Part shown: positions 1 through 64,000 of the stretch, in pieces | How positions within the stretch are numbered: position 1 is the first letter of the stretch | Layout: every line of letters starts with the position of its first letter | Origin: Rhizobiales bacterium NRL2 | Lineage (GTDB): Bacteria; Pseudomonadota; Alphaproteobacteria; Minwuiales; Minwuiaceae | Direction of reading: 5' to 3' | DNA: 64,000 bases | NCBI GenBank assembly: GCA_001664005.1 | Contig: CP016093.1 | Coordinates: forward strand, 3,183,001 to 3,247,000 | Position numbers and translations under genes: made by a program | The notes under the pieces: model-generated | Seen by the model: the letters and a program-made list of their open reading frames with translations, nothing else | What the model was told of the DNA's origin: nothing | Database searches by the model: none

Positions 1-126
1 CATGCAGGACCGCGCAGGAAACAAGCCGGCATCACACCGGGCATCATCAGGAATCGACCCTGTTGCCCGGATCAGCACGCCGGTAAAGATCGGATCGGCG
101 GCAGTCGAAGCCACGGAGGCATGAAG

Positions 127-375
127 ATGGCGGATGGCGAGGGCACCGGCATGGCGGGATGCATCGGCGGCGGCATCGTTCTGGGCGGCTGCGCCGTGGT
201 GCTGCTGGCGGCCCTCGCCGGAGGCGTCATCGCGCTCGGCCTCTTCGCCGCGGTCAACCCGATCATCACGACGACCGTTCTCGTCCTGTTGGCAGCGGGC
301 GGCATACGCGCCTGGCAATTGCGCCGCCGGCACCGCAGCGATGCCGAAGGGGACGAGCCGCCGACCGACCGCTAG
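127..375 (+). CDS. Small predicted membrane protein
   Basis: An 82-residue protein with a Gly/Ala-rich hydrophobic segment at about residues 8-35, a second at about 40-60, then a basic and acidic hydrophilic tail, so probably two membrane spans. I chose the ATG at 127 because a GGAGG motif at 115-119 sits 7 bases before it; the ATG at 121 would be only 1 base from that motif. The stop overlaps the stop of the convergent gene by four bases. I do not recognise a family. The Gly/Ala runs reduce confidence, but the ribosome site and hydrophobic pattern support a real gene. Confidence 0.55.
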   Translation: MADGEGTGMAGCIGGGIVLGGCAVVLLAALAGGVIALGLFAAVNPIITTTVLVLLAAGGIRAWQLRRRHRSDAEGDEPPTDR

Positions 376-1286
376 GCGTGCGGCGCGACGTCCTCCATGA
401 AGGCGCGGAGCGCGTCCAGCCGAGCCTCCACCCCGCCGCGGGCGACCGGATCGAGCAGGATGTGGGTCACGCCCACCTCCGCCAGGGCGCCGATGGTCTC
501 CAGCATCTCTTCCGGCGAGCCGGCGATGGACTTCTCCGGGTCCATCGCCTTCGCCGGATCCAGGAAGACGCGCAGCGAAAGCGTCAGTTCATCCGGGTCA
601 CGCCCGATCGCCTCGCAAGCTTCGCGGCACTGCCGCCACTCGTCGGCCACAACCGTCCGCGGCTGAAAGGCGGCATGGAAGGCGTGGCCATAGCGGGCGA
701 CACGGCGGAACGCGGGCGCGCTGGAGCCGCCAATCCAGATGGGCAGCGGCTTCTGGACCGGCTTCGGTTCGAATCCCACTTCCGGGAAACGGTAGAACTC
801 GCCCTCGAACGAAGGGGCGGCATCTTCGAACAGCGTCCGGAATATCTCGAGTTGCTCGTCCGTCCGCCGCCCGCGGGCGTCCCAGGGCATGCCCAGCACG
901 GCAGCCTCCTCAGCCATCCAGCCGACGCCGGCGCCCAGGATCACGCGGCCTTCCGACAGCACGTCCAGGCTCGCGATCTGCTTGGCGGTCTGTACCGGCG
1001 GACGGTAGGGCAGGATCAGCACCGTGGTGCCCAGCCGGATCTTCTCCGTACAGGCCGCGACGAAGGTCAGCGTGCTCATGGCGTCCAGCCAGCTCATGTC
1101 CGGCGACGGGCCGAACGAGCCGTCACTGGTATACGGATATTTCGACGCGAACTCGGCCGGCCAGCAGATGTGGTCGCTGACCCAAGCCGAATGGCAGCCC
1201 AGCCGCTCCGCTTCGCGTGCAAACCCGATCAGTGTCCGCCGGTCCACGTTCCGCCCCAGATGCGGCAGATGAATGCCCCATTCCAT
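372..1286 (-). CDS. LLM-class flavin/F420-dependent oxidoreductase
   Basis: A 304-residue luciferase-like monooxygenase fold protein (TIM barrel, bacterial luciferase family). The N-terminus (MEWGIHLPHLGR), the substrate-side motif AWVSDHI, the barrel segment LGTTVLILPYR with KQIASLDVLSEGR, and WIGGSS near residue 190 are characteristic of the TIGR03619-like F420 or FMN group. A GGGGAGCC ribosome site precedes the ATG. It is divergent from the dimethylformamidase-like operon, with 95 bases between starts, so the two may share control and the oxidoreductase may act on a related amide or amine substrate. Whether the cofactor is F420 or FMN cannot be told from sequence. Confidence 0.85.
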   Translation of the reverse strand: MEWGIHLPHLGRNVDRRTLIGFAREAERLGCHSAWVSDHICWPAEFASKYPYTSDGSFGPSPDMSWLDAMSTLTFVAACTEKIRLGTTVLILPYRPPVQTAKQIASLDVLSEGRVILGAGVGWMAEEAAVLGMPWDARGRRTDEQLEIFRTLFEDAAPSFEGEFYRFPEVGFEPKPVQKPLPIWIGGSSAPAFRRVARYGHAFHAAFQPRTVVADEWRQCREACEAIGRDPDELTLSLRVFLDPAKAMDPEKSIAGSPEEMLETIGALAEVGVTHILLDPVARGGVEARLDALRAFMEDVAPHA

Positions 1287-1381
1287 GGCTCCCCTCCATG
1301 TCCGTTCTCTCCCACTCGCGCCAGTCTAGCGGGGCCGCTAGGATCGTGCGCGGGGAGAAATCGCATTCGGGGAGACAGGGA

Positions 1382-3628
1382 ATGCGCGAGAAGACGATTA
1401 CCGGCTACTGCAATCCGTTTTCGGCAACGCCGGGCGAGACCATCGGATTCATGGTCTCGACCTACGCGCCGGGCGACTACGAGGCCGAACTGGTGCATGT
1501 GCGCGCCGGCGATGATTTCAGCGACGCCAGCGTGGGCGTGATCGAGGATGTGCTGGCGGCCGATTTCGCCGGAACCTATCCCGGCCGGAATCAGCCGCTC
1601 CGGCCAGGTTCATCTGGTGTCGTCGAATCCGGCGCCCCCATCGGCCCCATGGACGGGCTGACCGTCGCCGCATGGATCTGGCCGACCCTGCCGGGCGGCC
1701 GGCCGCAATCGATCCTCGGCTGCTGGGATGCGGACCGCCGTGCCGGGTTCCGCCTGCTGCTCGACGCCGACGGGGCGCTGGCGCTGGAAATCGCCGACGG
1801 CAAAGGCGGCGGCCGAATGATCTCTACCGGCACACCGGTCCTCCAGCGCCAGTGGTACCGCGTCTCGGCCAGCTACGACGCGGGAACCGGAGAGGTCCGC
1901 CTGAGCCAGCAGCCGGACGGCCTTTCACCGGGCCAGAGCGTGGCCGCCGGGGCCGCCGAGGCGCAAGCGACGCTGGAGCAAGGCCTGCGGCCCGATGCGG
2001 GCGAGGCCCCGGTCATGTTCGCCGCCAGCGCCGGCGCCGAGGGTCCGGTCGATCACTACAACGGCAAGATCGACCGACCGCGCATCGCCGCGCGCGCGCT
2101 CGACCAGACGGATGTGGATCGCCTCATGGCCGCCGGTCCGGACGAATCCCTCCGCGGTGACCTGATTGGATGCTGGGACTTCAGCTGCGACATCCGGACG
2201 GACCGTATCACCGACCTCGGCCCGGGGGGCCGGCACGGCCGGCTCATCAACCTGCCCGCCCGGGCGTCGACCGGCTTCAACTGGACCGGCGAAGCCCACG
2301 ACTGGCGCGAGAAGCCCGGGCACTACGGCGCCGTGCACTTCCACGACGACGACCTCTACGACGCGGGCTGGGAGCAGGATTTCTCCTTCACCGTACCGGC
2401 GGACCTGCCGAGCGGGCTCTACGCGGTGCGCCTGCGCCATGGCGGCGACGTCGACCGCATTCCCTTCGTCGTCCGTCCTCCGGTCGGCACTGCGACGGCG
2501 CCCGCGGTCTTCCTGATGCCGACGGCCTCTTACCTCGCCTACGCCAACTACCGCCTGCGCCTGAAGGCCAATCCCATCTTCGGCGACGGACGGCCGAAAT
2601 GCGTCAATGACGCCTTCCTCGGCGCCCATCCGGAACTGAGCGGCTCGACCTACGACCTGCACAGCGACCGCTCCGGCGTACAGTACTCTTCCCGGCTCAG
2701 GCCGGTGACCAACATGAAGCCAGGCGACAACCGCCCCTGGGGCCTGCCGGCGGACTGCAACATCCTCGCCTTGCTCGACCATGTCGGCGAACCCTTCGAC
2801 ATCGTCACCGACGAGGACCTTCACCAGCATGGCGCCGCCCTGCTGGCGCCCTATCGCTGCGTTATCACCGGCTCGCATCCGGAGTACCACTCGACCGCAA
2901 TGCTCGATGCGCTGGAGACCTTCACCGGCCAGGGCGGGCGGCTGATGTACATGGGCGGCAACGGCTTCTACTGGCGCGTGGCCTTCCGCGACGACCTGCC
3001 GGGCGTGCTGGAAGTCCGCCGCGCCGAGGACGGCACCCGCGCCTGGATCGCCGAGCCCGGCGAGTACTACCACGCCTTCAACGGCGAATATGGCGGGCTC
3101 TGGCGGCGGCAGGGCCGCCCGCCCAACCGGCTGGCGGGCGTCGGCTTCGCCGCCCAGGGCTTCGAGCGGAGCACCTATTACCGCCGACGGCCGGAGGCCG
3201 ACGACCCGCGAGCGGCATTCATCATGGCCGGTGTCACCGACGAGGTCATCGGCGATTTCGGCACCGTCGGCGGCGGCGCGGCCGGCGAGGAGATCGACCG
3301 CCACGACGTCCGCCTGGGTTCGCCGCGGCATGCCCTGGTGGTCGCGACCTCAGAGGACCACGGCGAACAGATGCTGCGCACCAAGGAAGAGTTCCTGTCG
3401 ACCATTCCCTGGTTCGACGACCCGAAGGTACGTGCCGATCTCACCTTCTTCGAATGTCCGAACGGCGGCGCGGTGTTCTCCACCGGATCGATCAGCTGGG
3501 CGGGCAGCCTGGGCCACGAGAACTGGAACAACAACGTGGCCCGCATCACGACCAACGTGCTGCGCCGCTTCATCGATCCGACGCCCTTCGAACTGCCCGG
3601 CGAGACCGCGAAGGGAGACCGCAGATGA
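1382..3628 (+). CDS. N,N-dimethylformamidase large (beta) subunit-like protein
   Basis: 748 residues, close to the roughly 760 of the known DMFase large subunit, which hydrolyses dimethylformamide to dimethylamine and formate using a mononuclear iron. An N-terminal beta region (about 1-60), a LamG/concanavalin-like sandwich (about 85-260) and a C-terminal domain from about residue 370 with a glutamine-amidotransferase-like core (CVITGSHPEYHS, GGNGFYWR) follow the family layout. Start: ATG at 1382 behind AGACAGGG; the longer open frame upstream lacks family sequence and runs into the divergent gene. No small DMFase alpha subunit is adjacent, so the true substrate may be another N-formyl or amide compound. 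It ends in a 4-base ATGA overlap with the thioesterase and so leads an operon. Confidence 0.8.
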   Translation: MREKTITGYCNPFSATPGETIGFMVSTYAPGDYEAELVHVRAGDDFSDASVGVIEDVLAADFAGTYPGRNQPLRPGSSGVVESGAPIGPMDGLTVAAWIWPTLPGGRPQSILGCWDADRRAGFRLLLDADGALALEIADGKGGGRMISTGTPVLQRQWYRVSASYDAGTGEVRLSQQPDGLSPGQSVAAGAAEAQATLEQGLRPDAGEAPVMFAASAGAEGPVDHYNGKIDRPRIAARALDQTDVDRLMAAGPDESLRGDLIGCWDFSCDIRTDRITDLGPGGRHGRLINLPARASTGFNWTGEAHDWREKPGHYGAVHFHDDDLYDAGWEQDFSFTVPADLPSGLYAVRLRHGGDVDRIPFVVRPPVGTATAPAVFLMPTASYLAYANYRLRLKANPIFGDGRPKCVNDAFLGAHPELSGSTYDLHSDRSGVQYSSRLRPVTNMKPGDNRPWGLPADCNILALLDHVGEPFDIVTDEDLHQHGAALLAPYRCVITGSHPEYHSTAMLDALETFTGQGGRLMYMGGNGFYWRVAFRDDLPGVLEVRRAEDGTRAWIAEPGEYYHAFNGEYGGLWRRQGRPPNRLAGVGFAAQGFERSTYYRRRPEADDPRAAFIMAGVTDEVIGDFGTVGGGAAGEEIDRHDVRLGSPRHALVVATSEDHGEQMLRTKEEFLSTIPWFDDPKVRADLTFFECPNGGAVFSTGSISWAGSLGHENWNNNVARITTNVLRRFIDPTPFELPGETAKGDRR

Positions 3629-4080
3629 GCCAGCGCAATGCGTTCCGTTTCGCCCACCCGTTCCGCGTCCGCTATGCGGAGATCGACGGCCAGGGCATCG
3701 TCTTCAACGCTCATTACCTGACCTATTTCGACACCGCGATCACCGAGTATCTGCGGCATCTGGGCTATGACTACGAGGCCGAGGTCAAACGCACGGGCGA
3801 CGACTTCCACATTGTCAAGACGACGCTGGAGTACAGGGCGCCGATCCGCTTCGACGAGGAGATCGAGGTTGGCGTCCGCGTGCCGCGGATCGGGCGGTCA
3901 TCGCTGGTGTTCGAACTCGGCATCTTCGGCAAGGGCGAGACCGAACCCCGCGCCGCGGGCGAAAACATCTGGGTCAACACGAACCAGTCGACCCACAAGA
4001 CCGTGCCGGTGCCCGACGCTCTGATCCGCCTGATCCGCGATCTGGAAGGCGAGGCGCTGGAACTGGCGCGGCCGGTATGA
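3625..4080 (+). CDS. Acyl-CoA thioesterase, 4HBT (YbgC-like) hotdog family
   Basis: 151 residues with the 4-hydroxybenzoyl-CoA thioesterase signature: YAEIDGQGIVFNAHYLTYFD near residues 16-35, in which the Asp is the expected catalytic residue. The remaining strands (EYRAPIRFDEEIEV, LVFELGIF) fit a single hotdog fold acting on small acyl-CoAs in the cytoplasm. The ATG overlaps the stop of the formamidase-like gene (ATGA), which argues for translational coupling. An open frame reaches further upstream, but only the residues from 3625 look like this family. Confidence 0.85.
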   Translation: MSQRNAFRFAHPFRVRYAEIDGQGIVFNAHYLTYFDTAITEYLRHLGYDYEAEVKRTGDDFHIVKTTLEYRAPIRFDEEIEVGVRVPRIGRSSLVFELGIFGKGETEPRAAGENIWVNTNQSTHKTVPVPDALIRLIRDLEGEALELARPV

Positions 4081-4154
4081 CGGCTGGCGGTTCCGGCCCC
4101 GGGCCGGGCGCGCTAGACTGCATTCTGCAGAACAGCCTTTGGGGGGAGGAGGCC

Positions 4155-4958
4155 ATGGAAGCCGTCCGATATGTCGACCGTCTGAACGAGAAGTACCAGT
4201 CGCTGGGCTTTCCGCCGTACCAGTGGACCATCAACGAAGATGCGCCGCTGACGCCGCTGGAAAAGCCGCTCGGCGCGTGCCGCGTTTCCATGCTCACCAC
4301 CTCGGGCGCTTCGTGCCGCGGGGAGCCCGGTTTCGACCCGGACGCGCGCAACGACCTGCGGCTTGACGCAGTGCCGTCGGACTGGCCGGCGGACGGCTTC
4401 GAGATCAACGACAATTATTACGACCACACGGACGCCAACGCCGATATCAATTGCCAGTTCCCCATCGAGCGGCTGAGGGAACTGGCGGCGGATGGCGTCA
4501 TCGGCAGCGTTGCGCCCCGGCTCTGGAGCGGCTTCATGGGCCGCATCTACAAGCGCCAGGCGACACTGGAAAAGGCCGCCTGGCTCGCCGACGAACTGAA
4601 AGAGGACGGCGTCGATCTGCTGATCCTGGTGCCGGCCTGCCCGCTGGACCATCAGACCGCCGGGCTGGTGGCGCGCACGATCGAGGAAGCCGGTATTCCG
4701 ACGGTCTGCGTCTCCACCGGTCGCGATCTCTCGGCGCAGGTGAAGCCACCGCGCACGGTCTTCGTCAATTTTCCCATGGGCAACGCCTTCGGCCGGCCCG
4801 AGGACCGGGCCCAGCAACGCCGGATCCTGATCGACGCGCTGGAGCTGGGCGTGAGGGGCACAACGCCGGGCGAACTGGTCGACCTGCCCTATGACTGGGG
4901 TCGGCCGGTGACGGTCTTCTTCAAGCAAACCACGCGCGAATACCAGTTGAAGAAGTAG
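4155..4958 (+). CDS. Glycine/sarcosine/betaine/D-proline reductase B-like (GrdB/PrdB superfamily) protein
   Basis: 267 residues. A very strong ribosome site (GGGGGGAGGAGG) ends 2 bases before ATG 4155. The body resembles the selenoprotein B family of amino-acid reductases, including a segment like EINDNYYDHTDANADINCQFPI, Rossmann-like helices and VPACPLDHQT near residue 183. True GrdB/PrdB proteins work in anaerobic Stickland reduction with other subunits; none is encoded nearby and no in-frame TGA selenocysteine codon is visible, so this is probably a Cys-type paralogue of unknown reaction. It is third in the operon and may act downstream of the formamidase-like enzyme. Confidence 0.6.
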   Translation: MEAVRYVDRLNEKYQSLGFPPYQWTINEDAPLTPLEKPLGACRVSMLTTSGASCRGEPGFDPDARNDLRLDAVPSDWPADGFEINDNYYDHTDANADINCQFPIERLRELAADGVIGSVAPRLWSGFMGRIYKRQATLEKAAWLADELKEDGVDLLILVPACPLDHQTAGLVARTIEEAGIPTVCVSTGRDLSAQVKPPRTVFVNFPMGNAFGRPEDRAQQRRILIDALELGVRGTTPGELVDLPYDWGRPVTVFFKQTTREYQLKK

Positions 4959-4977
4959 CGGCGCGTTGACCGCGCCA

Positions 4978-5787
4978 ATGCCGAACGGAACCGGCAACCC
5001 CATGGACGCCTATACGCCGGCCGAGATGGCCGTGCGCGTCCGCACTGTCGGTGTCGCCAAAGCCAGGCTCCCCGCCGTCTCCGTCCTCACCCTGGGCGTG
5101 CTGGCGGGAGCGTTCATAGCCTTCGGCGCGGTCCTCTACACCATCGTCATGACAGGCTCGCCGCTGGGGTTCGGGCCCGCGCGGCTGCTCGGCGGCGCGG
5201 CTTTCTCGCTGGGCCTGATCCTGGTGGTCGTCGGCGGCGCGGAGCTGTTCACGGGCAACAGCCTGATGGTCATGGCCTGGGCGGCGCGGCAGGTGAGCAC
5301 GGCGCGTCTGCTGCGCAACTGGGCGCTGGTCTATCCAGCCAACCTGGCCGGGGCGCTGGGCACTCTTGGCCTCGTCTGGCTCGCCGGAACCCACGACATG
5401 GCCGGCGGCGCGGTCGGCGACACCGCGGCGGCGATCGCCGCCGCCAAGCTGTCCCTGTCCCCCCTCGAGGCCTTCGCCCGCGGCGTACTCTGCAACGTGC
5501 TGGTCTGTCTCGCCGTATGGCTCTGCTTCGCCGCCCGCGACGTCGCCGGCAAGGTGCTGGTGATCGTGCCCCCGATCACCGCCTTCGTGGCGCTCGGCTT
5601 CGAGCATTCGGTCGCCAACATGTACCTGATCCCGGCCGGGATGCTGGCGGGCGGCGAGTTCGATCTTGCCGGCCTGCTCGGCAACCTCGTTCCCGTGACG
5701 CTGGGCAACATCGCCGGCGGCGGCCTGCTCGTCGCTGGCGTCTACTGGATCTGCTACCTGCGCGGCCGTACCGACGAGACTGACTAG
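4978..5787 (+). CDS. Formate/nitrite transporter (FNT) family channel
   Basis: About 269 residues with the six-helix FNT plan: start near AYTPAEMA, helix motif GGAELFTGN, the conserved GFEHSVANMYLIP loop and the final NLVPVTLGNIAGGG motif that lines the pore. FNT proteins pass formate, nitrite or related small anions across the inner membrane. Starts at TTG 4966, ATG 4978 and ATG 5002 are all possible; none has a strong ribosome site. It follows the GrdB-like gene by under 20 bases, so it belongs to the operon. Formate would be the expected acid product of a formamidase, which makes formate export or exchange the natural inference. Confidence 0.88.
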   Translation: MPNGTGNPMDAYTPAEMAVRVRTVGVAKARLPAVSVLTLGVLAGAFIAFGAVLYTIVMTGSPLGFGPARLLGGAAFSLGLILVVVGGAELFTGNSLMVMAWAARQVSTARLLRNWALVYPANLAGALGTLGLVWLAGTHDMAGGAVGDTAAAIAAAKLSLSPLEAFARGVLCNVLVCLAVWLCFAARDVAGKVLVIVPPITAFVALGFEHSVANMYLIPAGMLAGGEFDLAGLLGNLVPVTLGNIAGGGLLVAGVYWICYLRGRTDETD

Positions 5788-5800
5788 GTGCGGCGATCGC

Positions 5801-7372
5801 TCAGTAGCAGGTTGGCCAGTAGGCCAGCGGGTTGGGCTGCCCCCAGGGCTTCGGCTTCACGCGCAGTCGGCGGATCTGCGACTGCAGCCAGCGCTTGGTC
5901 TCGGCCGGGTCGACAATCTCGTCGACGCCGAGAATGCCGGCGCCGTCATAGGGGTCGGTATCCTCCGTCCACTGCTCGATCAGAGCCGCACGCTCCGCCG
6001 CCGCGTCCTCGGCCTGTTCCAGCCGCCCGCCGTGCACGACATTGACGCCGACGTCCGGGTCCATGAAGGAGAGCTCGGCCGACGGCCAGGCCGCGACCAC
6101 GTCGGAGCCCATGTTGGTGCCGCCCATGGCGAAGTAAGCCAGCCCGAAGGCCTTGCGGAAGACCAGCGAGATACGCGGCACCCGGCAGATCGACAGCGCC
6201 TCCACCATCATGATGGCGCGGCTGAGCAACCGGTCGTGCTCCACCTTCGAACCGACCATGAATCCAGGGACGTCCTGCAGGAAGACGAGCGGGATGTTGA
6301 AGGCGTCGCAGAGGCAGATGAAGGCCGTGATCTTGTCGCACGCGCCCGGTGAGAGCGCGCCGGCGTAGTGCAGTGGCTGGGAGGCGACGAAGCCCACCGT
6401 CCGTCCGCCCATCCGCGACAGAGCCGTGATGATGCTGCCGCCGAAGCGGGGTTTCAGCTCGAAGATCCGGTCGTCGTCCGCCAGGTAGCGCAGCACCCGG
6501 CGCATGTCGTAGGCGCGCGTGCGCCGCATGGGCACCAGGTCATAGATCGTCTCGTCGACATCCGCGAGGCCGGGCCAGTCATGCTCGGGCGGCAGTTCCC
6601 AGGCGTTCGACGGCAGGTAGGAGAGAAAATCCCGGATCAGCTGGAAAGCCTCGTCCTCGGTTTCCGCGACCCGGTCGATCATGCCGGTGACCTTCTCGTG
6701 CACCTCGGTACCGCCCAGCGCCTCGAAGCTGATCTTCTCGCCCGTGGCGATCTCCACCACGCGCGGGCTGGTTACCGCCATGCAGGAACCCCTCAGCTGC
6801 ACGACGAAGTCGGAGAAGGCCCCCTGGAATGTGCCCCCGCCGAAGCAGTTGCCCAGGATCGCCGTGGCCAGCGGAATCGAGCGGTTGCGGCGGTGGGTCT
6901 CGACGCTGGGCGTGACCTTCACGAAGCCCTCCGAGCCCAGCGTGTCGGGAATGCGCGCGCCGCCGGTCTCGGCGAAGAAAACGAAGGGATGGCCGTGCTC
7001 CACGGCCTGCTGCAGCATGCGCGTCTTCTTGCGGCTGCCGACCACCGAACTGGAACCGCGCTTGACGGTCAGGTCATCGCCACCGACCCAGACGGTGCGG
7101 CCATCGACCGTGCCATAGCCGCCGATCTTGCCGTCGCCGGGCGAGTTCGCGGCGTCCTCGGGCCGCTCGGAACGGGCGAAGGTGCCGAGTTCGATGAAGC
7201 TGTCGGGATCGAGAAAGCGGTCGATACGCTCGCGTGCGGTCAAAGCGCCGCGATCATGCAGCCGCGCGATGCGCTCGGCGCCGCCCATCTCTTCGCGGAT
7301 CTTCCGCCGCCGCTCCCGGAACACGCCGGTCACGCTGCCTACATTCTCGTCGCCGGTTTCGCCATCGGCCAT
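5801..7372 (-). CDS. Acyl-CoA carboxylase, carboxyltransferase (beta) subunit
   Basis: 523 residues matching the propionyl-/methylcrotonyl-CoA carboxylase beta family: N-terminal half with DFVVQLRGSCMAVTSPRVV and ALGGTEVHEKVTG, C-terminal half with oxyanion-hole glycine motifs (GGRTVGFVASQP, FLQDVPGFMVG, AMGGTNMG). It transfers carboxyl from carboxybiotin to an acyl-CoA in the cytoplasm. A GGAGG motif precedes ATG 7372. No biotin-carboxylase/BCCP subunit is in the window, so it must pair with one encoded elsewhere and the acyl substrate stays open. Convergent with the FNT gene, 13 bases between stops. Confidence 0.92.
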   Translation of the reverse strand: MADGETGDENVGSVTGVFRERRRKIREEMGGAERIARLHDRGALTARERIDRFLDPDSFIELGTFARSERPEDAANSPGDGKIGGYGTVDGRTVWVGGDDLTVKRGSSSVVGSRKKTRMLQQAVEHGHPFVFFAETGGARIPDTLGSEGFVKVTPSVETHRRNRSIPLATAILGNCFGGGTFQGAFSDFVVQLRGSCMAVTSPRVVEIATGEKISFEALGGTEVHEKVTGMIDRVAETEDEAFQLIRDFLSYLPSNAWELPPEHDWPGLADVDETIYDLVPMRRTRAYDMRRVLRYLADDDRIFELKPRFGGSIITALSRMGGRTVGFVASQPLHYAGALSPGACDKITAFICLCDAFNIPLVFLQDVPGFMVGSKVEHDRLLSRAIMMVEALSICRVPRISLVFRKAFGLAYFAMGGTNMGSDVVAAWPSAELSFMDPDVGVNVVHGGRLEQAEDAAAERAALIEQWTEDTDPYDGAGILGVDEIVDPAETKRWLQSQIRRLRVKPKPWGQPNPLAYWPTCY

Positions 7373-7508
7373 TGCCGTCCTCCCCTTGGATCGCAGTTGC
7401 CGAACGGCCTCCTCCGCCGTCCGCGTCGCCCCGGATTAATGAAGGGGGCCGAGGACGCCCGCAAGGGCCGCACACGCGCAGCATGGCGGCCCGCGCGTGA
7501 CGGGCGGC

Positions 7509-8378
7509 TCAGCGGCCACTTTCCGACGCGCGGCCGTCCACCAGTTCGACCGCGCTCGAGACGTCGGCGCTCAGCTTCCAGCCATTGTCCAGCACGGCCG
7601 AGCGCGCCGCCTCCATCGCGGCAGTGCGTATGAGGGCGAAGTCCGTGCCGCGGAAGGTGTCGATCCAGACCCAGATCTCCAGCATGACATGGGTGGCCTC
7701 ATAGCTGGCGATCGTCACCCGCGGCTCCGGCGTTTCCAGAACGCCTTCCAGTCCGGCCACCCGGGCGACGATCGCCGCCCGAACCTCCGGCAGCGGTGCG
7801 CGGTAGTCGACGCCCAGGGTGAAGGTCGGCCGCCTCAGCCCGTCCCGGGTAAAGTTGATCAGCGGCGAATTGAAGATGATCGAATTCGGTATGTAGATGT
7901 CTCGCCCGTCGGCGGTGCGGACATGTGTATTCCTCAGGTCCACGGCGGTCACCGCGCCTTGCGGCAGGTCGCCCGACTGTATGAGGTCGCCGATGCGGAA
8001 GGGGCGGGAGAAAACAAGAAAGAATCCGGCGAGGAAATTCTCCCCGACGCCGCGGAAGGCAAAACCGAGAGCCAGCGCTGTCATCCCGCCGCCGGCGAGC
8101 AGACCGGCGGCCAGATTCTCCCAGCCCAGCAGATCGGTGGCCAGCAGTACGCCCAGGAAGGCGAAGAGCCAGACCGGCAGACGGCTGACGAAGTTGGCGT
8201 GAATGCGGTCGCCCCGGCGGCGGACCAGCGACCCGAGCGCACGGCCGATGATCCAGCCGACGAACACCATGATCAGGAAGACGGCAACAGCCCCTGCCAG
8301 ATCTGGCAGGAAGGCCGTCACGCCTTCAAGATGGCGATCCAGTTGCCGGCCGATTTGCACCCCCGGTTCGTCTTCCAT
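7509..8378 (-). CDS. Small-conductance mechanosensitive channel, MscS family
   Basis: 289 residues, near the length of E. coli MscS (286). Three hydrophobic spans lie at about residues 25-45, 65-85 and 88-110. The third carries the Gly/Ala-rich pore pattern, followed by the family signature NFLAGFFLVFSRPFRIGDLI and the beta-domain motif DIYIPNSIIFNSPL. The protein would release solutes on hypo-osmotic shock in the inner membrane. No strong ribosome site is seen before the ATG. It stands as a single gene between the carboxylase and the pirin. Confidence 0.92.
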   Translation of the reverse strand: MEDEPGVQIGRQLDRHLEGVTAFLPDLAGAVAVFLIMVFVGWIIGRALGSLVRRRGDRIHANFVSRLPVWLFAFLGVLLATDLLGWENLAAGLLAGGGMTALALGFAFRGVGENFLAGFFLVFSRPFRIGDLIQSGDLPQGAVTAVDLRNTHVRTADGRDIYIPNSIIFNSPLINFTRDGLRRPTFTLGVDYRAPLPEVRAAIVARVAGLEGVLETPEPRVTIASYEATHVMLEIWVWIDTFRGTDFALIRTAAMEAARSAVLDNGWKLSADVSSAVELVDGRASESGR

Positions 8379-8473
8379 GGCCGCGCCGCGCGTCCTCCGG
8401 TCTCGTTTGGATGATGAGCTTCGACCCTAGGTCGAGACTCCCGGGCGCGGGCGCAAGGTGGCGGCAGCGACTG

Positions 8474-9340
8474 TCAGACGCGTTCGATCACACCCATGCG
8501 GCCGGACTGGTAGTCGCGGACGGCGGCGTGGATCTCCTCCTCCGAGTTCATGACGAAGGGACCGTAGCGCGCCACGGGCTCGCCGATGGGGGTGCCGCCC
8601 AGCAGCAGGAAACGCCCGCCCTCGCCGGTCCCGGACACGGTCAGCGAGGTTCCCGGCCCGAAGACGGCCATCTGGCCGCGTTCGACTGTTTCGCGTTCCG
8701 GACCGAAGGATACCGCGCCGTCGAAGACATAGGCGGCGGCGTTGAAGTCCGTCGGGATGGCGATTTCCGCCTCCGCGCCGGCTCCGACGCGCCAGTCCTG
8801 CAGCCAGATCGGCGTACGCGTGCCGATCTTCGCCGCCACGCCGAAGGCCTCGCCGGCGATGACCACCACTTCGATGCGGCCGTCCGGGCTCGCCGCCCGC
8901 GGAATCTCGGCGCCGGCGAGATGCTGGTAGCCGGGCTCGGCGAACTTCTCCCGGGCCGGCAGGTTGACCCAGATCTGGAAGCCGTGCGCCGTGCCGCCCG
9001 CCCGCTGCATTTCAGGCGAAGGCAGCTCCGAATGCACGATGCCGGCGCCGGCGGTCATCCACTGCACGTCGCCGGCGCGGATGAGCTGCGTCTTGCCGGT
9101 CGAATCCTCGTGCAGCTTCTCGCCCTGCAGGATGTAGGAAACCGTCTCGAAGCCCCGGTGCGGATGATCGGGCGCGCCGAGCGCCTTCCCGGGCCCGTAG
9201 TCGACGGGACCGACCTCGTCCAGCATCAGGAACGGGTCGACCTGGTCCAGCCCCCTGGTGGGCACGGGCCGGCGGACCAGGAAGCCCGCTCCCTCGCGCT
9301 GCTGGTGCGCGGTAACGGTCTGCGCGATGCTGCGGCTCAA
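8474..9340 (-). CDS. Pirin family protein (TTG start)
   Basis: 288 residues of bicupin pirin. The metal-binding set is present: DHPHRGFE gives the His-x-His pair and IVHSE gives the third His and the Glu. Pirins bind Fe and act as redox sensors or quercetinase-like enzymes. The longer open frame upstream lies inside the preceding gene, so I place the start at TTG 9340, one base after the TGA of the upstream gene (TGAGTTG), with GAGGAG at 9345-9350 as ribosome site. That makes the pirin translationally coupled to the Cys-motif protein. Confidence 0.85.
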   Translation of the reverse strand: MSRSIAQTVTAHQQREGAGFLVRRPVPTRGLDQVDPFLMLDEVGPVDYGPGKALGAPDHPHRGFETVSYILQGEKLHEDSTGKTQLIRAGDVQWMTAGAGIVHSELPSPEMQRAGGTAHGFQIWVNLPAREKFAEPGYQHLAGAEIPRAASPDGRIEVVVIAGEAFGVAAKIGTRTPIWLQDWRVGAGAEAEIAIPTDFNAAAYVFDGAVSFGPERETVERGQMAVFGPGTSLTVSGTGEGGRFLLLGGTPIGEPVARYGPFVMNSEEEIHAAVRDYQSGRMGVIERV

Positions 9341-9341
9341 C

Positions 9342-10355
9342 TCATTTCTCCTCGACGGCGACCTTCGCCGCATAGTCGGGCGGCGTGTAGCCGGCCTGCT
9401 TGTAGAGATGCACGGTGCAACCGCCATCGGCGCGCGCCGGATCGGAGAAGACCCACTGCGCCCGGCCGAACCAGCGCAGGGTCGCGGAGCCGTTCCAGAT
9501 CGGACAATGCGTGCAGTAGACCGGCAGCCGTTCGCGGCCGAAGGTGAGCGGCCCGGCTTCCTCGACGAAGGGCAAATCGCCGCCCTCGCCCGCATAGCCG
9601 CCGGAGCGGCGCAGACGGCCGCCGCTGCCGCAGGGATTCATCTCGATGGTGAAGCGGTCGGCCTCCTCGCTGACGGCGACATGGCTCATGTGCTGCTTGA
9701 GCAAAAAGGCGCTGATCCGGGCGAACTCGGCCGTAGGCAGTTTCTCCCACGCCTCGAAGCCGGCCCGCTGTCCCTCCGCCAGATCGAGCTGGAAGCGGAG
9801 CAGTTCGTCTTCGCCGTAATGCCGCAGCGCCCAGGCGAAGCTGTCGGCCATGAAGCGGATGATGCGGTCGTGGAAGGGCACGTAGTGATCCGTCTCCCGA
9901 CGCCGCAGCACGTCGCGGGCGCCCTCTGCATCGCCGTCGTCGATGCGGGCGACGATCTCCTGCGCCAGCGCGCCATGCTTCTCGTGGAACGCTTTCAGGC
10001 AGGCGGCATAGGTCTCGGGCAGCGCCGCCGCCTCCCCCGCCGCGCCGTCTGCCGCGTCGACACTCACGCCATACATGTTTCCGATGTCCTGCCTGAAGCG
10101 GAGGATCAGCGCCGTCATGCCACTGGCCGCTTCGGCATCCGGGCGGCGTTCCAGGGTCGAGACGGCGAGATCGGCGATGATCCGGACCGTGATCCCGAGA
10201 CCACCCACCATCATGGCGTATTCCTTGGCCAGGCTTCGGGTTTCCCCGTCGCCATCCTGTACCAGCCGCAGCGCCGCCGCCAGATCGCCGGCGGCCAGCG
10301 CGTCGTCGACCTTCTCGCAGAGCCTGACGCCCCATTCCCCGATCGGTATGCTCAT
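9342..10355 (-). CDS. Uncharacterised protein with NPCGSGGR and CTHC motifs
   Basis: 337 residues, mostly alpha-helical by appearance in the first 220 residues, then a Cys-rich end with NPCGSGGR (about 237), YCTHCPIW (about 281) and GGCTVHLYK (about 314). These Cys/His residues could form a metal or cluster site. I do not recognise a named family, though the Cys block looks conserved rather than random. ATG 10355 has GGGGAG ahead of it; upstream residues in the open frame are unconvincing. It is the first gene of a two-gene unit with the pirin, suggesting a redox or metal link. Confidence 0.7.
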   Translation of the reverse strand: MSIPIGEWGVRLCEKVDDALAAGDLAAALRLVQDGDGETRSLAKEYAMMVGGLGITVRIIADLAVSTLERRPDAEAASGMTALILRFRQDIGNMYGVSVDAADGAAGEAAALPETYAACLKAFHEKHGALAQEIVARIDDGDAEGARDVLRRRETDHYVPFHDRIIRFMADSFAWALRHYGEDELLRFQLDLAEGQRAGFEAWEKLPTAEFARISAFLLKQHMSHVAVSEEADRFTIEMNPCGSGGRLRRSGGYAGEGGDLPFVEEAGPLTFGRERLPVYCTHCPIWNGSATLRWFGRAQWVFSDPARADGGCTVHLYKQAGYTPPDYAAKVAVEEK

Positions 10356-10530
10356 GGCCGGATCTCCCCTGTCCTTGCCAGATATCTCCCCACGTTCAAG
10401 CGTGCGTCCCGGCCAAGCTGCTGTCAAACGGCACATCGCCGCCCGCCGGGCCGTCTTTCGGAGTGACTGCCCACTTCCTATACTGACGCTGCAGCGGGTT
10501 TCACCCGCCTGACGACTGGGGAGGCGTCGG

Positions 10531-11604
10531 ATGACCAACCATGACCTGAAACCCGTCCGCGGCCGGAGCGTCTGGCACGGCCGCGACCTGGAAGCGGACC
10601 GCAGCTTCGAGTTCGGCCTGGAACCGGCAGATGTCCGCGAACTGGAAGACGCGCTGGCGAAGGCGAAGGCCCAAGGGCTCGCCTATGCCGATCTGACGGC
10701 CGACAATTTCCGCCTGCCGGGGCTCGGCGCGACGATGCGGCGGATCGTGTCGGAATTGCGCGACGGGCGCGGCTTCGCGTTGATGCACGGCTTTCCGGTC
10801 GACGGCCATGACCTTGCCGATCTCGACATGCTCTATTTCGGCCTCTGCGCGCAGCTCGGTCAGCCGCTGACCCAGAACAGCGACGCGACGCTGATCCACT
10901 ACGTCACCGACGGCGCGCTCCGGCCCAACCAGGGCACCCGCGGCGTCGGTCTGCCGAAGGAGTCGCGCCTGCATGTCGATCTGACCGACGTGGTCTCGCT
11001 GTTCTGCGTCCGCCAGGCGCCGGATTCGCCGCACAGCCGGGTCGGCAGCGCCGGACAGATCTACAACACGATGCTGGAACGCGCGCCCGAGGCGCTGGAG
11101 CGGCTGATGGCGGGCTTTCACTGGTCGCGCATGGGCGAGCAGCTCGACTGGGAAGCGCCCTGTTCGGAATACCGCGTGCCGCTGTTCTCCCTCGCGGCGG
11201 GGCGGCTTTCCTGCCGCTACAACCGCAACTGGATCGAAAGCGCCGCCACGAATGGCGAAAGCCTGGTTACGGCGGAGGAGCGCGAGATCTTCGACCTGAT
11301 CGACGAGATCGGCCATGAGGCGCGCTTCGAGTTCCCCTTCGAGAAGGGCGACATCCAGTTCTGCAACAACCTGACCGTCCTGCACGGGCGCGCGGCCCAC
11401 GCGCCGATCGAATCCGAAGCCGAGAAGCGCCTGCTGCTGCGCATCTGGCTCGATCTGCCGGACTTCCGTGACACCACGGACCCGGCGGTGGTCCGGTATG
11501 GCATCGGCCGCCACGGCCTGATCGGCTTCACGCCCGAGGAAATGGCCGCCGGTCTGCACCGCCAGCCGCGGCCCCGCCGCGCCGACGGGGCGATCCGGCT
11601 GTGA
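10531..11604 (+). CDS. TauD/TfdA-family Fe(II)/2-oxoglutarate dioxygenase
   Basis: 357 residues in the TauD/gamma-butyrobetaine hydroxylase-like family. The facial triad is visible as LHVDLTD (His-x-Asp) near residue 151 and a distal His in LTVLHGRAAH near residue 286; Arg in LLLRIWLDL fits 2-oxoglutarate binding. A GGGGAGGCG motif sits just before the ATG. Such enzymes hydroxylate or cleave sulfonates, ethers or carnitine-like substrates in the cytoplasm. It overlaps the amidase by four bases (GTGA), so the two probably act in one pathway, for example oxidation then amide hydrolysis; the substrate is unknown. Confidence 0.88.
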   Translation: MTNHDLKPVRGRSVWHGRDLEADRSFEFGLEPADVRELEDALAKAKAQGLAYADLTADNFRLPGLGATMRRIVSELRDGRGFALMHGFPVDGHDLADLDMLYFGLCAQLGQPLTQNSDATLIHYVTDGALRPNQGTRGVGLPKESRLHVDLTDVVSLFCVRQAPDSPHSRVGSAGQIYNTMLERAPEALERLMAGFHWSRMGEQLDWEAPCSEYRVPLFSLAAGRLSCRYNRNWIESAATNGESLVTAEEREIFDLIDEIGHEARFEFPFEKGDIQFCNNLTVLHGRAAHAPIESEAEKRLLLRIWLDLPDFRDTTDPAVVRYGIGRHGLIGFTPEEMAAGLHRQPRPRRADGAIRL

Positions 11605-13019
11605 GCGGGGAAATGCACTGGAAATCGGCGGCGGAACTTGCCGACGATTTCCGCAGCGGCGCGGTCTCGCCCGTCGAGGTGACGCGCGCCATGCTGGACC
11701 GGATCGAGACGGTCGACCCGCTGCTCCGCAGCTACGACGAAGTGACCGCCGAGCGGGCGATGGCGCAGGCGTCGCAAGCAGAGACGGCCTGGCGCTCGGG
11801 CGAGGCCGGGCCGATGGTCGGCGTGCCGGTCGCCGTCAAGGCGCTCTGCGACATGAAGGGCGTGCGCACCGCCGCCGGAACCAGGGTGATGCGGGAGCGG
11901 GTCGCCGAGACGGATGCGACGGTCGTGCGGAGGCTGGAGGAAGCCGGCGCGGTGATCCTGGGCCTGCTGGTGATGACGGAGGGCGCCAGCGCGGTGCACC
12001 ACCCCGAGACGCCGCAGCCGAAGAACCCCTGGAACCCCGACTACTGGTCGGGCGCGTCGTCCAGCGGCTCCGGGGTCGCCGTGGCCGCCGGTCTCTGCTT
12101 CGGCGCGCTGGGATCGGACACCGCGGGCTCGATACGCGCGCCGTCGCACTTCAACGGCGTGACCGGCCTGAAGCCGACCTATGGCCGGGTCTCGCGCGCC
12201 GGGGTGTTCCCGCTTTCGGCGACGCTGGACCATGTGGGACCGATGACGCGGAGCGCCGAAGACGCCGCGGCGATGCTGCGCGTCATCGCCGGACCCGATG
12301 AAGCCGACCCGTCTGCTGTACGGCGTTCGGTCAGCAACGATCTTGCCGGTCTGGATGGGGGGATCGAGGGACTCAGGATCGGCGTCGACGAACGCTGGAT
12401 CACCGACGGGGTCGATCCCGAACTCGCCGAAGCGGTTCTGGAAGCGGCGGCGGAAATGGAACGGGCCGGCGCCGTCCGGGTAAATGTCGATGCCCCCGAC
12501 CGCGGAGAGGCGATCCGCGCCGGCGCGGCGATCCTGCACGCCGACGTCGCCTTCGCGCACCGCGAGCTGTTTCCGGGACGCGAGGACGATTATGGCCCAC
12601 ACCTCGCGGAACTCATTCGCATCGGGCAACGCCTGACGGGCGTCGAACTGGCCGAGGCCCACGATTGCCGCAGGAACTGGATCGGCCGCATGGGCGCGCT
12701 GCACGAGGATGTCGATCTGCTGATCCTGCCGCCGACGCCAGCGCCTGCGCCGCCGGCCAGGCTGACGCACGCGCTGTCAGGCGACTTCTTCGACCAGGGA
12801 CAGGTCTTCCGCTTCACCCTGCCCTTCACACTTTCCGGACAGCCGGCGCTCACCCTGCCCTGCGGTTTCAGCCGCCTGGGTCTGCCCCTGGCGTTCCAGC
12901 TGATCGGCCGGCCGTTCGAGGAGGCGGCGGCGTTGCGCGCCGGCATGGCCTGGCAGGCGCGGACCGACTGGCACCTGCGCCATCCCGACGATTCCGCCTG
13001 GTCCCAACGCGTCGGCTGA
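11601..13019 (+). CDS. Amidase (amidase-signature family)
   Basis: 472 residues with the Ser-cisSer-Lys triad of amidase-signature hydrolases: Lys80 in VAVKAL, the Ser-rich loop GASSSGSG at about 151-158, and the nucleophile Ser177 in DTAGSIR. It hydrolyses an amide to acid plus ammonia or amine. The first start, GTG 11601, overlaps the dioxygenase stop as GTGA; ATG 11613 is an alternative and would shorten it by four residues. The Gly-rich signature and length exclude GatA-only markers, so a specific gene name is not justified. A strong hairpin follows the stop. Confidence 0.9.
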   Translation: MSGEMHWKSAAELADDFRSGAVSPVEVTRAMLDRIETVDPLLRSYDEVTAERAMAQASQAETAWRSGEAGPMVGVPVAVKALCDMKGVRTAAGTRVMRERVAETDATVVRRLEEAGAVILGLLVMTEGASAVHHPETPQPKNPWNPDYWSGASSSGSGVAVAAGLCFGALGSDTAGSIRAPSHFNGVTGLKPTYGRVSRAGVFPLSATLDHVGPMTRSAEDAAAMLRVIAGPDEADPSAVRRSVSNDLAGLDGGIEGLRIGVDERWITDGVDPELAEAVLEAAAEMERAGAVRVNVDAPDRGEAIRAGAAILHADVAFAHRELFPGREDDYGPHLAELIRIGQRLTGVELAEAHDCRRNWIGRMGALHEDVDLLILPPTPAPAPPARLTHALSGDFFDQGQVFRFTLPFTLSGQPALTLPCGFSRLGLPLAFQLIGRPFEEAAALRAGMAWQARTDWHLRHPDDSAWSQRVG

Positions 13020-13027
13020 AACGCGAA

Positions 13028-13055
13028 ACGGCCGGCTCCCGAAGGAACCGGCCGT
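13028..13055. terminator. Hairpin between convergent amidase and monooxygenase genes
   Basis: A perfect 8-bp stem (ACGGCCGG / CCGGCCGT) encloses a 12-base loop that can pair further (TCC with GGA). It sits directly after the amidase stop and before the monooxygenase stop on the other strand. No T-run follows on either side, so it may be a bidirectional terminator or an RNA-end stabiliser. Confidence 0.6.
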
Positions 13056-13088
13056 CTGCAACGCTACAGAGGGCAATTGGCAGTGCCG

Positions 13089-14774
13089 TCAGTCGGCGGC
13101 GTCGCCCACGCGCTGGGCGTTCAGGGCCGCGGCGTAGGCCTCGCCGGAGGTCATCTCGATGCCCTCGTAGCCGGCGCCGGCGACCTGCCTGATGCGCTGG
13201 ACATATTTCGGCGCCCCGCCGTTGTAGACCAGATAGCGCGGATTGCCGTGTTCATGGCCCTCGACATTCGAGTTGTAGCCGGTGAACCAGGACTTGGCCT
13301 TCCGCATCAGCATGACCGAGTACATCTGGACAACATGGTCGGTCCATTCCTTCTCGGCCTCGGCGCTCGCCTCGACGCGGGTGTAGCCCCGCTCCTGGAC
13401 GTATTCCAGCATGTCGCTGACCCAGTTCACGCCGGTCTCGATGCCGCGCGGGTAGTTGGTCGACGCGGAACCGGACTGCGGACCGGCGGGCAGGAACATG
13501 TTCGGGAAACCGTGGATGAACATGCCCAGATAGGTCTGGATCGCCTCGTCCCACTTGGCTTTCAGCCGTTCGCCGCCGACGCCACGGATATCGATGTGAT
13601 CGTAGGCGCCGGTGATGGCGTCGAAGCCCGTGCCGTAGATGATGATGTCGAACTCGCGCTCGACGTCGTCGGAGGTCATGATCCCCTTCTCCGTGATCCG
13701 CTTCAGCGGCGTCTCGGAGAGGTCGACCAGGCTCACATTGTCCCGGTTGTAGGCCTCGTAGTAGTTGGTCTCCAGCGGCACGCGCTGGACGCCGAAGCCG
13801 TGATCGCGCGGAATCAGCTTCTCGGCCAGTTCCTTGTCGTCGACGCGCTGGCGGATACGGTCGGCGATGTACTCGGAGAACTCCGCGTTCGCCTTCTCGT
13901 CGGTGAAGATCTCACGGAAGTTCTGCAGCCAGATGCCGAAGCCCGGCTCGTCATAGAGACGGTCCCAGAGCTGGATCCGCTCCTCGCGCGTGACTTCCCA
14001 GAAGCCGCGCCGGTCGGGCTGATGTTCGAAGCCGCCCGGCGACTTGGCGCAGTTGGCGAAGATCTCGTCATAGCGCGAGCGGATGTCCGCCATCTTCTCG
14101 TCGTCGATCCGGTAGTTGTTCAGCGGCGCGGCCCAGTTCGGCCGGCGCTGGAACACGGTCAGCTCGCCCACCTTGTCGGCGATCTCGCCGATCACCTGGA
14201 TGGCGGTGGCGCCGGTGCCGATGATACCGACCTTCTTGCCCTTCAGGTCCACGCCTTCGTGCGGCCAGTAATAGGTGTGGAAGGACTGGCCCTTGAAGTC
14301 GTCGATACCTTCGACGCGCGGCATGGTCGGCTGCGACAGCAGACCGAGGCCCATGACCAGGAAACGGGTGGTCAGGGTGCGGCCGTCGTCAAGGCCAAGA
14401 CGCCAGAGGTTCTCCGCCTCGTCCCAGTGCGCCGACTTCACGAAGACGTTGAACTGCATGTACTTGCGCAGGTCGAACTTGTCGGCAACGAAGTTCAGAT
14501 ACTTCAGGTTCTCCGGCTGCGGCGAATAGGCCTCGACCCAGTGCCACTCGTCCAGCAGTTCCTGCGAGAACGTGTAGCCATAGGTGTAGCTCTCCGAATC
14601 GAAACGGCAGCCCGGATAGCGGTTGAAATACCATGTGCCGCCGAGGTCGCCCCCGGCCTCCAGCACGGTCGCGTCCATGCCCATTTCGGCGAGGCGCTTG
14701 ATCTGATAGATGCCGCACACGCCGGCGCCTATCACAATGGCCTCATAGTGTGTCTTGTTCTTGTCTGTCACCAT
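13089..14774 (-). CDS. Flavin-binding monooxygenase, Baeyer-Villiger type
   Basis: 561 residues. FAD-binding GAGVCGIY near residue 17, the Baeyer-Villiger fingerprint FKGQSFHTYYWPH near residue 161, and the NADPH-binding GTGATAIQ near residue 185 identify a class B flavoprotein monooxygenase of the cyclohexanone/phenylacetone monooxygenase group. It would insert oxygen next to a ketone using NADPH and O2. AGGAGCAG precedes ATG 14774, and a strong sigma70-type promoter lies about 100 bases upstream. The substrate cannot be read from sequence. Confidence 0.93.
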   Translation of the reverse strand: MVTDKNKTHYEAIVIGAGVCGIYQIKRLAEMGMDATVLEAGGDLGGTWYFNRYPGCRFDSESYTYGYTFSQELLDEWHWVEAYSPQPENLKYLNFVADKFDLRKYMQFNVFVKSAHWDEAENLWRLGLDDGRTLTTRFLVMGLGLLSQPTMPRVEGIDDFKGQSFHTYYWPHEGVDLKGKKVGIIGTGATAIQVIGEIADKVGELTVFQRRPNWAAPLNNYRIDDEKMADIRSRYDEIFANCAKSPGGFEHQPDRRGFWEVTREERIQLWDRLYDEPGFGIWLQNFREIFTDEKANAEFSEYIADRIRQRVDDKELAEKLIPRDHGFGVQRVPLETNYYEAYNRDNVSLVDLSETPLKRITEKGIMTSDDVEREFDIIIYGTGFDAITGAYDHIDIRGVGGERLKAKWDEAIQTYLGMFIHGFPNMFLPAGPQSGSASTNYPRGIETGVNWVSDMLEYVQERGYTRVEASAEAEKEWTDHVVQMYSVMLMRKAKSWFTGYNSNVEGHEHGNPRYLVYNGGAPKYVQRIRQVAGAGYEGIEMTSGEAYAAALNAQRVGDAAD

Positions 14775-14876
14775 CTGCTCCTGTTCCTGAATGCTTTGCG
14801 GCCATCATCGGCCGATGCGGACCAGCCGTCGCATCTGGAGCGCGGCAGAGGGTCCTCCCCACAGTTTCTGGTCGTT

Positions 14877-14906
14877 AATATACTCATCGGTAGCTTTTTC
14901 TGTCAA
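14877..14906 (-). promoter_or_regulatory. Sigma70-type promoter for the Baeyer-Villiger monooxygenase
   Basis: On the minus strand the hexamers TTGACA (14901-14906) and TATATT (14877-14882) are separated by 18 bases, a near-consensus housekeeping promoter in an AT-richer gap. It points to the monooxygenase, with a predicted 5' leader of roughly 95 bases. Confidence 0.65.
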
Positions 14907-14936
14907 GTAGTAAACCACACATCGTTGCATGAAATG

Positions 14937-15875
14937 CTACGCTGCGTCACGCAACGCCCGCGCGCGGCGGATCGCAAAGCCGACCCTGGGAAAATGCACC
15001 GCCACCTCGCCCACCCTGTCGTCTTCGCGGACCAGGGTAATTCCTTCCGGACCGTACCCCCTCAGCGTGCCGGCGACCGGCTCGCGGCCATAGTCGGTCG
15101 GCGTCACTTCGACAGGATCGCCCTCGCACCAGCCTTCGGCATTGGCCATGACCCCGGCCGCGGGTTCCGGCGTCGCTTCACGCGCGGCGTCCAGGGCCGC
15201 CTCCGCGTTCATCTCCCGCATCTCGCCATGGCCGATCGCCGCGACCCGGTCCATGAACGCCGTCAGCGCCGGATGCGGTTCGAGAACGCGCGCAACGCCG
15301 GTGCCGTTGATGCGGATGAACCAGAGCGGATGGTAGAGTGTGAAATCCGCCAGCCCCGGCCGGTCGCCGGCAACGAACGGGCGGCCGTCGCGGAACAGGT
15401 CCGCCATCCAGGCCAGCCGCGGCCGAAGCTGTTCCAGGTGGCGCGGCACCGACGCCTTGATCCGTTCGATGTCGGCGCCTGCCGCGCCCCGCATGCGGGC
15501 GCGATCCTGATGAAAGGACCCGGGCACGGCATCGGCATTGGCGCCCATCACGTACACCGCCAGGGTCCAGAATGACGGCCCCTCGGCGAAAGCGGACATC
15601 ACGTTGGCGAGCCCCCGGCCGCCGGCCATGATCGATGGCTCCGGCCAGCGCCGCTCCAGCTCTTCGGCGATCCGCCGGGTATCGCAATAGATATCGGCGC
15701 CGATCTGCATGACCGGCGTCTTGCGGTAGCCGCCCGTCAGCGGCATCAGGTCCGGTTTCGGCAGCGTCGAGGGGATTTCGACGCCCGACCAGCCAAGCTG
15801 CTTCAGGCCGAGCATGAGCCGGACCTTCTCCGCGAACGAGGAGATACCGTAGTGATGAAGAACCGGTCTGGTCAC
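14937..15875 (-). CDS. Glutathione S-transferase family protein
   Basis: 312 residues. The N-terminal thioredoxin-fold segment (LHHYGISSFAEKVRLML, TPVMQIG, DTRRIAEELE) fits a GST glutathione-binding domain, followed by a helical domain (FVAGDRPGLADFTLYHPLW). The last 80 residues (from about 230) form a beta-rich extension (DPVEVTPTDYGREPVAGTL) beyond the usual 200-230-residue GST. The start is GTG 15875 behind GGGGGAAGG. It precedes the monooxygenase on the same strand but is separated from it by the monooxygenase promoter. Confidence 0.85.
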   Translation of the reverse strand: MTRPVLHHYGISSFAEKVRLMLGLKQLGWSGVEIPSTLPKPDLMPLTGGYRKTPVMQIGADIYCDTRRIAEELERRWPEPSIMAGGRGLANVMSAFAEGPSFWTLAVYVMGANADAVPGSFHQDRARMRGAAGADIERIKASVPRHLEQLRPRLAWMADLFRDGRPFVAGDRPGLADFTLYHPLWFIRINGTGVARVLEPHPALTAFMDRVAAIGHGEMREMNAEAALDAAREATPEPAAGVMANAEGWCEGDPVEVTPTDYGREPVAGTLRGYGPEGITLVREDDRVGEVAVHFPRVGFAIRRARALRDAA

Positions 15876-16036
15876 GACCGCCTTCCCCCGTGGTCGCCCT
15901 TAACGTTCGTTCAGTGTAAGCCCGCCCCGGCGCCACACCAACCGTGATGTACACGACCCTGCCATGTTGTTGGCCACCGGCCCGCTCGTCGATAGGCTGC
16001 GGACGGAGGAGAGGGAGCCGCAAGGGGGAGACGCGG

Positions 16037-16546
16037 ATGACACTGCCGATGGACCGGAACAACCTGCAGATGTTCCATATCAACGTGAACTGCAGCGATC
16101 TTGATCGTTCCGTTGCCTTCTACAAGGCGCTCGGGTTCAAGGTGATCAACGATTTCAGCATGGATGAGCCGGCGGGCGGCCGCGACCCGACCATTGGCGA
16201 GAGAACGCCCAATCTGGCGGAGATCCTGGGCGTGGATCCGGGCTCGCGGATGCGGGCGGCTTTCCTGCGCCTCGGCGACGATCCGCGCGCGACGATCCTC
16301 GACCTGATCGAGTGGATCGAGCCGAAGAGCAGCGGGGCGCCCGCGCACATGACCCAGATGGGTATGGCGCGGCTCTGCTTCCGGGTGAAGGACTGTGACG
16401 GGGCCTACCAGGCCGCCGCGGCCGCCGGCGCGGAATGCTTCACCGCGCCGACGATGCTCGCCATGGGCGGTTCGCGCCAGAAGGTGTTCTGCTGCTACGA
16501 TCCCGATCGCACGATCCTGGAGTTCCAGGAGTTCCAGAAGCCCTGA
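16037..16546 (+). CDS. VOC (glyoxalase/dioxygenase fold) family protein
   Basis: 169 residues. The N-terminal module begins FHINVNCSDLDRSVAFYKALGF, and the C-terminal module has RLCFRVKDCDGAY and CCYDPDRTILEFQEF, the paired beta-alpha-beta-beta-beta units of the vicinal oxygen chelate superfamily. Metal ligands would be the first-module His and the final Glu. ATG 16037 has GGGGGAG six bases ahead; upstream in-frame residues are not family-like. Divergent from the GST gene by about 160 bases. The reaction is not predictable. Confidence 0.85.
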   Translation: MTLPMDRNNLQMFHINVNCSDLDRSVAFYKALGFKVINDFSMDEPAGGRDPTIGERTPNLAEILGVDPGSRMRAAFLRLGDDPRATILDLIEWIEPKSSGAPAHMTQMGMARLCFRVKDCDGAYQAAAAAGAECFTAPTMLAMGGSRQKVFCCYDPDRTILEFQEFQKP

Positions 16547-16560
16547 GGCGGCGGCGCCTC
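16545..16560. terminator. Compact bidirectional hairpin shared by two convergent genes
   Basis: GAGGCG-GCGG-CGCCTC forms a perfect 6-bp stem. It overlaps the stop codon of the VOC gene (16544-16546) and that of the antiporter on the other strand (16559-16561), so both transcripts would end in the same 16-base hairpin. There is no T-run. Confidence 0.4.
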
Positions 16561-17812
16561 ATTCGGGCTCGGGGTTCTTCCTGGCGAGGAAATAGCGGAT
16601 CACGTTCTCCATCGTCAGGCCCTGGACGATGATCGAGAAGATGACGATCACGTAGGTCACCGTCAGCAGCAGCGGCTTGTATTCGCTCTCGTCGGGCAGC
16701 GAAAGCACCAGCGCCACGGAGATGCCGCCGCGCAGCCCGCCCCAGGTGAGCATGGGAATCGCACCCGTGGTGAACGTGCGGCGCAGGCGCAGGACCGTGA
16801 CCGGCAGCCCCACCGCCAGGAAACGGGCCGCGATGACAAGAGGGATACAGACGAGGCCCAGCAGGATGTCTTCGGTGTGGAAGGCGACCGCCAGTACCTC
16901 CAGGCCCACCAGCAGGAACAGCACCGCGTTCAGAATCTCGTCGATCATCCGCCAGAAGGCTTCGACATGTTCGCGGGTATTCTCGCTCATGCCGTAGCGG
17001 ACGCCGCTGTGGCCGATCAGCAGGCCGGCGACGACAACGGCGATGGGGCCACTGACGTGCAGGCGGATCGCCAGAGCGTAGGTTCCCATCACCAGAGCGA
17101 GGGTGAGCAACACCTCCAGCGCATAGTCGTCCATGCGCCGCATCGCCTGGAAGACGAGCCAGCCCGCCACGCCGCCCAGGACCGCGCCGCCACCGACCTC
17201 AACCACGAAGAGCCGCGCCACATCCATCGCGCCGAGCGGGGACTCATGGCCGCCGAAGGCCAGCGCCGTGACGATCAGGAAGAGCACATAGGCCACCCCG
17301 TCGTTGAACAGGCTTTCCGCCGCGATCTTGGTCTCCAGCGAATGCGGCACCTTGATGCGCTTCAACAGGCCGAGCACGGCGACCGGATCGGTCGGCGAAA
17401 TCAGGGCGCCGAAGACCAGCGCGATGATGAAGGGAACCCCGGCGAGAAAATGGAACCCCGTCGCCACCAGCGCCGCAGAGGTGAGCACGCCGATGGTCGC
17501 CATGGAAGCGACCGCCCACTTCTCCTTGCGCAGCGCATCGAAGTCGACATGCAACGCACCGGCGAACAGCAGGAAGCCGAGCATGCCCTCCAGCAGGGTG
17601 TCGGCGAAATCGATGCCGAACAGTTCCTTGCGCACCCTGTCGTCGAGAGAAAAACCCGGTATCACGGCGTCGAGGCCGATCAGGATCAGGGACGCGACGA
17701 GGCCGATGACGACCAGGCCGATCGTGTTGGGCAGGCGCAGGGAAAACTGGTTGAGGACGCCGAAGCCTGCCGCCAGACAGACCAGAATGGCGGCGATCTC
17801 GAAGAAATTCAC
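16559..17812 (-). CDS. Cation:proton antiporter (CPA1/NhaP-type)
   Basis: 417 residues with about twelve hydrophobic spans. ISPTDPVAVLGLLK near residue 136 and ESLFNDGVAYVLF near residue 164 are the ion-binding motifs of Na+/H+ antiporters of the CPA1 family. It would extrude Na+ or K+ for protons at the inner membrane. The start is GTG 17812 with GGAGG upstream. The gene stands alone between convergent and co-directional neighbours. Confidence 0.92.
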   Translation of the reverse strand: MNFFEIAAILVCLAAGFGVLNQFSLRLPNTIGLVVIGLVASLILIGLDAVIPGFSLDDRVRKELFGIDFADTLLEGMLGFLLFAGALHVDFDALRKEKWAVASMATIGVLTSAALVATGFHFLAGVPFIIALVFGALISPTDPVAVLGLLKRIKVPHSLETKIAAESLFNDGVAYVLFLIVTALAFGGHESPLGAMDVARLFVVEVGGGAVLGGVAGWLVFQAMRRMDDYALEVLLTLALVMGTYALAIRLHVSGPIAVVVAGLLIGHSGVRYGMSENTREHVEAFWRMIDEILNAVLFLLVGLEVLAVAFHTEDILLGLVCIPLVIAARFLAVGLPVTVLRLRRTFTTGAIPMLTWGGLRGGISVALVLSLPDESEYKPLLLTVTYVIVIFSIIVQGLTMENVIRYFLARKNPEPE

Positions 17813-17926
17813 CTGGCGGGCCTCCGGACGCGGTGATGGCGGGGCCCGTCACCGGATCCCGCCGACACTCTGACCGCGCCGCGTCTACGCTTCAAGCCGC
17901 GCGCAGGCGGCTCGCGTCGGGTCCGG

Positions 17927-18241
17927 TCAGTCCTTTCGGCGCTTCGCCACCGTCGATGCGCTCCCCGAGGGCAACTGGCGGCCTGGCGCATAGGTCGCGG
18001 TTTCGAAGATGTCGTCCCGCCGCCGCGCCAGTTCGAGGAAGGGTTCGGCGTCGCGCTGCGGACCGCCCGGGTTCCGGGCACGCTCGCGGAAGGCCCTGCT
18101 CATCTGCTCCTCATCGCCGTGGGGCGGGCGGACATGACGAACAAGCGAGGCAACCGACCGTTTGCGCTTCCGCGCCTGATCGGCGATTCCGTCGACATTC
18201 GGTTGAATGCGCGCCTCGTCCGTATTGATCCAGTAGGCCAT
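17927..18241 (-). CDS. Hypothetical protein, 104 residues
   Basis: A strongly charged, Arg-rich protein beginning MAYWINTDEARIQPNVDG, with no membrane span or recognisable domain. GGAGGCAAGCC directly precedes the ATG, a good reason to accept it. It follows the SprA-related gene on the same strand by about 95 bases and may be cotranscribed. Function unknown. Confidence 0.55.
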   Translation of the reverse strand: MAYWINTDEARIQPNVDGIADQARKRKRSVASLVRHVRPPHGDEEQMSRAFRERARNPGGPQRDAEPFLELARRRDDIFETATYAPGRQLPSGSASTVAKRRKD

Positions 18242-18335
18242 GGCTTGCCTCCATCAACGCGTGAGCCAAGGGACGCTACCCTTGTGGAAGAGGTTGGGGC
18301 AGAGGGCGTGCCGTTCAAGCCGGCGCCAACGCCTG

Positions 18336-19301
18336 TCAGACCCGGATATCGACGCCCGTCCGCCTGACGGGCGCGGCGGCCTCTGCTGCCGCGGCCGGCA
18401 CGGCTTGCGCATCCAGACGGGTCATGCCGCCCGTCGCGATGCCGGCGATGCGGTCGATCCCCTGGGCCAAGGCCGCCATGAAACCTTCGGCGCGCGGCTT
18501 GCCGTCGTCCACCGTCTGCGTCCCATCCGGCACGGCGCCATCGTCCCGTTCGTTGCGGGCCTCGGCGCCGATGACATCGCCGGCTGACTGAGATCCGGCC
18601 GTGGCCGCCGCCTCGCCAGTCGGGATTTCGGCAGCTTCGCGGGGCTCCGGCGCCTTCACCTCGCCGCCCTCGTCGAAGCGCGCTCCGGCCTCCTCGGCCG
18701 TCCGGGCGGCGATCTCGGCCCGGGCCGCATTGCGCTTGGCCGTGGCGTCAGCAGCGACGCGGCGGTCCTGCCCCGACGGCTCGGCCGGAGCCAGCGCCGC
18801 CTTGCGGACGATATCCATCTTGTCGACGGTCGCTTGCGGGTCGCCGGGCACCGGACTGGTCGAAATGGAGACATGGCCGCCGGTGGCGTAGCTGCGCCCG
18901 TCCGGACCGCGTTCGAATTCGTATTCCGGCGCGCTGGCGTAGCGGCCGCCGGCGCGGGCGTGCGCCTGTTCATGGGCGCGGACCTCACGGTCCCGGGCCT
19001 GCAGGTCGCGGACTTCCTTCTTCGCTTCCTGGCCGAGTTCCGAATGCGCGCCCGATCGGGGCTCAACCGTCGGTTCTTCGGCCGGCTTGCGGGAGCGGCT
19101 GCCTTCTTCCTGGGCCGCCACCAGCGTCCCGCCGGCAACGGTGAAGCCGCCGCGGGCCTCGGCGAATCCGTTGCCGCGGCCCCGGTACTCGGCGCGGGCT
19201 TCGGCCACCGGACGCACGGCCTGCGGGGACGCCTCGCGGCTCGAGCGAGCAGTCGAGTTCGCGACCGTCGCCGAAGGCGTCGATGACAGTCCGGCGATCA
19301 T
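18336..19301 (-). CDS. SprA-related (putative metalloprotease-like) protein with HEQAH motif
   Basis: 321 residues. The central core, about 95-185, carries REVRAHEQAHARAGGRYAS, then YEFERGPDGRSYATGGHV and DPQATVDKMDIVRKAALAPAEPS, the hallmark of the SprA-related family, whose HExxH-like motif suggests a zinc peptidase although activity is unproven as far as I know. The flanks are low-complexity, Ala/Glu/Arg-rich and probably disordered. No clear signal peptide or ribosome site is seen. Confidence is high for the family, low for the function. Confidence 0.82.
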   Translation of the reverse strand: MIAGLSSTPSATVANSTARSSREASPQAVRPVAEARAEYRGRGNGFAEARGGFTVAGGTLVAAQEEGSRSRKPAEEPTVEPRSGAHSELGQEAKKEVRDLQARDREVRAHEQAHARAGGRYASAPEYEFERGPDGRSYATGGHVSISTSPVPGDPQATVDKMDIVRKAALAPAEPSGQDRRVAADATAKRNAARAEIAARTAEEAGARFDEGGEVKAPEPREAAEIPTGEAAATAGSQSAGDVIGAEARNERDDGAVPDGTQTVDDGKPRAEGFMAALAQGIDRIAGIATGGMTRLDAQAVPAAAAEAAAPVRRTGVDIRV

Positions 19302-19453
19302 GCCGACCGGTTCGGCGCGTTAGAGACTTCTCGGCTCATGCCGCCAGCAGAACCCGGACAGGTTAACAAATCGTCAACGCCGCGCCCTCTGGCCGCGGCG
19401 GGCGAATGCGGTCAGGATCGCCTGCGGGAGAGAGACAGACGGGGAGAGAAACC

Positions 19454-20470
19454 ATGGCCCGACCGCCGCTTCGGATCGGCGTCGCCTACGACTTCCGCAA
19501 TCCGCCGGATTCCGGCATCGCCAACACCGAGCTCTACGGCACAATCCTGGACCAGGTCGCCTGGCTCGATGGCCTTGGGCTGGACCTGGTCTGGTTCACC
19601 GAGCACCACTTCCTGGAGGACGGCTACCTGCCGTCATGGACGCCGGTCGCCGCGGCCATGGCCGCGCGGACGAAACATGTCCGCTTCTCGTCGGACATCT
19701 GCCTGATGCCGTTCCAGAACCCCGTCAGGCTGGCCGAGGACCTGGCCGTGATCGACAACCTTTCGAACGGCCGGATCGAGATCGGCATCGGCATGGGCTA
19801 TGCGCCGCACGAGTTCCGTGGCTTCGGCATTCCGGTGAAGCAGCGCGTTTCCCGCACCGAGGAAGGGATCGAGGTGCTGCAGCGATGCTTCTCCGGCGAG
19901 AAGTTCAGCTTCGCCGGCAAGCGATACCAGTTCGAGGATGTCGAGATCCGGCCCGGCTATGTCCAGGAAGGCGGCCCGCCCATCTGGATCGCCGCCATGT
20001 CGGAGCCCGGGGCGCGGCGCGCCGCCCGCTTCGGCGCCAACCTGCTGCCCCAGGGACCGCGGGCAGAGGTTCTCGATCCCTGGCGCGAGGACATGCGCGC
20101 CGCCGGCCACGATCCCGACAGCCGCCGCGTCGGCATCATCCGGTCCTGTCTCGTCACCGACGATCCGGAGCGCGACTGGCCCGCGGTGAAACAGGCCGAG
20201 CGGTACCGCATGGAGGTCTATCTGCGCTTCAACCGGGAGTCCGGCGACGGTCTCGCCACCAGCCGGGATGTCGACCGCATCCCTCAGAGCTGGGTGGTCG
20301 GCGACGTCGATCACTGCGTCGCCGATCTGTCCGCCTTCATCGCCGAGTACGGCATCACGGATCTGGTGACCTGGGGCGTGCCGCCGGGCATGACCGCCGC
20401 CCGGATGAACCCGCATCTGGAGCGGTTCGTGCGCGACGTCGCCCCCCGCCTCAAGGCGGCGGCGGGCTGA
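19454..20470 (+). CDS. LLM-class flavin-dependent oxidoreductase
   Basis: 338 residues of the bacterial-luciferase-like family: WFTEHHFLEDGYLPS near residue 45, LAEDLAVIDNLSNGRIEIGIGMGYAPHEF near residue 98, WIAAMSEPGARRAARFG near residue 180. GGGGAGAGAAACC precedes ATG 19454; the extra 16 upstream codons are not family-like. It is a second, clearly distinct LLM enzyme from the one at 372-1286. Three bases separate its stop from the convergent YtoQ gene. Substrate unknown. Confidence 0.88.
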   Translation: MARPPLRIGVAYDFRNPPDSGIANTELYGTILDQVAWLDGLGLDLVWFTEHHFLEDGYLPSWTPVAAAMAARTKHVRFSSDICLMPFQNPVRLAEDLAVIDNLSNGRIEIGIGMGYAPHEFRGFGIPVKQRVSRTEEGIEVLQRCFSGEKFSFAGKRYQFEDVEIRPGYVQEGGPPIWIAAMSEPGARRAARFGANLLPQGPRAEVLDPWREDMRAAGHDPDSRRVGIIRSCLVTDDPERDWPAVKQAERYRMEVYLRFNRESGDGLATSRDVDRIPQSWVVGDVDHCVADLSAFIAEYGITDLVTWGVPPGMTAARMNPHLERFVRDVAPRLKAAAG

Positions 20471-20473
20471 GCG

Positions 20474-20965
20474 CTACTCCGCCGCCTGGGCGCCGGCCAT
20501 GGCGCGCGGCATCTGCCCGCGGATGATGTAGGCCAGCGCCTGCACCACCTGCTCGGGCTCCCGGGCGACGGCATTGGCCGCGCCGTCGACTTCCTTCAGC
20601 GCATGATCGTGCTGTTCCGGATGCAGGGTGATGTAGGGAATGCCCACCGCGGCCGCAAAACCGGCGTCGAAGGCGGCATTCCACTGCTTGTACTTCTCCC
20701 CGAAGCGGACGACGACAAGGTCCGCCTCCCGGATGAGCGTCTGTGTGCGCATGGCGTTGAGCTGCGCGCCCTTGCGGTCGTGCCAGAACTTGTCCGGTTC
20801 GGCCCCGAAGATCGCGACGCCGCAATCGTCGGAGTCCTCGTGGACGGTGATGGGCGCGCTCAGATCGACCGGCAGGCCGGCCTCGGCAATGCCGCTCTCG
20901 ATCCGCTCGCGCCAGTCGCTGTGGATTTCGCCCGACAGATAGACGTTCCAACGCTTCTCGCTCAT
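20474..20965 (-). CDS. YtoQ family protein
   Basis: 163 residues beginning MSEKRWNVYLSGEIHSDWR, with RTQTLIREADLVVVRFGEKYKQWNAAFDAG in the middle; this is the YtoQ family, with a nucleoside 2-deoxyribosyltransferase-like fold but no established reaction. GAGGAGCG precedes ATG 20965; the longer open frame upstream overlaps the divergent gene and is unconvincing. It is divergent from the halohydrin dehalogenase-like gene with a 160-base gap that may hold both promoters. Confidence 0.82.
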   Translation of the reverse strand: MSEKRWNVYLSGEIHSDWRERIESGIAEAGLPVDLSAPITVHEDSDDCGVAIFGAEPDKFWHDRKGAQLNAMRTQTLIREADLVVVRFGEKYKQWNAAFDAGFAAAVGIPYITLHPEQHDHALKEVDGAANAVAREPEQVVQALAYIIRGQMPRAMAGAQAAE

Positions 20966-21125
20966 GGTTTCGCTCCTCGTTGGCATGGTTTCCCGCACTA
21001 TGGCTGGTGCGGCCTCCGGTTCCAACCGGCAGGGCGCGCGGCGGTTCCATCCCGGCGCGCCTTCATCTAGCTTCGGGCGGTCGACACCGCCTTTGCGCCA
21101 GGATCCGTCTTCCGGGAACCGAACC

Positions 21126-21791
21126 ATGACCAAGCGAACCGCCCTCGTCACCTGCGCCGAGCGCTATATGGGCCCGGCGATCGCCCGCAGGTTCGAGGAG
21201 CTCGGTATTGACGTGATCCGGGGCGGCGAGCCCATGAAGAGCCAGGCCGAATGCGAGGCGCTGGTCGCGGAGGCAGGCCGGATCGACATCCTGGTCGCCA
21301 ACCTGGCCGAGCCGCCGATGACCGGGCCGGTCGAGGCGATCGACAATGCGGACTGGCGGAGGCTGTTCGAATCCATGGTCGATCCGCTGATGTATGTGGT
21401 CCGCGCGGTGGTTCCACAGATGCGGGAGCGGCGGTCGGGCCGGATCATCGCCGTGACCAGCGCGGCGCCGCTGCGGGGCATCCCCAACAACGCCGCATAC
21501 TGCGCCGCGCGCGGCGCGCAGAACGGCTTCATCAAGGCCCTGGGGCTCGAACTGGCGCGCGAGAACATCCAGGCCAACGCCATCGCGCAGAACTACATCA
21601 ATAACGACACTTATTATCCGGACGACATTCTGGACAACGCGAAGTTCCTCGAGCACGTCAAACGCAACGTGCCGACCAACCGCGTGGGCGCGGCCGAGGA
21701 AACCGCAGAACTCGCCGCCTACCTCGCCAGCGAACGATGCAACCACATGGTCGGCCAGGTCATCCCCCTGGCCGGCGGCTGGGCGACCTGA
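21126..21791 (+). CDS. Halohydrin dehalogenase-like short-chain protein
   Basis: 221 residues in the short-chain dehydrogenase fold, but without the NAD(P)-binding GxxxGxG. Instead it has Thr9-x4-Tyr14-x-Gly16 (TCAERYMG), the halide-pocket signature, and the triad Ser112, Tyr125 and Arg129 in S-x12-Y-x3-R spacing. Both are the diagnostic motifs of halohydrin dehalogenases, which close vicinal haloalcohols to epoxides and run the reverse with azide, cyanide or nitrite. Asn156-Tyr157 matches the conserved Asn-Tyr of the halide site, and the HVK...GQV...LAGG end also matches HheC-type proteins. An ordinary SDR would have Lys at 129. The next gene follows by 8 bases. Confidence 0.8.
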   Translation: MTKRTALVTCAERYMGPAIARRFEELGIDVIRGGEPMKSQAECEALVAEAGRIDILVANLAEPPMTGPVEAIDNADWRRLFESMVDPLMYVVRAVVPQMRERRSGRIIAVTSAAPLRGIPNNAAYCAARGAQNGFIKALGLELARENIQANAIAQNYINNDTYYPDDILDNAKFLEHVKRNVPTNRVGAAEETAELAAYLASERCNHMVGQVIPLAGGWAT

Positions 21792-21799
21792 GGCGTGTC

Positions 21800-22279
21800 A
21801 TGACCCGCATCTTCGTCGACGCCGACGCCTGCCCCGTCAGACAGGAGGTCGAGCGCGTGGCCGCGCGGCACGGGCTGGAGGTCTACGTCGTTTCCAATGG
21901 CGGCCTCAGACCCAGCCGCGATCCGCTGGTGCAGACGGTAATCGTCGCCGAGGGCGCCGACGCCGCCGACGACTGGATCGCCGAGCGCGCCGGACCGGGC
22001 GACATCTGCATTACAGGCGACATACCGCTGGCCGGCCGCTGCCTGGAGCGGGGCGCGATGGCCATCCGCCACAACGGCGACGCCTTCACGCCCGACAACA
22101 TCGGCGCCCAGCTCGCGGCGCGGAACCTGATGGCTGACATCCGCGCGGCCAATCCCCTCTGGACCGGCGGCGGCGGCCGCCCGTTCGCCAGGGCGGACCG
22201 CTCGCGCTTCCTCGACCGGCTGGAGCGGGTGGTGCAGGCCGTGCGGAAACTGTCCGGCCCGCGCGACGACGGTCCCTAG
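21800..22279 (+). CDS. YaiI/YqxD (DUF188) family protein
   Basis: 159 residues opening MTRIFVDADACPVRQEVERVA, the invariant start of the YaiI/YqxD family, and later GDICITGDIPLAGRCLERGA and RNLMADIRAANP. The fold resembles PIN/NYN nucleases with conserved acidic residues, but activity is not established. ATG 21800 is 8 bases after the dehalogenase-like gene, so the two may be cotranscribed. The stop overlaps that of the convergent gene by four bases. Confidence 0.88.
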   Translation: MTRIFVDADACPVRQEVERVAARHGLEVYVVSNGGLRPSRDPLVQTVIVAEGADAADDWIAERAGPGDICITGDIPLAGRCLERGAMAIRHNGDAFTPDNIGAQLAARNLMADIRAANPLWTGGGGRPFARADRSRFLDRLERVVQAVRKLSGPRDDGP

Positions 22280-22626
22280 AATTCGGTGGCCAGCCGGTCC
22301 AGGCAGGCATTGGCGAGACTGCGGTCCGGCCGTTCGTCGCCGGGCATCGTCGCCCAGCCGCTCTCCATCAGCATCTCGGCACGGGAATAGGTCGGCGCCT
22401 CCTTCATCCGGGTCAGCACCGCGACCCGCTGCGGGTCCGCACCCGCGTTCTGTACACAAAAGGGCACCAGCGCGGCCACCACCTCGGCGTGGGCGCGCTG
22501 CGCTGCCATCTGCTCGGCGGAACCGCCTGTCTCCCAACCGGCCCAGGCAAAGCCGACCAGGGCGAGAAGCGCTGCGCCACCGGCCGCGCCGAAAAGGGCT
22601 GGTTTGGTCCATACGGGGGTATTCAT
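22276..22626 (-). CDS. Hypothetical protein with one N-terminal membrane span
   Basis: 116 residues: a hydrophobic segment at about 10-30 (ALFGAAGGAALLALVGFAWA), then a soluble part with two Cys (FCVQNAG, NACLDRL) and Arg/Glu-rich helices, so probably anchored with a periplasmic domain. I do not recognise a family. Its upstream region is unusually AT-rich and holds a hairpin. It is a real gene by coding character, and its stop overlaps YaiI by four bases. Confidence 0.65.
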   Translation of the reverse strand: MNTPVWTKPALFGAAGGAALLALVGFAWAGWETGGSAEQMAAQRAHAEVVAALVPFCVQNAGADPQRVAVLTRMKEAPTYSRAEMLMESGWATMPGDERPDRSLANACLDRLATEF

Positions 22627-22968
22627 GTAAGTATTCCTTAAATTTGAGCTGCTGTAACTTCAAACTACGTGTACATGATAAATCAAAAATCCGCCATGAT
22701 GGATTTTTTTATTTTGATTTCACATCTTGTTTTTTCCCGATATCGAACCTGTTTCGAAGCCTTTTTCATATCTCTCGGATAAGATGACACCGCGCTTTCC
22801 ATCGAGGGCACAAGTTCCCGAGGCAATTCGCGGGGGGCGGACCGGCCTTGCCGGCCGTTTCACCCAGTGCCGCAGAGCATTTCCACCGCGGGACCGATGC
22901 GGCAGGCCAGGCTGGCGTTCCCGGAAAACCGCTTCCAGTGCCTCCTCGGTCACTGTCGAAATCCATGA
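22627..22968. other. Gene-less, partly AT-rich intergenic region
   Basis: About 340 bases with no supportable gene. The first 130 bases are strikingly AT-rich for this genome and hold the hairpin at 22681-22719; the rest is ordinary GC-rich sequence. Short open frames exist on both strands but look like chance. The region separates the small membrane protein from the cold-shock promoter. Confidence 0.6.
22681..22719. terminator. AT-rich bidirectional terminator-like hairpin
   Basis: AAAAATCC (22685-22692) pairs with GGATTTTT (22701-22708) around an 8-base loop; outside it AATCAAAA and TTTTGATT can also pair. T-runs follow on the plus strand and, in reverse complement, on the minus strand. 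It could stop transcripts in either direction, or act as an attenuator upstream of the gene at 22276-22626. Confidence 0.5.
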
Positions 22969-22997
22969 TTGAATTTCCCCCGCCCTATGGCTATATT
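22969..22997 (+). promoter_or_regulatory. Sigma70-type promoter for the cold-shock gene
   Basis: TTGAAT (22969-22974) and TATATT (22992-22997) are separated by exactly 17 bases. A transcript starting near 23004 would have a leader of about 140 bases before the cold-shock coding region, similar to the long leaders known for cspA-type genes. Confidence 0.65.
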
Positions 22998-23143
22998 CGT
23001 GGCTGCAGGCAAATTGTCAGGCGCGGGCTTCGAAGAAGTATCCGGGTCATTCGACGCAATCTGCCTGCGAAGCGAAAAAAGCGGCACGAGACGGCATTGC
23101 ATCGAGTAACGCCCGACGCCGCGAACTGTTCTGGAGAAAGACA
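22998..23143 (+). promoter_or_regulatory. Long 5' leader of the cold-shock mRNA
   Basis: This region runs from the promoter to the start codon without a convincing gene of its own. Long structured leaders of about 150 bases control cold-shock mRNAs in other bacteria, so this may be a thermosensor-type leader; I did not fold it. The ribosome site GGAG lies at 23133-23136. Confidence 0.4.
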
Positions 23144-23353
23144 ATAACCGTAGGCACCGTTAAGTGGTTCAATTCGACCAAGGGGTTCGGATTCATCGCT
23201 CCTGACGACGGCTCGAAAGACGCCTTCGTCCACATCTCGGCCGTTGAACGCGCCGGTCTCAGCACGCTCGACGAGGGCCAGAAGGTCGAGTACGAACTCG
23301 TCACCGGACGGCAGGGCAAATCCTCCGCGGAGAACCTCACGATCGTCGACTGA
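23144..23353 (+). CDS. cspA: Cold-shock protein (CspA family), apparent ATA start codon
   Basis: 69 residues of a single cold-shock domain: [20 protein letters not shown] contains RNP1 (KGFGFI, residues 13-18) and AFVHI is RNP2. The protein binds single-stranded RNA and DNA and melts RNA structure. In frame there is no ATG, GTG or TTG from well upstream through the first conserved residues. The codon aligned with the normal initiator Met is ATA at 23144, seven bases after GGAG. Promoter, leader and terminator all fit. Either initiation is at AUA, or the base is a sequence error or mutation for ATG. Gene-finders limited to standard starts would miss it. Confidence 0.85.
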
Positions 23354-23418
23354 ACTCGCGGTCGGCCGGGGTCCGGACTCATCTAGATCCGGATCATGGT
23401 TCGGCCACCGTGCATGTG

Positions 23419-23455
23419 CGGGGGTGCTGGCGACAGCGCCCCCGTCATTGCTTTT
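23419..23455 (+). terminator. Rho-independent terminator after the cold-shock gene
   Basis: CGGGGGTGCTG (23419-23429) pairs with CAGCGCCCCCG (23434-23444) across a GCGA tetraloop, an 11-bp stem with one T-G wobble. A short T-run follows at 23452-23455. It lies 65 bases after the cold-shock stop. Confidence 0.75.
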
Positions 23456-23503
23456 GGGATCGGTCCGCGCCGCTCCCCTCCCCTCGCAGATTGGGAAACC
23501 TTG

Positions 23504-23758
23504 ATGAAGAAGCCCGCGATGACCGCCGCCGATGCGCGCCGTGAGGCGGACCGCAAGAAGGACAAGCAGTTCATCCGCGACAAGGAGAAGGAGCGCCAGT
23601 CGCGTCTCGCCAAGACCGAGAAGCTGCGCCTGCTCCGTCTGGCGAAAGAGGAAGCCGAGATCGAGGAAAAGGCGGCCGCTACCGCCGCCAAAGCCGCCAA
23701 GAGCGCCAAGAAGACCGCCCGGCCCAAGGCGAAGGCGTCTGGAACGCCGGGCGAATAG
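23504..23758 (+). CDS. Hypothetical Lys/Ala-rich coiled-coil protein
   Basis: 84 residues from ATG 23504: strongly basic and acidic heptad-like helix (ADRKKDKQFIRDKEKERQ onward) then an Ala/Lys tail resembling histone-H1-like tails. An open frame extends to 23396 but would cross the cold-shock terminator, so I reject the longer start. ATG 23519 is possible. It probably binds nucleic acid or ribosomes by charge, but I recognise no family. A GC hairpin follows. Confidence 0.55.
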   Translation: MKKPAMTAADARREADRKKDKQFIRDKEKERQSRLAKTEKLRLLRLAKEEAEIEEKAAATAAKAAKSAKKTARPKAKASGTPGE

Positions 23759-23767
23759 ACGCGCCAC

Positions 23768-23790
23768 CGGGACGCGGCCGGAGCGTCCCG
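23768..23790 (+). terminator. Hairpin after the Lys/Ala-rich gene
   Basis: CGGGACGC (23768-23775) pairs with GCGTCCCG (23783-23790), an 8-bp perfect stem with a 7-base loop ten bases after the stop. There is no T-run. Confidence 0.5.
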
Positions 23791-23875
23791 CCAGATTGTC
23801 GCCGACCATGCATTGAGGCGGAAGCCCGCCTTCCTCCTTCCGATGTTCAACAAAACACACAGGGAAGGACCGGCG

Positions 23876-24688
23876 ATGCTCATCAGGATCGGCTACGAGA
23901 TCGTTCATGATTGCCCGCAGCCGACGCCAATGCTGCTGCTGCTGCACACTCATTTTTCACGCGTTTCGGATTTCGTCCGCCCGGACCACATGATCGTGAG
24001 TCCATCGGTTCCGATGGACGCCTATCGCGACGGCTTCGGCAACTGGTGCACGCGGATCGTCGCCCCGGCCGGTCCGACGACGGTCACCGCCGACGCGTTG
24101 ATCCGGGATTCCGGCCAACCCGATCCGGCGCTGTACTCGGCCGCCCAACACCCGGTGGAGGAACTGCCCGCCGAGGTGCTGACCTTCCTGCTCGGCAGCC
24201 GCTATTGCGAAACCGACCGGCTGATGGAAGCCGCATGGGATCTTTTCGGTCATACGCCGCCTGGCTGGCAGCGCGTCCAGGCGATCTGCGACTATGTGCA
24301 TAACCACATCACGTTCGACTATTTCCGGGCGCGGCCCACGATGACCGCCCTGGACGTCTTCAACGAGCGTTTCGGCGTCTGCCGGGACTACACCCACCTG
24401 GCGATCGCCTTCCTGCGCTGCCTGAACATCCCGGCGCGCTACTGCACCGGCTATCTCAGCGATATCGGCTTCGAGCCGACCGAACCGGATTTCGCCGCCT
24501 GGCTGGAAGTCTGGCTCAACGGCGGTTGGCGTATCTTCGATCCGCGCAACAATACGCCACGCTATGGCCGCATTCTCATCGCCCGCGGCCGGGACGCCAC
24601 GGACGTGCCCATCAGCCTGACCTTCGGCCCCAACACGCTTCAGAGCTTCCGTGTCTGGACCTATCCCGTCGACGACGCCGCCAACTGA
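23876..24688 (+). CDS. Transglutaminase-like (papain-fold) family protein
   Basis: 270 residues. The N-terminal beta domain begins MLIRIGYEIVHDCPQPTPM; the core has Cys169 in FGVCRDYTH and Asp222 in FDPRNN, two of the three expected catalytic residues. The position of the usual catalytic His (HAW) reads Ala207-Ala208-Trp209, so the classic triad is incomplete; I recall related bacterial proteins with Ser or Ala here, so this may be a subfamily trait. ATG 23876 has GGGAAGGA ahead. It could be a protease, an amidase or a non-catalytic protein. Confidence 0.85.
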   Translation: MLIRIGYEIVHDCPQPTPMLLLLHTHFSRVSDFVRPDHMIVSPSVPMDAYRDGFGNWCTRIVAPAGPTTVTADALIRDSGQPDPALYSAAQHPVEELPAEVLTFLLGSRYCETDRLMEAAWDLFGHTPPGWQRVQAICDYVHNHITFDYFRARPTMTALDVFNERFGVCRDYTHLAIAFLRCLNIPARYCTGYLSDIGFEPTEPDFAAWLEVWLNGGWRIFDPRNNTPRYGRILIARGRDATDVPISLTFGPNTLQSFRVWTYPVDDAAN

Positions 24689-24697
24689 ACGGATGCG

Positions 24698-25384
24698 CTA
24701 TTCCGCCGGCTGTTCCGCCGGCGCAGGCCCGGTGTCCACGGCGCCGAACAGCCAGTCGAAGAGCGGAAAGGTGAAGTTCATGTTCGCGCGCATCATTCGC
24801 GACGGTTCATGGTGTGCGATGTGGTGACGGCGCATCATGGCGATCAGCGGCGCGTGCCGGACGAAGGCGTTGTCAGGCATGTGGGCGCAGAAGTGCATGA
24901 CCTCGAACAGGATGTACATCGCCGCCACCGTCGCCAGAAGCAGGAGCGCGGCGTTGGCGGAGATCGCAAGCCAGGCCAGCCCCGCCACAGGCGTCGACAG
25001 CAGCAGGGTCGCCGGCAGCGCGAAGACGGGAAAGAACACGATCTTCAGGTCCCGCGTCCCCTCGTAGCGCGCCAGTTCCCGGGTGAAGAAGCGGTGATGC
25101 GTATGGGTGTGGCGCTGGTAGAGCGCCCGCGCGATGCGGTTCTTCCGCGGCTGGTGCAGCACCCTGGCGTGCACCCACCATTCGACGAAGTTCCAGCCCA
25201 CGATCCCGACGGCGATCATGGCGAGGTCGGTCCAGGCCAGCGGCGCGTCGAGTGCCCACAGGAACAGCGCGATGAAAGCCAGACCGATCCCCAGCGCCGT
25301 CAGGCCGTGGCGGACGCCGCTGTAGCCTGCCGGTATCGTATGCCGGAACTCGGCGCGGAATGCCTGTTGTTCGGCAAGGGTCAT
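24698..25384 (-). CDS. Sterol desaturase/fatty acid hydroxylase family membrane protein
   Basis: 228 residues with four hydrophobic stretches and the His clusters of the membrane diiron hydroxylases: HARVLH near 72, RHTHTHH near 92, EVMHFCAH near 165 and RRHHIAHH near 187. These bind two irons and hydroxylate a lipid or carotenoid. GGAGGACGGCC precedes ATG 25384. It is convergent with the transglutaminase-like gene, 9 bases between. Substrate unknown; carotenoid hydroxylases and 2-hydroxylases of lipid acyl chains are both plausible. Confidence 0.85.
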   Translation of the reverse strand: MTLAEQQAFRAEFRHTIPAGYSGVRHGLTALGIGLAFIALFLWALDAPLAWTDLAMIAVGIVGWNFVEWWVHARVLHQPRKNRIARALYQRHTHTHHRFFTRELARYEGTRDLKIVFFPVFALPATLLLSTPVAGLAWLAISANAALLLLATVAAMYILFEVMHFCAHMPDNAFVRHAPLIAMMRRHHIAHHEPSRMMRANMNFTFPLFDWLFGAVDTGPAPAEQPAE

Positions 25385-25599
25385 GGCCGTCCTCCCCGAC
25401 TTGCCCCGCTGATCGAGCGATCATCCTAACGAAGCGGCGGGCCCCGGGAAACCGCCGCCGCGCAGGCCGGCGCGGCCAAGGGACACAGTCCCGCGGCCGG
25501 CCCGTTGTCCGGGGCGCACACCGTTCCCAGATCGCGATTTCAGCCGCAGGCCGCATCGAACGGCCCGCAACGCCAATCGCAGAGTAGAGGACGCGAGAC

Positions 25600-26136
25600 A
25601 TGGCCGAGAACAGCAAGCGGGTGGCCATCCTGGTCACCGACGGATTCGAGGAAGTGGAACTGTGCGAGCCCCGTGAGGCCTTGCAGGACGCCGGCATGGA
25701 GACGGTTATCGTCGCGCCGCACGACGGCAAGGTAACCAGCTGGCAGAAGACCGACTGGGGCAGCAAGTTCGAGGTCGACGCCACCCTGGCCGAGACGGAC
25801 GGGGCCGACTACGACGCCCTGTTGCTGCCCGGCGGTGTGATCAATCCGGACGCGCTGCGCATCAAGGACAAGGCAGTCGCCTTCGTGCAGAGCTTCGTCG
25901 AGGCGGAGAAGCCGGTGGCCGCGATCTGCCACGGTCCCTGGACACTGATCGAGGCCGGCGCGGCGAAGGGCCGGAAGATGACCTCCTGGCCGTCGCTGAA
26001 GAACGATCTGGCCAACGCCGGGGCGGAATGGGTCGACCAGGAGGTCGTGGTCGACGGCAATTTCGTCACCAGCCGCAATCCCGGCGACCTGCCGGCCTTC
26101 TGCAGGGAGACGGTCCGTCTGTTCCAGGCTGCCTAG
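25600..26136 (+). CDS. DJ-1/PfpI family protein
   Basis: 178 residues. VAILVTDGFEEVEL at the start, LLLPGGVINPD near 75, and the nucleophile elbow AICHGPW near 107 with its Cys are the PfpI/YhbO signature. Members act as cysteine peptidases, glyoxalases or stress chaperones; assignment among these is not possible. It is divergent from the fatty acid hydroxylase gene and convergent with the AraC regulator. Confidence 0.9.
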   Translation: MAENSKRVAILVTDGFEEVELCEPREALQDAGMETVIVAPHDGKVTSWQKTDWGSKFEVDATLAETDGADYDALLLPGGVINPDALRIKDKAVAFVQSFVEAEKPVAAICHGPWTLIEAGAAKGRKMTSWPSLKNDLANAGAEWVDQEVVVDGNFVTSRNPGDLPAFCRETVRLFQAA

Positions 26137-26158
26137 CCGGGTCTCATTCGCCGCCGCG

Positions 26159-27193
26159 TCACCGTTCGGCGGCGCGCCAGGCGGCGGGGGAAAGTCCACT
26201 GGCCTTCTTGAAGGCGCGGCTGAACGCCGCCTCCGACGCATAACCCACCTCACGCGCGACAGCAGCCACCTTGACGCCGTCGCGCAGATATCGGCCGGCC
26301 ACGTGCATCCGCCACAGCGCAAGATAGTGCATCGGTGTCTCCCCCACCGTGGCGGCAAAACGGGCGGCCAGCACGCTGCGCGACAGGCCGGCTTCCTGCG
26401 CCAGAGCGGCCAGCGTCCAGCCGCGGGCGGGATCGGCATGGATCAGGGAGAGCGCGCGCCCGACGCCAGGATCGGCGAGCCCTGACAGCCAGCCGCACCC
26501 GCCCCCATCCGTGGCCGACAGATGGCGGCGAAGCGCTTCCACGAACATCAATTCGCTCAGGCCGAGACGGATACTGGCGCCCCCGGCCCGCTCGCGCCGG
26601 GATTCCTCGAGCGTCAGTTCGATCAGGCGGTCGAGCAGATCGGCTTCGCCGGCGGCGCTTCGGCGTATGTGCAGAAGCCGGGGCAGGTTCGCCAGCAACG
26701 GATTGAACGGCGACAGGTCGCAACCGAGAAAGCCGCAGATGAACTTCGCCGGCGGCGGCGCCCCGCCACCCTCCGGAATGACGAAGGGCAGCCGCCCTGC
26801 GGCAAGGTCGCGAAAGAAGTCCATCGTCTCCGCAGGGCCCAGTTCGGGCGGCGTCCCCGGTTCGCTGAGCATGGTGTAGGGATCACCGTGGGGAAACACG
26901 ACGATGTCGCCGGGCCCGATCTCGACGGCAGGACTGCCGGGCACGCCGGCATGGCCCCGCCCCTCGACCACGACGTGATAGGAAATGATCTGCCGGGCGC
27001 CCGGCAGGATGATCTCGGCGAAGGACTTCGCCCGCGGGATGTCCACGCACCAGGGGCTCGAGGCATCGACGACGAAGAACAGCGCGCCTGTCAGTCGGAT
27101 CGAACGCAGGACATCGGAGAGCGGGTCGGCGCCGGGCGGCGAAATGGACGCCGGAGCAAGGCTTGAGGACGCCTGGTCATGGGCTTCGGACAT
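26159..27193 (-). CDS. AraC family transcriptional regulator with N-terminal cupin
   Basis: 344 residues. The first half is a cupin-type sensor (PGDIVVFPHGDPYTM near 100), as in the cupin_6 AraC group; the C-terminal 100 residues hold two helix-turn-helix units (LAALAQEAGLSRSVLAARF and VAAVAREVGYASEAAFSRAF). ATG 27193 has AGGGAG ahead and is preferred to 27208. It is divergent from the methyltransferase gene by 74 bases and may control it or itself. Confidence 0.92.
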   Translation of the reverse strand: MSEAHDQASSSLAPASISPPGADPLSDVLRSIRLTGALFFVVDASSPWCVDIPRAKSFAEIILPGARQIISYHVVVEGRGHAGVPGSPAVEIGPGDIVVFPHGDPYTMLSEPGTPPELGPAETMDFFRDLAAGRLPFVIPEGGGAPPPAKFICGFLGCDLSPFNPLLANLPRLLHIRRSAAGEADLLDRLIELTLEESRRERAGGASIRLGLSELMFVEALRRHLSATDGGGCGWLSGLADPGVGRALSLIHADPARGWTLAALAQEAGLSRSVLAARFAATVGETPMHYLALWRMHVAGRYLRDGVKVAAVAREVGYASEAAFSRAFKKASGLSPAAWRAAER

Positions 27194-27267
27194 GGCGCTC
27201 CCTAACATCGGGGCGGTCGGGCCAGCCGCAAGACTAGGCCCCGCAACGGAGCAGGGGAAGCTCAGCC

Positions 27268-28068
27268 ATGACGCCTACCGTCGCCGAGAAGCCGCCCGCC
27301 GAGATCTACGACGAGAAATTCGTGCCGGCCCTGTTCGGTCAGTGGGGACCCGTGATCGCCGGTCTTGCCGGAATCGGCGCCGGGCATCGCGTGCTCGACG
27401 TCGCCTGCGGCACGGGCGCTCTGACCCTGGCCTGCGCCGAACGCGCAGGCGACAGGGGCCGGGTCGCCGGTCTCGACGCCAATCCGGAAATGCTGGAGGT
27501 CGCACGGCGGAAGACGGACACCGTCGAATGGCATGAGGGGATGGCCGAGGCATTGCCGTTCGAGAGCGGCAGTTTCGATGCCGTGGTCAGCCAGTTCGGC
27601 ATGATGTTCTTCGACGACCGGCCGCGGGCGCTCCGCGAGATGGCGCGCGTGCTCCGTCCGGGCGGCCGGCTTGCGGTCGCCGTCTGCGGCGACGTCGCCC
27701 GTTCGCCGGGCTACGCTGTCTTCGCAGGTCTGCTGGATCGCCTGTTCGGGCGGCAGGTCGGCGACGCCTTCCGCGCGCCCTTCGCGCTGGGCGACAGGGT
27801 CCTGCTCGGCGCCATCGCCGGAGAGGCCGGCCTCTCCGGCGCCGCGATCGAGGACCATTGGGGCCAGGTGCGCTTCGACAGCATCGAGGCGCTTGTCTCG
27901 ACCGAGCGCGCCTGCGTCTGGACCCTCGGCGGCATTCTGGACGACGCGCAGTTCGAAAGCCTGCTGGCGGAATCGGCGCGCGAACTGGCGCCGTTCAGGG
28001 GAACGGACGGACGCGTCGCGTTCGACATGCCCGCCCTGATCCTGACCTGGCAAAAGCCGGCGGCCTGA
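27268..28068 (+). CDS. Class I SAM-dependent methyltransferase
   Basis: 266 residues. Motif I VLDVACGTGALTL near residue 47, motif II with Asp in VAGLDANPEML near 72 and VSQFGMMFF near 110 match the UbiE/small-molecule methyltransferase group. Substrate unknown. It sits between the divergent AraC regulator and the convergent ferritin-like gene; 12 bases separate the stops. Confidence 0.88.
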   Translation: MTPTVAEKPPAEIYDEKFVPALFGQWGPVIAGLAGIGAGHRVLDVACGTGALTLACAERAGDRGRVAGLDANPEMLEVARRKTDTVEWHEGMAEALPFESGSFDAVVSQFGMMFFDDRPRALREMARVLRPGGRLAVAVCGDVARSPGYAVFAGLLDRLFGRQVGDAFRAPFALGDRVLLGAIAGEAGLSGAAIEDHWGQVRFDSIEALVSTERACVWTLGGILDDAQFESLLAESARELAPFRGTDGRVAFDMPALILTWQKPAA

Positions 28069-28080
28069 AGCCGCCCCGGC

Positions 28081-29196
28081 TCAGATCGGCTTCTGGCCGA
28101 TCACCTTGCGGCCCTTGTTGAGTTCCTTCAGGTACTCGATGCCGTCGGCCGCGATGGCCTCGCCGATGTGCAGGCCCTCCTCGCGCTCCAGATCGTCGAC
28201 GTCGATCCAGTTGGCGTAGAGCGGCCGCGTGCGGTCGGTGATGATTCCGGCATTGAGCAGGGTCTTGACCAGCACGCGCATGATGTTGGTCGGATCCTTC
28301 AGGTCGTTGCGGCGTTTGGAATCGCGATCCCGGTAGACCTCGCGCACCGAGTCGCGCACCCACTCCCAGTCCAGGCCGAACTGCGGGTAGATCGCCCGCT
28401 TCTGGCGGATATTGGTGAGATTGAATAGCAGGGTCTCGAAGCACTTCGCCGCCCAGTCCTCGACGATGCGGTGCTCCTCTTCCGAGAGCTTCGGAATGGT
28501 GCGGTCCGCCCAGATCTTGCCGAACTTGTGGTGGAAGGCCTCGTCGGTCATGACCAGCTGTACCAGGCGCTTGAGCACCGGGTCGTTGGTGTATCGGTGA
28601 AGGTTGGCGAAGGCGCCCATGGCCAGCCCCTCGATCAGCATCTGCATGCCGACCAGCTTCTTGTACACCTCCGGCGCCAGCACGAGCTCTTCCATCAGCG
28701 AGCCCAGCGAGTCGCCGACCGGGTAGGCGGTGCCCCAGCGGTGGGCGATGTACTTCGCGAAGCCGGTGACGTGGCGGGCCTCCTCGCGGGCCTGGTTGGA
28801 GGCGTATTCCTGCGCGCCCGGATCGACCAGGATGTGGCAGAGGCTGGCCGAGAGGCTGAGCGCGCCCTGCTCGCCGTGCAGGATGGAAGAGACGCCCCAG
28901 CGCGTGGATTCGTTCGCCAACCGGATGCGCTGACCCTCGTCGAGGCGGTCGTAGACCGCGCCCGAAAGCTCCGGCACCTGCTCCGGCGGCATGATGTATT
29001 CGTTGTCGATGTCGAAGGGCTGGGAGAAATCCACGTAGACCGGGTTCAGCGGATCCCAGAAATGGTCGTGCGTGGCCGAAATGATCTCGTCGAAGGCGTC
29101 GGAGCGGCGATTGTAGCGCTCCACGTCCATCATGACGGAGAAGGCGTCCCGGTCGACTGTGTCGTAGGACCGGTCATGGGTAATGTGGCGGGACAT
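28081..29196 (-). CDS. Ferritin-like diiron-domain protein
   Basis: 371 residues, nearly all alpha-helical. Repeated Glu...Glu-x-x-His patterns (HGEQGALSLSASL, ARE-EARHVTGFAKY, EGLAMGAFANL, MTDEAFHHKFG) fit a four-helix diiron site like that of ribonucleotide-reductase-like or N-oxygenase enzymes. A GGGAGGTAG motif precedes ATG 29196. The open frame continues upstream but those residues are Arg-rich and not conserved-looking. I would call it an oxidase/oxygenase of unknown substrate; it is larger than storage ferritins. Confidence 0.75.
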   Translation of the reverse strand: MSRHITHDRSYDTVDRDAFSVMMDVERYNRRSDAFDEIISATHDHFWDPLNPVYVDFSQPFDIDNEYIMPPEQVPELSGAVYDRLDEGQRIRLANESTRWGVSSILHGEQGALSLSASLCHILVDPGAQEYASNQAREEARHVTGFAKYIAHRWGTAYPVGDSLGSLMEELVLAPEVYKKLVGMQMLIEGLAMGAFANLHRYTNDPVLKRLVQLVMTDEAFHHKFGKIWADRTIPKLSEEEHRIVEDWAAKCFETLLFNLTNIRQKRAIYPQFGLDWEWVRDSVREVYRDRDSKRRNDLKDPTNIMRVLVKTLLNAGIITDRTRPLYANWIDVDDLEREEGLHIGEAIAADGIEYLKELNKGRKVIGQKPI

Positions 29197-29379
29197 TCGG
29201 GCTACCTCCCCAAAGCGACTTTTCCGACCCGGATACTGTCTGCCGCTTACGTTAACGTCAATAGGTTTCGACCCGGCAGCGCACCGCTCCCGCGTCCCGC
29301 GCCGAAAACCGGTTTCCCTTTCCGCCGCGTCCTCTAGTCTCACTGCCGGGCGTCACGCGGCTTGACGGAGGGGCGGCGA

Positions 29380-30723
29380 ATGCAGGCGGGATTCAAGGCC
29401 CGGCTCGGCTGGGCCATGTACGACTGGGCGGCCCAGCCGTTCTTCACCATCATCTTCACCTTCATCTTCGGCCCCTATTTCGTGAACGTGGTGGTCGGCG
29501 ATGCGGCAGCCGGGCAGACGCTCTGGGGCGACACCCAGACCATCGCCGGCCTGGTCATGGCCTTCATGGCGCCGGTGCTGGGTTCGCTGGCCGACGCGAC
29601 AGGTCCGCGCAAGCCCTGGGTGGTCGGATTCAGCGTCGTCTGCATCGCCGCCTGTTTCGGGCTCTGGTTCGCCACGCCCGGCGCCGACGACAGCCGCATC
29701 GCGCTGATCGTCGCCCTGGTGGTGATCGGCGTCATCGGGGCGGAGTTCTCCATCGTCTTCAACAACGCCATGCTGCCGTCGCTGGCCAAGGGCGACCAGG
29801 TCGGCAAGCTGTCCGGCTTCGGCTGGGCCATGGGCTATGGCGGCGCCCTGATCGCCCTGCCCATCATGCTGTGGGTGACCGGGCAGCTGCCCGGCATGGC
29901 GGGACCGAGCTTCCCGGAAGGCAGCTATATCGGCGAGCGGCTGGCCGGCCCCTTCTCGGGCGTCTGGTTCATCGTCTTCCTGATTCCGTTCCTGATCTGG
30001 ACGCCGGACCAGCCGCGGCTGGTCAGCGACCGCCTGGCCGCGATCCGCGCGGGACTCCGCGAACTGCGCCAGACCATCCGCACCCTGCCGAAGCGGCGGA
30101 ACATGTTCCGCTTCCTGATCGCGCGCATGATCTATTATGACGGCCTCAACGCGATCTTCGCCTTCGGCGGCATCTACGTCGCGGCCCAGCTCGGCTGGAC
30201 AACGCTGGAGCTTGGGCTTTTCGGCATTCTGACGCTGATCTTCGGCGTTCCGGGAAGCCTGCTGGGCGGCTGGCTGGACGACCGCATCGGCTCGAAGCGG
30301 ACCCTCTTTCTCTCGATCGGCGGGCTGGTGCTGACGACGCTCGGAATCATCTCCATCGGCGACGACAGGGTGCTGTTCTTCGTGCCGATGGCCTTCCCCG
30401 TCGCCGGCGACGGCCTGTTCGCCGCCCCGGCGGAATGGGTCATGCTCGGACTTACGGCGCTGCTCGGCCTTGTCGCCGGCCCGTCGCAGGCCGCCAGCCG
30501 GTCGATGGTCACGCGCCTCGCCCCGCCCGGACAGCTCGGTCAGTTCTTCGGCCTGTTCTCGCTGTCGGGCAAGGTCACGGCCTTCCTGGCCCCCTTCGCC
30601 ATCGCGCGCGTGACCGACGCCAGCGATTCGAGCCGCATCGGCGTTTCGGTGATCCTGGTCTTCCTGATCGTCGGCCTGTTCCTGCTGGCCGGCGTCCGCG
30701 AGGAACGCGACCAGCCGTTCTGA
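29380..30723 (+). CDS. MFS transporter, UMF1 (Atg22-like) family
   Basis: 447 residues with about twelve hydrophobic spans. The start (RLGWAMYDWAAQPFFTIIFTF) and LSGFGWAMGYGGALIALP near 153 are typical of the UMF1/Atg22 group, whose yeast member exports amino acids from the vacuole. The preferred ATG 29380 has GGAGGGGCGG ahead; the TTG at 29362 does not. It is divergent from the ferritin-like gene by 180 bases and convergent with the ThDP enzyme. Confidence 0.88.
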   Translation: MQAGFKARLGWAMYDWAAQPFFTIIFTFIFGPYFVNVVVGDAAAGQTLWGDTQTIAGLVMAFMAPVLGSLADATGPRKPWVVGFSVVCIAACFGLWFATPGADDSRIALIVALVVIGVIGAEFSIVFNNAMLPSLAKGDQVGKLSGFGWAMGYGGALIALPIMLWVTGQLPGMAGPSFPEGSYIGERLAGPFSGVWFIVFLIPFLIWTPDQPRLVSDRLAAIRAGLRELRQTIRTLPKRRNMFRFLIARMIYYDGLNAIFAFGGIYVAAQLGWTTLELGLFGILTLIFGVPGSLLGGWLDDRIGSKRTLFLSIGGLVLTTLGIISIGDDRVLFFVPMAFPVAGDGLFAAPAEWVMLGLTALLGLVAGPSQAASRSMVTRLAPPGQLGQFFGLFSLSGKVTAFLAPFAIARVTDASDSSRIGVSVILVFLIVGLFLLAGVREERDQPF

Positions 30724-30728
30724 GGGAC

Positions 30729-32369
30729 TCAGCCCTTCAGATCGCCGATCGAGACATAGGCGGAGATCCGTTCCAGGCTCGAATGGACATCGGCCACGAC
30801 CGGCCCGTCATGCGCCATCACCTCGGCGACCTTCGCAGCGAGATCATCGTCCTTCGTGATCGTCACCCCCATCGCGCCGAAGCTCTCGCCCCATTTGGCG
30901 AAATCGGGATTGGCGAGCTGGGTCGAGGCGACAGTGCCGGGAAAGAACTTCTCCTGATGCAGGCGGATGGTGCCGTAGGAGCCGTTGTTTGAGACGAAGA
31001 CCTTGAACTTCACGCCGCGGGCGATCGCGGTCGCGAGCTCGTGGCCCGTCATCATGGCGCCGCCGTCGCCGAGAAAGGTGATGATCTGCCGTTCCGGCGC
31101 GCGCAGGCTGGCAGCCACCGCCGCCGGCGTGCCCATGCCCATGGCGCCGGAGACCGCGCCCAGCATGGTCTGCCGCCCGTTGAAGCGGACATGGCGGTGA
31201 ATCCAGCTGGAGAAATTGCCCGCGTCGGTGACCACGATGGCGTCGTCGGTCAGGTGCGGCTTCAGCGCCTCGACGACAAGGCCGAAATTGACGCCGTCGT
31301 CCGCCGGCTCAGGCGCGCCGCCCATCAGCTTGTCGACATAGGCTTTCAGCCGCGCGTTCCAGTCGCCCCGGCCGCCCCCGCTCCCGCGCGCGGCGAGCGC
31401 CTCGAGAAAGGCGACGGGGTCCGCCGTCAGACCGATTTCGGCGGCGAAGATCCGGCCGACGACGCCGGCGTCCGGATAGACGTGCACCAGCGGCTGCTTC
31501 GGCGGGATCGAGGGGAAGACATAACCCTGCGTGGTGGTGTCGCCCAGGCGCGTGCCAACGGCGACGATCAGATCGCTTTCCGACAGCAGCTCCACCTGCG
31601 GCTTCGGAATGTTGAAGCCCAGATAGCCGGCATAGAGCGGGCTGTCGTTCGGGAAGACGTCCTGATGCTTGAAGCTGGTGACCACCGGCAGCGACCACGC
31701 CTCCGCCGCCTTCAGCAGCGCCGCGCGGGCCGGCGGCAGGTCGAGCAGGCCGCCGGCGATCATCACCGGCCGCTCGGCCTTTGCCAGCAGCTTCGCGACA
31801 CGGTCGACATCGTCACCCGCCGGCGCCGTGCGCGGCACGGGCATCGGCTCGGCGGGCCGCGCCTCCGTCTCGTCGAACTGCATGTCTTCGGGCAGCACGA
31901 TGACCACCGGTCCGGGCGTCCCGCTCTGCGCGATCTGGTAGGCGCGGGCGACGATCTCCGGGATGCGGTCGGCGTCGGAGATGGTCCAGACCGCCTTGGC
32001 GATGTCGCCGAACATCTTCGAATAGTCGATCTCCTGAAAGGCCCCGCGGCCGATCTCGTCACGGGAGACCTGGCCGATGAACAACACCAGCGGCACGGCG
32101 TCCTGCTCGGCCGTGTGCACCGCGATGGAGGCGTTGGTGGCGCCGGGTCCACGGCTGACCAGCGCGATGCCGGGCCGTCCGGTCAGCTTGGCGTCGGCCA
32201 CCGCCATGAAGCCCGCGCCCGATTCGTGGCGCGCCTGGACCAGCTCGATGCGGTTGCGCCGCGCGAAGGCGTCCAGCGTTGCCAGGTAGCTCTCGCCCGG
32301 CACGCAGAAGGCGCGGTCGGCGCCTTGCGCCTCCAGGCAGGCGACGATCAGATCGGCGGCGCGGGTCAT
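30729..32369 (-). CDS. Thiamine diphosphate-dependent enzyme, acetolactate synthase large-subunit-like
   Basis: 546 residues in three domains: N-terminal Pyr domain (GADRAFCVPGESYLATLDA, with a Glu as expected for cofactor activation), central domain, and a ThDP-binding domain with GDGGAMMTGHELATAI ending in VSNN, the GDG...NN motif near residue 446. Members are acetolactate synthases, benzoylformate decarboxylases, oxalyl-CoA or related lyases; this one lacks a small regulatory subunit nearby. ATG 32369 or 32375 is possible; GGGGAGGA favours 32369 by spacing. Divergent from the TAXI-TRAP genes. Confidence 0.85.
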   Translation of the reverse strand: MTRAADLIVACLEAQGADRAFCVPGESYLATLDAFARRNRIELVQARHESGAGFMAVADAKLTGRPGIALVSRGPGATNASIAVHTAEQDAVPLVLFIGQVSRDEIGRGAFQEIDYSKMFGDIAKAVWTISDADRIPEIVARAYQIAQSGTPGPVVIVLPEDMQFDETEARPAEPMPVPRTAPAGDDVDRVAKLLAKAERPVMIAGGLLDLPPARAALLKAAEAWSLPVVTSFKHQDVFPNDSPLYAGYLGFNIPKPQVELLSESDLIVAVGTRLGDTTTQGYVFPSIPPKQPLVHVYPDAGVVGRIFAAEIGLTADPVAFLEALAARGSGGGRGDWNARLKAYVDKLMGGAPEPADDGVNFGLVVEALKPHLTDDAIVVTDAGNFSSWIHRHVRFNGRQTMLGAVSGAMGMGTPAAVAASLRAPERQIITFLGDGGAMMTGHELATAIARGVKFKVFVSNNGSYGTIRLHQEKFFPGTVASTQLANPDFAKWGESFGAMGVTITKDDDLAAKVAEVMAHDGPVVADVHSSLERISAYVSIGDLKG

Positions 32370-32535
32370 CGGCATGTTCCTCCCCGGGATCAGGTTTTTC
32401 TTGTTCTCCAAGTGCTTCCTAGCACGGCCTGATTCTGCATACCAAGCTTGCAGCGGACGCGCGTGTCTGGAAGTATACGCCCTTCCAACAGGCCACGTTC
32501 GAGATGGTCAAGGATCAACAGGGAGGAGTTTACCC

Positions 32536-33684
32536 ATGCGAATCATGACTCGAGTTGCGGCCGCCGCCGCTCTGGCCACGCTGCCGTTCGCGGCCGGCGC
32601 GGCCGAGGGCGGGCTGCCGGACAAGATGACCTGGACCGCCTATGGCACCACGGCCTCGGGCTACGCCCAGTCGGTGGCCGTCGGCGATGCGCTGAACAAG
32701 GCCTATGGCGTCAAGATGCGCGTCATTCCGGGCAAGAACGACGTTTCCCGCATGGCGCCGCTGCGCGACGGCCAGGCGGACTACTGCGCTTGCGGCGCGG
32801 CCGCCTATTTCGGTCAGGAAGCCGCCTTCCTGTTCGCTTCCGAGGAGTGGGGCCCGCAGCCGCTGCGCGTGGTCATGACCGCGATCGGCAAGAACAACCT
32901 GTCGCTGGCCACCGCCAAGGACGCCGACATCAAGACCATGGCGGATCTAAAGGGCAAGCGGGTTTCCTGGGTGGTCGCGGGTGACGCGCTGAACTGGAAC
33001 GCCGCCGCCAACATGGCCTTCGCCGGCCTGACCTGGGACGATGTCGAGAAGGTCGAGGTCTCGGGCTTCAAGGCGTCGATCGATGCCATCATCAACGGCC
33101 AGTCCGACGCCGCCTTCATGTCCACCGTGACGCCGCATGCGCAGCGTCTGGCGGCTTCCCCGCGCGGCCTCCACTGGCCGCCCCTGCCGCATGACGACAC
33201 CGAAGGCTGGAAGCGCCTGCAGGCGGCGCAGCCGATCGCGCTCAAGCACGTGGGCACCCAGGGGGCGGAAATGTCGCCCGAGAACCCGCATGTCGGCTAC
33301 ACCTATCCGTACCCGATCCTGGTGACCAACGCCGATCAGGACGCCGACGAGGTCTATGCCCTGATCAAGGGGATCCACGAGAACTTCGACGCCTACAAGG
33401 ACTCCGCGCCGGGCGCCGACGGCTGGTCGATGGACAATCAGTCGATGGTCTGGGGCATTCCCTATCACGAGGGCGCCATCCGCTTCTTCAAGGAGCAGGG
33501 CATGTGGACCGACGAGGCCCAGGCCAACCACGAGACGCTGCTGAAGCGCCAGAAGCTCATCAAGGACGCCTGGGACTCGATGGGTTCGGTCGCCGGCATG
33601 AGCCCGGAAGAGGTCAGCGCCAAGTGGCTGCCGATCCGCGCCAAGGCCCTCAAGGACGCCGGCATGCCGGTGGTCTTCGACTGA
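32536..33684 (+). CDS. TAXI-family TRAP transporter solute-binding protein
   Basis: 382 residues with a signal peptide (MRIMTRVAAAAALATLPFAAGAAEG, cleavage after AGA-A). The body has WTAYGTTASGYAQSVAVGDAL, the TAXI-type start, and INGQSDAAFMST for ligand binding. It captures a small organic acid in the periplasm and hands it to the fused permease gene 14 bases downstream. GGGAGGAG precedes ATG 32536. The substrate is unknown; the divergent ThDP enzyme may act on it. Confidence 0.9.
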   Translation: MRIMTRVAAAAALATLPFAAGAAEGGLPDKMTWTAYGTTASGYAQSVAVGDALNKAYGVKMRVIPGKNDVSRMAPLRDGQADYCACGAAAYFGQEAAFLFASEEWGPQPLRVVMTAIGKNNLSLATAKDADIKTMADLKGKRVSWVVAGDALNWNAAANMAFAGLTWDDVEKVEVSGFKASIDAIINGQSDAAFMSTVTPHAQRLAASPRGLHWPPLPHDDTEGWKRLQAAQPIALKHVGTQGAEMSPENPHVGYTYPYPILVTNADQDADEVYALIKGIHENFDAYKDSAPGADGWSMDNQSMVWGIPYHEGAIRFFKEQGMWTDEAQANHETLLKRQKLIKDAWDSMGSVAGMSPEEVSAKWLPIRAKALKDAGMPVVFD

Positions 33685-33698
33685 ACGGTTGGACCTGA

Positions 33699-35747
33699 AT
33701 GAACCAAAGCGCCGGTAACGAGCCGGCGGGCCCCGCTGGGGGCCCGCCGGGCGCCGCGCGACCGAAGATGGCGGTGGCCGATGCCGAGAACCGGTATCGG
33801 CCACTGTCGCCTTTCTGGCGCGGCCTATTGATGACCGCAACGGTCATCACCGTTCTCCTGTCGATCTACATGCTCTTCAACCTGGGACATACCTTCGGCT
33901 ACGTCCCGGTCGATACGCAGTATTTCTTCATCCTTCTGGCGCTGCTGCTGCCGCTCTGCCTCCTCGTCTTTCCGCTTCGGAAGACCGGCAAGGTCGGTTC
34001 GCGCGGGACCGAGCGGGCCCTGTTCGGCTTCGACCTCCTGCTCATGGCTGCGGCCATTGGCGCCAACGTCTATCTGTTCACCTACGCCCGCGACATCGTG
34101 AACCTGGGCTGGGAATGGGCGGCGCCCACGCACATCCAGATCGCCTCGGGCATTCTCTGGCTGCTGGTTCTCGAGGCCACGCGGCGGGCTGCCGGACTCT
34201 CCGTCTTCCTGATCGTGCTCGTCTTCTCGACCTATCCCCTTTACGGCGAGTGGCTGCCGGATCCGCTGGAGACCTTCGAGAACGAGCCCTTCGGCAAGAC
34301 GGTCGCCTATCACGCGATCTCGTCGGAATCGATCCTGGGCATCCCCTTCCGCGCCTTCGCCAATCTGGTCATCGGCTTCCTGATGTTCGGCGTGGCGCTG
34401 CAACACACGGGGGGCGGCAAGTTCTTCATCAACCTGGCCTTCTCGCTGCTCGGACATGTCCGCGGCGGCCCGGCCAAGGTCGCCATCTTCTCCTCGGGCC
34501 TGATGGGTTCCATGAGCGGCAGCGTCATCACCAACGTGCTGACCACCGGTTCGCTCTCGATCCCGGCGATGAAGCGGACGGGCTTCAAGGCTCACTATGC
34601 CGCCGGCGTCGAGGCCTGCGCCTCGACCGGCGGAGTGCTGATGCCGCCGATCATGGGCGCCACCGCCTTCATCATGGCGATCTACCTGAACGTGCCCTAT
34701 TCGGAGATCATCATCGCCGCGGCGATCCCGTCCTTCCTCTACTTCTTCGGCCTGTTCATGCAGATCGACGCCTATGCGGCGTGGATGGGGCTGAAGGGCC
34801 TGCCGCGGCACGAGATGCCGTCGGTCAGGGAAACCATCAAGGAGGGCTGGCACTACATCTTCGTGTTCTTGCTGCTGGTCTTCATGCTGCTCTACCTGCA
34901 GCGGGAGGCGCTGGCCCCCTACTACGCGACCGCCCTGCTGATCGTCCTCAACCAGGTCACGCCGGGCAACCGCTGGGGCTGGAAGGAAGTCGAGAACTTC
35001 ATCACCGGCGTCGGCCGCCTGTTCGCCGAACTGGCCGCGATCCTCGCCGGCATCGGCATGATCGTCGGCGCACTGTCGATGACTGCCAAGATATCGACGC
35101 TCGCCAACGAACTGCTCTCGATGGCCGGCGGCGACATCTTCCTGTTGCTGCTGATGGGCGCGCTCGCCAGCTTCATCATGGGCATCGGCGTCACCGTCAC
35201 GGTCGCCTACATCATCCTGGCGATCACCCTGGCCCCGGCGTTGACGCAGTCGGGACTCAATCCGATGGCGGTGCACATGTTCATGCTCTACTGGGGCATG
35301 CTCAGCTTCATTACCCCGCCCGTGGCGCTGGGCGCGTTCGCGGCGGCGAGCCTCGCGGGCTCCAATCCCATGCGAACGGGGTTCGAGGCGATGCGGCTGG
35401 GATCGGTGATCTATTTCATCCCGTTCTTCTTCGTCCTCAATCCGGGCCTGATCATGCAGGGCACGGTGCCGCAGGTGCTGGTGGTCACCGGCACCGCGAT
35501 TATCGGCGTCGTGCTGCTCGCCTCTGCGCTTCAGGGATACATGATCGGCGTCGGCAAGCTGACCCATCACCGGACGCTGCAATGGCCCATCCGGTTTGCG
35601 GTCGGACTCGCGGCGCTTCTGTTCCTGGCGCCGGGCGGCGAACTGACCGGATACACCCATGTCGAACTGGTGATCGCCGGTCTTGCCATCGGCCTGCCGG
35701 CCGTGGCGCTGGCCTGGATCCAGGCCCGAAGTCACGCCGTGGCCTGA
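33699..35747 (+). CDS. TRAP transporter fused (DctQM) permease
   Basis: 682 residues with sixteen or so hydrophobic spans: an N-terminal DctQ-like part (about 50-200) fused to a DctM-like part (from about 210) with GLMGSMSGSVITNVLTTG near 268 and TPPVALGAFAAASLAG near 539. This single-chain 4TM+12TM permease is the usual partner of TAXI binding proteins and uses a Na+ or H+ gradient. A strong hairpin follows the stop. Confidence 0.92.
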   Translation: MNQSAGNEPAGPAGGPPGAARPKMAVADAENRYRPLSPFWRGLLMTATVITVLLSIYMLFNLGHTFGYVPVDTQYFFILLALLLPLCLLVFPLRKTGKVGSRGTERALFGFDLLLMAAAIGANVYLFTYARDIVNLGWEWAAPTHIQIASGILWLLVLEATRRAAGLSVFLIVLVFSTYPLYGEWLPDPLETFENEPFGKTVAYHAISSESILGIPFRAFANLVIGFLMFGVALQHTGGGKFFINLAFSLLGHVRGGPAKVAIFSSGLMGSMSGSVITNVLTTGSLSIPAMKRTGFKAHYAAGVEACASTGGVLMPPIMGATAFIMAIYLNVPYSEIIIAAAIPSFLYFFGLFMQIDAYAAWMGLKGLPRHEMPSVRETIKEGWHYIFVFLLLVFMLLYLQREALAPYYATALLIVLNQVTPGNRWGWKEVENFITGVGRLFAELAAILAGIGMIVGALSMTAKISTLANELLSMAGGDIFLLLLMGALASFIMGIGVTVTVAYIILAITLAPALTQSGLNPMAVHMFMLYWGMLSFITPPVALGAFAAASLAGSNPMRTGFEAMRLGSVIYFIPFFFVLNPGLIMQGTVPQVLVVTGTAIIGVVLLASALQGYMIGVGKLTHHRTLQWPIRFAVGLAALLFLAPGGELTGYTHVELVIAGLAIGLPAVALAWIQARSHAVA

Positions 35748-35773
35748 GAAATCCGACCATCGCCGGGCCTCCC

Positions 35774-35805
35774 GAGGGGGCCGTCCTGACAGGGGCGGCC
35801 CCCTC
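35774..35805 (+). terminator. Terminator after the TRAP operon
   Basis: GAGGGGGCCG pairs perfectly with CGGCCCCCTC, a 10-bp stem with a 12-base loop, 27 bases after the permease stop. No long T-run follows, but the stem stability argues for a transcription stop that separates the TRAP operon from the betaine-type binding protein. Confidence 0.7.
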
Positions 35806-35856
35806 GTCTATGATGGAGCGGTGAAACAGCAACGAAACCAACGAGCGCGCAACGGC

Positions 35857-36858
35857 ATGACGCGTACTCTCCGGGCTGCCCTCGCAGTCCTCGCCATCAT
35901 GACCATCGCGCCTGCGGCGCTGGCGCGCTGCGAGGTGGACAAGCCGGTGACGCTGGCCGACCTGAACTGGGATTCCAGCGCCTTCCACGTCGCCGTCGCG
36001 GCCCGCATCCTGAAGGATGGCTATGGCTGCCACGTCGAACGGAAGCCGGGGGCGACCCGGCCACTGTTCAAGGCGCTCGCCCGCGGCGAGGTCGATATCA
36101 TGATGGAGGTCTGGAAGGACAACATCCCGACCCTCTGGCGGCAGGCCGCACAGGCCGGCGACGTGGTCGAGATGGGCGTCAACTATCCGGACGCGGTTCA
36201 GGGCTGGTTCGTGCCCGCCTATCTGGTCCGCGGCGAGGACGCCCCTGCGCCGGATCTGGAATCCGTCCGCGACCTGGCGGACTATCGCGACCTGTTCGCG
36301 GACCCCGAGGACCGCGGCAAGGGCCGCTTCTACAACTGCATGCTGGGCTGGGGCTGCGAGAAGGTGAACACGCGGAAGCTTCACGCCTACGGACTGGCCG
36401 ACGACTTCAACAACTTCCGGCCCGTTTCCGGCCGCGCCCTGGTGCGCGCCATTGCCGGCCACTACGAAAAGCGGGAGCCGTTCCTGACCTATTACTGGGG
36501 ACCGACCTGGGTGCTGGGAACCTACGACCTGGTCATGCTGGAGGAGCCGCCCTACGACCCCGAGATATGGTCGGAGATGAACCGGAACCGAAGACCCGAG
36601 GCAGCGACGGCCTATCCGACGTCCGCGATAACCATCGCTGTAAGCGACGAGTTCGCCGAAGCGGCGCCGGAGATCGTCGGCTTTCTGGAATCCTACCGGA
36701 CCTCCAACGACCTGGTCTCGGCGGCGCTGGCGGACATGCGCCGTCTCGAAGGCGACGCGGAGGCGGCGGCGCGGCGTTTCCTGACGGCGCGCCCCGAAAT
36801 ATGGACAGAATGGGTGCCGGAGGATGTCGCCCGGCGCGTGCGCGAGGGGCTTTCCTGA
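35857..36858 (+). CDS. Glycine betaine/choline-type ABC transporter substrate-binding protein (orphan)
   Basis: 333 residues. A signal peptide covers the first 22 or so residues (RAALAVLAIMTIAPAALA). Then comes VTLADLNWDSSAFHVAV, and LTYYWGPTW with PTSAITIAVSDEF near the end, typical of OpuAC/ProX quaternary-amine binding proteins. No permease or ATPase gene is adjacent. ATG 35857 is preferred; GTG 35821 would add 12 residues and has only a GGAG too close to it. The ligand could be betaine, choline or another cation. Confidence 0.85.
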   Translation: MTRTLRAALAVLAIMTIAPAALARCEVDKPVTLADLNWDSSAFHVAVAARILKDGYGCHVERKPGATRPLFKALARGEVDIMMEVWKDNIPTLWRQAAQAGDVVEMGVNYPDAVQGWFVPAYLVRGEDAPAPDLESVRDLADYRDLFADPEDRGKGRFYNCMLGWGCEKVNTRKLHAYGLADDFNNFRPVSGRALVRAIAGHYEKREPFLTYYWGPTWVLGTYDLVMLEEPPYDPEIWSEMNRNRRPEAATAYPTSAITIAVSDEFAEAAPEIVGFLESYRTSNDLVSAALADMRRLEGDAEAAARRFLTARPEIWTEWVPEDVARRVREGLS

Positions 36859-36874
36859 CCCGGCCGGCTGCGGC

Positions 36875-37690
36875 TCAGGACAGCCAGCGCTTGCGCCGGC
36901 GGTAGTGCTTGGTCTCGCGGAAGCTCCGCCGGCCCTCGGAAGACAGGCCCAGATAGAACTCCTTGACGTCTTCGTTGTTGGCCAGGCTCTCGGCAGTGCC
37001 GTCCATCACGACGCGGCCGTTCTCCAGGATGTAGCCGTATTGCGCGAAGCGGAGGGCAATATTGGTGTTCTGCTCGGCGACAAGAAAGCTGACGCCCTGT
37101 TCGCGGTTCAGGCGGGAGACGATCTCGAAGATTTCCTCGACCAGCTGCGGCGCGAGGCCCATCGACGGTTCGTCCAGCAGGATCAGATTGGGCCGCGCCA
37201 TCAGTGCCCGGCCGATTGCCGTCATCTGCTGCTCGCCGCCGGAAATGTAGCCGGCCTCGGCGCTCCGGCGCTCCTTCAGGCGAGGAAAGTACTGGTAGAC
37301 CAGGTCGATATCCTTCTGGATCTCGCCCGCTCCGTCGCGGCGCGTATAGGCGCCGGTCATCAGGTTCTCCTCCACCGTGAGGTGGCCGAAGCAATGCCGG
37401 CCCTCCATCACCTGCACGACACCCAGCTTGACGACGTCGTTGGGCGTCAGCCGGTCGATCCGCTTGCCGCGGTACTCGATCGCCCCCTTTGTGACCTCGC
37501 CGCGTTCGGATCGCAGCAGGTTGGAGACGGATTTCAGGGTCGTCGTCTTGCCTGCGCCGTTGGCGCCGAGCAGACAGACGATGCGGCCCTCGGGCACTTC
37601 GAGCGAAACGCCGCGCAGCACCAGGATGACGTGGTCGTAGATGACCTCGATATTGCTGATCGACAGCAGAGGCTTGGTCGCTTCGCTCAT
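36875..37690 (-). CDS. livF: ABC transporter ATP-binding protein, LivF type
   Basis: 271 residues. Walker A GANGAGKTT near residue 40, signature YISGGEQQM near 145, Walker B LILLDEPSMGLAP near 165, and the LivF-style ending LVAEQNTNIALRFA. The ABC signature is ISGGE rather than LSGGQ, as in many LivF proteins. It energises the livHM permease at the inner membrane. ATG 37690 has GGAG upstream; the longer frame is unconvincing. Last gene of a six-gene operon. Confidence 0.9.
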   Translation of the reverse strand: MSEATKPLLSISNIEVIYDHVILVLRGVSLEVPEGRIVCLLGANGAGKTTTLKSVSNLLRSERGEVTKGAIEYRGKRIDRLTPNDVVKLGVVQVMEGRHCFGHLTVEENLMTGAYTRRDGAGEIQKDIDLVYQYFPRLKERRSAEAGYISGGEQQMTAIGRALMARPNLILLDEPSMGLAPQLVEEIFEIVSRLNREQGVSFLVAEQNTNIALRFAQYGYILENGRVVMDGTAESLANNEDVKEFYLGLSSEGRRSFRETKHYRRRKRWLS

Positions 37691-37733
37691 CGGGGGCTCC
37701 GGCAGAATCGGTTCAAAGGGGCCTGACGGGCCA

Positions 37734-37763
37734 CGGCGCCCCGGAGCATTCACCGGGACGCCG
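37734..37763 (-). terminator. Intercistronic hairpin between livK and livF
   Basis: An 11-bp stem with one C-A mismatch (CGGCGCCCCGG against CCGGGACGCCG) and an 8-base loop lies between the livK stop and the livF start. Such hairpins often stabilise or partly terminate mRNA to give more binding protein than ATPase. Confidence 0.55.
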
Positions 37764-37786
37764 CGCCGTCAATCGGATCGCGAGGA

Positions 37787-39097
37787 TCAGGCGCCGCAGT
37801 CGCGGGGCGTGATGCCCTTCTCCGCCGCATAGGCCGCGGCCGACTTCTCCACCATCGGACGCACGATCGACTGGTCCGTCTCGATCCAGTCCGAGGCGGA
37901 CGTCCACGCGCCGTTGTTCCACTGCAGGAAGCGCACCGGCGCGCCGCCCTCATGGTCCTCGCAGGTCATGGCGAACTCGGGCAGCAGGCCGACAGCGCCC
38001 AGCTTCTCCAGCCGGGCCTTGTCGAAGGTGAGCTGCTCCAGTGCGGCCTGTACCTCGGGGCCGGTCACCGGCCGGTTCTCGCCCACCATCTTCATGGCGT
38101 CGCGGATCGCCTCCGTGCCGACCATGGCCATGGCGAAGGCGCGGTTGACGTAGATCGTGCCCAGGCGGTCCTGATCGACCGAACCCTTACCCTTGCTGTA
38201 GAGGTGCTCCATCATCCACTGGATCACCGGATAGTCGGTGCCCGCGCCGTGGTAGCCGGCGGCGTAGTAGCCCTCGGCCGCATCACCGGCGGGACGGGTG
38301 TCCTCCTCGGAACCCGACCACCAGACGCCGACGATCTTGTTCGCCGGGAAACGCACGCGCGCGGCTTCCTTCAGCGACGTCGGGTTCATCACGCCCCAGC
38401 CGCGCAGGATCACGTAGTCCGGCCGGTACTGCCGGGCGATCTGCAGCCAGATGGCCTTCTGATCAAGACCCGGATGGGCCACGGGGAAGTTGCGGAACTC
38501 GAAGCCGTACTTCTTCGCCTGCTCCTCCAGGACCGGGATGGTCTCCTTGCCATAGGCGGAGTCGTGATGGACGTTGGCGATCTTCAGGCCCTTGAGCTTC
38601 TCCATCCCGCCCTCGAGCGAGCCGATGAACTTGATCTTCGCCGTCGACTGGCTCCAGTAGTTGGTCAGAGCCGGGAACAGATAGGGGAAGACCCGGCCGT
38701 CGGAAGCGTCCGTGCGGCCATAGCCGATGGTGATGATCGGCACCTTGTCGGCTTCGGCGCGTTCGAACACCGCGTAGGTGCCGCCGGTCGAGAACGGATG
38801 GTAGAACGGCGAGCCGGTCGGCCCGTTGTTCTTCATCTTCTCGTAGCATTCCACGATGCGGTCGGTCTTGTAGGCCGTCTCGCACTTCTCGTAGGTCAGC
38901 TTGACGCCGTTGATGCCGCCGTCGCGGATGTTGAGGAACTCGTAGTAGTCGGCCATGCCGTCGCCGAAAGCCGAACCGCCGGCGGCGTAAGGTCCCGTCC
39001 AGTATGCCGCTACCGGAATGAACTGTTCGGCCGCTTGCGCCGAGCCCGCCAGCATGGCGGCGGCGGTCACGCCGATCGCAACTTTGCGGAATTGCAT
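37787..39097 (-). CDS. livK: ABC transporter substrate-binding protein, LivK/amide-binding type
   Basis: 436 residues with a signal peptide (MQFRKVAIGVTAAAMLAGSAQA). The periplasmic-binding-protein-type-I body begins EQFIPVAAYWTGPYAAGG; it has conserved segments such as FYHPFSTGGTY and KKYGFEFRNFPV. It is longer than classical LivK (about 370) and belongs to the variant family used for fatty-acid-like, aromatic or amide substrates as well as amino acids. Unusually it is encoded fifth in the operon. The C-terminal Cys (TPRDCGA) is notable. Confidence 0.88.
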   Translation of the reverse strand: MQFRKVAIGVTAAAMLAGSAQAAEQFIPVAAYWTGPYAAGGSAFGDGMADYYEFLNIRDGGINGVKLTYEKCETAYKTDRIVECYEKMKNNGPTGSPFYHPFSTGGTYAVFERAEADKVPIITIGYGRTDASDGRVFPYLFPALTNYWSQSTAKIKFIGSLEGGMEKLKGLKIANVHHDSAYGKETIPVLEEQAKKYGFEFRNFPVAHPGLDQKAIWLQIARQYRPDYVILRGWGVMNPTSLKEAARVRFPANKIVGVWWSGSEEDTRPAGDAAEGYYAAGYHGAGTDYPVIQWMMEHLYSKGKGSVDQDRLGTIYVNRAFAMAMVGTEAIRDAMKMVGENRPVTGPEVQAALEQLTFDKARLEKLGAVGLLPEFAMTCEDHEGGAPVRFLQWNNGAWTSASDWIETDQSIVRPMVEKSAAAYAAEKGITPRDCGA

Positions 39098-39118
39098 CGT
39101 TGTCTCCCTGTATGTCGC

Positions 39119-39134
39119 GCTCCGTGTTCGGAGC
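39119..39134 (-). promoter_or_regulatory. Small hairpin upstream of livK
   Basis: GCTCCG-TGTT-CGGAGC forms a perfect 6-bp stem 21 bases before the livK start, in the 125-base gap after livM. It may affect processing or translation of livK. Confidence 0.35.
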
Positions 39135-39222
39135 CCTGATTATTGTCGCCGGTAACGATACCATGCGGAACCAGGCTCCGCCAGCCGATCACCGCCCTCC
39201 GGCAGGGGCAGCGCCGACCGTT

Positions 39223-40287
39223 TCAGTACGGGAACGGCCAGAGTCTGAGCTTTTCCTTCGCCAGTTCCCAGATCCGGGCCAGGCCGAACGGCTCCACGAT
39301 CAGGAAGAAGACGATCATGCCGCCAAACACCACCAGTTCCAGGCTCGCCAGCGTGTCGGTGGCGACCGCGCCGCCGAACAGGCCGGCGACGTTGGTGATC
39401 ACGATCGGCAGGATCACGAAGAAGCCGGCGCCCAGATAGGAGCCGACGATGGAGCCCAGACCGCCGATGATGACCATGAACAGCACGTCGAAGGCGCGGA
39501 AGATGTCGAAGGCCTGCGCCTCGACCGAGCCGAGGAAGACGAAGGCCCAGAGCGCGCCGGCCAGGCCGCAGTAGAACGACGAGATGGCGAAGGCCAGCAG
39601 CTTGGTCTTCAGGATCGGGATGCCGATGACCTCGGCTGCCACGTCCATGTCGCGGATCGCCATCCATGACCGGCCCAGAGACGATCTGACCAGGTTCTTG
39701 GCGATCACGGTCATGACGACGAGGAAGGCGAGGCAGAGCAGGTATCGCTCCCAGGCCGCGTCGATGACATAGCCGAACGTCACCAGCGGCGGCGACGAGA
39801 TGACGCCGGAGCTGGCGTAGTTCGAGAACCAGCCGAAATGGGTCAGCGTCCATTCGATGAAGAAATGCGCCGCCAGCGTGGTCACCGCCAGATAGAAGCC
39901 CTTGATCCTGAGACTGGGCAGGCCGAAGGCGATGCCGACCACCGCGGCCACGACTGCCGCGAGCACGAAGACGATACCGAAATGCATCCAGGGGAACGAC
40001 GTCGCGATCTTGTAGGCGGCGAACGCCCCCACGGCCATGAACCCTGCGGTGCCCAGCGAAATCAGCCCGGTATAGCCCACCAGGATGTTCAGCCCGATCG
40101 TCGCCAGGGCAAAGATCAGGAACGGGATCAGGATGGAGCGCAGCAGGTACTCCCCGGCGATGGCCGGCACCACGACCGCGGCGAACAGCGTCACCGCCAG
40201 GACGAACAGGCGCTCCTCGCGCAGGACCAGGTGCGCCTCGTCCTCGCGGTAGCTCGATTTGAACTGGCCGGCTTCTCTAAAGATCAT
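39223..40287 (-). CDS. livM: ABC transporter permease, LivM type
   Basis: 354 residues with about ten hydrophobic spans. NILVGYTGLISLGTAGFMAVGAF near residue 68, the cytoplasmic loop SSLGRSWMAIRDMDVAAEVIGI near 210 and GGLGSIVGSYLGAG near 275 are family hallmarks. It pairs with LivH. Three bases separate it from livH; 125 bases separate it from livK. Confidence 0.92.
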   Translation of the reverse strand: MIFREAGQFKSSYREDEAHLVLREERLFVLAVTLFAAVVVPAIAGEYLLRSILIPFLIFALATIGLNILVGYTGLISLGTAGFMAVGAFAAYKIATSFPWMHFGIVFVLAAVVAAVVGIAFGLPSLRIKGFYLAVTTLAAHFFIEWTLTHFGWFSNYASSGVISSPPLVTFGYVIDAAWERYLLCLAFLVVMTVIAKNLVRSSLGRSWMAIRDMDVAAEVIGIPILKTKLLAFAISSFYCGLAGALWAFVFLGSVEAQAFDIFRAFDVLFMVIIGGLGSIVGSYLGAGFFVILPIVITNVAGLFGGAVATDTLASLELVVFGGMIVFFLIVEPFGLARIWELAKEKLRLWPFPY

Positions 40288-40290
40288 GGT

Positions 40291-41208
40291 TCAGACCCGC
40301 TCGATGATCTTCTCGCCGAACAGGCCCTGGGGCCGGAACAGCAGGAAGACGGTGGCCAGCACGAAGGGGAACCAGTTTTCGGTTCCGCCCCCGAAATAGC
40401 TGCCGATGAACACTTCGAAGAACTTCTCGCCGGCGCCGATGATCAGGCCGCCGACGACCGCCCCGGTGATGGAATCGAAGCCGCCGATGATCAGCACCGG
40501 CAGGGCCTTCAGCGCCAGCAGCGCCAGACTGAACTGCACGCCGGTCTTGGCGCCCCACATCATGCCCGCGACCAGCGCGATGATGCCCGCGGCGCCCCAG
40601 GTGATGGCCCAGATGGTCTGCAGCGGGATACCAACCGACAGCGCCGCCTGATGATCGTCGGCGACCGCGCGCAGGGCGCGGCCGTATTTCGTCCGATTGA
40701 AGAAGATCGTCAGGATCACGACCATGCCTGCTGCGATACAGGCGGCGACGATCTCCTGGCGGGAGAGGAACATGCCCGTATGCTCGATGAAGAACTCGAC
40801 CGGCGTGTCCTCGATCCGGATGTCGAGGGCGTAGACATCCGACCCCCAGGTGACCTGGGCGATGCCCTCGACGAGGAAGTTAAGCCCGATCGTGGCCATG
40901 AACAGGATGATCAGTGGCTGGTTCACCAGCGGCCTGAGCACCACGCGCTCGATGGCGATGGCCAGCACCAGCATGATGATCAGCGTCAGCACCAGCGCCA
41001 GCCAGAAATTCACCCCCATTTCGAGCAGACCGACGAAGCTCAGCGCGGCGAAGAAGACGAAGGCGCCCTGCGCGAAGTTGAAGATGCCCGAAGCCTTGAA
41101 GATCAGCACGAAGCCCAGCGCCACCAGGGCGTACATCATCCCCGTGAGGAGACCGCTGACGATCACCTCCACCAGGAACATCGGCTGTTCCGGAATGATT
41201 TCCAGCAT
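40291..41208 (-). CDS. livH: ABC transporter permease, LivH type
   Basis: 305 residues with about eight spans. GMMYALVALGFVLIFKASGIFNFAQG near residue 22, the loop KYGRALRAVADDHQAA near 170 and IGGFDSITGAVVGGLIIG near 235 identify the LivH half of the permease. Seven bases follow livG and three precede livM, which fits one operon. Confidence 0.92.
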   Translation of the reverse strand: MLEIIPEQPMFLVEVIVSGLLTGMMYALVALGFVLIFKASGIFNFAQGAFVFFAALSFVGLLEMGVNFWLALVLTLIIMLVLAIAIERVVLRPLVNQPLIILFMATIGLNFLVEGIAQVTWGSDVYALDIRIEDTPVEFFIEHTGMFLSRQEIVAACIAAGMVVILTIFFNRTKYGRALRAVADDHQAALSVGIPLQTIWAITWGAAGIIALVAGMMWGAKTGVQFSLALLALKALPVLIIGGFDSITGAVVGGLIIGAGEKFFEVFIGSYFGGGTENWFPFVLATVFLLFRPQGLFGEKIIERV

Positions 41209-41215
41209 GTCCGCG

Positions 41216-42037
41216 CTACCCCTCTTCGCCGTCCTGGTGCGAGACCCCGAGATAGGCCTCGATGACCTTCGGATCCCTCTTGACCTCGTCCGGCGTGCCG
41301 TCGGCGATCTTGCGCCCGTACTCCAGCACCGCGACCCGGTCGGAAATGTCCATCACGACGCCCATGTCATGCTCGATCAGGATGATCGTGGTACCGAACT
41401 CCTCGTTCACATCGAGGATGAAGCGGCACATGTCCTCCTTCTCCTCCATGTTCATGCCGGCCATGGGCTCGTCCAGCAGCAGCAGGTCCGGTTCGGCGGC
41501 CAGCGCGCGGCCCAGTTCGACCCGCTTCTGCAGGCCGTAGGGCAGCCGCCCGACAGGCGTCTTGCGGATCGCCTCGATCTCCAGGAAGTCGATGATCTCC
41601 TCGACCTTGCGGCGATGCGCCAGTTCCTCCCTGAGCGCCGGCCCCCAGCGCAGCGCCTGCAGCAGCCAGTGCGACTTCATCATCAGGTTGCGGCCGGTCA
41701 TGATGTTGTCGAGCGTCGACATGCCCCGGAACAGGGCGACGTTCTGGAAGGTTCGCGCGATGCCGCCGGCGGCGGCCTCATGGGGTTTCATCTGCCGGCG
41801 CTTCTCGCCGCGGAAGGTGATCGTCCCCTCCTGCGGATGGTAGACGCCGTTGATGCAGTTGAGCATCGACGTCTTGCCGGCGCCGTTGGGACCGATGATG
41901 GCGAAGACCTCGCCCTCGTTCACTTCCAGGCTGACGCCGACGATCGCCTTGACGGCGCCGAAGCTGAGCGAGACGTCCTGGACCGAGAGAAGCTCCGGCC
42001 CGAAGGTCCGGGCGGGAAGCTGTTCCGCTGTGCTCAT
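41216..42037 (-). CDS. livG: ABC transporter ATP-binding protein, LivG type
   Basis: 273 residues. Walker A GPNGAGKTS near residue 48, then the LivG insert (MKPHEAAAGGIARTFQNVALF), an LPYGLQKRVELGRALA signature region near 155 and Walker B LLLLDEPMAGMN near 178. It forms the ATPase pair with LivF. Ten bases follow the acyl-CoA synthetase gene. Confidence 0.92.
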   Translation of the reverse strand: MSTAEQLPARTFGPELLSVQDVSLSFGAVKAIVGVSLEVNEGEVFAIIGPNGAGKTSMLNCINGVYHPQEGTITFRGEKRRQMKPHEAAAGGIARTFQNVALFRGMSTLDNIMTGRNLMMKSHWLLQALRWGPALREELAHRRKVEEIIDFLEIEAIRKTPVGRLPYGLQKRVELGRALAAEPDLLLLDEPMAGMNMEEKEDMCRFILDVNEEFGTTIILIEHDMGVVMDISDRVAVLEYGRKIADGTPDEVKRDPKVIEAYLGVSHQDGEEG

Positions 42038-42047
42038 GATCCCTCCC

Positions 42048-44039
42048 TCAGCCGGCCTTGCGCAGCGGCTCGGCCGGCGTCGACTGCGGCGACTGGCGCA
42101 GCGGCTCGAACGTCCGGGCGTCGCGCACCTTCACATTGGCCCTGAGCGAGCCCTTGCGCCCGTCCTCATAGGTCACCTGGCTCTCGATGGAGGCTTCCTC
42201 GGCGCCGGAGAACAGCGCCTCGATCAACGGTTCGTAGCGTTCCGCGACAATGCGGCGGCGGACCTTGCGCGTGCGGGTCAGTTCGCCGTCATCGGCGTCC
42301 AGTTCCTTGTGCAGCAACAGGAAACGCCGGATCTGGGAACTCGCCAGTTCCGAATCCCTGGCCAGGTCGGCGTTCACCTTCTCCACACAGCCGGCGATCA
42401 GGTCGGAAACCGCGTCGCGGGCGGCCAGATCGGCATAGGACGCGAAGGAGATGCTGTTCTTCTCCGCCCAGCTGCCGACCGCTTCCTGATCGATGACGAT
42501 GAACGCGGTCACGAAATCGCGGCCATCGCCGTGACACACCGCCTCGCGGATGGCGGGGAAGAACTTCAGCTTGTTCTCCAGGAACTGCGGCGCGAACAGC
42601 GTGCCGTCGTTCAGCTTGCCCACGTCCTTGGCGCGGTCGATTACCTTCAGATGCCCGTCGTCGGTGAAGATGCCGGCGTCGCCAGTGTGGATCCAGCCGT
42701 CGACCAGCGCCTCCCGCGTCGCCTCGTCGTTCTTGTAGTAGGCCGTGAATACGCCCGGCGTGCGGACCAGTATCTCGCCGTCGTCGGCGATGCGTATCTC
42801 GCAGCCCGGCGCCGGCGGTCCCACGGTATCGGGACGGACGTCGCCATTGCGCTGGATGCAGGCGTAGGCGCAACTCTCCGTCTGGCCATAGAGCTGCTTC
42901 AGGTTGAAGCCGATGCCGCGGTAGAAGTTGAAGATGTCGGGGCCCATCGGCGCGCCGCCCGTATAGGCCAACCGCACCCGTGAGAAGCCCAGATTGTCCT
43001 TCAGCGGTCCGTAGACCAGAACACGGCCGATGGTGTAGAGTAGCCGATCGATCAGGTTCACCTTCCGCCCCTCCAGGATATCGATGCCGCAGCGGCGGGC
43101 AACGCCGATGAAGAACTCGTACATCCAGCGCTTGATGGCGCCGGCGTCGTCCATGCGGATGGTGATGTTGGTGAGCAGGTTCTCGAAGATCGCCGGCGGC
43201 GCGAAGAAATAGGTCGGCCCCAGTTCCCGGATGTCGTTGAGCAGCGTCTCCGCGCTCTCCGGGCAGCTTACGGGAAACCCGCCGATGACGCCTTGGGCGA
43301 AGAAGAAATGATCGCCCACCCAGGCCATGGGCAGGTAGCAAATGATCTCGTCGTGTTCGTCCAGTTCCTCGAAATCGATCACCGCCTGAGCTGCCGTGAT
43401 GATCGAGTGATGGGTGTGCATCACACCCTTCGGATTGCCCGTGGTGCCGGAGGTGTAGGCGATCAGGCTGACGTCGCCGGGCTCGCCCTTCGCCACCTCG
43501 GCCTCGAAAAGGTCGGGCTTGTCGGTCTGCAGCCGGCGGCCCATCTCCTGCACATGCTCGAAGGAATGCAGGAACGGCATGTCGTAGTTCCGCATGCCCC
43601 GCTGGTAGAAGTAGACCACCGTCTCGATGGACGGGCAGGCGTCCTTGATCTCGAGGATCTTGTCGACCTGTTCCTGATTCTCCGCCACGACGAACCGGAC
43701 CTCGCCATGGTCGAGGACGAACCGGGCCTCTTCGGCGCCCGAATCCTGGTAGATGGGCACGGCGATGCCACCCATGGCTTCGACGGCGAGGAAGACCCAG
43801 TAGAGCTGGGGCCGGTTGTCGCCGACGATGGAAACCTTGTCTCCGCGCTGCAGGCCCAGGGCCTTGAAGCCCATGGCGAGGGCGCGGATGCCCTCCTCGG
43901 TTTCCTTCCATCGATAGCTCTGCCAGATGCCGTAGTCCTTCTCGCGGAAGGCGACCCGGTCCGGCCATTGACGTGCGTTTCGCAAGACGAGCTTCGGCAG
44001 CGTGTCGCCACGCGCGATGCTCGCGCTGACATCGGTCAT
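42048..44039 (-). CDS. AMP-dependent acyl-CoA synthetase (long-chain type)
   Basis: 663 residues of the adenylate-forming (ANL) superfamily. The phosphate loop YTSGTTGNPKG near residue 185, LYGQTESCAY near 380 and HTGDAGIFTDDGHLKVIDRAKD near 465 are intact, and length matches long-chain acyl-CoA ligases. It makes acyl-CoA from acid, ATP and CoA. ATG 44039 has GGGAGGT ahead. First gene of the liv operon, which suggests that the transporter brings in a carboxylic acid activated here. The chain length or ring type of the acid is not determined. Confidence 0.9.
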   Translation of the reverse strand: MTDVSASIARGDTLPKLVLRNARQWPDRVAFREKDYGIWQSYRWKETEEGIRALAMGFKALGLQRGDKVSIVGDNRPQLYWVFLAVEAMGGIAVPIYQDSGAEEARFVLDHGEVRFVVAENQEQVDKILEIKDACPSIETVVYFYQRGMRNYDMPFLHSFEHVQEMGRRLQTDKPDLFEAEVAKGEPGDVSLIAYTSGTTGNPKGVMHTHHSIITAAQAVIDFEELDEHDEIICYLPMAWVGDHFFFAQGVIGGFPVSCPESAETLLNDIRELGPTYFFAPPAIFENLLTNITIRMDDAGAIKRWMYEFFIGVARRCGIDILEGRKVNLIDRLLYTIGRVLVYGPLKDNLGFSRVRLAYTGGAPMGPDIFNFYRGIGFNLKQLYGQTESCAYACIQRNGDVRPDTVGPPAPGCEIRIADDGEILVRTPGVFTAYYKNDEATREALVDGWIHTGDAGIFTDDGHLKVIDRAKDVGKLNDGTLFAPQFLENKLKFFPAIREAVCHGDGRDFVTAFIVIDQEAVGSWAEKNSISFASYADLAARDAVSDLIAGCVEKVNADLARDSELASSQIRRFLLLHKELDADDGELTRTRKVRRRIVAERYEPLIEALFSGAEEASIESQVTYEDGRKGSLRANVKVRDARTFEPLRQSPQSTPAEPLRKAG

Positions 44040-44251
44040 GCGCTCGCGACCTCCCAATCGCAGCGGCGGAACCCCTGTCGTTCCGCCTTGTTCGTGACCC
44101 GACCGGATGTTCTGTTTCGCTTCCGTGACGGACCGTTCCGTGATTAAGGCGCGCCCGAAACGATCGGTCAAGCAAAGGCTTGGGACGTGTTCTCCGGATA
44201 CCGGCACGACCGACGCCGGAACCCGTCGGGACTGAACCGGAGGAAGACGCC
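44040..44251. promoter_or_regulatory. Divergent control region between acyl-CoA synthetase and GH3 genes
   Basis: A 212-base gap between two outward-facing starts. At 44157-44172 it holds a 16-base stretch ending CGATCGGTCAA that matches 12 of 16 positions of a TTGACCGATCGGTCAA-type palindrome, the kind used by TetR-family fatty-acid regulators; the left half is degenerate. No clear promoter hexamers are seen. Confidence 0.35.
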
Positions 44252-45784
44252 ATGCTGGACGCCACCCCTCTCATGAAGATCTACGCCAGCTGGCGGATCG
44301 CCCGGCTGAAGCGGCGCAGCCCGCGCGAGGCGCAGGAGCGCGAGTTGATGAAACTGCTCCACTGGGCGAAGGACACGCGTTTCGGCAAGGCCCACGGTTT
44401 CGCGAAGATCCGCACGGTCGAGGACTTCCAGGCCGCCGTGCCCATTGCCAGCTACGAGGACTACTGGCGGGACTGGTGGCGCGAATCGTTTCCCGTCCAC
44501 GACAACATCACCAGCCCCGGCCGCACGCCTCACTTCGCCGTCACTTCAGGCACGACCTCGGGCAAGACCAAATACATCCCCGTGACCCGCGAAATGATCG
44601 CCTCCAACAAGAAGGCGGCCGTCGACGTCGTGGTTCACCACCTGGCGAACCATCCCGACAGCCGTCCGCTTGCCGGCAAGACCTTCATGATGGGCGGATC
44701 CACCGACCTGGTCGAACAGGCGCCCGGCATCGACAGCGGCGACCTCAGCGGCATCGCGGTCACCACCCAGAGCGCCTGGACGAAGCCCTTCGCCTATCCG
44801 CCGACCGACGTCGCGCTGTGGGAGGACTGGGAGAAGAAACTGGACCGCTTCGCCCGCGACGCCTTCGAGGAAAAGATCACCATCTGGACCGGCACGCCGA
44901 GCTGGATGCTGATCCTGATCGACAGGATGCGGGAGATCGCGGCGGGGCGGCCGCTGTTCCCGAACCTGGAGCTGCTGGTTCATGGCGGCGTCTCGTGGGA
45001 GCTCTACCGGGAACGGTTCGCGCCCTTCCTGGCCGAGACCGGCGCGAAGACGCGGGAAGTCTATCCGGCCTCGGAAGGCTTCATCGCGGTCGCCGACAAG
45101 GCCTATGAGGACGGTCTGCGGCTGATCGCGGACAACGGCATCTTCTTCGAGTTCGTGCCGCTGGAGGAGCTCGACTCCGACAATCCGACCCGGCACTGGG
45201 TCGGCAATCTGGAAACGGGACAGGACTACGCCGTGGTGCTGTCGTCGAACGCCGGCCTTTACGCCTATCTGGTCGGCGACACGGTCCGTTTCGTCGACCG
45301 GGACGGTCCGAGGCTGAAGATCACCGGGCGGACCTCGTACATGCTTTCGGCCTTCGGCGAGCACCTGATCGGCAGCGAGATCGAGACCGCCGTGCACGAC
45401 GCAGCCGGCGACCAGGGCGTCCAGGTGGCCGAGTTCACCGTCGGCCCGGTGCTGCACGCCGAACGGGGCGGCCGCGGCGGCCACATCTATCTGATCGAGA
45501 CCGAGGGCGGGAGCGCCGATGCCGACCGTCTGGCCAGGCGGATCGACGAGCGGCTTTCCGAGGTCAACGACGACTACGCAGCCCACCGCGTCGAGGGGAC
45601 GGGCATGGAGCCGCCGCGCGTTGTGCTGGTCGGCGAGGGCGGCTTCGAGCGCTGGATGGCGTCCCGGGGCAAGTCCGGCGGCCAGCACAAGGTGCCGCGC
45701 GTGATCGCCGACGCCGACCGGTTCCGCGCCATGCTGGGGGATTTCGGTGTCGACCCGGAGTCAGGCGAGCAGCAAGGCCAGTAG
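44252..45784 (+). CDS. GH3-family acyl-adenylating protein
   Basis: 510 residues like plant GH3 acyl-amido synthetases, which adenylate a carboxylic acid and join it to an amino acid. The phosphate loop TSGTTSGKTKYIP near residue 99, the central VYPASEGF (motif 2), and the late LVGDTVRFVDRDGPRLKITGRT fit the family. GGAGGAAG precedes ATG 44252. It is divergent from an acyl-CoA synthetase, and its last 24 bases overlap the end of cobS on the other strand. Substrate acid and amino acid are unknown. Confidence 0.88.
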   Translation: MLDATPLMKIYASWRIARLKRRSPREAQERELMKLLHWAKDTRFGKAHGFAKIRTVEDFQAAVPIASYEDYWRDWWRESFPVHDNITSPGRTPHFAVTSGTTSGKTKYIPVTREMIASNKKAAVDVVVHHLANHPDSRPLAGKTFMMGGSTDLVEQAPGIDSGDLSGIAVTTQSAWTKPFAYPPTDVALWEDWEKKLDRFARDAFEEKITIWTGTPSWMLILIDRMREIAAGRPLFPNLELLVHGGVSWELYRERFAPFLAETGAKTREVYPASEGFIAVADKAYEDGLRLIADNGIFFEFVPLEELDSDNPTRHWVGNLETGQDYAVVLSSNAGLYAYLVGDTVRFVDRDGPRLKITGRTSYMLSAFGEHLIGSEIETAVHDAAGDQGVQVAEFTVGPVLHAERGGRGGHIYLIETEGGSADADRLARRIDERLSEVNDDYAAHRVEGTGMEPPRVVLVGEGGFERWMASRGKSGGQHKVPRVIADADRFRAMLGDFGVDPESGEQQGQ

Positions 45785-46534
45785 TATCAGTACTGCCGTC
45801 TCGCTCATCACGCAGGCCGCGCCGAGAACATCGCCGGTATAGCCGCCGAAACGCCGCGCCGCCTTGCGCCCCACCGCTTCCGCCGCGGTCAGCGCCAGAA
45901 CCGGCGCCAGCACCAGTCCCGCAATGCCGAACGGCGCCACCAGGGCGGCGGCCACAAGCGCCAACAGCGCGAATCCGCCGGCGGCGGCAACCGCGCCTTC
46001 GCCCGGCTCGCCCGCGGCCCTGCCCGCGCCGTCCGCGCGCGCCGGGGCGCCGGTCAGCATCAGCCAGGCCATGGCCGCCCGCGACAGGGTCGCCGCGGCG
46101 AGCAGCGCCGCCAGCGCCTCGCCGCCCGAGAGGCCGGAAAGCGCCGCGACACGCGCGGCCAGGAGCAGGAACAGGGCGATGACGCCATAGACGCCGATAC
46201 GGCTGTCGCGCATCGCCGCAAGTCGGGCGGCCCGCCCGCCCCGCGCGCCCAGTCCGTCGAAGAAGTCGGCCACACCATCCTCGTGCAAGGCGCCCGTGAC
46301 AACCACCATGGCCGCGACCGCGAGCACCGCCGCCAGCAGACCCGGCCCGCCGAAGCAGTGGGCCACCACGAAAGCCGCGGCGCCTGCGGCAGCGACAACG
46401 ACGCCGGCCAGCGGAAAGGCCCAGACCGCCTCCGCCAGTGTCCGCTCGCCGCCCCCGCCTGCGGGAAACCGCACCGGCAGCCGGGTCAGCCAGCCGAGGG
46501 CCAGCGCCAGTTCAACCTGCCGACGCCGGTTCAT
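45761..46534 (-). CDS. cobS: Adenosylcobinamide-GDP ribazoletransferase
   Basis: 257 residues, highly hydrophobic, with the CobS motif ALHEDGVADFFDGLG near residue 83 and the GGYTGDVLGAACVMSE motif near 228. It joins alpha-ribazole (phosphate) to adenosylcobinamide-GDP at the membrane in the last step of B12 assembly. The ATG overlaps the cobU stop as ATGA, which sets the start. Its 3' end overlaps the GH3 gene by 24 bases on the opposite strand. Confidence 0.92.
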   Translation of the reverse strand: MNRRRQVELALALGWLTRLPVRFPAGGGGERTLAEAVWAFPLAGVVVAAAGAAAFVVAHCFGGPGLLAAVLAVAAMVVVTGALHEDGVADFFDGLGARGGRAARLAAMRDSRIGVYGVIALFLLLAARVAALSGLSGGEALAALLAAATLSRAAMAWLMLTGAPARADGAGRAAGEPGEGAVAAAGGFALLALVAAALVAPFGIAGLVLAPVLALTAAEAVGRKAARRFGGYTGDVLGAACVMSETAVLILLALLLA

Positions 46535-47085
46535 GACCGCTTCATCACCAGCGGCAGGCCGGCGGCCACGAACAGCACGCAATCCGCCTTCGCGGCGACC
46601 TCCCGGTTCAAGGTGCCCTGGGCATCGCGGAAGGCGCGGCCCAGCCGGTTGTCGGGCACCAGCCCAAGTCCGACCTCGTTCGAGACCACCACGGTGGGAC
46701 CGGAGCGGCCAGCGAGCGCCGCGATCAGTCCAGCCCGGTCGGCGGCGAGATCGGCCTCCGCCAGCAGGCGGTTGCTCAGCCAGAGTGTCAGGCAGTCGAC
46801 CAGCATGGGCGTCTCGGCGTCCTCCCGGATCGCGGCAGGAAGGTCATGCGGCGCTTCGATCGTGCGCCAGTTCCGGCCCCGCTCCGCCTGGTGGCGGGCG
46901 ATGCGTTCGGCCATCTCGTCGTCCAGCGCCTCGGCGGTGGCGACGTAGACCGGGGTCGCCGCCCCTGCCGCGGCCCGGATCAGCCTCTCGCCCCAGTGGC
47001 TCTTGCCCGAGCGCGCCCCCCCCAGCACCAGGGTCAGCGCCGGGGCTGGGGCCGCATCACCCAGCGCTTCGGACCAGGCGTCCAT
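46531..47085 (-). CDS. cobU: Bifunctional adenosylcobinamide kinase/guanylyltransferase
   Basis: 184 residues. The P-loop GGARSGKSHWGERL near residue 22, the guanylyl-accepting His in RIARHQAERG near 64 and LVDCLTLWLSNRL near 95 are family hallmarks. It phosphorylates adenosylcobinamide and activates it with GTP. It starts 3 bases after the cobT stop and overlaps cobS. Confidence 0.93.
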   Translation of the reverse strand: MDAWSEALGDAAPAPALTLVLGGARSGKSHWGERLIRAAAGAATPVYVATAEALDDEMAERIARHQAERGRNWRTIEAPHDLPAAIREDAETPMLVDCLTLWLSNRLLAEADLAADRAGLIAALAGRSGPTVVVSNEVGLGLVPDNRLGRAFRDAQGTLNREVAAKADCVLFVAAGLPLVMKRS

Positions 47086-47088
47086 CGA

Positions 47089-48114
47089 TCAGGCCTCGGC
47101 CTTCCGCCCGGCGACGGCGGCTTCGGCGAAGGTGGCCATGCCGTTGTGACAGGCCAGCGCGGCGCGGACGAGGCCCAGCGCGGTTGCCGCGCCCGAGCCC
47201 TCCCCCAGCCGCATGCCGAGATCGAGCAGCGGATCGAGCTCCAGTCGCTCCAGCACCCGCCGATGGCCGGGTTCCGCCGAGCAATGGGCAGCCATCGCAT
47301 GATCGAGGCCGGCGGGATCGAGCATTCGCAGCGGCGCCACCGAGGCGCAGACGATATAACCGTCCAGCAGCACCGGCACGCCATGGCGGCGGGCGGCCAG
47401 GCAGGCGCCCATGATGGCGGCCATTTCCCGGCCGCCAACGCGGCGGAGCGCCTCCAGCGGATCGCCAAGGGCATCGCCATGGAACGCCAGCGAGCGATCC
47501 ACAACCGCGGCCTTGCGCGCCAGCCCCGTCTCATCGAGCCCCGCTCCGCGGCCGGCCCAGTCGGCTCCCGTGCCGCCGAACAATGCGGCGGCGACCGCTG
47601 CCGCAGCGGTCGTGTTGCCGATGCCCATATCGCCGAAGATCAGAATGTCCTCGATGCCACCAACTGCGTCCACGCCCTTGCGCACCGCCTCAAGGAAGCC
47701 TTCTTCGGTCATCGCCGGCTCGCTCGCCAGGTCGCCGGTCGGCTCGCCGACACCGCAATCGATCGCCTCCAGCCGCGCGCCGAACGCCTCGGCCAGCTGG
47801 CAGATCGCGGCGAAGCCCGCGCGGAAGCCGCCCAGCATCTGGGCGTTGACCTCGTCGGGGAATGGGGAGACGCCATTGCGGGTGACGCCGTGGCTGCCGG
47901 CGAAGACGATGATGCGCGCATCCGCCAGGCGCGGCCGCGGGGTACGCTGCCAGCGCGCCATGTGAACGGCGATATCCTCCAGCCGGCCCAGCGAGCCCTC
48001 GGGCTTGACCAGTTCGGCCTGACGCGCGCGCGCCGCGTCGGCCGCCGCCGCATCGCCATCGGCGAAATCGGTGCAGGCTGCCCGGAGGGCCTCCATGGAA
48101 GACAGATCGATCAT
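47089..48114 (-). CDS. cobT: Nicotinate-nucleotide-dimethylbenzimidazole phosphoribosyltransferase
   Basis: 341 residues. KPEGSLGRLEDIAVHMARWQ near residue 36, GDMGIGNTTAAAA near 170 and MRLGEGSGAA near 314, whose Glu is the catalytic base in the family, identify CobT. It makes alpha-ribazole phosphate from DMB and NaMN. ATG 48114 follows GGGAGCGTC; the longer open frame upstream overlaps the divergent gene. First gene of cobTUS; no B12 riboswitch pattern was recognised in the short upstream gap. Confidence 0.94.
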   Translation of the reverse strand: MIDLSSMEALRAACTDFADGDAAAADAARARQAELVKPEGSLGRLEDIAVHMARWQRTPRPRLADARIIVFAGSHGVTRNGVSPFPDEVNAQMLGGFRAGFAAICQLAEAFGARLEAIDCGVGEPTGDLASEPAMTEEGFLEAVRKGVDAVGGIEDILIFGDMGIGNTTAAAAVAAALFGGTGADWAGRGAGLDETGLARKAAVVDRSLAFHGDALGDPLEALRRVGGREMAAIMGACLAARRHGVPVLLDGYIVCASVAPLRMLDPAGLDHAMAAHCSAEPGHRRVLERLELDPLLDLGMRLGEGSGAATALGLVRAALACHNGMATFAEAAVAGRKAEA

Positions 48115-48225
48115 GACGCTCCCGTTCGTTCCTGAATCCGCAATTTCCGCGCCCGGCCAAGGCGGCTTGGAATCGTGGTGGCGGCGCGATATGGCATGAA
48201 GCCGTTTCGCACAACCGGAGCCGAC

Positions 48226-48783
48226 ATGGAAAAGATTTATGTGACCGCCGACGAGCTGTTGCGCGATTCCTTCGAGCTCGGGCTCAGGGTCTACGAGAGC
48301 GGCTTCCGCCCCTCCTTCATCGTCGGCGTCTGGCGCGGCGGCGCACCCATCGGCATCGCCGTGCAGGAGGTGCTGGACCACTACGGCGTACGAAACGACC
48401 ACATCGCCATCCGCACCGCGTCCTATATTCGGCCCGGCGAACAGGCGAACACGGTGCGCGTCTTCGGCCTCAACTACATCATCGACAACATCGACGCCGA
48501 CGACCAGTTGCTGATCGTCGATGACACCTTCGATTCGGGGCGCAGCATCGATGCCGTGATCACGGAGATCGAACGCAAGTGCCGGCGCAACACGCCCACC
48601 GAGATCCGCGTCGCCACCGTCTTCTTCAAGCCGGCGCTGAACCGCACCAGCCGCGAGCCTGACTATTTCATCCACCAGACGGACAGGTGGATTGTCTTTC
48701 CGCACGAGATCCACGGCCTGACGCCCGACGAGATTGCCCGCCACAAGATCCATCCGGGGATCGACCGGGCGAGGTCGTCCTGA
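48226..48783 (+). CDS. Phosphoribosyltransferase family protein
   Basis: 185 residues, type I PRT fold. The PRPP-binding loop LLIVDDTFDSGRS near residue 88 and the early GVWRGGAPIG are the key features; the protein resembles hypoxanthine/xanthine PRTs of small size. GGAG lies five bases before ATG 48226. Divergent from cobT (111 bases). The base it acts on cannot be fixed. Confidence 0.85.
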   Translation: MEKIYVTADELLRDSFELGLRVYESGFRPSFIVGVWRGGAPIGIAVQEVLDHYGVRNDHIAIRTASYIRPGEQANTVRVFGLNYIIDNIDADDQLLIVDDTFDSGRSIDAVITEIERKCRRNTPTEIRVATVFFKPALNRTSREPDYFIHQTDRWIVFPHEIHGLTPDEIARHKIHPGIDRARSS

Positions 48784-48789
48784 CCGGAA

Positions 48790-49728
48790 TCAGACCAGAT
48801 CGGCGCCCGTATAGGGCTGCAGACCGACGCATTGCACCTTCGCCTCGCCGCTTTCCAGCAGGGTGACGCGGCGATTCCAGTATTCCGCTTCCGATACCAG
48901 CCAGGGCTGCAGCCTGGGCGCCAGCGGACCCGCGGCGGCCAGAATCTCCCGGGTCTTGGCGAAGGCCTTACGGATGGCCTCGGTATAGAGGGGGGTGATG
49001 TCCTCGAAACTCGGCGCGTCGAAGCCGATGTCGTCGGCCATGTCGCGAAAGCGTTGCGGGCTGACCAGATGCATGGGCTGCCGCTCCAGCGCCGACCACA
49101 CAGCCACCTCGGGGCACTCCGGATCGTCACCCGTGAGAAACAGATCGCTGAAATAGATCTTTCCGTCCGGTTTCAGCACGTGGAACAGGTGCTGCAAGAC
49201 CCGGTGCTTGCGCCGGACGTGGGTGATGGGTTCCTTGCCGATGATGGCGTCGGCAAAGCCCCGCTTGAGGCCCGTGTCATGGTAATCGCGCCGGTCCGCC
49301 TTGACGCGGGAGCCCCTGGAACCGAGCCAGGCCTGCGCCAGATCGGCATGCTCGACCTCGTCGTTGTAGGCGAAAATCGCGGCTTCGCAGTCGCCGGTCA
49401 GCCGATGGCCCAGACCGCCCATGCCTGCGGCCAGTTCCACCACGCGTGATTCCTCGTTGAGTTGCAGAGGGCCGGCGAGGCGTTCGTAGACGGCGTCAGC
49501 GGCGGGACTGATCATGCCGGGACCGAAGAGACCCTCCAGCAGAACGATGCGTTCCTGCGGCCACGGCCCCTTGCCGGATTCGCTTTCCGCATCACGTGCG
49601 CCGGTCTGTGACGCGCGCCGGGACGGCGCCGACGGTCGTGCGTCCTCGTCACCGCCCCACCAGGAGTTGAGGCGCTGCCACAGGCCACCATTGCGTGTCG
49701 TTCCGCCCTGTTCGTACTGGGTGCTCAA
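48790..49728 (-). CDS. SAM-dependent methyltransferase-domain protein
   Basis: 312 residues. After a charged, low-complexity first 55 residues comes a methyltransferase core with VVELAAGMGGLGHRL near 93 and, near the middle, HLFHVLKPDGKIYFSDLFL, typical of motifs I and post-III. The N-terminal MSTQYEQGGTTRNGG stretch looks disordered. Convergent with the PRT gene, 6 bases between stops. Substrate unknown. Confidence 0.75.
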   Translation of the reverse strand: MSTQYEQGGTTRNGGLWQRLNSWWGGDEDARPSAPSRRASQTGARDAESESGKGPWPQERIVLLEGLFGPGMISPAADAVYERLAGPLQLNEESRVVELAAGMGGLGHRLTGDCEAAIFAYNDEVEHADLAQAWLGSRGSRVKADRRDYHDTGLKRGFADAIIGKEPITHVRRKHRVLQHLFHVLKPDGKIYFSDLFLTGDDPECPEVAVWSALERQPMHLVSPQRFRDMADDIGFDAPSFEDITPLYTEAIRKAFAKTREILAAAGPLAPRLQPWLVSEAEYWNRRVTLLESGEAKVQCVGLQPYTGADLV

Positions 49729-49814
49729 GCGATGAATCCTGCCCGGTCACGGGTTCTTCGAACCACCACCCATAACAGCCGCGCCCTAAGGCTTGGTAAA
49801 CGGCGCAGGGCCGA

Positions 49815-50471
49815 TCAGGAAGGAAGCCGCAGAAGCCGGCCGCCGCAGCCCGAATAGGTCGCACCGTCAATGCGCATGCTGACCGTGTCGCTGAACACGG
49901 CGCCATTGCGGGAATCCGTGCAGCGACGGTCCGTCCGGGTAATCCGGACCTCGTGATCGGGCGTGCGGGATTCGAACTGCCGCTGATCCGTGGTCCCCGG
50001 CCTGCGATTGGCCGGTATCACCAGGGGTGGCCAGTTGGGCCGGTGGACCCGGATCAGGTCCTCGGAAATGGCCAGATTCCAGTCCGGATCCCAGCCCAGC
50101 GCCGTGAACTGGGCCTGTGGTCCAAACGCGGAGACACGGGTGCAGTTGTCGAAGCTCCTGTGGCCGAACACAAGACGGGCGCCGCCACCCTCCTCGCGGA
50201 AGGTGACGGCCTGGTTCTCGACTGTGCCGGTGTAGAACGCGCCCGACGCCTTCTCAAGACGCTGAAGGTCGGCGCGCTGCTCGCCCAGAGTCAATTGGGC
50301 CCGCTTCCCGTCGAAGACCGCGCGTACGTCGAGATTGCCGCAACGATAGAGCACCGCCGTCTGGCCCGCGGTGGCCTCGGGCAAGCCCGACTCGTTCTGC
50401 GGGGCGCAGGCCGCCGCCAGAACGGCGACCAGAATCATCAATGCAGGAAGACATGCTCGCATCACGCTCAT
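49815..50471 (-). CDS. MliC-type lipoprotein
   Basis: 218 residues. A lipoprotein signal peptide ends in LAAAC, so the mature protein is lipid-anchored at Cys22 or nearby. The first soluble half (LYRCGNLDVRAVFDGKRAQLTL) resembles the MliC lysozyme-inhibitor domain; the second half (ALGWDPDWNLAI and a Cys pair near the end) looks like the META/COG3650-type domain. The start is ATG 50471 with GGGAG ahead, 4 bases from the acyl-CoA dehydrogenase stop. Confidence 0.75.
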   Translation of the reverse strand: MSVMRACLPALMILVAVLAAACAPQNESGLPEATAGQTAVLYRCGNLDVRAVFDGKRAQLTLGEQRADLQRLEKASGAFYTGTVENQAVTFREEGGGARLVFGHRSFDNCTRVSAFGPQAQFTALGWDPDWNLAISEDLIRVHRPNWPPLVIPANRRPGTTDQRQFESRTPDHEVRITRTDRRCTDSRNGAVFSDTVSMRIDGATYSGCGGRLLRLPS

Positions 50472-50475
50472 CGGT

Positions 50476-51621
50476 TCAACTCCCAAGCAAGGCGCGGGCG
50501 AGAACCACGTTCTGGATCTCGGTCGCGCCGTCGATGTACTGGCTGATCTTCGCCGATGCGAGGTGTCGGGCGGCGGGCTCCTCCAGCCGTAGGCCGTTCG
50601 CGCCCATCACCTGCATGCAGTCCGCAATCCGCTGCAATGCGGCGCGGGTCGCGAATTTCTTGGCGTGGGCCGCCGCCCGGGTGGCGTCCTGGCCTGCGTC
50701 GACCAGCGCCGCGGCGCGGTAGGTCAGCAGCCGGCTCGCCTCCAGGTCCGTCTCGACATCCGCGAGCATCCATTGCACGCCCTGGAAGTCGGCGATCCGC
50801 CGGCCGAACGCCTGGCGTTCCTTCACATAGGACACGGCCCGATCCAGCGAGGCGCGCATCATGCCGACCGACATGCCGCCGACGAAGATACGGGCCGCGT
50901 CGATGCCCGACATGGCCGCGCGGAAGGCCCGCTCCTGCGGCAGCAGGATGTCCGCCTCGGTCAGGCGGACGCCGTCGAAGCGGAATCCGCCTGCGCCGAG
51001 CGCATGACCGCCGGCAAGGTCATAGGGTCCGACCCGGCTGACGCCCGGCCGTCTGGCCTGGACCAGAAAGCACATGACGCCCCGCCAGCCCTGCTCCGGG
51101 TCGGCCTGTGCATAGACCGACAGGACGTCAGCGTGGGCGGCGCTGGATATCCAGGCCTTCTCGCCCTCCAGACGCCAGCCACCGTCATCGGCAACCGCGC
51201 GGCAGGCCACCGCCGTCGCGTCGGAGCCCATGCCGGGTTCGGTCAGGAGGAAGGTGCCGATGCTCCGGCAGGCGAGCATGTCCGGCAGCAGGGCGCGGCG
51301 CTGCGCCTCGCTGCCATTGCGGGCGATATTGCCCATCAGGTTGTCATGGACGATCAGACCGAAGGCGAACGGCATGCAGGCCGCGGCCAGTTCCTCGAAG
51401 ACCCGGCAGGCGCCGGTCAGGCTGAGTCCGTGCCCACCCTCCGATTCCGGCACCAGCAGCCCGGTCAGGCCGGCGTCGGCGGCCCGGCGCTGGGTTTCGG
51501 CGGGGTAGACCCGGTCCTTCTCCCAGCGCGCGGCGTGCGGCGCCACCTCTTCGGCGGCGAAACGGCGCGCCGTTTCGGCGATCGCGGCTTCACGCTCCGT
51601 CAGTTCCGGCTCGAAGGCCAT
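50476..51621 (-). CDS. Acyl-CoA dehydrogenase family protein
   Basis: 381 residues. LLTEPGMGSDA near residue 128 and the YVKERQAFGRRIADFQ helix near 280 are FAD-binding family hallmarks. The C-terminal motif normally YEGTxEIQ reads YIDGATEIQ, so the usual catalytic Glu is Asp364. It may be slow, use another base, or act on an unusual acyl-CoA. GGGGAGGGGAG precedes ATG 51621; the longer frame is not family-like. Followed by the lipoprotein gene. Confidence 0.9.
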   Translation of the reverse strand: MAFEPELTEREAAIAETARRFAAEEVAPHAARWEKDRVYPAETQRRAADAGLTGLLVPESEGGHGLSLTGACRVFEELAAACMPFAFGLIVHDNLMGNIARNGSEAQRRALLPDMLACRSIGTFLLTEPGMGSDATAVACRAVADDGGWRLEGEKAWISSAAHADVLSVYAQADPEQGWRGVMCFLVQARRPGVSRVGPYDLAGGHALGAGGFRFDGVRLTEADILLPQERAFRAAMSGIDAARIFVGGMSVGMMRASLDRAVSYVKERQAFGRRIADFQGVQWMLADVETDLEASRLLTYRAAALVDAGQDATRAAAHAKKFATRAALQRIADCMQVMGANGLRLEEPAARHLASAKISQYIDGATEIQNVVLARALLGS

Positions 51622-51787
51622 GCTCCCCTCCCCTGTCGATGACTCCGCCGAGCATAGCCCCGGCGCCGCCAACGCGAAATCGATCAGCCCGGCGCAGGAG
51701 CGATGACAGCGTGGCGTCAATCCGGTTACAGTTCGGCGTCGGAAACACCGGGGAGGCGTCCGGTCCGCAGCCGCGCGCCCGTTCACC

Positions 51788-52621
51788 ATGCCGAGAACGC
51801 TCAGTTCGGCCCAGGTCGAAGCCTTCGATCGTGACGGATATCTGTTTCCGTTCAAGGCCTTCGCGCCCGAAACGGCTGCATCCTATCGCGCCCGGCTGGA
51901 AGCGTTCGAGGCTGCCGAAGGCGGTCCCATCCGTTCCAACATGCGCCACAAGGTGCATCTGCTCTTCACCTGGGCCAACGAAATCGTGCGTCATCCGCGT
52001 ATCCTCGACGCGGTGGAGGATATCATCGGAGCGAACATCCTCTGCTGGTCGACCAATTTCTTCATCAAGGAGGCGCGCGATCCCGGCTTCGTCTCCTGGC
52101 ATCAGGATTCGACCTACTGGGGGCTGGAACCGCCGGAGGTCGTCACCGCCTGGGTGGCGCTGTCGGACGCGCCCCTCGAAGCCGGCCCGATGAAGTTCCT
52201 GGCCGGGTCGCACCATCTGGACCAGTTCGCCCATCACGACACCTTCCACGAGCACAATCTGCTGAGCCGCGGCCAGGTGATCGACATGGCGATCGAGGAG
52301 GAACGGGCGGTCGATGCGCCGCTCAAGGCGGGCGAGTTCTCGCTCCATCACATCCGGCTGGTGCATGGCTCCCGCCCCAACCGCACCGACGACCGGCGCA
52401 TCGGGCTCGCCATCCGCTACATCCCGCCCCACGTCCGGCCGGTGAAGGCCGCGAACTCGGCCATGCTGGTGCGCGGGGTCGACGCCTGCGGCCATTTCGA
52501 GATGGAGCCGGACCCAGCGAGCGATCTCGATCCGGCCGCGCTGGCCGCCCACGAGGACGCCATGAAACGCCAGCTCGGCGCGCTCTACGAGGGCACAGGC
52601 GTCACCGTCGCCCGGGACTGA
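51788..52621 (+). CDS. Phytanoyl-CoA dioxygenase (PhyH) family protein
   Basis: 277 residues. Fe ligands are visible as WHQDSTYWG (His-x-Asp, near residue 104) and LVHGSRPN near 195; Arg in DRRIGLAIRYI fits 2-oxoglutarate. PhyH proteins hydroxylate acyl-CoAs or other small molecules, including halogenations and ectoine hydroxylation in relatives. ATG 51788 is the only start in keeping with the family. Divergent from the acyl-CoA dehydrogenase (166 bases), so the two might share a pathway. Confidence 0.88.
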   Translation: MPRTLSSAQVEAFDRDGYLFPFKAFAPETAASYRARLEAFEAAEGGPIRSNMRHKVHLLFTWANEIVRHPRILDAVEDIIGANILCWSTNFFIKEARDPGFVSWHQDSTYWGLEPPEVVTAWVALSDAPLEAGPMKFLAGSHHLDQFAHHDTFHEHNLLSRGQVIDMAIEEERAVDAPLKAGEFSLHHIRLVHGSRPNRTDDRRIGLAIRYIPPHVRPVKAANSAMLVRGVDACGHFEMEPDPASDLDPAALAAHEDAMKRQLGALYEGTGVTVARD

Positions 52622-52630
52622 GGTCCGGAG

Positions 52631-53044
52631 TCAGATCGCCATCATGCGGGCGCGGGAGCCACGCTCGATCGCCGCCGCCGGCAGACGGCCGACGCCCAGC
52701 GACTGGCGGATGATCATCAGCACCTGAAGTTCCGGCTGGCTGGCCTGGCCGTCCGCGGCGGCGACGTCGCAGGCCAGAGCGTAGGCGGTCTCGGCCAGGC
52801 GCGGCGGCAGGGCGTCGGCGACATCGCGCATCAGTTCCTCCAGCCCCTCTTCCTTTTCAAGATAGCCGAGGCAGGATTCGGAATCGGCGGAAAGATCGTC
52901 GAGATCGTAACCCCGGAAGACGGGCAGAATGCGGATCATCTCGCTCATCAGGATGATCTCCTGCTCGGCCAGTTCCTTGTCTGCGCACGCGGTCAGCACC
53001 ATGACGTGCACCAGCGCGCTGTGCGGGCTCATTTTCGCGGCCAT
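52631..53044 (-). CDS. TerB-like tellurite-resistance family protein
   Basis: 137 residues, all helical. HSALVHVMVLTACADKELAEQEI near residue 8 and ACDVAAADGQASQPELQVLMII near 90 show the two metal-binding repeats (acidic, D-G-x4-E type) of TerB. Its biochemical role is not established. It is convergent with PhyH by 9 bases and follows the DinG-like helicase by 15 bases on the same strand. Confidence 0.85.
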   Translation of the reverse strand: MAAKMSPHSALVHVMVLTACADKELAEQEIILMSEMIRILPVFRGYDLDDLSADSESCLGYLEKEEGLEELMRDVADALPPRLAETAYALACDVAAADGQASQPELQVLMIIRQSLGVGRLPAAAIERGSRARMMAI

Positions 53045-53059
53045 CGGTTTTTCCTCATT

Positions 53060-55804
53060 TCACGCGGATTTGCCGGACGCCTCGGGGACGCCGAAGAAGG
53101 TTCTAACACCCTCGACGGCTTCGGCAATGCCCACCCGGCGGATTTCGACCTCGGGCGGAAAGGCGTCGCAGAGCCTGCTGGGCAGCATCGGATCCAGCAT
53201 CACGAAGACGCCCCGGTCCCCGGCGCGGCGGAGCAGACGGCCATAGGCCTGCTTCAGGCGGAGCCGCACCAGCATGTCGTCATAGCGCCGGGCGCCGAAG
53301 GCCTTGCGCCGGGCCTTGTGGAGGATGTCCGGCCTGGGCCAGGGCACGCGATCGAAGACGATCAGCCGCAGCGACTCGCCCGGAACATCGACGCCATCGC
53401 GCACCGCGTCGGTTCCCAGCAGGCAGGAATCGGTCTCGGCGCGGAAGATGTCGACCAGCGTCGAGGTGTCCATCGGGTCGACATGCTGCGCATAGAGCGG
53501 CAGGCCGGCATTCTCCAGCGGCTCCAGCAGACGTTCGTGGACATTGCGCAGCCGCCGGATGGCCGTGAACAGTCCGAGCCCCCCGCCACCCGAAGCGAAA
53601 AACAGCTCGCGATAGGCCGCGGCGATCTCGTCGGGCCGGTCGCGGCGCACGTCGCCGACGACGAAGATCCGGGTGTTCTCGCCATAGTCGAACGGCGAAG
53701 GCACGCTGAGACGGACAGCCGGCGCAACCATATGCGCGAGACCGGTCCGGGCCTCGGCGGTGCTCCAGTCGTCCCCGTCGCCCGAACGGTCGCGCAGGCT
53801 GGCCGACGTGATGACCGCCCCGTGGGCCGGCTTCAGCACGGTCTCGGCGAAGGGCTCGGTAGGATCGACGACATGGCGATGAAAGCCGACATCGACCTCC
53901 CGCCCGCCGATGCGCCGCACGGAGAACCAGTCGACGAAGCCTTCCGCCTGCGGTCCGCCCACGCCGCCCAGCATCGACATCCAGGCGCCCAGCACCGCCT
54001 CGCAGCGGTACTCGATGCCGTTGATCGCCGCTTCCAGCCTGACCCGCTCGCCCGTGGGCAACTCGTCGGTCTCCTCGTCCAGCCGGGACGCCAGCGCCGA
54101 CTTGAGCCCGACCAAGGGTTTGCGGATCTCGTCCAGTGCCTGCGCCAGGGCCAGCGCCGCCTCGGGCAGGCCGGGCACGGGGGGATCGGTTTCGCATTCC
54201 AGGCCGTAGGGATTGTCCGGCCCGTCGCTGCGCGCCATCACCTGCTGACGCAGCCGGGTCAGGAACGCCTCCGTCGGACCGGTCGGGTTCTCGCCCTTCA
54301 GCCGCGTCAGCCAGTCGAAGCCTGGCAGGACCCGGGCGGCGTGGGTCACCCGGTCCAGCGCCGCGGTCGCATCGTCGTCGCCCGCGATCAGGTCGGCGAT
54401 GCGGCGGGTCAGGCCCCGCGCCCGGCCGCGCGCGCCATCCTCGGCGCCGCGGATCCAGCGACGGAGTTCGGCAGCCTCCAGGCCCGACAGTTCGGCCGAG
54501 AAGGCGCTGTCGGCGGCGTCGAACAGGTGGTGGCCCTCGTCGAAGACATAGCGCCGGGCCACGCTCTCCTCGGCCCGGAGCTGGACCGCACGGGCCAGCA
54601 CCAGGGCGTGGTTGGCCACGACGATCTCGGCGCGTTCGGATTTCTTTCGCGCCACCTCGATGAAACATTTCCGGTAATGCTCGCAGGCGGAGAATACGCA
54701 CTCCCCGCGCCGGTCGGCGAGGCCGGTGGTGCGTTCGGAGCCGAACAGCAGCGTCAGCCAGGACGGGAAGTCGCCGCCGGCCAGGTCGCCGTCGCGGGTC
54801 GCCTCGATCCAGCGCGCGACCAGGGCGAGCGGCACGATGTCCGCGCGCCGCGCCGCGCCGCCCTGCACCGCCTCCATGAAATTCAGCAGGCAGAGATAGT
54901 TCTCGCGCCCCTTGCGGATCACTGCCCGCTCGGCCTTCAGCTTCGGGTCCGGGTAGAGGCGGTCCAGTTCCTGATCGAGCTGGCGCTGCAGGTTCTTGGT
55001 GTAGGTGGAGATCCAAACCGCGCCGCCATTCTTCTCCGCCCAGACAGAGGCCGGCGCGACATAGCCCAAGGTCTTGCCTGTGCCGGTCCCCGCCTCGGCC
55101 AGCACGATGCGCGGCTCGTCGACATGGTCCCGGGGCCGGAAGGCGTGCGCCGCGCCCTCGGCGTAGCGGCGCTGGGCCTCGCGCTCTTCCGAGCCTGTCC
55201 CCAGCATCGCGCGCAGACGTTCCGCCGCCTCCACCGGTTCGACAGCGGCGGAACCGGGCGGCGGCGGCGGGGCCATGTCCGGGAACTCCGGCACCCGCGT
55301 CCAGGCGTCGAGGCCGCGGAAGCGCGATTTCGCCCCCCCCTCGCCCAGCGCCTTCAGCACCGGCACCGCCCAGGGCCAGCCGCCATCGGCCATGGCCTGG
55401 GCGAGCGAGGCCGCGCGCGTCCGCGCCTCGCCGCCGAGTTGCGGGAGTTCGGCCAGCAGCACCTCGGCGATTTCCGGCAGGCGCGCCGGATCCGGGGGTT
55501 TGCCGGCCGGCGCAAGGCTGACGGCGCGGGCCAGGCCGTCCAGGGTCGGCAGACAGAAGTGTGCAGGTCTGACGAAGGCGAACAGCTCCAGCAGATCGTG
55601 CGCGGCGAAGCGCCGGATACCCAGCCGCCGCGCCACCGTCGGCATACAGACCACCAGCGGCAGGTCGCGCGCGATGCGGCGTCCGGCGACCTCCGCATCG
55701 AGGTCCTCGATCTCGCCGTCGGCGGTCATCAGCACCCCGCCGCGGCCCGCCATGGCAAAGGCGGGGACGTCGGGCAGGGCGATTTCGGGCGCACGCGAAT
55801 CCAT
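53060..55804 (-). CDS. DinG/XPD-like ATP-dependent DNA helicase
   Basis: 914 residues. Walker A AEAGTGTGKTLGY near residue 235, the DEGHH motif near 420 and a Cys set (NYLCLLNF, GECVFSACEHYRKC) that fits the XPD/DinG 4Fe-4S domain are present, then late motifs QAYGRLLRRAGDRGVFVMLD near 870. The first 200 residues form an extra N-terminal region without an exonuclease signature. It unwinds 5'-3' in repair. TerB follows by 15 bases. Confidence 0.88.
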   Translation of the reverse strand: MDSRAPEIALPDVPAFAMAGRGGVLMTADGEIEDLDAEVAGRRIARDLPLVVCMPTVARRLGIRRFAAHDLLELFAFVRPAHFCLPTLDGLARAVSLAPAGKPPDPARLPEIAEVLLAELPQLGGEARTRAASLAQAMADGGWPWAVPVLKALGEGGAKSRFRGLDAWTRVPEFPDMAPPPPPGSAAVEPVEAAERLRAMLGTGSEEREAQRRYAEGAAHAFRPRDHVDEPRIVLAEAGTGTGKTLGYVAPASVWAEKNGGAVWISTYTKNLQRQLDQELDRLYPDPKLKAERAVIRKGRENYLCLLNFMEAVQGGAARRADIVPLALVARWIEATRDGDLAGGDFPSWLTLLFGSERTTGLADRRGECVFSACEHYRKCFIEVARKKSERAEIVVANHALVLARAVQLRAEESVARRYVFDEGHHLFDAADSAFSAELSGLEAAELRRWIRGAEDGARGRARGLTRRIADLIAGDDDATAALDRVTHAARVLPGFDWLTRLKGENPTGPTEAFLTRLRQQVMARSDGPDNPYGLECETDPPVPGLPEAALALAQALDEIRKPLVGLKSALASRLDEETDELPTGERVRLEAAINGIEYRCEAVLGAWMSMLGGVGGPQAEGFVDWFSVRRIGGREVDVGFHRHVVDPTEPFAETVLKPAHGAVITSASLRDRSGDGDDWSTAEARTGLAHMVAPAVRLSVPSPFDYGENTRIFVVGDVRRDRPDEIAAAYRELFFASGGGGLGLFTAIRRLRNVHERLLEPLENAGLPLYAQHVDPMDTSTLVDIFRAETDSCLLGTDAVRDGVDVPGESLRLIVFDRVPWPRPDILHKARRKAFGARRYDDMLVRLRLKQAYGRLLRRAGDRGVFVMLDPMLPSRLCDAFPPEVEIRRVGIAEAVEGVRTFFGVPEASGKSA

Positions 55805-55932
55805 CGCCCGGACTATAGCGATCCCGAAGCCGTTCCGCGCCGCCCGATCCGCTTTCCCTTTGCGTCATCCGGCACAACTGACTAGGGTTCACTTAGAAAA
55901 TTCCGAGCCTCAGGAACTGTGGAGCAGCACCC

Positions 55933-57306
55933 ATGGCCGTTGCCGAAAGCGTCGAGGAAAAGGACGGGGGCCACTACCGCGCCGGCGCGGAAGAGCTGGC
56001 GCACCTGCCCGGCAAGCCGAGCCGGATTCCGCTGAAGGGCACGATCGATTTCATCCGCGATCCGCTGGCCATGACGATGAAGGCGCATGCCGATTACGGC
56101 AACGTCTACAAGTCGCGCACATTCATGCAGTGGTCGGTCTCCATGCTGGGTCCCGACGCGCTGGAACTCGTCCTGATGGACCGGGAGAAGAACTTCTCCT
56201 CCCGCGCGGGCTGGCACCACATGCTCAGCCGCCTGTTCTCCGACGGTCTGATGCTGCGCGACTTCGACGATCACCGGGCGCACCGGCGGATCATGCAGGT
56301 CGCCTTCAAGCCGGCGCCCATGAAGGACTACCTGCTGCGCATGAACGGCGGCATCCGGGAGCGCCTGGACGCCTGGGAGCGCGCGCCGGAGTTCCTTTTC
56401 TACCCGCAGATCAAGCAGCTCACGCTGGACCTTGGCGCCAGCGTCTTCCTCGGCATCGACGCCGGACCCGAGGCGCGGCGGATCAACCAGGCCTTCGTCG
56501 ACGAGGTTGCGGCCTCCATCGCAGTCGTCCGCAAGCCGGTGCCGGGTCTGAAGATGTACAAGGGCGTGAAGGCGCGGCAGTTCCTTTCCGAGCTGTTCGC
56601 GCGGCTGATCGAGGAACGCCGCGGCAGCGAGACCGAAGGCGACGACATGTTCAGCCAGCTCTGCCGCGCCGAGTCCGAAGACGGCCGGATGCTGACCGAT
56701 CAGGAAATCATCGATCACATGAACTTCCTGCTGATGGCGGCCCACGACACGACCACCAGTTCGCTGACGACGATGATCTGGGCGCTGGCGGCGCATCCCG
56801 AATGGCAGGAGCGCATCCGCCGCGAGATCGCGGAGATCGGCGGCGCGGAACTGGGCTATGAGGACGTCTCGCGAATGGACGTGGCCGAGCGCGCCTTCAA
56901 GGAAGCGCTGCGCATGATCCCGCCGGTGCCGTTCATCCCGCGCCGGGTGGTGCGCGAGTTCGAGTTCCAGGGGCAGCGCATCCCCGCCGGCGCGAACGTC
57001 TCGGTGAGCCCGGGCTATGTCCACATGATGCCGGAGCTCTGGACGGACCCGCAGAAGTTCGACCCCGACCGCTTCAGTCCCAACCGCGCCGAGGACAAGA
57101 ACCACAAGTTCGCCTGGGCGCCCTTCGGCGGCGGCGCGCACAAGTGCCTTGGGATGCACTTCGCCTACATGCAGGTGAAGGCCTTCGCCTTCCAGCTGCT
57201 GCAGCGTTTCGAGGTCTCGATCGAGCCCGGCTACGAGCCGAAATGGGCGCGCATCCCGATCCCGAAACCCCTGGACGGTCTGCCGGTGAAGCTGACCCGG
57301 CTGTAG
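55933..57306 (+). CDS. Cytochrome P450
   Basis: 457 residues. I-helix AAHDTTTSSL near 274, the ExxR motif in FKEALR near 320, PERF-like region DPDRFSP, and heme-binding FGGGAHKCLG with Cys405 are complete. The protein is soluble-looking, with no N-terminal anchor. No ferredoxin or reductase gene is close, so redox partners must come from elsewhere. Substrate unknown; fatty acid, terpene and ether substrates are all known in the family. It lies alone between divergent and co-directional genes. Confidence 0.95.
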   Translation: MAVAESVEEKDGGHYRAGAEELAHLPGKPSRIPLKGTIDFIRDPLAMTMKAHADYGNVYKSRTFMQWSVSMLGPDALELVLMDREKNFSSRAGWHHMLSRLFSDGLMLRDFDDHRAHRRIMQVAFKPAPMKDYLLRMNGGIRERLDAWERAPEFLFYPQIKQLTLDLGASVFLGIDAGPEARRINQAFVDEVAASIAVVRKPVPGLKMYKGVKARQFLSELFARLIEERRGSETEGDDMFSQLCRAESEDGRMLTDQEIIDHMNFLLMAAHDTTTSSLTTMIWALAAHPEWQERIRREIAEIGGAELGYEDVSRMDVAERAFKEALRMIPPVPFIPRRVVREFEFQGQRIPAGANVSVSPGYVHMMPELWTDPQKFDPDRFSPNRAEDKNHKFAWAPFGGGAHKCLGMHFAYMQVKAFAFQLLQRFEVSIEPGYEPKWARIPIPKPLDGLPVKLTRL

Positions 57307-57413
57307 GCCGGGCGGCCTCATGGACGGACGCGTCGCGCCCGTTCCATCCTGCCGGGGATTGCTCTAGGCTCGCCCGCCAATCGACCGGACACATCATGTA
57401 GTGGGAGCAGACG

Positions 57414-57944
57414 ATGGCGATCGGTTCCAATGCGGTCCGCATGGGCGCAATGGCGCTGGCGGCCCTGGTCATGCTGGACGCGCCGGAGGCCGGCGCGCAG
57501 AACCAGGCGCAACAGCCCCGGAGCGAAGTCGTCGGCACGCACGGCGACTGGGAGAAGCGCTGCATCGATCTGCAGGCGCAGGGCCGACGCTGCGCCCTGG
57601 TGCAGATGGGCGACAACCCGACGGCCCAGGTCCGCGCCGTGGCGACGCTGACCCGAGGCGGCGAGAACGGGGCCGAGACCGTCGCCCGCTTCGAGGTGCC
57701 GATCGGGGTTCACCTGCCGAGCGGTCTGCGGGTCCATATCGACGGTCAGGATTTCGGCGGCGTGCCGTACCAGTTCTGCCACCCCGACCGCTGCGCCGCG
57801 ATCGCCATCCTGTCGGCTGAGCAGGAAGCCGCACTGAAGGGCGGAAGCACGGCGACGATCACGTTCTTCGCCGATCCGAAGGTGCCGATCGAGGTGCCGA
57901 TCTCGCTGATGGGCGTGACCGCCGGACTCCGTACCCTCGAATAG
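57414..57944 (+). CDS. Invasion-associated locus B (IalB) family protein
   Basis: 176 residues. A signal peptide (about 28 residues to GAQ) precedes GDWEKRCI, CALVQMG, FEVPIGVHLPSGLRVHIDG and PYQFCHPDRCAAI, a set of Cys and Gly positions typical of IalB. In Bartonella the family aids invasion; in free-living alphaproteobacteria the role is undefined. It is about 107 bases after the P450 and convergent with the GNAT gene. Confidence 0.88.
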   Translation: MAIGSNAVRMGAMALAALVMLDAPEAGAQNQAQQPRSEVVGTHGDWEKRCIDLQAQGRRCALVQMGDNPTAQVRAVATLTRGGENGAETVARFEVPIGVHLPSGLRVHIDGQDFGGVPYQFCHPDRCAAIAILSAEQEAALKGGSTATITFFADPKVPIEVPISLMGVTAGLRTLE

Positions 57945-57956
57945 GCCGAACGGGGC

Positions 57957-58469
57957 TCAACCGGCGCTGCGTTGCCGCCGCCGCAGCGCCTGCATGGGCA
58001 TGACCTGCCCGCTTGCCGATCTGCCGGCTGCCGTGAGCGGCTTCATCTGCACCCTGGAATCCGGCTCGCCCTCGATCCAGAGCCCCTGCCCCGATGCGGG
58101 CGTGAAGCCGTATTGCAGATAGAGCTTGGGATCGCCGATCAGCACCACCAGGTCGATGCCCGCATCGGCGACCTTCTGCAGGCTCTGATTGACCAGCGCC
58201 CGCGCCGCGCCGCGCCCGCGATAGGACGGCGCCACAGCCAGCGGTCCCAGCAGCATGGCGTCGACGCCGCCGGCCTGGCAGGGCCAGTACTGGATCGCAC
58301 CGATCATCAGGTCGCCATCCCAGGCGGCCATGCCGAAACGCTTGTCCTCGTCGACGTGATCGCGGAAACGATAGGCGATCTTCTTCTCCCTGTCGGGACC
58401 GAAGGAGACGTCGAGCAGGGCGGGGAGCGCCGCCCGCGCGGCGGCGTTCAACAGGGTGAATTGGAACAT
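57957..58469 (-). CDS. GNAT family N-acetyltransferase
   Basis: 170 residues. The acetyl-CoA loop LAVAPSYRGRGAARALV near residue 82 and the later VVLIGDPKLYLQYGFTPA are typical of GNAT/ArgA-like proteins. ATG 58469 has only a weak ribosome site; the longer open frame lacks family sequence. Convergent with IalB (12 bases). Acceptor unknown. Confidence 0.88.
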   Translation of the reverse strand: MFQFTLLNAAARAALPALLDVSFGPDREKKIAYRFRDHVDEDKRFGMAAWDGDLMIGAIQYWPCQAGGVDAMLLGPLAVAPSYRGRGAARALVNQSLQKVADAGIDLVVLIGDPKLYLQYGFTPASGQGLWIEGEPDSRVQMKPLTAAGRSASGQVMPMQALRRRQRSAG

Positions 58470-58702
58470 GGAGGGACTTTCGGATCGGCTGGTGGGGACG
58501 ATTTCAGGGCATCGCGTCCCGGACGCCTCTGCCGCCCCGGACACGTCAGACCTGTCGTCGTCGTGCGATCCGAACTCTCATCATGGATTCCCAGATAAGC
58601 GATACGGGCCGGTTCCGCAAAGGAAATCGTCCCGCCGTCGTTGATAGCCCGACCCGGGCGGACTAGGTTGCCTGCCCGCAGGGGAGATCAGGGGAGACAT
58701 CG

Positions 58703-59314
58703 ATGTTCTACCGCGCCGACCAGGACCACGGCCTGAAGCACAACCCGTTCAAGGCGCTGGTCGCGCCCCGGCCCATCGGCTGGATTTCCACGCGGGATCG
58801 CAATGGCGGCTTCAACCTGGCGCCCTTCAGCTACTTCAACGCCATCACCGACTACCCGCCGACGGTGGTGTTCGGCTGCAACGGCCCGCATCCGGAAGGC
58901 GACACCAAGGACACCGCCGCCAACGCCCGCGACACCGGCGAGTTCGTGGTCAACATGGCTACCTGGGAACTGCGCGAGCAGATGAACCGAAGCTCCGCCC
59001 ACGTGCCGCGCGATGTCGACGAGTTCAGGGAGGCCGGGCTGACGGCCCTGGAGAGCGAGATGGTGTCCGCCCCCCGCGTCAAGGAGAGCCCGGTCAACCT
59101 CGAATGCCGGTTGGTCCAGGTCATCCAGCTCCGCTCCAGCAATCCGAAGATCACCAATAACATGGTCATCGGCGAGGTCGTCGGCATCCACATCGACGAG
59201 CGCATCATCAAGGACGGCATGATCGACATGCCGACCTACCGCCCGATCGCCCGGCTCGGCTACATGGACTACACCGTGGTCGAAAAGGTCTTCACCATGG
59301 ACCGGCCGGATTAG
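58703..59314 (+). CDS. Flavin reductase family protein
   Basis: 203 residues. ALVAPRPIGWISTRD near residue 18, LAPFSYFNAIT near 40, and RDTGEFVVNMAT near 80 match the split-barrel flavin reductase family, which binds FMN and reduces it or uses it as a bound cofactor. Two GGGGAGA motifs lie just before ATG 58703. Divergent from GNAT by 233 bases. It may supply reduced flavin to one of the monooxygenases in the region. Confidence 0.88.
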   Translation: MFYRADQDHGLKHNPFKALVAPRPIGWISTRDRNGGFNLAPFSYFNAITDYPPTVVFGCNGPHPEGDTKDTAANARDTGEFVVNMATWELREQMNRSSAHVPRDVDEFREAGLTALESEMVSAPRVKESPVNLECRLVQVIQLRSSNPKITNNMVIGEVVGIHIDERIIKDGMIDMPTYRPIARLGYMDYTVVEKVFTMDRPD

Positions 59315-59326
59315 GGGACGTCCCCT
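59313..59326. terminator. Perfect palindrome at the flavin reductase stop
   Basis: AGGGGACGTCCCCT is a 14-base perfect inverted repeat that overlaps the stop codon. It is short for a terminator but is the only inverted repeat at the 3' end; it may act with the downstream repeat. Confidence 0.35.
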
Positions 59327-59334
59327 TCGGGATC

Positions 59335-59465
59335 AATCAGGTCAGAATACTCTGGTGTCATGCCCGCCCCCGTGCGGGCATCCGGGCAGAATATCGACTT
59401 GTGGCGAAGCCGCACCGGACCCCCGCACAAGCTTGCCCCTGACCCCGTTCGGGGGGCGGGGGTAA
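59335..59465. repeat. REP-like intergenic palindromic element
   Basis: Between flavin reductase and soxA (189 gene-less bases) is a REP-like unit: ATGCCCGC (59360-59367) pairs with GCGGGCAT (59374-59381), followed further on by another GC-rich inverted repeat in CCCCGTTCGGGG. The phrase TGTCATGCCCGCCCCC resembles alphaproteobacterial intergenic repeats. Copy number in the genome is unknown from this window. Confidence 0.5.
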
Positions 59466-59503
59466 CGAGTTAGGCAGCGTGAACACAATTTGAAACCGGT
59501 CAG

Positions 59504-60271
59504 CTAACGCCGGACCGCCGGCGCTTCGACGGGCAGGCCGTTGCCGCGCCAGGCGACGTAGAGTTCCAGCGCCAGGTAGGCGTCGGAACCGAGCGGCCGC
59601 GGCTCGGCGACGCGCTGGTCGTCGCAGAAGCGGAAGCGCCGGTGCGTCGAGCCCACACCGGACCAGCGCAGCAGATAGGCCGGATAGCCGTTGATCTGGC
59701 CCTGGCTCAACTGCTCGCCGCGGACCCATTGTCCGGCGCGCTCGTCGTGGCACTGGAAGCAAGCCAGGTTCATCTGCCCGCGCCGCTCGCGGTAGAGGGC
59801 CTTGCCCCGCTCGAAGAAGGGTTCCGCTGCGCCGTCCACGGCGACGTCGACCGGCATGCCCGCCGACAGGCTGCGCAGGTAAAGCGCGAGCGACAGCATC
59901 GGCTCGGATTCAAGCGGAAATGGCTCTGCCTCCATGCGCGCCTGCCGGCAGTCATTGATCTGGCGCTCCAGATTCACCACCCGTCCGTCCCGGACCACGG
60001 GATAGCGCGCGGCCACCCCTTCCAGATCAGCCGGCGCATGGCAGTCGGCGCAGGCCCGGTCCGCGGCGCCCGTCTTCCGCGCGAAGATCGCCCGCCCCTT
60101 CTCCAGCCAGAACAGACCCGGATTGGCGAAGGGGTCGGCCTGCATCTCGCGGACCGCGGGCGTCGCCCATTCCAGGCCGGACTTCGGGGGATCGGGCGGC
60201 TCCGCCATTGCCATCGGCGCGGCTGCCGCCAAGATGCATCCGACATATATCGAGAAACGGGGCCAGTTCAT
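59504..60271 (-). CDS. soxA: SoxA-like diheme c-type cytochrome (orphan)
   Basis: 255 residues with a signal peptide ending near AMA-E. CADCH (74-78) and CFQCH (171-175) are two c-type heme sites, and Cys216 lies where SoxA has its essential persulfide/ligand Cys. SWATPA..REMQADPFANPG and SDAYLALELYVAWRGNGLPVEAPAV match SoxA ends. SoxAX starts thiosulfate oxidation by loading SoxYZ; no soxX, Y, Z or B is here. Start ATG 60271 overlaps the start of the divergent VOC gene by two bases; 60277 and 60283 are alternatives. Confidence 0.85.
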   Translation of the reverse strand: MNWPRFSIYVGCILAAAAPMAMAEPPDPPKSGLEWATPAVREMQADPFANPGLFWLEKGRAIFARKTGAADRACADCHAPADLEGVAARYPVVRDGRVVNLERQINDCRQARMEAEPFPLESEPMLSLALYLRSLSAGMPVDVAVDGAAEPFFERGKALYRERRGQMNLACFQCHDERAGQWVRGEQLSQGQINGYPAYLLRWSGVGSTHRRFRFCDDQRVAEPRPLGSDAYLALELYVAWRGNGLPVEAPAVRR

Positions 60272-60653
60272 GAGCATCAGCATCGCAAAGATCGACCACG
60301 TTGTCCTGAACGTCACGGACACGGATCGCGCCATCGCCTTCTACCGCGACGTGCTCGGCTGTGAGGTCGAGCGTACGGTCGAACGCATCGGTCTGGTGCA
60401 GATGCGCGCCGGCGCCTCGCTGATCGACCTGTTTCCGGCAAAGGCCCCGTCCGAGACGCCGAACATGGATCACTTCTGCCTCCGCGTTGAGCCGTGGAAT
60501 GTCGACGAGATCATGGCGCACCTTGAAAAGCATGGTGTCGAGAAGGGCAAGACGGTCACCCGCTACGGCGCCGAGGGCGACGGCCCGTCGATCTACATCC
60601 GGGACCCGGACGGCAACACGGTCGAACTGAAAGGCCCGCCGGTCGGCCGATGA
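60270..60653 (+). CDS. VOC family protein (glyoxalase-like)
   Basis: 127 residues, a single VOC module: KIDHVVLNVTDTDRAIAFYRDVLG at the start, DHFCLRVEP near 70 and IYIRDPDGNTVELKGPP at the end supply the His and Glu metal ligands of the fold. ATG 60270 overlaps the soxA start codon on the other strand, so the promoters must lie inside the neighbour. Reaction unknown. Confidence 0.85.
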   Translation: MSISIAKIDHVVLNVTDTDRAIAFYRDVLGCEVERTVERIGLVQMRAGASLIDLFPAKAPSETPNMDHFCLRVEPWNVDEIMAHLEKHGVEKGKTVTRYGAEGDGPSIYIRDPDGNTVELKGPPVGR

Positions 60654-60846
60654 CGATGCGCCGGCGGCCATGGCGATTGACAGCAGCGACGCCGGGCCCT
60701 ATCTCCCGCTGCGGCTGAAGGCGCCTGCCGCTCGCCGGCTTGTCCGTTGGTGAAGTCCTTCTTTCCGATCATCCGTCCCGTTCGATCAGACGAATGCGGC
60801 CCGATGGCAATGCGAGCCCCGTCCAGCTTCCGCATTCGAAGACCGA

Positions 60847-61302
60847 ATGAGGACCACGATGACCGGAGCGACGACACCCCCTCCCCCGCTCGACGAGTTG
60901 AAGCGGCAGGCGAAGCGATTGCGCGCCAGCCTCGAGGCCGCCGGCCAGACCGTCGGCCACGGGCGCGCGCTCGAACTGATCGCGCATCAGCATGGCTACC
61001 GCGACTGGAACACCCTGCACGCCGCGATCGGCAACCGGCCGCCGCCCCCGCCGCTTTCGGTGGGCCAGCAGGTACGCGGCCGCTATCTCGGCAAAGGCTT
61101 CACCGGCGAGATCGTCGGGCTGCGCCAGCTCGGCGAGGATGGCCGCTATCGCGTGGCCCTTCGTTTCGAGGATCCCGTCAATGTCTCCGCCTTCGAGAGC
61201 ATGACGATCCTCCGCCGCCAGATCACGGCGGTGGTCGACCGGCGCGGCGTCACGGCGGAGAAGACCTCGGACGGCGTGCCGCACCTGAGACTGGAGCTCT
61301 AG
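60847..61302 (+). CDS. Glyoxalase-superfamily small protein
   Basis: 151 residues. LDELKRQAKRLRASLEAAG, GRALELIAHQHGYRDWNTLHAA and VRGRYLGKGFTGEIVG recur in a bacterial family annotated as glyoxalase superfamily, though I see no complete VOC metal site. ATG 60847 fits the usual MRTT start; ATG 60859, with GAGG before it, is possible. Function unknown. The stop overlaps the convergent TauE-type gene by four bases. Confidence 0.7.
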   Translation: MRTTMTGATTPPPPLDELKRQAKRLRASLEAAGQTVGHGRALELIAHQHGYRDWNTLHAAIGNRPPPPPLSVGQQVRGRYLGKGFTGEIVGLRQLGEDGRYRVALRFEDPVNVSAFESMTILRRQITAVVDRRGVTAEKTSDGVPHLRLEL

Positions 61303-62063
61303 GCCAGTCCGAAGGTGCCGGCCACGCCGTCCCAGAGCAGCTTGAGCCCGACCAGGAAGACGAAGACGTAGCAGATCAGGTAGAAGGGCCTCTCGGGGAT
61401 CCGGTGATGCAGCCAGACCCCCGAGAGCATCGCCAGCGGGCAGATCGGCGCGAGCACCAGGGCGGTCATCAGGTTCTCTTCCGTCAGCAGCCCCAGATAG
61501 CCATAGGGCACCAGCTTGGCGTAGTTCACCGCCATGAAGAACACGGTCGTCGTGCCGACGAAGACCGTCTTGTTGAGCTTCAGCGGCAGCAGATAGACCT
61601 GCAGCGGTGGGCCGCCGGCATGGCCGATGAAGCTGGTGAAGCCCGAAACCGCGGACCAGAATACGCCCCGCACAGGGCTTTCCGGCCGCGCCTCGTCGCG
61701 GCGGCGCCCGCCCAGCCAGTAGTTGAGCGAGAACAGCACCGCGATCGTGCCGATGATAAGGCGGATCATGTGCTCGTCGACCCACCCTGCCAGCGCCGTG
61801 CCGATGCCGATGCCCAGCAGTGCGCCGGGCCCGAGATAGAGCATCAGCTTCCGGCTCCAGTCTCGGCGGTAGCTCCAGACGCCGAAGATATCCATCAGAC
61901 ACAGGATCGGCAGCATGATGGCCACGGCCTGCAGCGGCGGCACGACAAGCGACAGGGTCGGCACCGCGACGATGCCGATCCCCGCGCCGAACCCGCCCTT
62001 CGAAATGCCGGTCAGCATCAGGACCGGCAGCGCCACCGCGTAGAAGACGGGGTCCTGGATCAA
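61299..62063 (-). CDS. TauE/SafE family permease (sulfite/organic-anion exporter type)
   Basis: 254 residues with eight hydrophobic spans; LTGISKGGFGAGIGIVAVPTLSL near residue 17 and FTSFIGHAGGPPLQVYLLPL near 145 are the two repeats of the family. Members export sulfite, sulfoacetate or related anions. The only good start is TTG 62063, which overlaps the aminotransferase stop (TTGA), so translation is coupled. Confidence 0.85.
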   Translation of the reverse strand: MIQDPVFYAVALPVLMLTGISKGGFGAGIGIVAVPTLSLVVPPLQAVAIMLPILCLMDIFGVWSYRRDWSRKLMLYLGPGALLGIGIGTALAGWVDEHMIRLIIGTIAVLFSLNYWLGGRRRDEARPESPVRGVFWSAVSGFTSFIGHAGGPPLQVYLLPLKLNKTVFVGTTTVFFMAVNYAKLVPYGYLGLLTEENLMTALVLAPICPLAMLSGVWLHHRIPERPFYLICYVFVFLVGLKLLWDGVAGTFGLA

Positions 62064-63427
62064 AGATGTCGCCCGATGGCCTCGACCGTTGCGGACACGA
62101 TCTCGTCGGCCTCAGCCCGCGTCAGGCAGAGCGGCGGCGCGAAGCCGATGATGTCGCCCTGGGGCATGGCGCGGGCGACGACGCCGAGTTCGGCCATGGC
62201 GCCGACCACGGACGGGCCGACCTTCTTCGCCGGATCGAAGAACCTGCGCGCGCCCGGATCATCCATCAGTTCGACCGCGGCCAGCATCCCCTCGCCGCGC
62301 ACTTCGGCGACGTTCGGGTGGTTCTTGAGGCTGTCGGCCAGGGCTTCCCGGAAATAGCCGCCAACCTCGGCCGCGTTGTCGACCAGCCCCAGTTCGTCCA
62401 CCAGCTTCAGGTTGGCGATGCCGGCGGCGGCCCCGATCGGATGCGCCGAATAGGTCCAGCCATGGCCGATCGGGCCCAGCTCGTCGGTGCCCTTCATCAG
62501 CACATCGTAGACGTCCTTCGAGATGATCGAGCCCGAGAGCGGCGCATAGGCCGAGGTCAGCCCCTTGGCGATGGTGATGATGTCGGGCGTGATGCCGTAG
62601 TGAGCGGAGCCGAACATGGAGCCGAGGCGGCCGAACCCGGTCACCACCTCGTCGGCGATCAGCAGGATGTCGTGCTTCTTCAGCACCGGCTGGATCGCCT
62701 CCCAGTAACCCTCCGGCGGCGGCACGATGCCGCCGGTGCCCAGCACCGGCTCGCCGATGAAGGCGCCGATCGTCTCCGGTCCCTCGGCCTGGATCATCTC
62801 CTCCAGCTTCTCGTCGCACCAGGCGGAGAATTCGCGCTCGCTCATGCCCGCATCGGGACGGCGGAGATAGTAGGGCGCCTCGGTATGCAGGATCCGGTCG
62901 AGCGGCAGATCGAACTTCTTGTGGAACAGCTGCAGCCCGGTCAGGGAGCCGGTGATCAGCCCGGAGCCGTGATAGCCCCGCCAGCGGCTGATGATCTTCT
63001 TCTTCTCCGGCCGGCCGAGCACGTTGTTGTAATACCAGACCAGCTTGACGTTGGTCTCGTTGGCGTCGGAACCGCCGAGGCCGAAATAGACCGACCGCAT
63101 GTTCGCCGGCGCGCGCTCCACGATCATGTTGGCCAGCGTGATGGAGGCCTCGGTGCCGTGGCCGACATAGGCGTGATAGTAGGCCAGTTCCTTCGCCTGG
63201 GCGGCGATGGCGTCGGTGATCTCGCTCCGGCCGTAGCCGACGTTCACGCAGTAAAGCCCGGCAAAGGCGTCGAGCAGGCGCTTGCCGTCGCGATCCTCGA
63301 TGTAGACGCCCTTGCCGCCCTTCACGATGCGGTTCGGCGACTCGCCGCGGGCGTGCTGGCCCAGATGGGTGGACGGATGGAAAAAGCTGTCGCGATCCCA
63401 CTGGTCGAGCTGATCGTTTCTGAGCAT
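62060..63427 (-). CDS. Class III (omega-type) PLP-dependent aminotransferase
   Basis: 455 residues. LLDAFAGLYCVNVGYGR near residue 50, VYFGLGGSDANETNVKLV near 112, LLIADEVVTGFGR near 250 and the PLP Lys in ITIAKGLTSAYAPLSG near 285 are intact. The nearest relatives I recall are annotated as aspartate/putrescine/beta-alanine transaminases. GAGGTAG precedes ATG 63427. It lies between an EutC-like gene and a TauE-type permease. A taurine or diamine donor is conceivable but unproven. Confidence 0.9.
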   Translation of the reverse strand: MLRNDQLDQWDRDSFFHPSTHLGQHARGESPNRIVKGGKGVYIEDRDGKRLLDAFAGLYCVNVGYGRSEITDAIAAQAKELAYYHAYVGHGTEASITLANMIVERAPANMRSVYFGLGGSDANETNVKLVWYYNNVLGRPEKKKIISRWRGYHGSGLITGSLTGLQLFHKKFDLPLDRILHTEAPYYLRRPDAGMSEREFSAWCDEKLEEMIQAEGPETIGAFIGEPVLGTGGIVPPPEGYWEAIQPVLKKHDILLIADEVVTGFGRLGSMFGSAHYGITPDIITIAKGLTSAYAPLSGSIISKDVYDVLMKGTDELGPIGHGWTYSAHPIGAAAGIANLKLVDELGLVDNAAEVGGYFREALADSLKNHPNVAEVRGEGMLAAVELMDDPGARRFFDPAKKVGPSVVGAMAELGVVARAMPQGDIIGFAPPLCLTRAEADEIVSATVEAIGRHL

Positions 63428-63440
63428 GGCTACCTCGCTC

Positions 63441-64000
63441 TCAGGTGTTGATGACGGATCCCGCACCGGCCGCGCGCGCGCGGCTGAGCGCATGGGTGGC
63501 GATGGCCGTGTCCTGCGCCCCCGTGCCTGTGAGATCCACGATGGTGACGTCCCGGCCGCTTGTGCGGCCCGGCACGTCGCCGGCAATGACCGCTCCGAGT
63601 TCGGGCGGCGCCTTCCCGCCATCCATGCCGGCGGCGAGCACGGCCTGCCATTCGCCGGCGGTTCCACACTGGCTCAGCCGGTCGGCGACATAGAGATCGG
63701 AAGCGGCAATCGCCGCCGGATCGATCTCGTTCTTGCCGTCCTGGTCCGAACCCATGGCGGTGATGTGCAGCCCCGGATGCAGCCAGTCGGCCCGCACCAG
63801 AGGCCCGCGGGAAGGGGTGGTGGTGACGACGAGTTCGCTTGCGCGCACCACTTCTTCGGGACTGCCCACCGCTTCCGCCGCGACCCCGAGAGCCGTTTCG
63901 AGATCGCCGGCGCAGGCGAGCGCCCGGTCGCGGTCCCGCGCCCAGACCAGCACGCGCTCGAAGGGCCGCACGAAATACGCCGCCTGGAGCTGCAGCCGGG
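63441..64000 (-). CDS. Ornithine cyclodeaminase/mu-crystallin family, EutC-like (5' end outside window)
   Basis: At least 186 residues; the N-terminal part is cut off by the window end. VVTTTPSRGPLVRADWLHPGLHITAMGSD and the later ELGAVIAGDVPG and DLTGTGAQDTAIATHA closely follow EutC-type proteins of ectoine utilisation, which belong to the NAD-dependent cyclodeaminase/imine reductase family. The next gene, a class III aminotransferase, starts 13 bases after its stop. Only the family call is firm; an ectoine role needs the rest of the cluster. Confidence 0.8.
   Translation of the reverse strand, partial: RLQLQAAYFVRPFERVLVWARDRDRALACAGDLETALGVAAEAVGSPEEVVRASELVVTTTPSRGPLVRADWLHPGLHITAMGSDQDGKNEIDPAAIAASDLYVADRLSQCGTAGEWQAVLAAGMDGGKAPPELGAVIAGDVPGRTSGRDVTIVDLTGTGAQDTAIATHALSRARAAGAGSVINT

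Follow-up and report, generated by a model that had tools for sequence, protein, structure and literature searches.

The 64,000-nucleotide stretch of Rhizobiales bacterium NRL2 that was analysed (contig CP016093.1, positions 3,183,001 to 3,247,000; hereafter the window) contains an open reading frame whose product carries the sequence motifs of halohydrin dehalogenases (HHDHs), between a YtoQ family gene and a DUF188/YaiI gene (Table 1). The coding sequence starts at the same position in the window gene and in the orthologues shown in an alignment in which loci were cut at match starts. Its GC content (66.7%) and GC3 (88.3%) are like those of its surroundings, so that, judged by composition, any gain of the gene was not recent. 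No dehalogenation or epoxide hydrolase gene was found among the window ORFs scanned with Pfam, which were 43 of 58 selected ORFs and YtoQ. The original prediction had described a lone gene, and this holds for the window, where YtoQ and DUF188 genes flank it; many of the orthologues have a conserved neighbourhood. A gene for an SprA-related family protein (PF12118; 18339-19301, minus strand) also lies in the window and is unconnected with the HHDH-type gene.

Table 1. Positions of the HHDH-type gene, its diagnostic segments and its neighbours in the window.
Feature	Position	Strand	Basis or remark
HHDH-type coding sequence, 221 aa plus stop	21126..21791	+	ORF translation
Motif 1, T9-CAER-Y14-M-G16	21150..21173	+	Nucleophile pocket, where the NAD-binding Gly motif would sit; definition from passages of PMC11976700 and PMC4989007
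Motif 2, S112-x12-Y125-x3-R129	21459..21512	+	Catalytic triad, Arg replacing the SDR Lys
Loop Q155-N156-Y157-I-N-N-D-T-Y163-Y164-P165	21588..21620	+	Aligned with HheC PNYL...YFYP and HheD2 QNFVDNPTYFP; putative halide-pocket role
C-terminus LAGGWAT, without HheC-type extension	21768..21788	+	Sequence; comparison with HheB (DGGWAT)
YtoQ family gene, divergent neighbour	20474..21004	-	TIGR03646 above cut-off, PF11071
DUF188/YaiI gene, downstream neighbour	21800..22279	+	NF001095 above cut-off, PF02639

A pattern check on the 221-residue translation confirmed that both HHDH motifs are present at the residues originally named and that the Gly-rich nucleotide motif is absent; neither short-chain dehydrogenase (SDR) pattern, TG-x3-G-x-G or Y-x3-K, was found. 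The Asn-Tyr pair at 156-157 was present, as had been claimed. None of 20 ordinary-SDR ORFs compared carried either HHDH motif, and all 20 had S...Y-x3-K, indicating that the occurrence of the motifs in the window protein is more than chance. Motif 2, with Arg in place of the catalytic Lys, occurred in all 44 ORFs of the clade formed by the window protein and its orthologues, and motif 1 in 41 of them; in the other three, Ser replaced the Thr, a base was ambiguous or the ORF was truncated, in one case each. Residues G16, S112, Y125, R129, N156, Y163 and P165 were invariant in a 35-row alignment comprising 29 of the 44 available clade rows and six others. In the HHDHs that have been studied, Ser holds the substrate hydroxyl, Tyr takes the proton and Arg lowers the pKa of Tyr, while the nucleophile pocket occupies the position of the nicotinamide site of SDRs (passages of PMC4989007). 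Tyr14 of the window protein stands at the position of HheC Phe12 and HheB Tyr19; the F12Y change in HheC gave up to five-fold higher activity and an apparent melting temperature raised by 10 K (excerpts of PMC11976700). The same motif pair had retrieved 37 HHDH genes from databases, with activity confirmed for a selected 19 after expression, and 26 further sequences followed (parts of the 2016 review PMC4989007). Together with the 42 clade loci found here in one scan, these make the earlier view that few such enzymes are known a dated one.

Pfam assigned an SDR domain alone to the window protein, and none of the best 25 of 204 NCBIfam models exceeded its own cut-off. Automatic annotation would therefore most likely label it an SDR oxidoreductase, as had been foreseen. 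A phmmer search of the PDB ranked its relatives differently. The leading matches were HheD2 (7b73; 2.6e-55), HheD8 (8xxb; 1.4e-52) and HheB (5b12 and 4zd6; about 1e-41), and the best entry that was not an HHDH by name or title was 2hq1 (3.9e-25, among the best 60 of 510 matches). Within these same best 60 of 510, HheD2, HheD8, HheB, 6a41 and five HheC entries stood above the first ordinary SDR, and HheA, HheG and one HheC variant lay among the ordinary SDRs. The window protein was 43% identical to HheD2, 42% to HheD8, 40% to HheB, 37% to 6a41 and 35% to HheC, the last figure being no higher than that of one of two SDR controls (33 and 36% in local alignments).

A tree of 41 rows was built from 16 of the 44 clade sequences, five HHDH references, 13 SDR controls from the window genome and related genomes, and seven others; HheA, HheG and type E were not among its rows. 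The clade was recovered with support of 95/92 and, joined by the sequence from locus L010, was the sister group of HheB plus HheD (98/96); HheB joined the D types at 98/87, leaving the window clade outside that pair. An AlphaFold model of the window protein, computed with the 35-row alignment as input, had a pLDDT of 87.1 and a pTM of 0.87. Its best VIA matches were HheB (Z 32.3), HheD8 (32.1), HheD2 (31.4) and 6a41 (29.8); NAD enzymes followed from Z 29.5 down, with HheC variants among them, the first at rank 25 (Z 28.8). With Foldseek, rows 1-16 were all HHDHs or 6a41.

Could the protein nevertheless be an ordinary NAD(P)-dependent SDR oxidoreductase with accidental motif matches? The generic SDR models of Pfam and NCBIfam match it, two SDR controls share 33 and 36% with it in local alignments, and NAD SDRs come close to the HHDHs in the VIA comparison. 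Against this, the Gly-rich motif is absent and Arg stands for the catalytic Lys throughout the clade, and B- and D-type HHDHs rank above all SDRs shown, by sequence as well as by fold. The tree sets the clade with the HHDHs, apart from the 13 NAD-type controls, at a fork with support of only 83/52; placement inside the NAD-dependent SDRs, the outcome that the original prediction had named as counting against it, was looked for there and not seen. We therefore consider an NAD-dependent SDR very improbable and rejected it on motifs, tree and fold. The motifs, the phmmer ranking, the tree and the fold lead us instead to regard the window protein as HHDH-type, on its own branch beside types B and D, and the candidate originally put forward is thus supported by the motifs, the nearest solved structures, the predicted fold and the tree. 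It is likely to be a halohydrin dehalogenase-type enzyme with an SDR fold, in which the NAD pocket has been turned into a small-anion pocket. As to its subtype, type E HHDHs come from marine gammaproteobacteria, and many carriers of the clade are gammaproteobacterial by their record titles, so the clade might be published type E, with nothing new at the subtype level. Subtypes D to G were already defined by 2014-2016 (passages of PMC4989007), and five of 43 reported HHDHs were gammaproteobacterial (excerpts of PMC6922532). On the other side, no recognisable type E entry was present in the best 60 of 510 PDB matches. We put the chance that the clade is type E a little short of even. The sequence comparisons make it probable that the protein is a new HHDH of the established family, its subtype being either unnamed or type E.

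Membership of the other named types closest to the window protein was considered and rejected. HheD2 and HheD8 resemble it in both motifs, in the AQN-x4-TY[FY]P loop, in predicted fold and in the GGW ending, but they form a separate branch of the tree and have Phe in motif 1 where the window protein has Tyr; moreover, its identity to these two D sequences, the only ones compared, falls below the 57-95% at which HheD19-HheD38 match verified D enzymes (parts of PMC4989007). HheB (PDB 4zd6, 5b12) shares the motif 1 Tyr, a similar length (227 residues) and the GGWAT ending with the window protein, and is its best fold match; it differs in having AQHW in place of AQNY, is only 40% identical and groups with type D, the clade lying outside. 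HheC (PDB 1pwx) has the motif pattern and the Asn-Tyr of the halide loop in common with the window protein, but its C-terminal extension with Trp249 is absent from the latter, which stops at LAGGWAT. The HheC-like ending claimed in the original prediction was accordingly abandoned, the terminus resembling the DGGWAT of HheB, and type C was rejected. Other relatives from the window organism's class were also seen. L011:1501-2271 (genome G008, of the window genome's family), L012, L013 and L015 carry both HHDH motifs with Phe in motif 1, are 35-40% identical to the window protein and fall on the tree branch of 6a41 and HheC. L014 has Trp at the Phe/Tyr position of motif 1, and L020 has motif 1 and lacks motif 2.

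Members of the clade share 64-98% identity with the window protein. From genome contigs, one scan yielded 42 loci (64-81% identical) that, by their titles, belong mostly to gammaproteobacterial MAGs and in a few cases to alpha- and betaproteobacterial ones; the description of orthologues as marine is a reading of isolate names in record titles. The clade is common in one gammaproteobacterial family. Among seven genomes drawn from the window's genus, the gene was found in two, G000 and G004 (98%). In G001, G002, G003 and G005 the YtoQ and DUF188 genes adjoin in another arrangement, and the HHDH gene was neither between nor beside them in the 3.5 kb seen. This gene-free arrangement in four congeners fits acquisition of the HHDH gene with local rearrangement in the G000/G004 line; loss from the other congeners is a possible alternative. 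A search of viral contigs gave one 19-residue match alone, and a plasmid search one relative (40%), from Novosphingobium resinovorum.

As part of the conserved neighbourhood of the orthologues, a DsbA/FrnE-type ORF lies upstream of the HHDH gene, on its strand, in 33 of the 44 loci. In all 33 (L050:4378-4998 is one example) this ORF begins directly after an in-frame TGA, which stands at the first Cys of the CPWC expected from FrnE-like proteins, and it is accompanied by a SECIS-like hairpin that is conserved. At codons +6 to +10 after the TGA a single codon was used at each position among rows sharing the amino acid (32 or 33 of 33), and the excess codon homozygosity was 0.46 over +1 to +13 as against 0.11 over +14 to +93. 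The hairpin was present in the minimum-energy fold of 31 of the 33 sequences, with the stem UCAGUAC/GUAUUGA or a near variant, L038 and L047 folding differently. Stem changes on both sides keep the hairpin in other lineages, for example in L092, L093 and L098. With a strict pattern, the UPWC start was found in 26 of 34 loci and the hairpin in 25 of these 26 (L106 being without it), the loop being shorter in six.

A tRNA-Sec scoring at least 59 bits was found in 34 of the 41 genomes that hold the loci. Five of the seven without one at this threshold carry the UGA gene, and genome incompleteness is a possible reason for the missing tRNA-Sec in the seven. Taken together, the in-frame UGA, the constrained codons, the hairpin and the tRNA-Sec indicate that the gene upstream of the orthologues very probably encodes a FrnE/DsbA-like selenoprotein with UPWC, in which U is a predicted selenocysteine. 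As the UGA cuts the reading frame, automatic gene calls probably lose its N-terminus. The predicted protein has the PF01323 domain and the U-P-W-C in common with the DsbA-like selenoprotein (UxxC), and its nearest solved relative is FrnE. The DsbA-like form 1, UxxC, is among the selenoprotein families listed in a 2026 review (excerpts of PMC13188914); one limited literature search revealed no case of such a selenoprotein being coupled to an HHDH-type gene, its single match being a paper on a Rhodococcus genome. No such selenoprotein was detected at E 1e-20 in the window genome and six congeners. For tRNA-Sec, the window genome's best match scored 49.1 bits against a cut-off of 47 and was rejected, being tRNA-Ser(CGA) by ARAGORN.

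The firmness of this pairing was assessed in 137 genomes of one family, which was chosen because it holds a carrier and is taken as gammaproteobacterial because of the titles of its member loci. The UGA gene was present in 67 genomes and the HHDH gene in 54; 52 had both, 15 the selenoprotein gene alone, two the HHDH gene alone and 68 neither. Thirteen of these 68 have a Cys form of the upstream gene, and none of the 13 has the HHDH gene. The Fisher value for co-occurrence was 2.5e-21, a figure that ignores relatedness. By match coordinates, 44 of 56 HHDH copies follow the selenoprotein gene on its strand at a distance of up to 300 nt; six others lie at 0.3-6 kb, four on another contig and two in selenoprotein-free genomes. 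Given the first start codon, the two reading frames share 4 nt in 13 of 33 loci. Of the two HHDH-only genomes, L108 has a FrnE-like stretch (40%) next to the gene, and L109 has none in the 5.5 kb seen. In each of the 15 family genomes where a full HHDH is missing, a CoA-ligase or CoA-transferase gene comes after the selenoprotein gene, and L105 shows an HHDH remnant. The selenoprotein and CoA genes are thus kept without the HHDH, which has a fixed place but behaves as optional there.

Outside the family the association was looser. Within a 385-genome sample of the window's class, the sole carrier of the clade HHDH was the window's own genome (E 1e-75), and it was not one of the 15 genomes in which the selenoprotein was found (E 1e-55). 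Among 293 genomes sampled across an order, three had both genes, all of them known carriers, one had the UGA gene alone, two the Cys form alone and one the HHDH alone. No such selenoprotein was detected at E 1e-20 in the carriers L063, L065, L066 and L067. Both genes also occur in three MAGs with alphaproteobacterial or Rhodospirillaceae titles, on different contigs and not adjacent in the stretches seen. An obligate HHDH-selenoprotein pair was considered but not favoured, since 15 of 67 selenoprotein carriers in the family and 15 of 15 in the class sample are without the HHDH. In the three MAGs just mentioned (L082:728-1669, L083:1794-2729 and L084), an Abhydrolase_3 gene, and not an HHDH gene, comes after the selenoprotein gene; compared with the Abhydrolase_3 gene of L083, the others show 69% and 98% identity. 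No match to it was found in the stretches fetched from 13 of the 15 genomes of the window's class that carry the selenoprotein.

On the convergent side of the 44 orthologous loci there were genes for CoA-transferase III (34 loci), acyl-CoA dehydrogenase (26), a MaoC-type hydratase (21) and the AMP-dependent CoA ligase family (12). The best NCBIfam model for the CoA-transferase III was 2-methylfumaryl-CoA isomerase, at 563 bits with a cut-off of 725. In L050:5680-6891 and 33 further loci it is closely related to 2-methylfumaryl-CoA isomerase of known structure (PDB 7xkg, 8apq; E about 1e-157), and in many loci the MaoC-type hydratase and acyl-CoA dehydrogenase genes stand beside it.

What was observed for the window protein is its motifs, its family placement and its predicted fold; its chemistry we infer by analogy with studied HHDHs. 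Ser112 would hold a vicinal haloalcohol, from which Tyr125, activated by Arg129, would remove the proton. The alkoxide would then close to the epoxide, and the halide would exit into the pocket that motif 1 and the loop at residues 155-165 make up. In the reverse direction, the enzyme would open epoxides with halide, azide, cyanide or nitrite. The gammaproteobacterial orthologues may well act beside a selenocysteine-containing FrnE/DsbA-like redox protein, and the enzyme of the window genome would act without a selenoprotein partner.

What such an active site does in nature can be read in more than one way. The natural reaction might be something other than dehalogenation, for instance opening or closing of an epoxy-carboxylic or epoxy-acyl compound, with the HHDH and the selenoprotein both serving a catabolic locus. 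In the orthologous loci the gene is often flanked by the selenoprotein gene on one side and by the convergent CoA block on the other, and further physiological functions of HHDHs are conceded as possible in passages of PMC4989007. However, the CoA-ligase or CoA-transferase gene also stands beside the selenoprotein gene in the 15 family genomes without a full HHDH, so the HHDH may merely share the place; the CoA block is on the opposite strand from the HHDH gene, and the window genome is without the selenoprotein partner. We hold this reading as possible and tentative, at about one chance in three. Somewhat less likely still, in our judgement, is a reading in which the clade ranks as an HHDH subtype, found mainly in ocean bacteria, and has a natural role linked to a thioredoxin-fold protein that contains selenocysteine. 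The HHDH and this UPWC protein would then act on one reactive substrate, which might be a halohydrin or an epoxide of marine origin; one of them might deal with the epoxide and its partner with a thiol/selenol or redox step. Of the pair, the window organism would have the HHDH half only.

HHDHs are valued biocatalysts; as regards their role in nature, only two known HHDH genes were in an operon with an epoxide hydrolase gene (parts of PMC4989007). The clade adds dozens of candidate enzyme sequences that would otherwise be annotated as SDR oxidoreductases. Dozens of carrier genomes, with a conserved and partly overlapping probable selenoprotein gene, provide a concrete context in which the role of HHDHs can be tested. 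If the tie to the selenoprotein is real, it would give HHDHs a natural setting other than the breakdown of man-made halohydrins.
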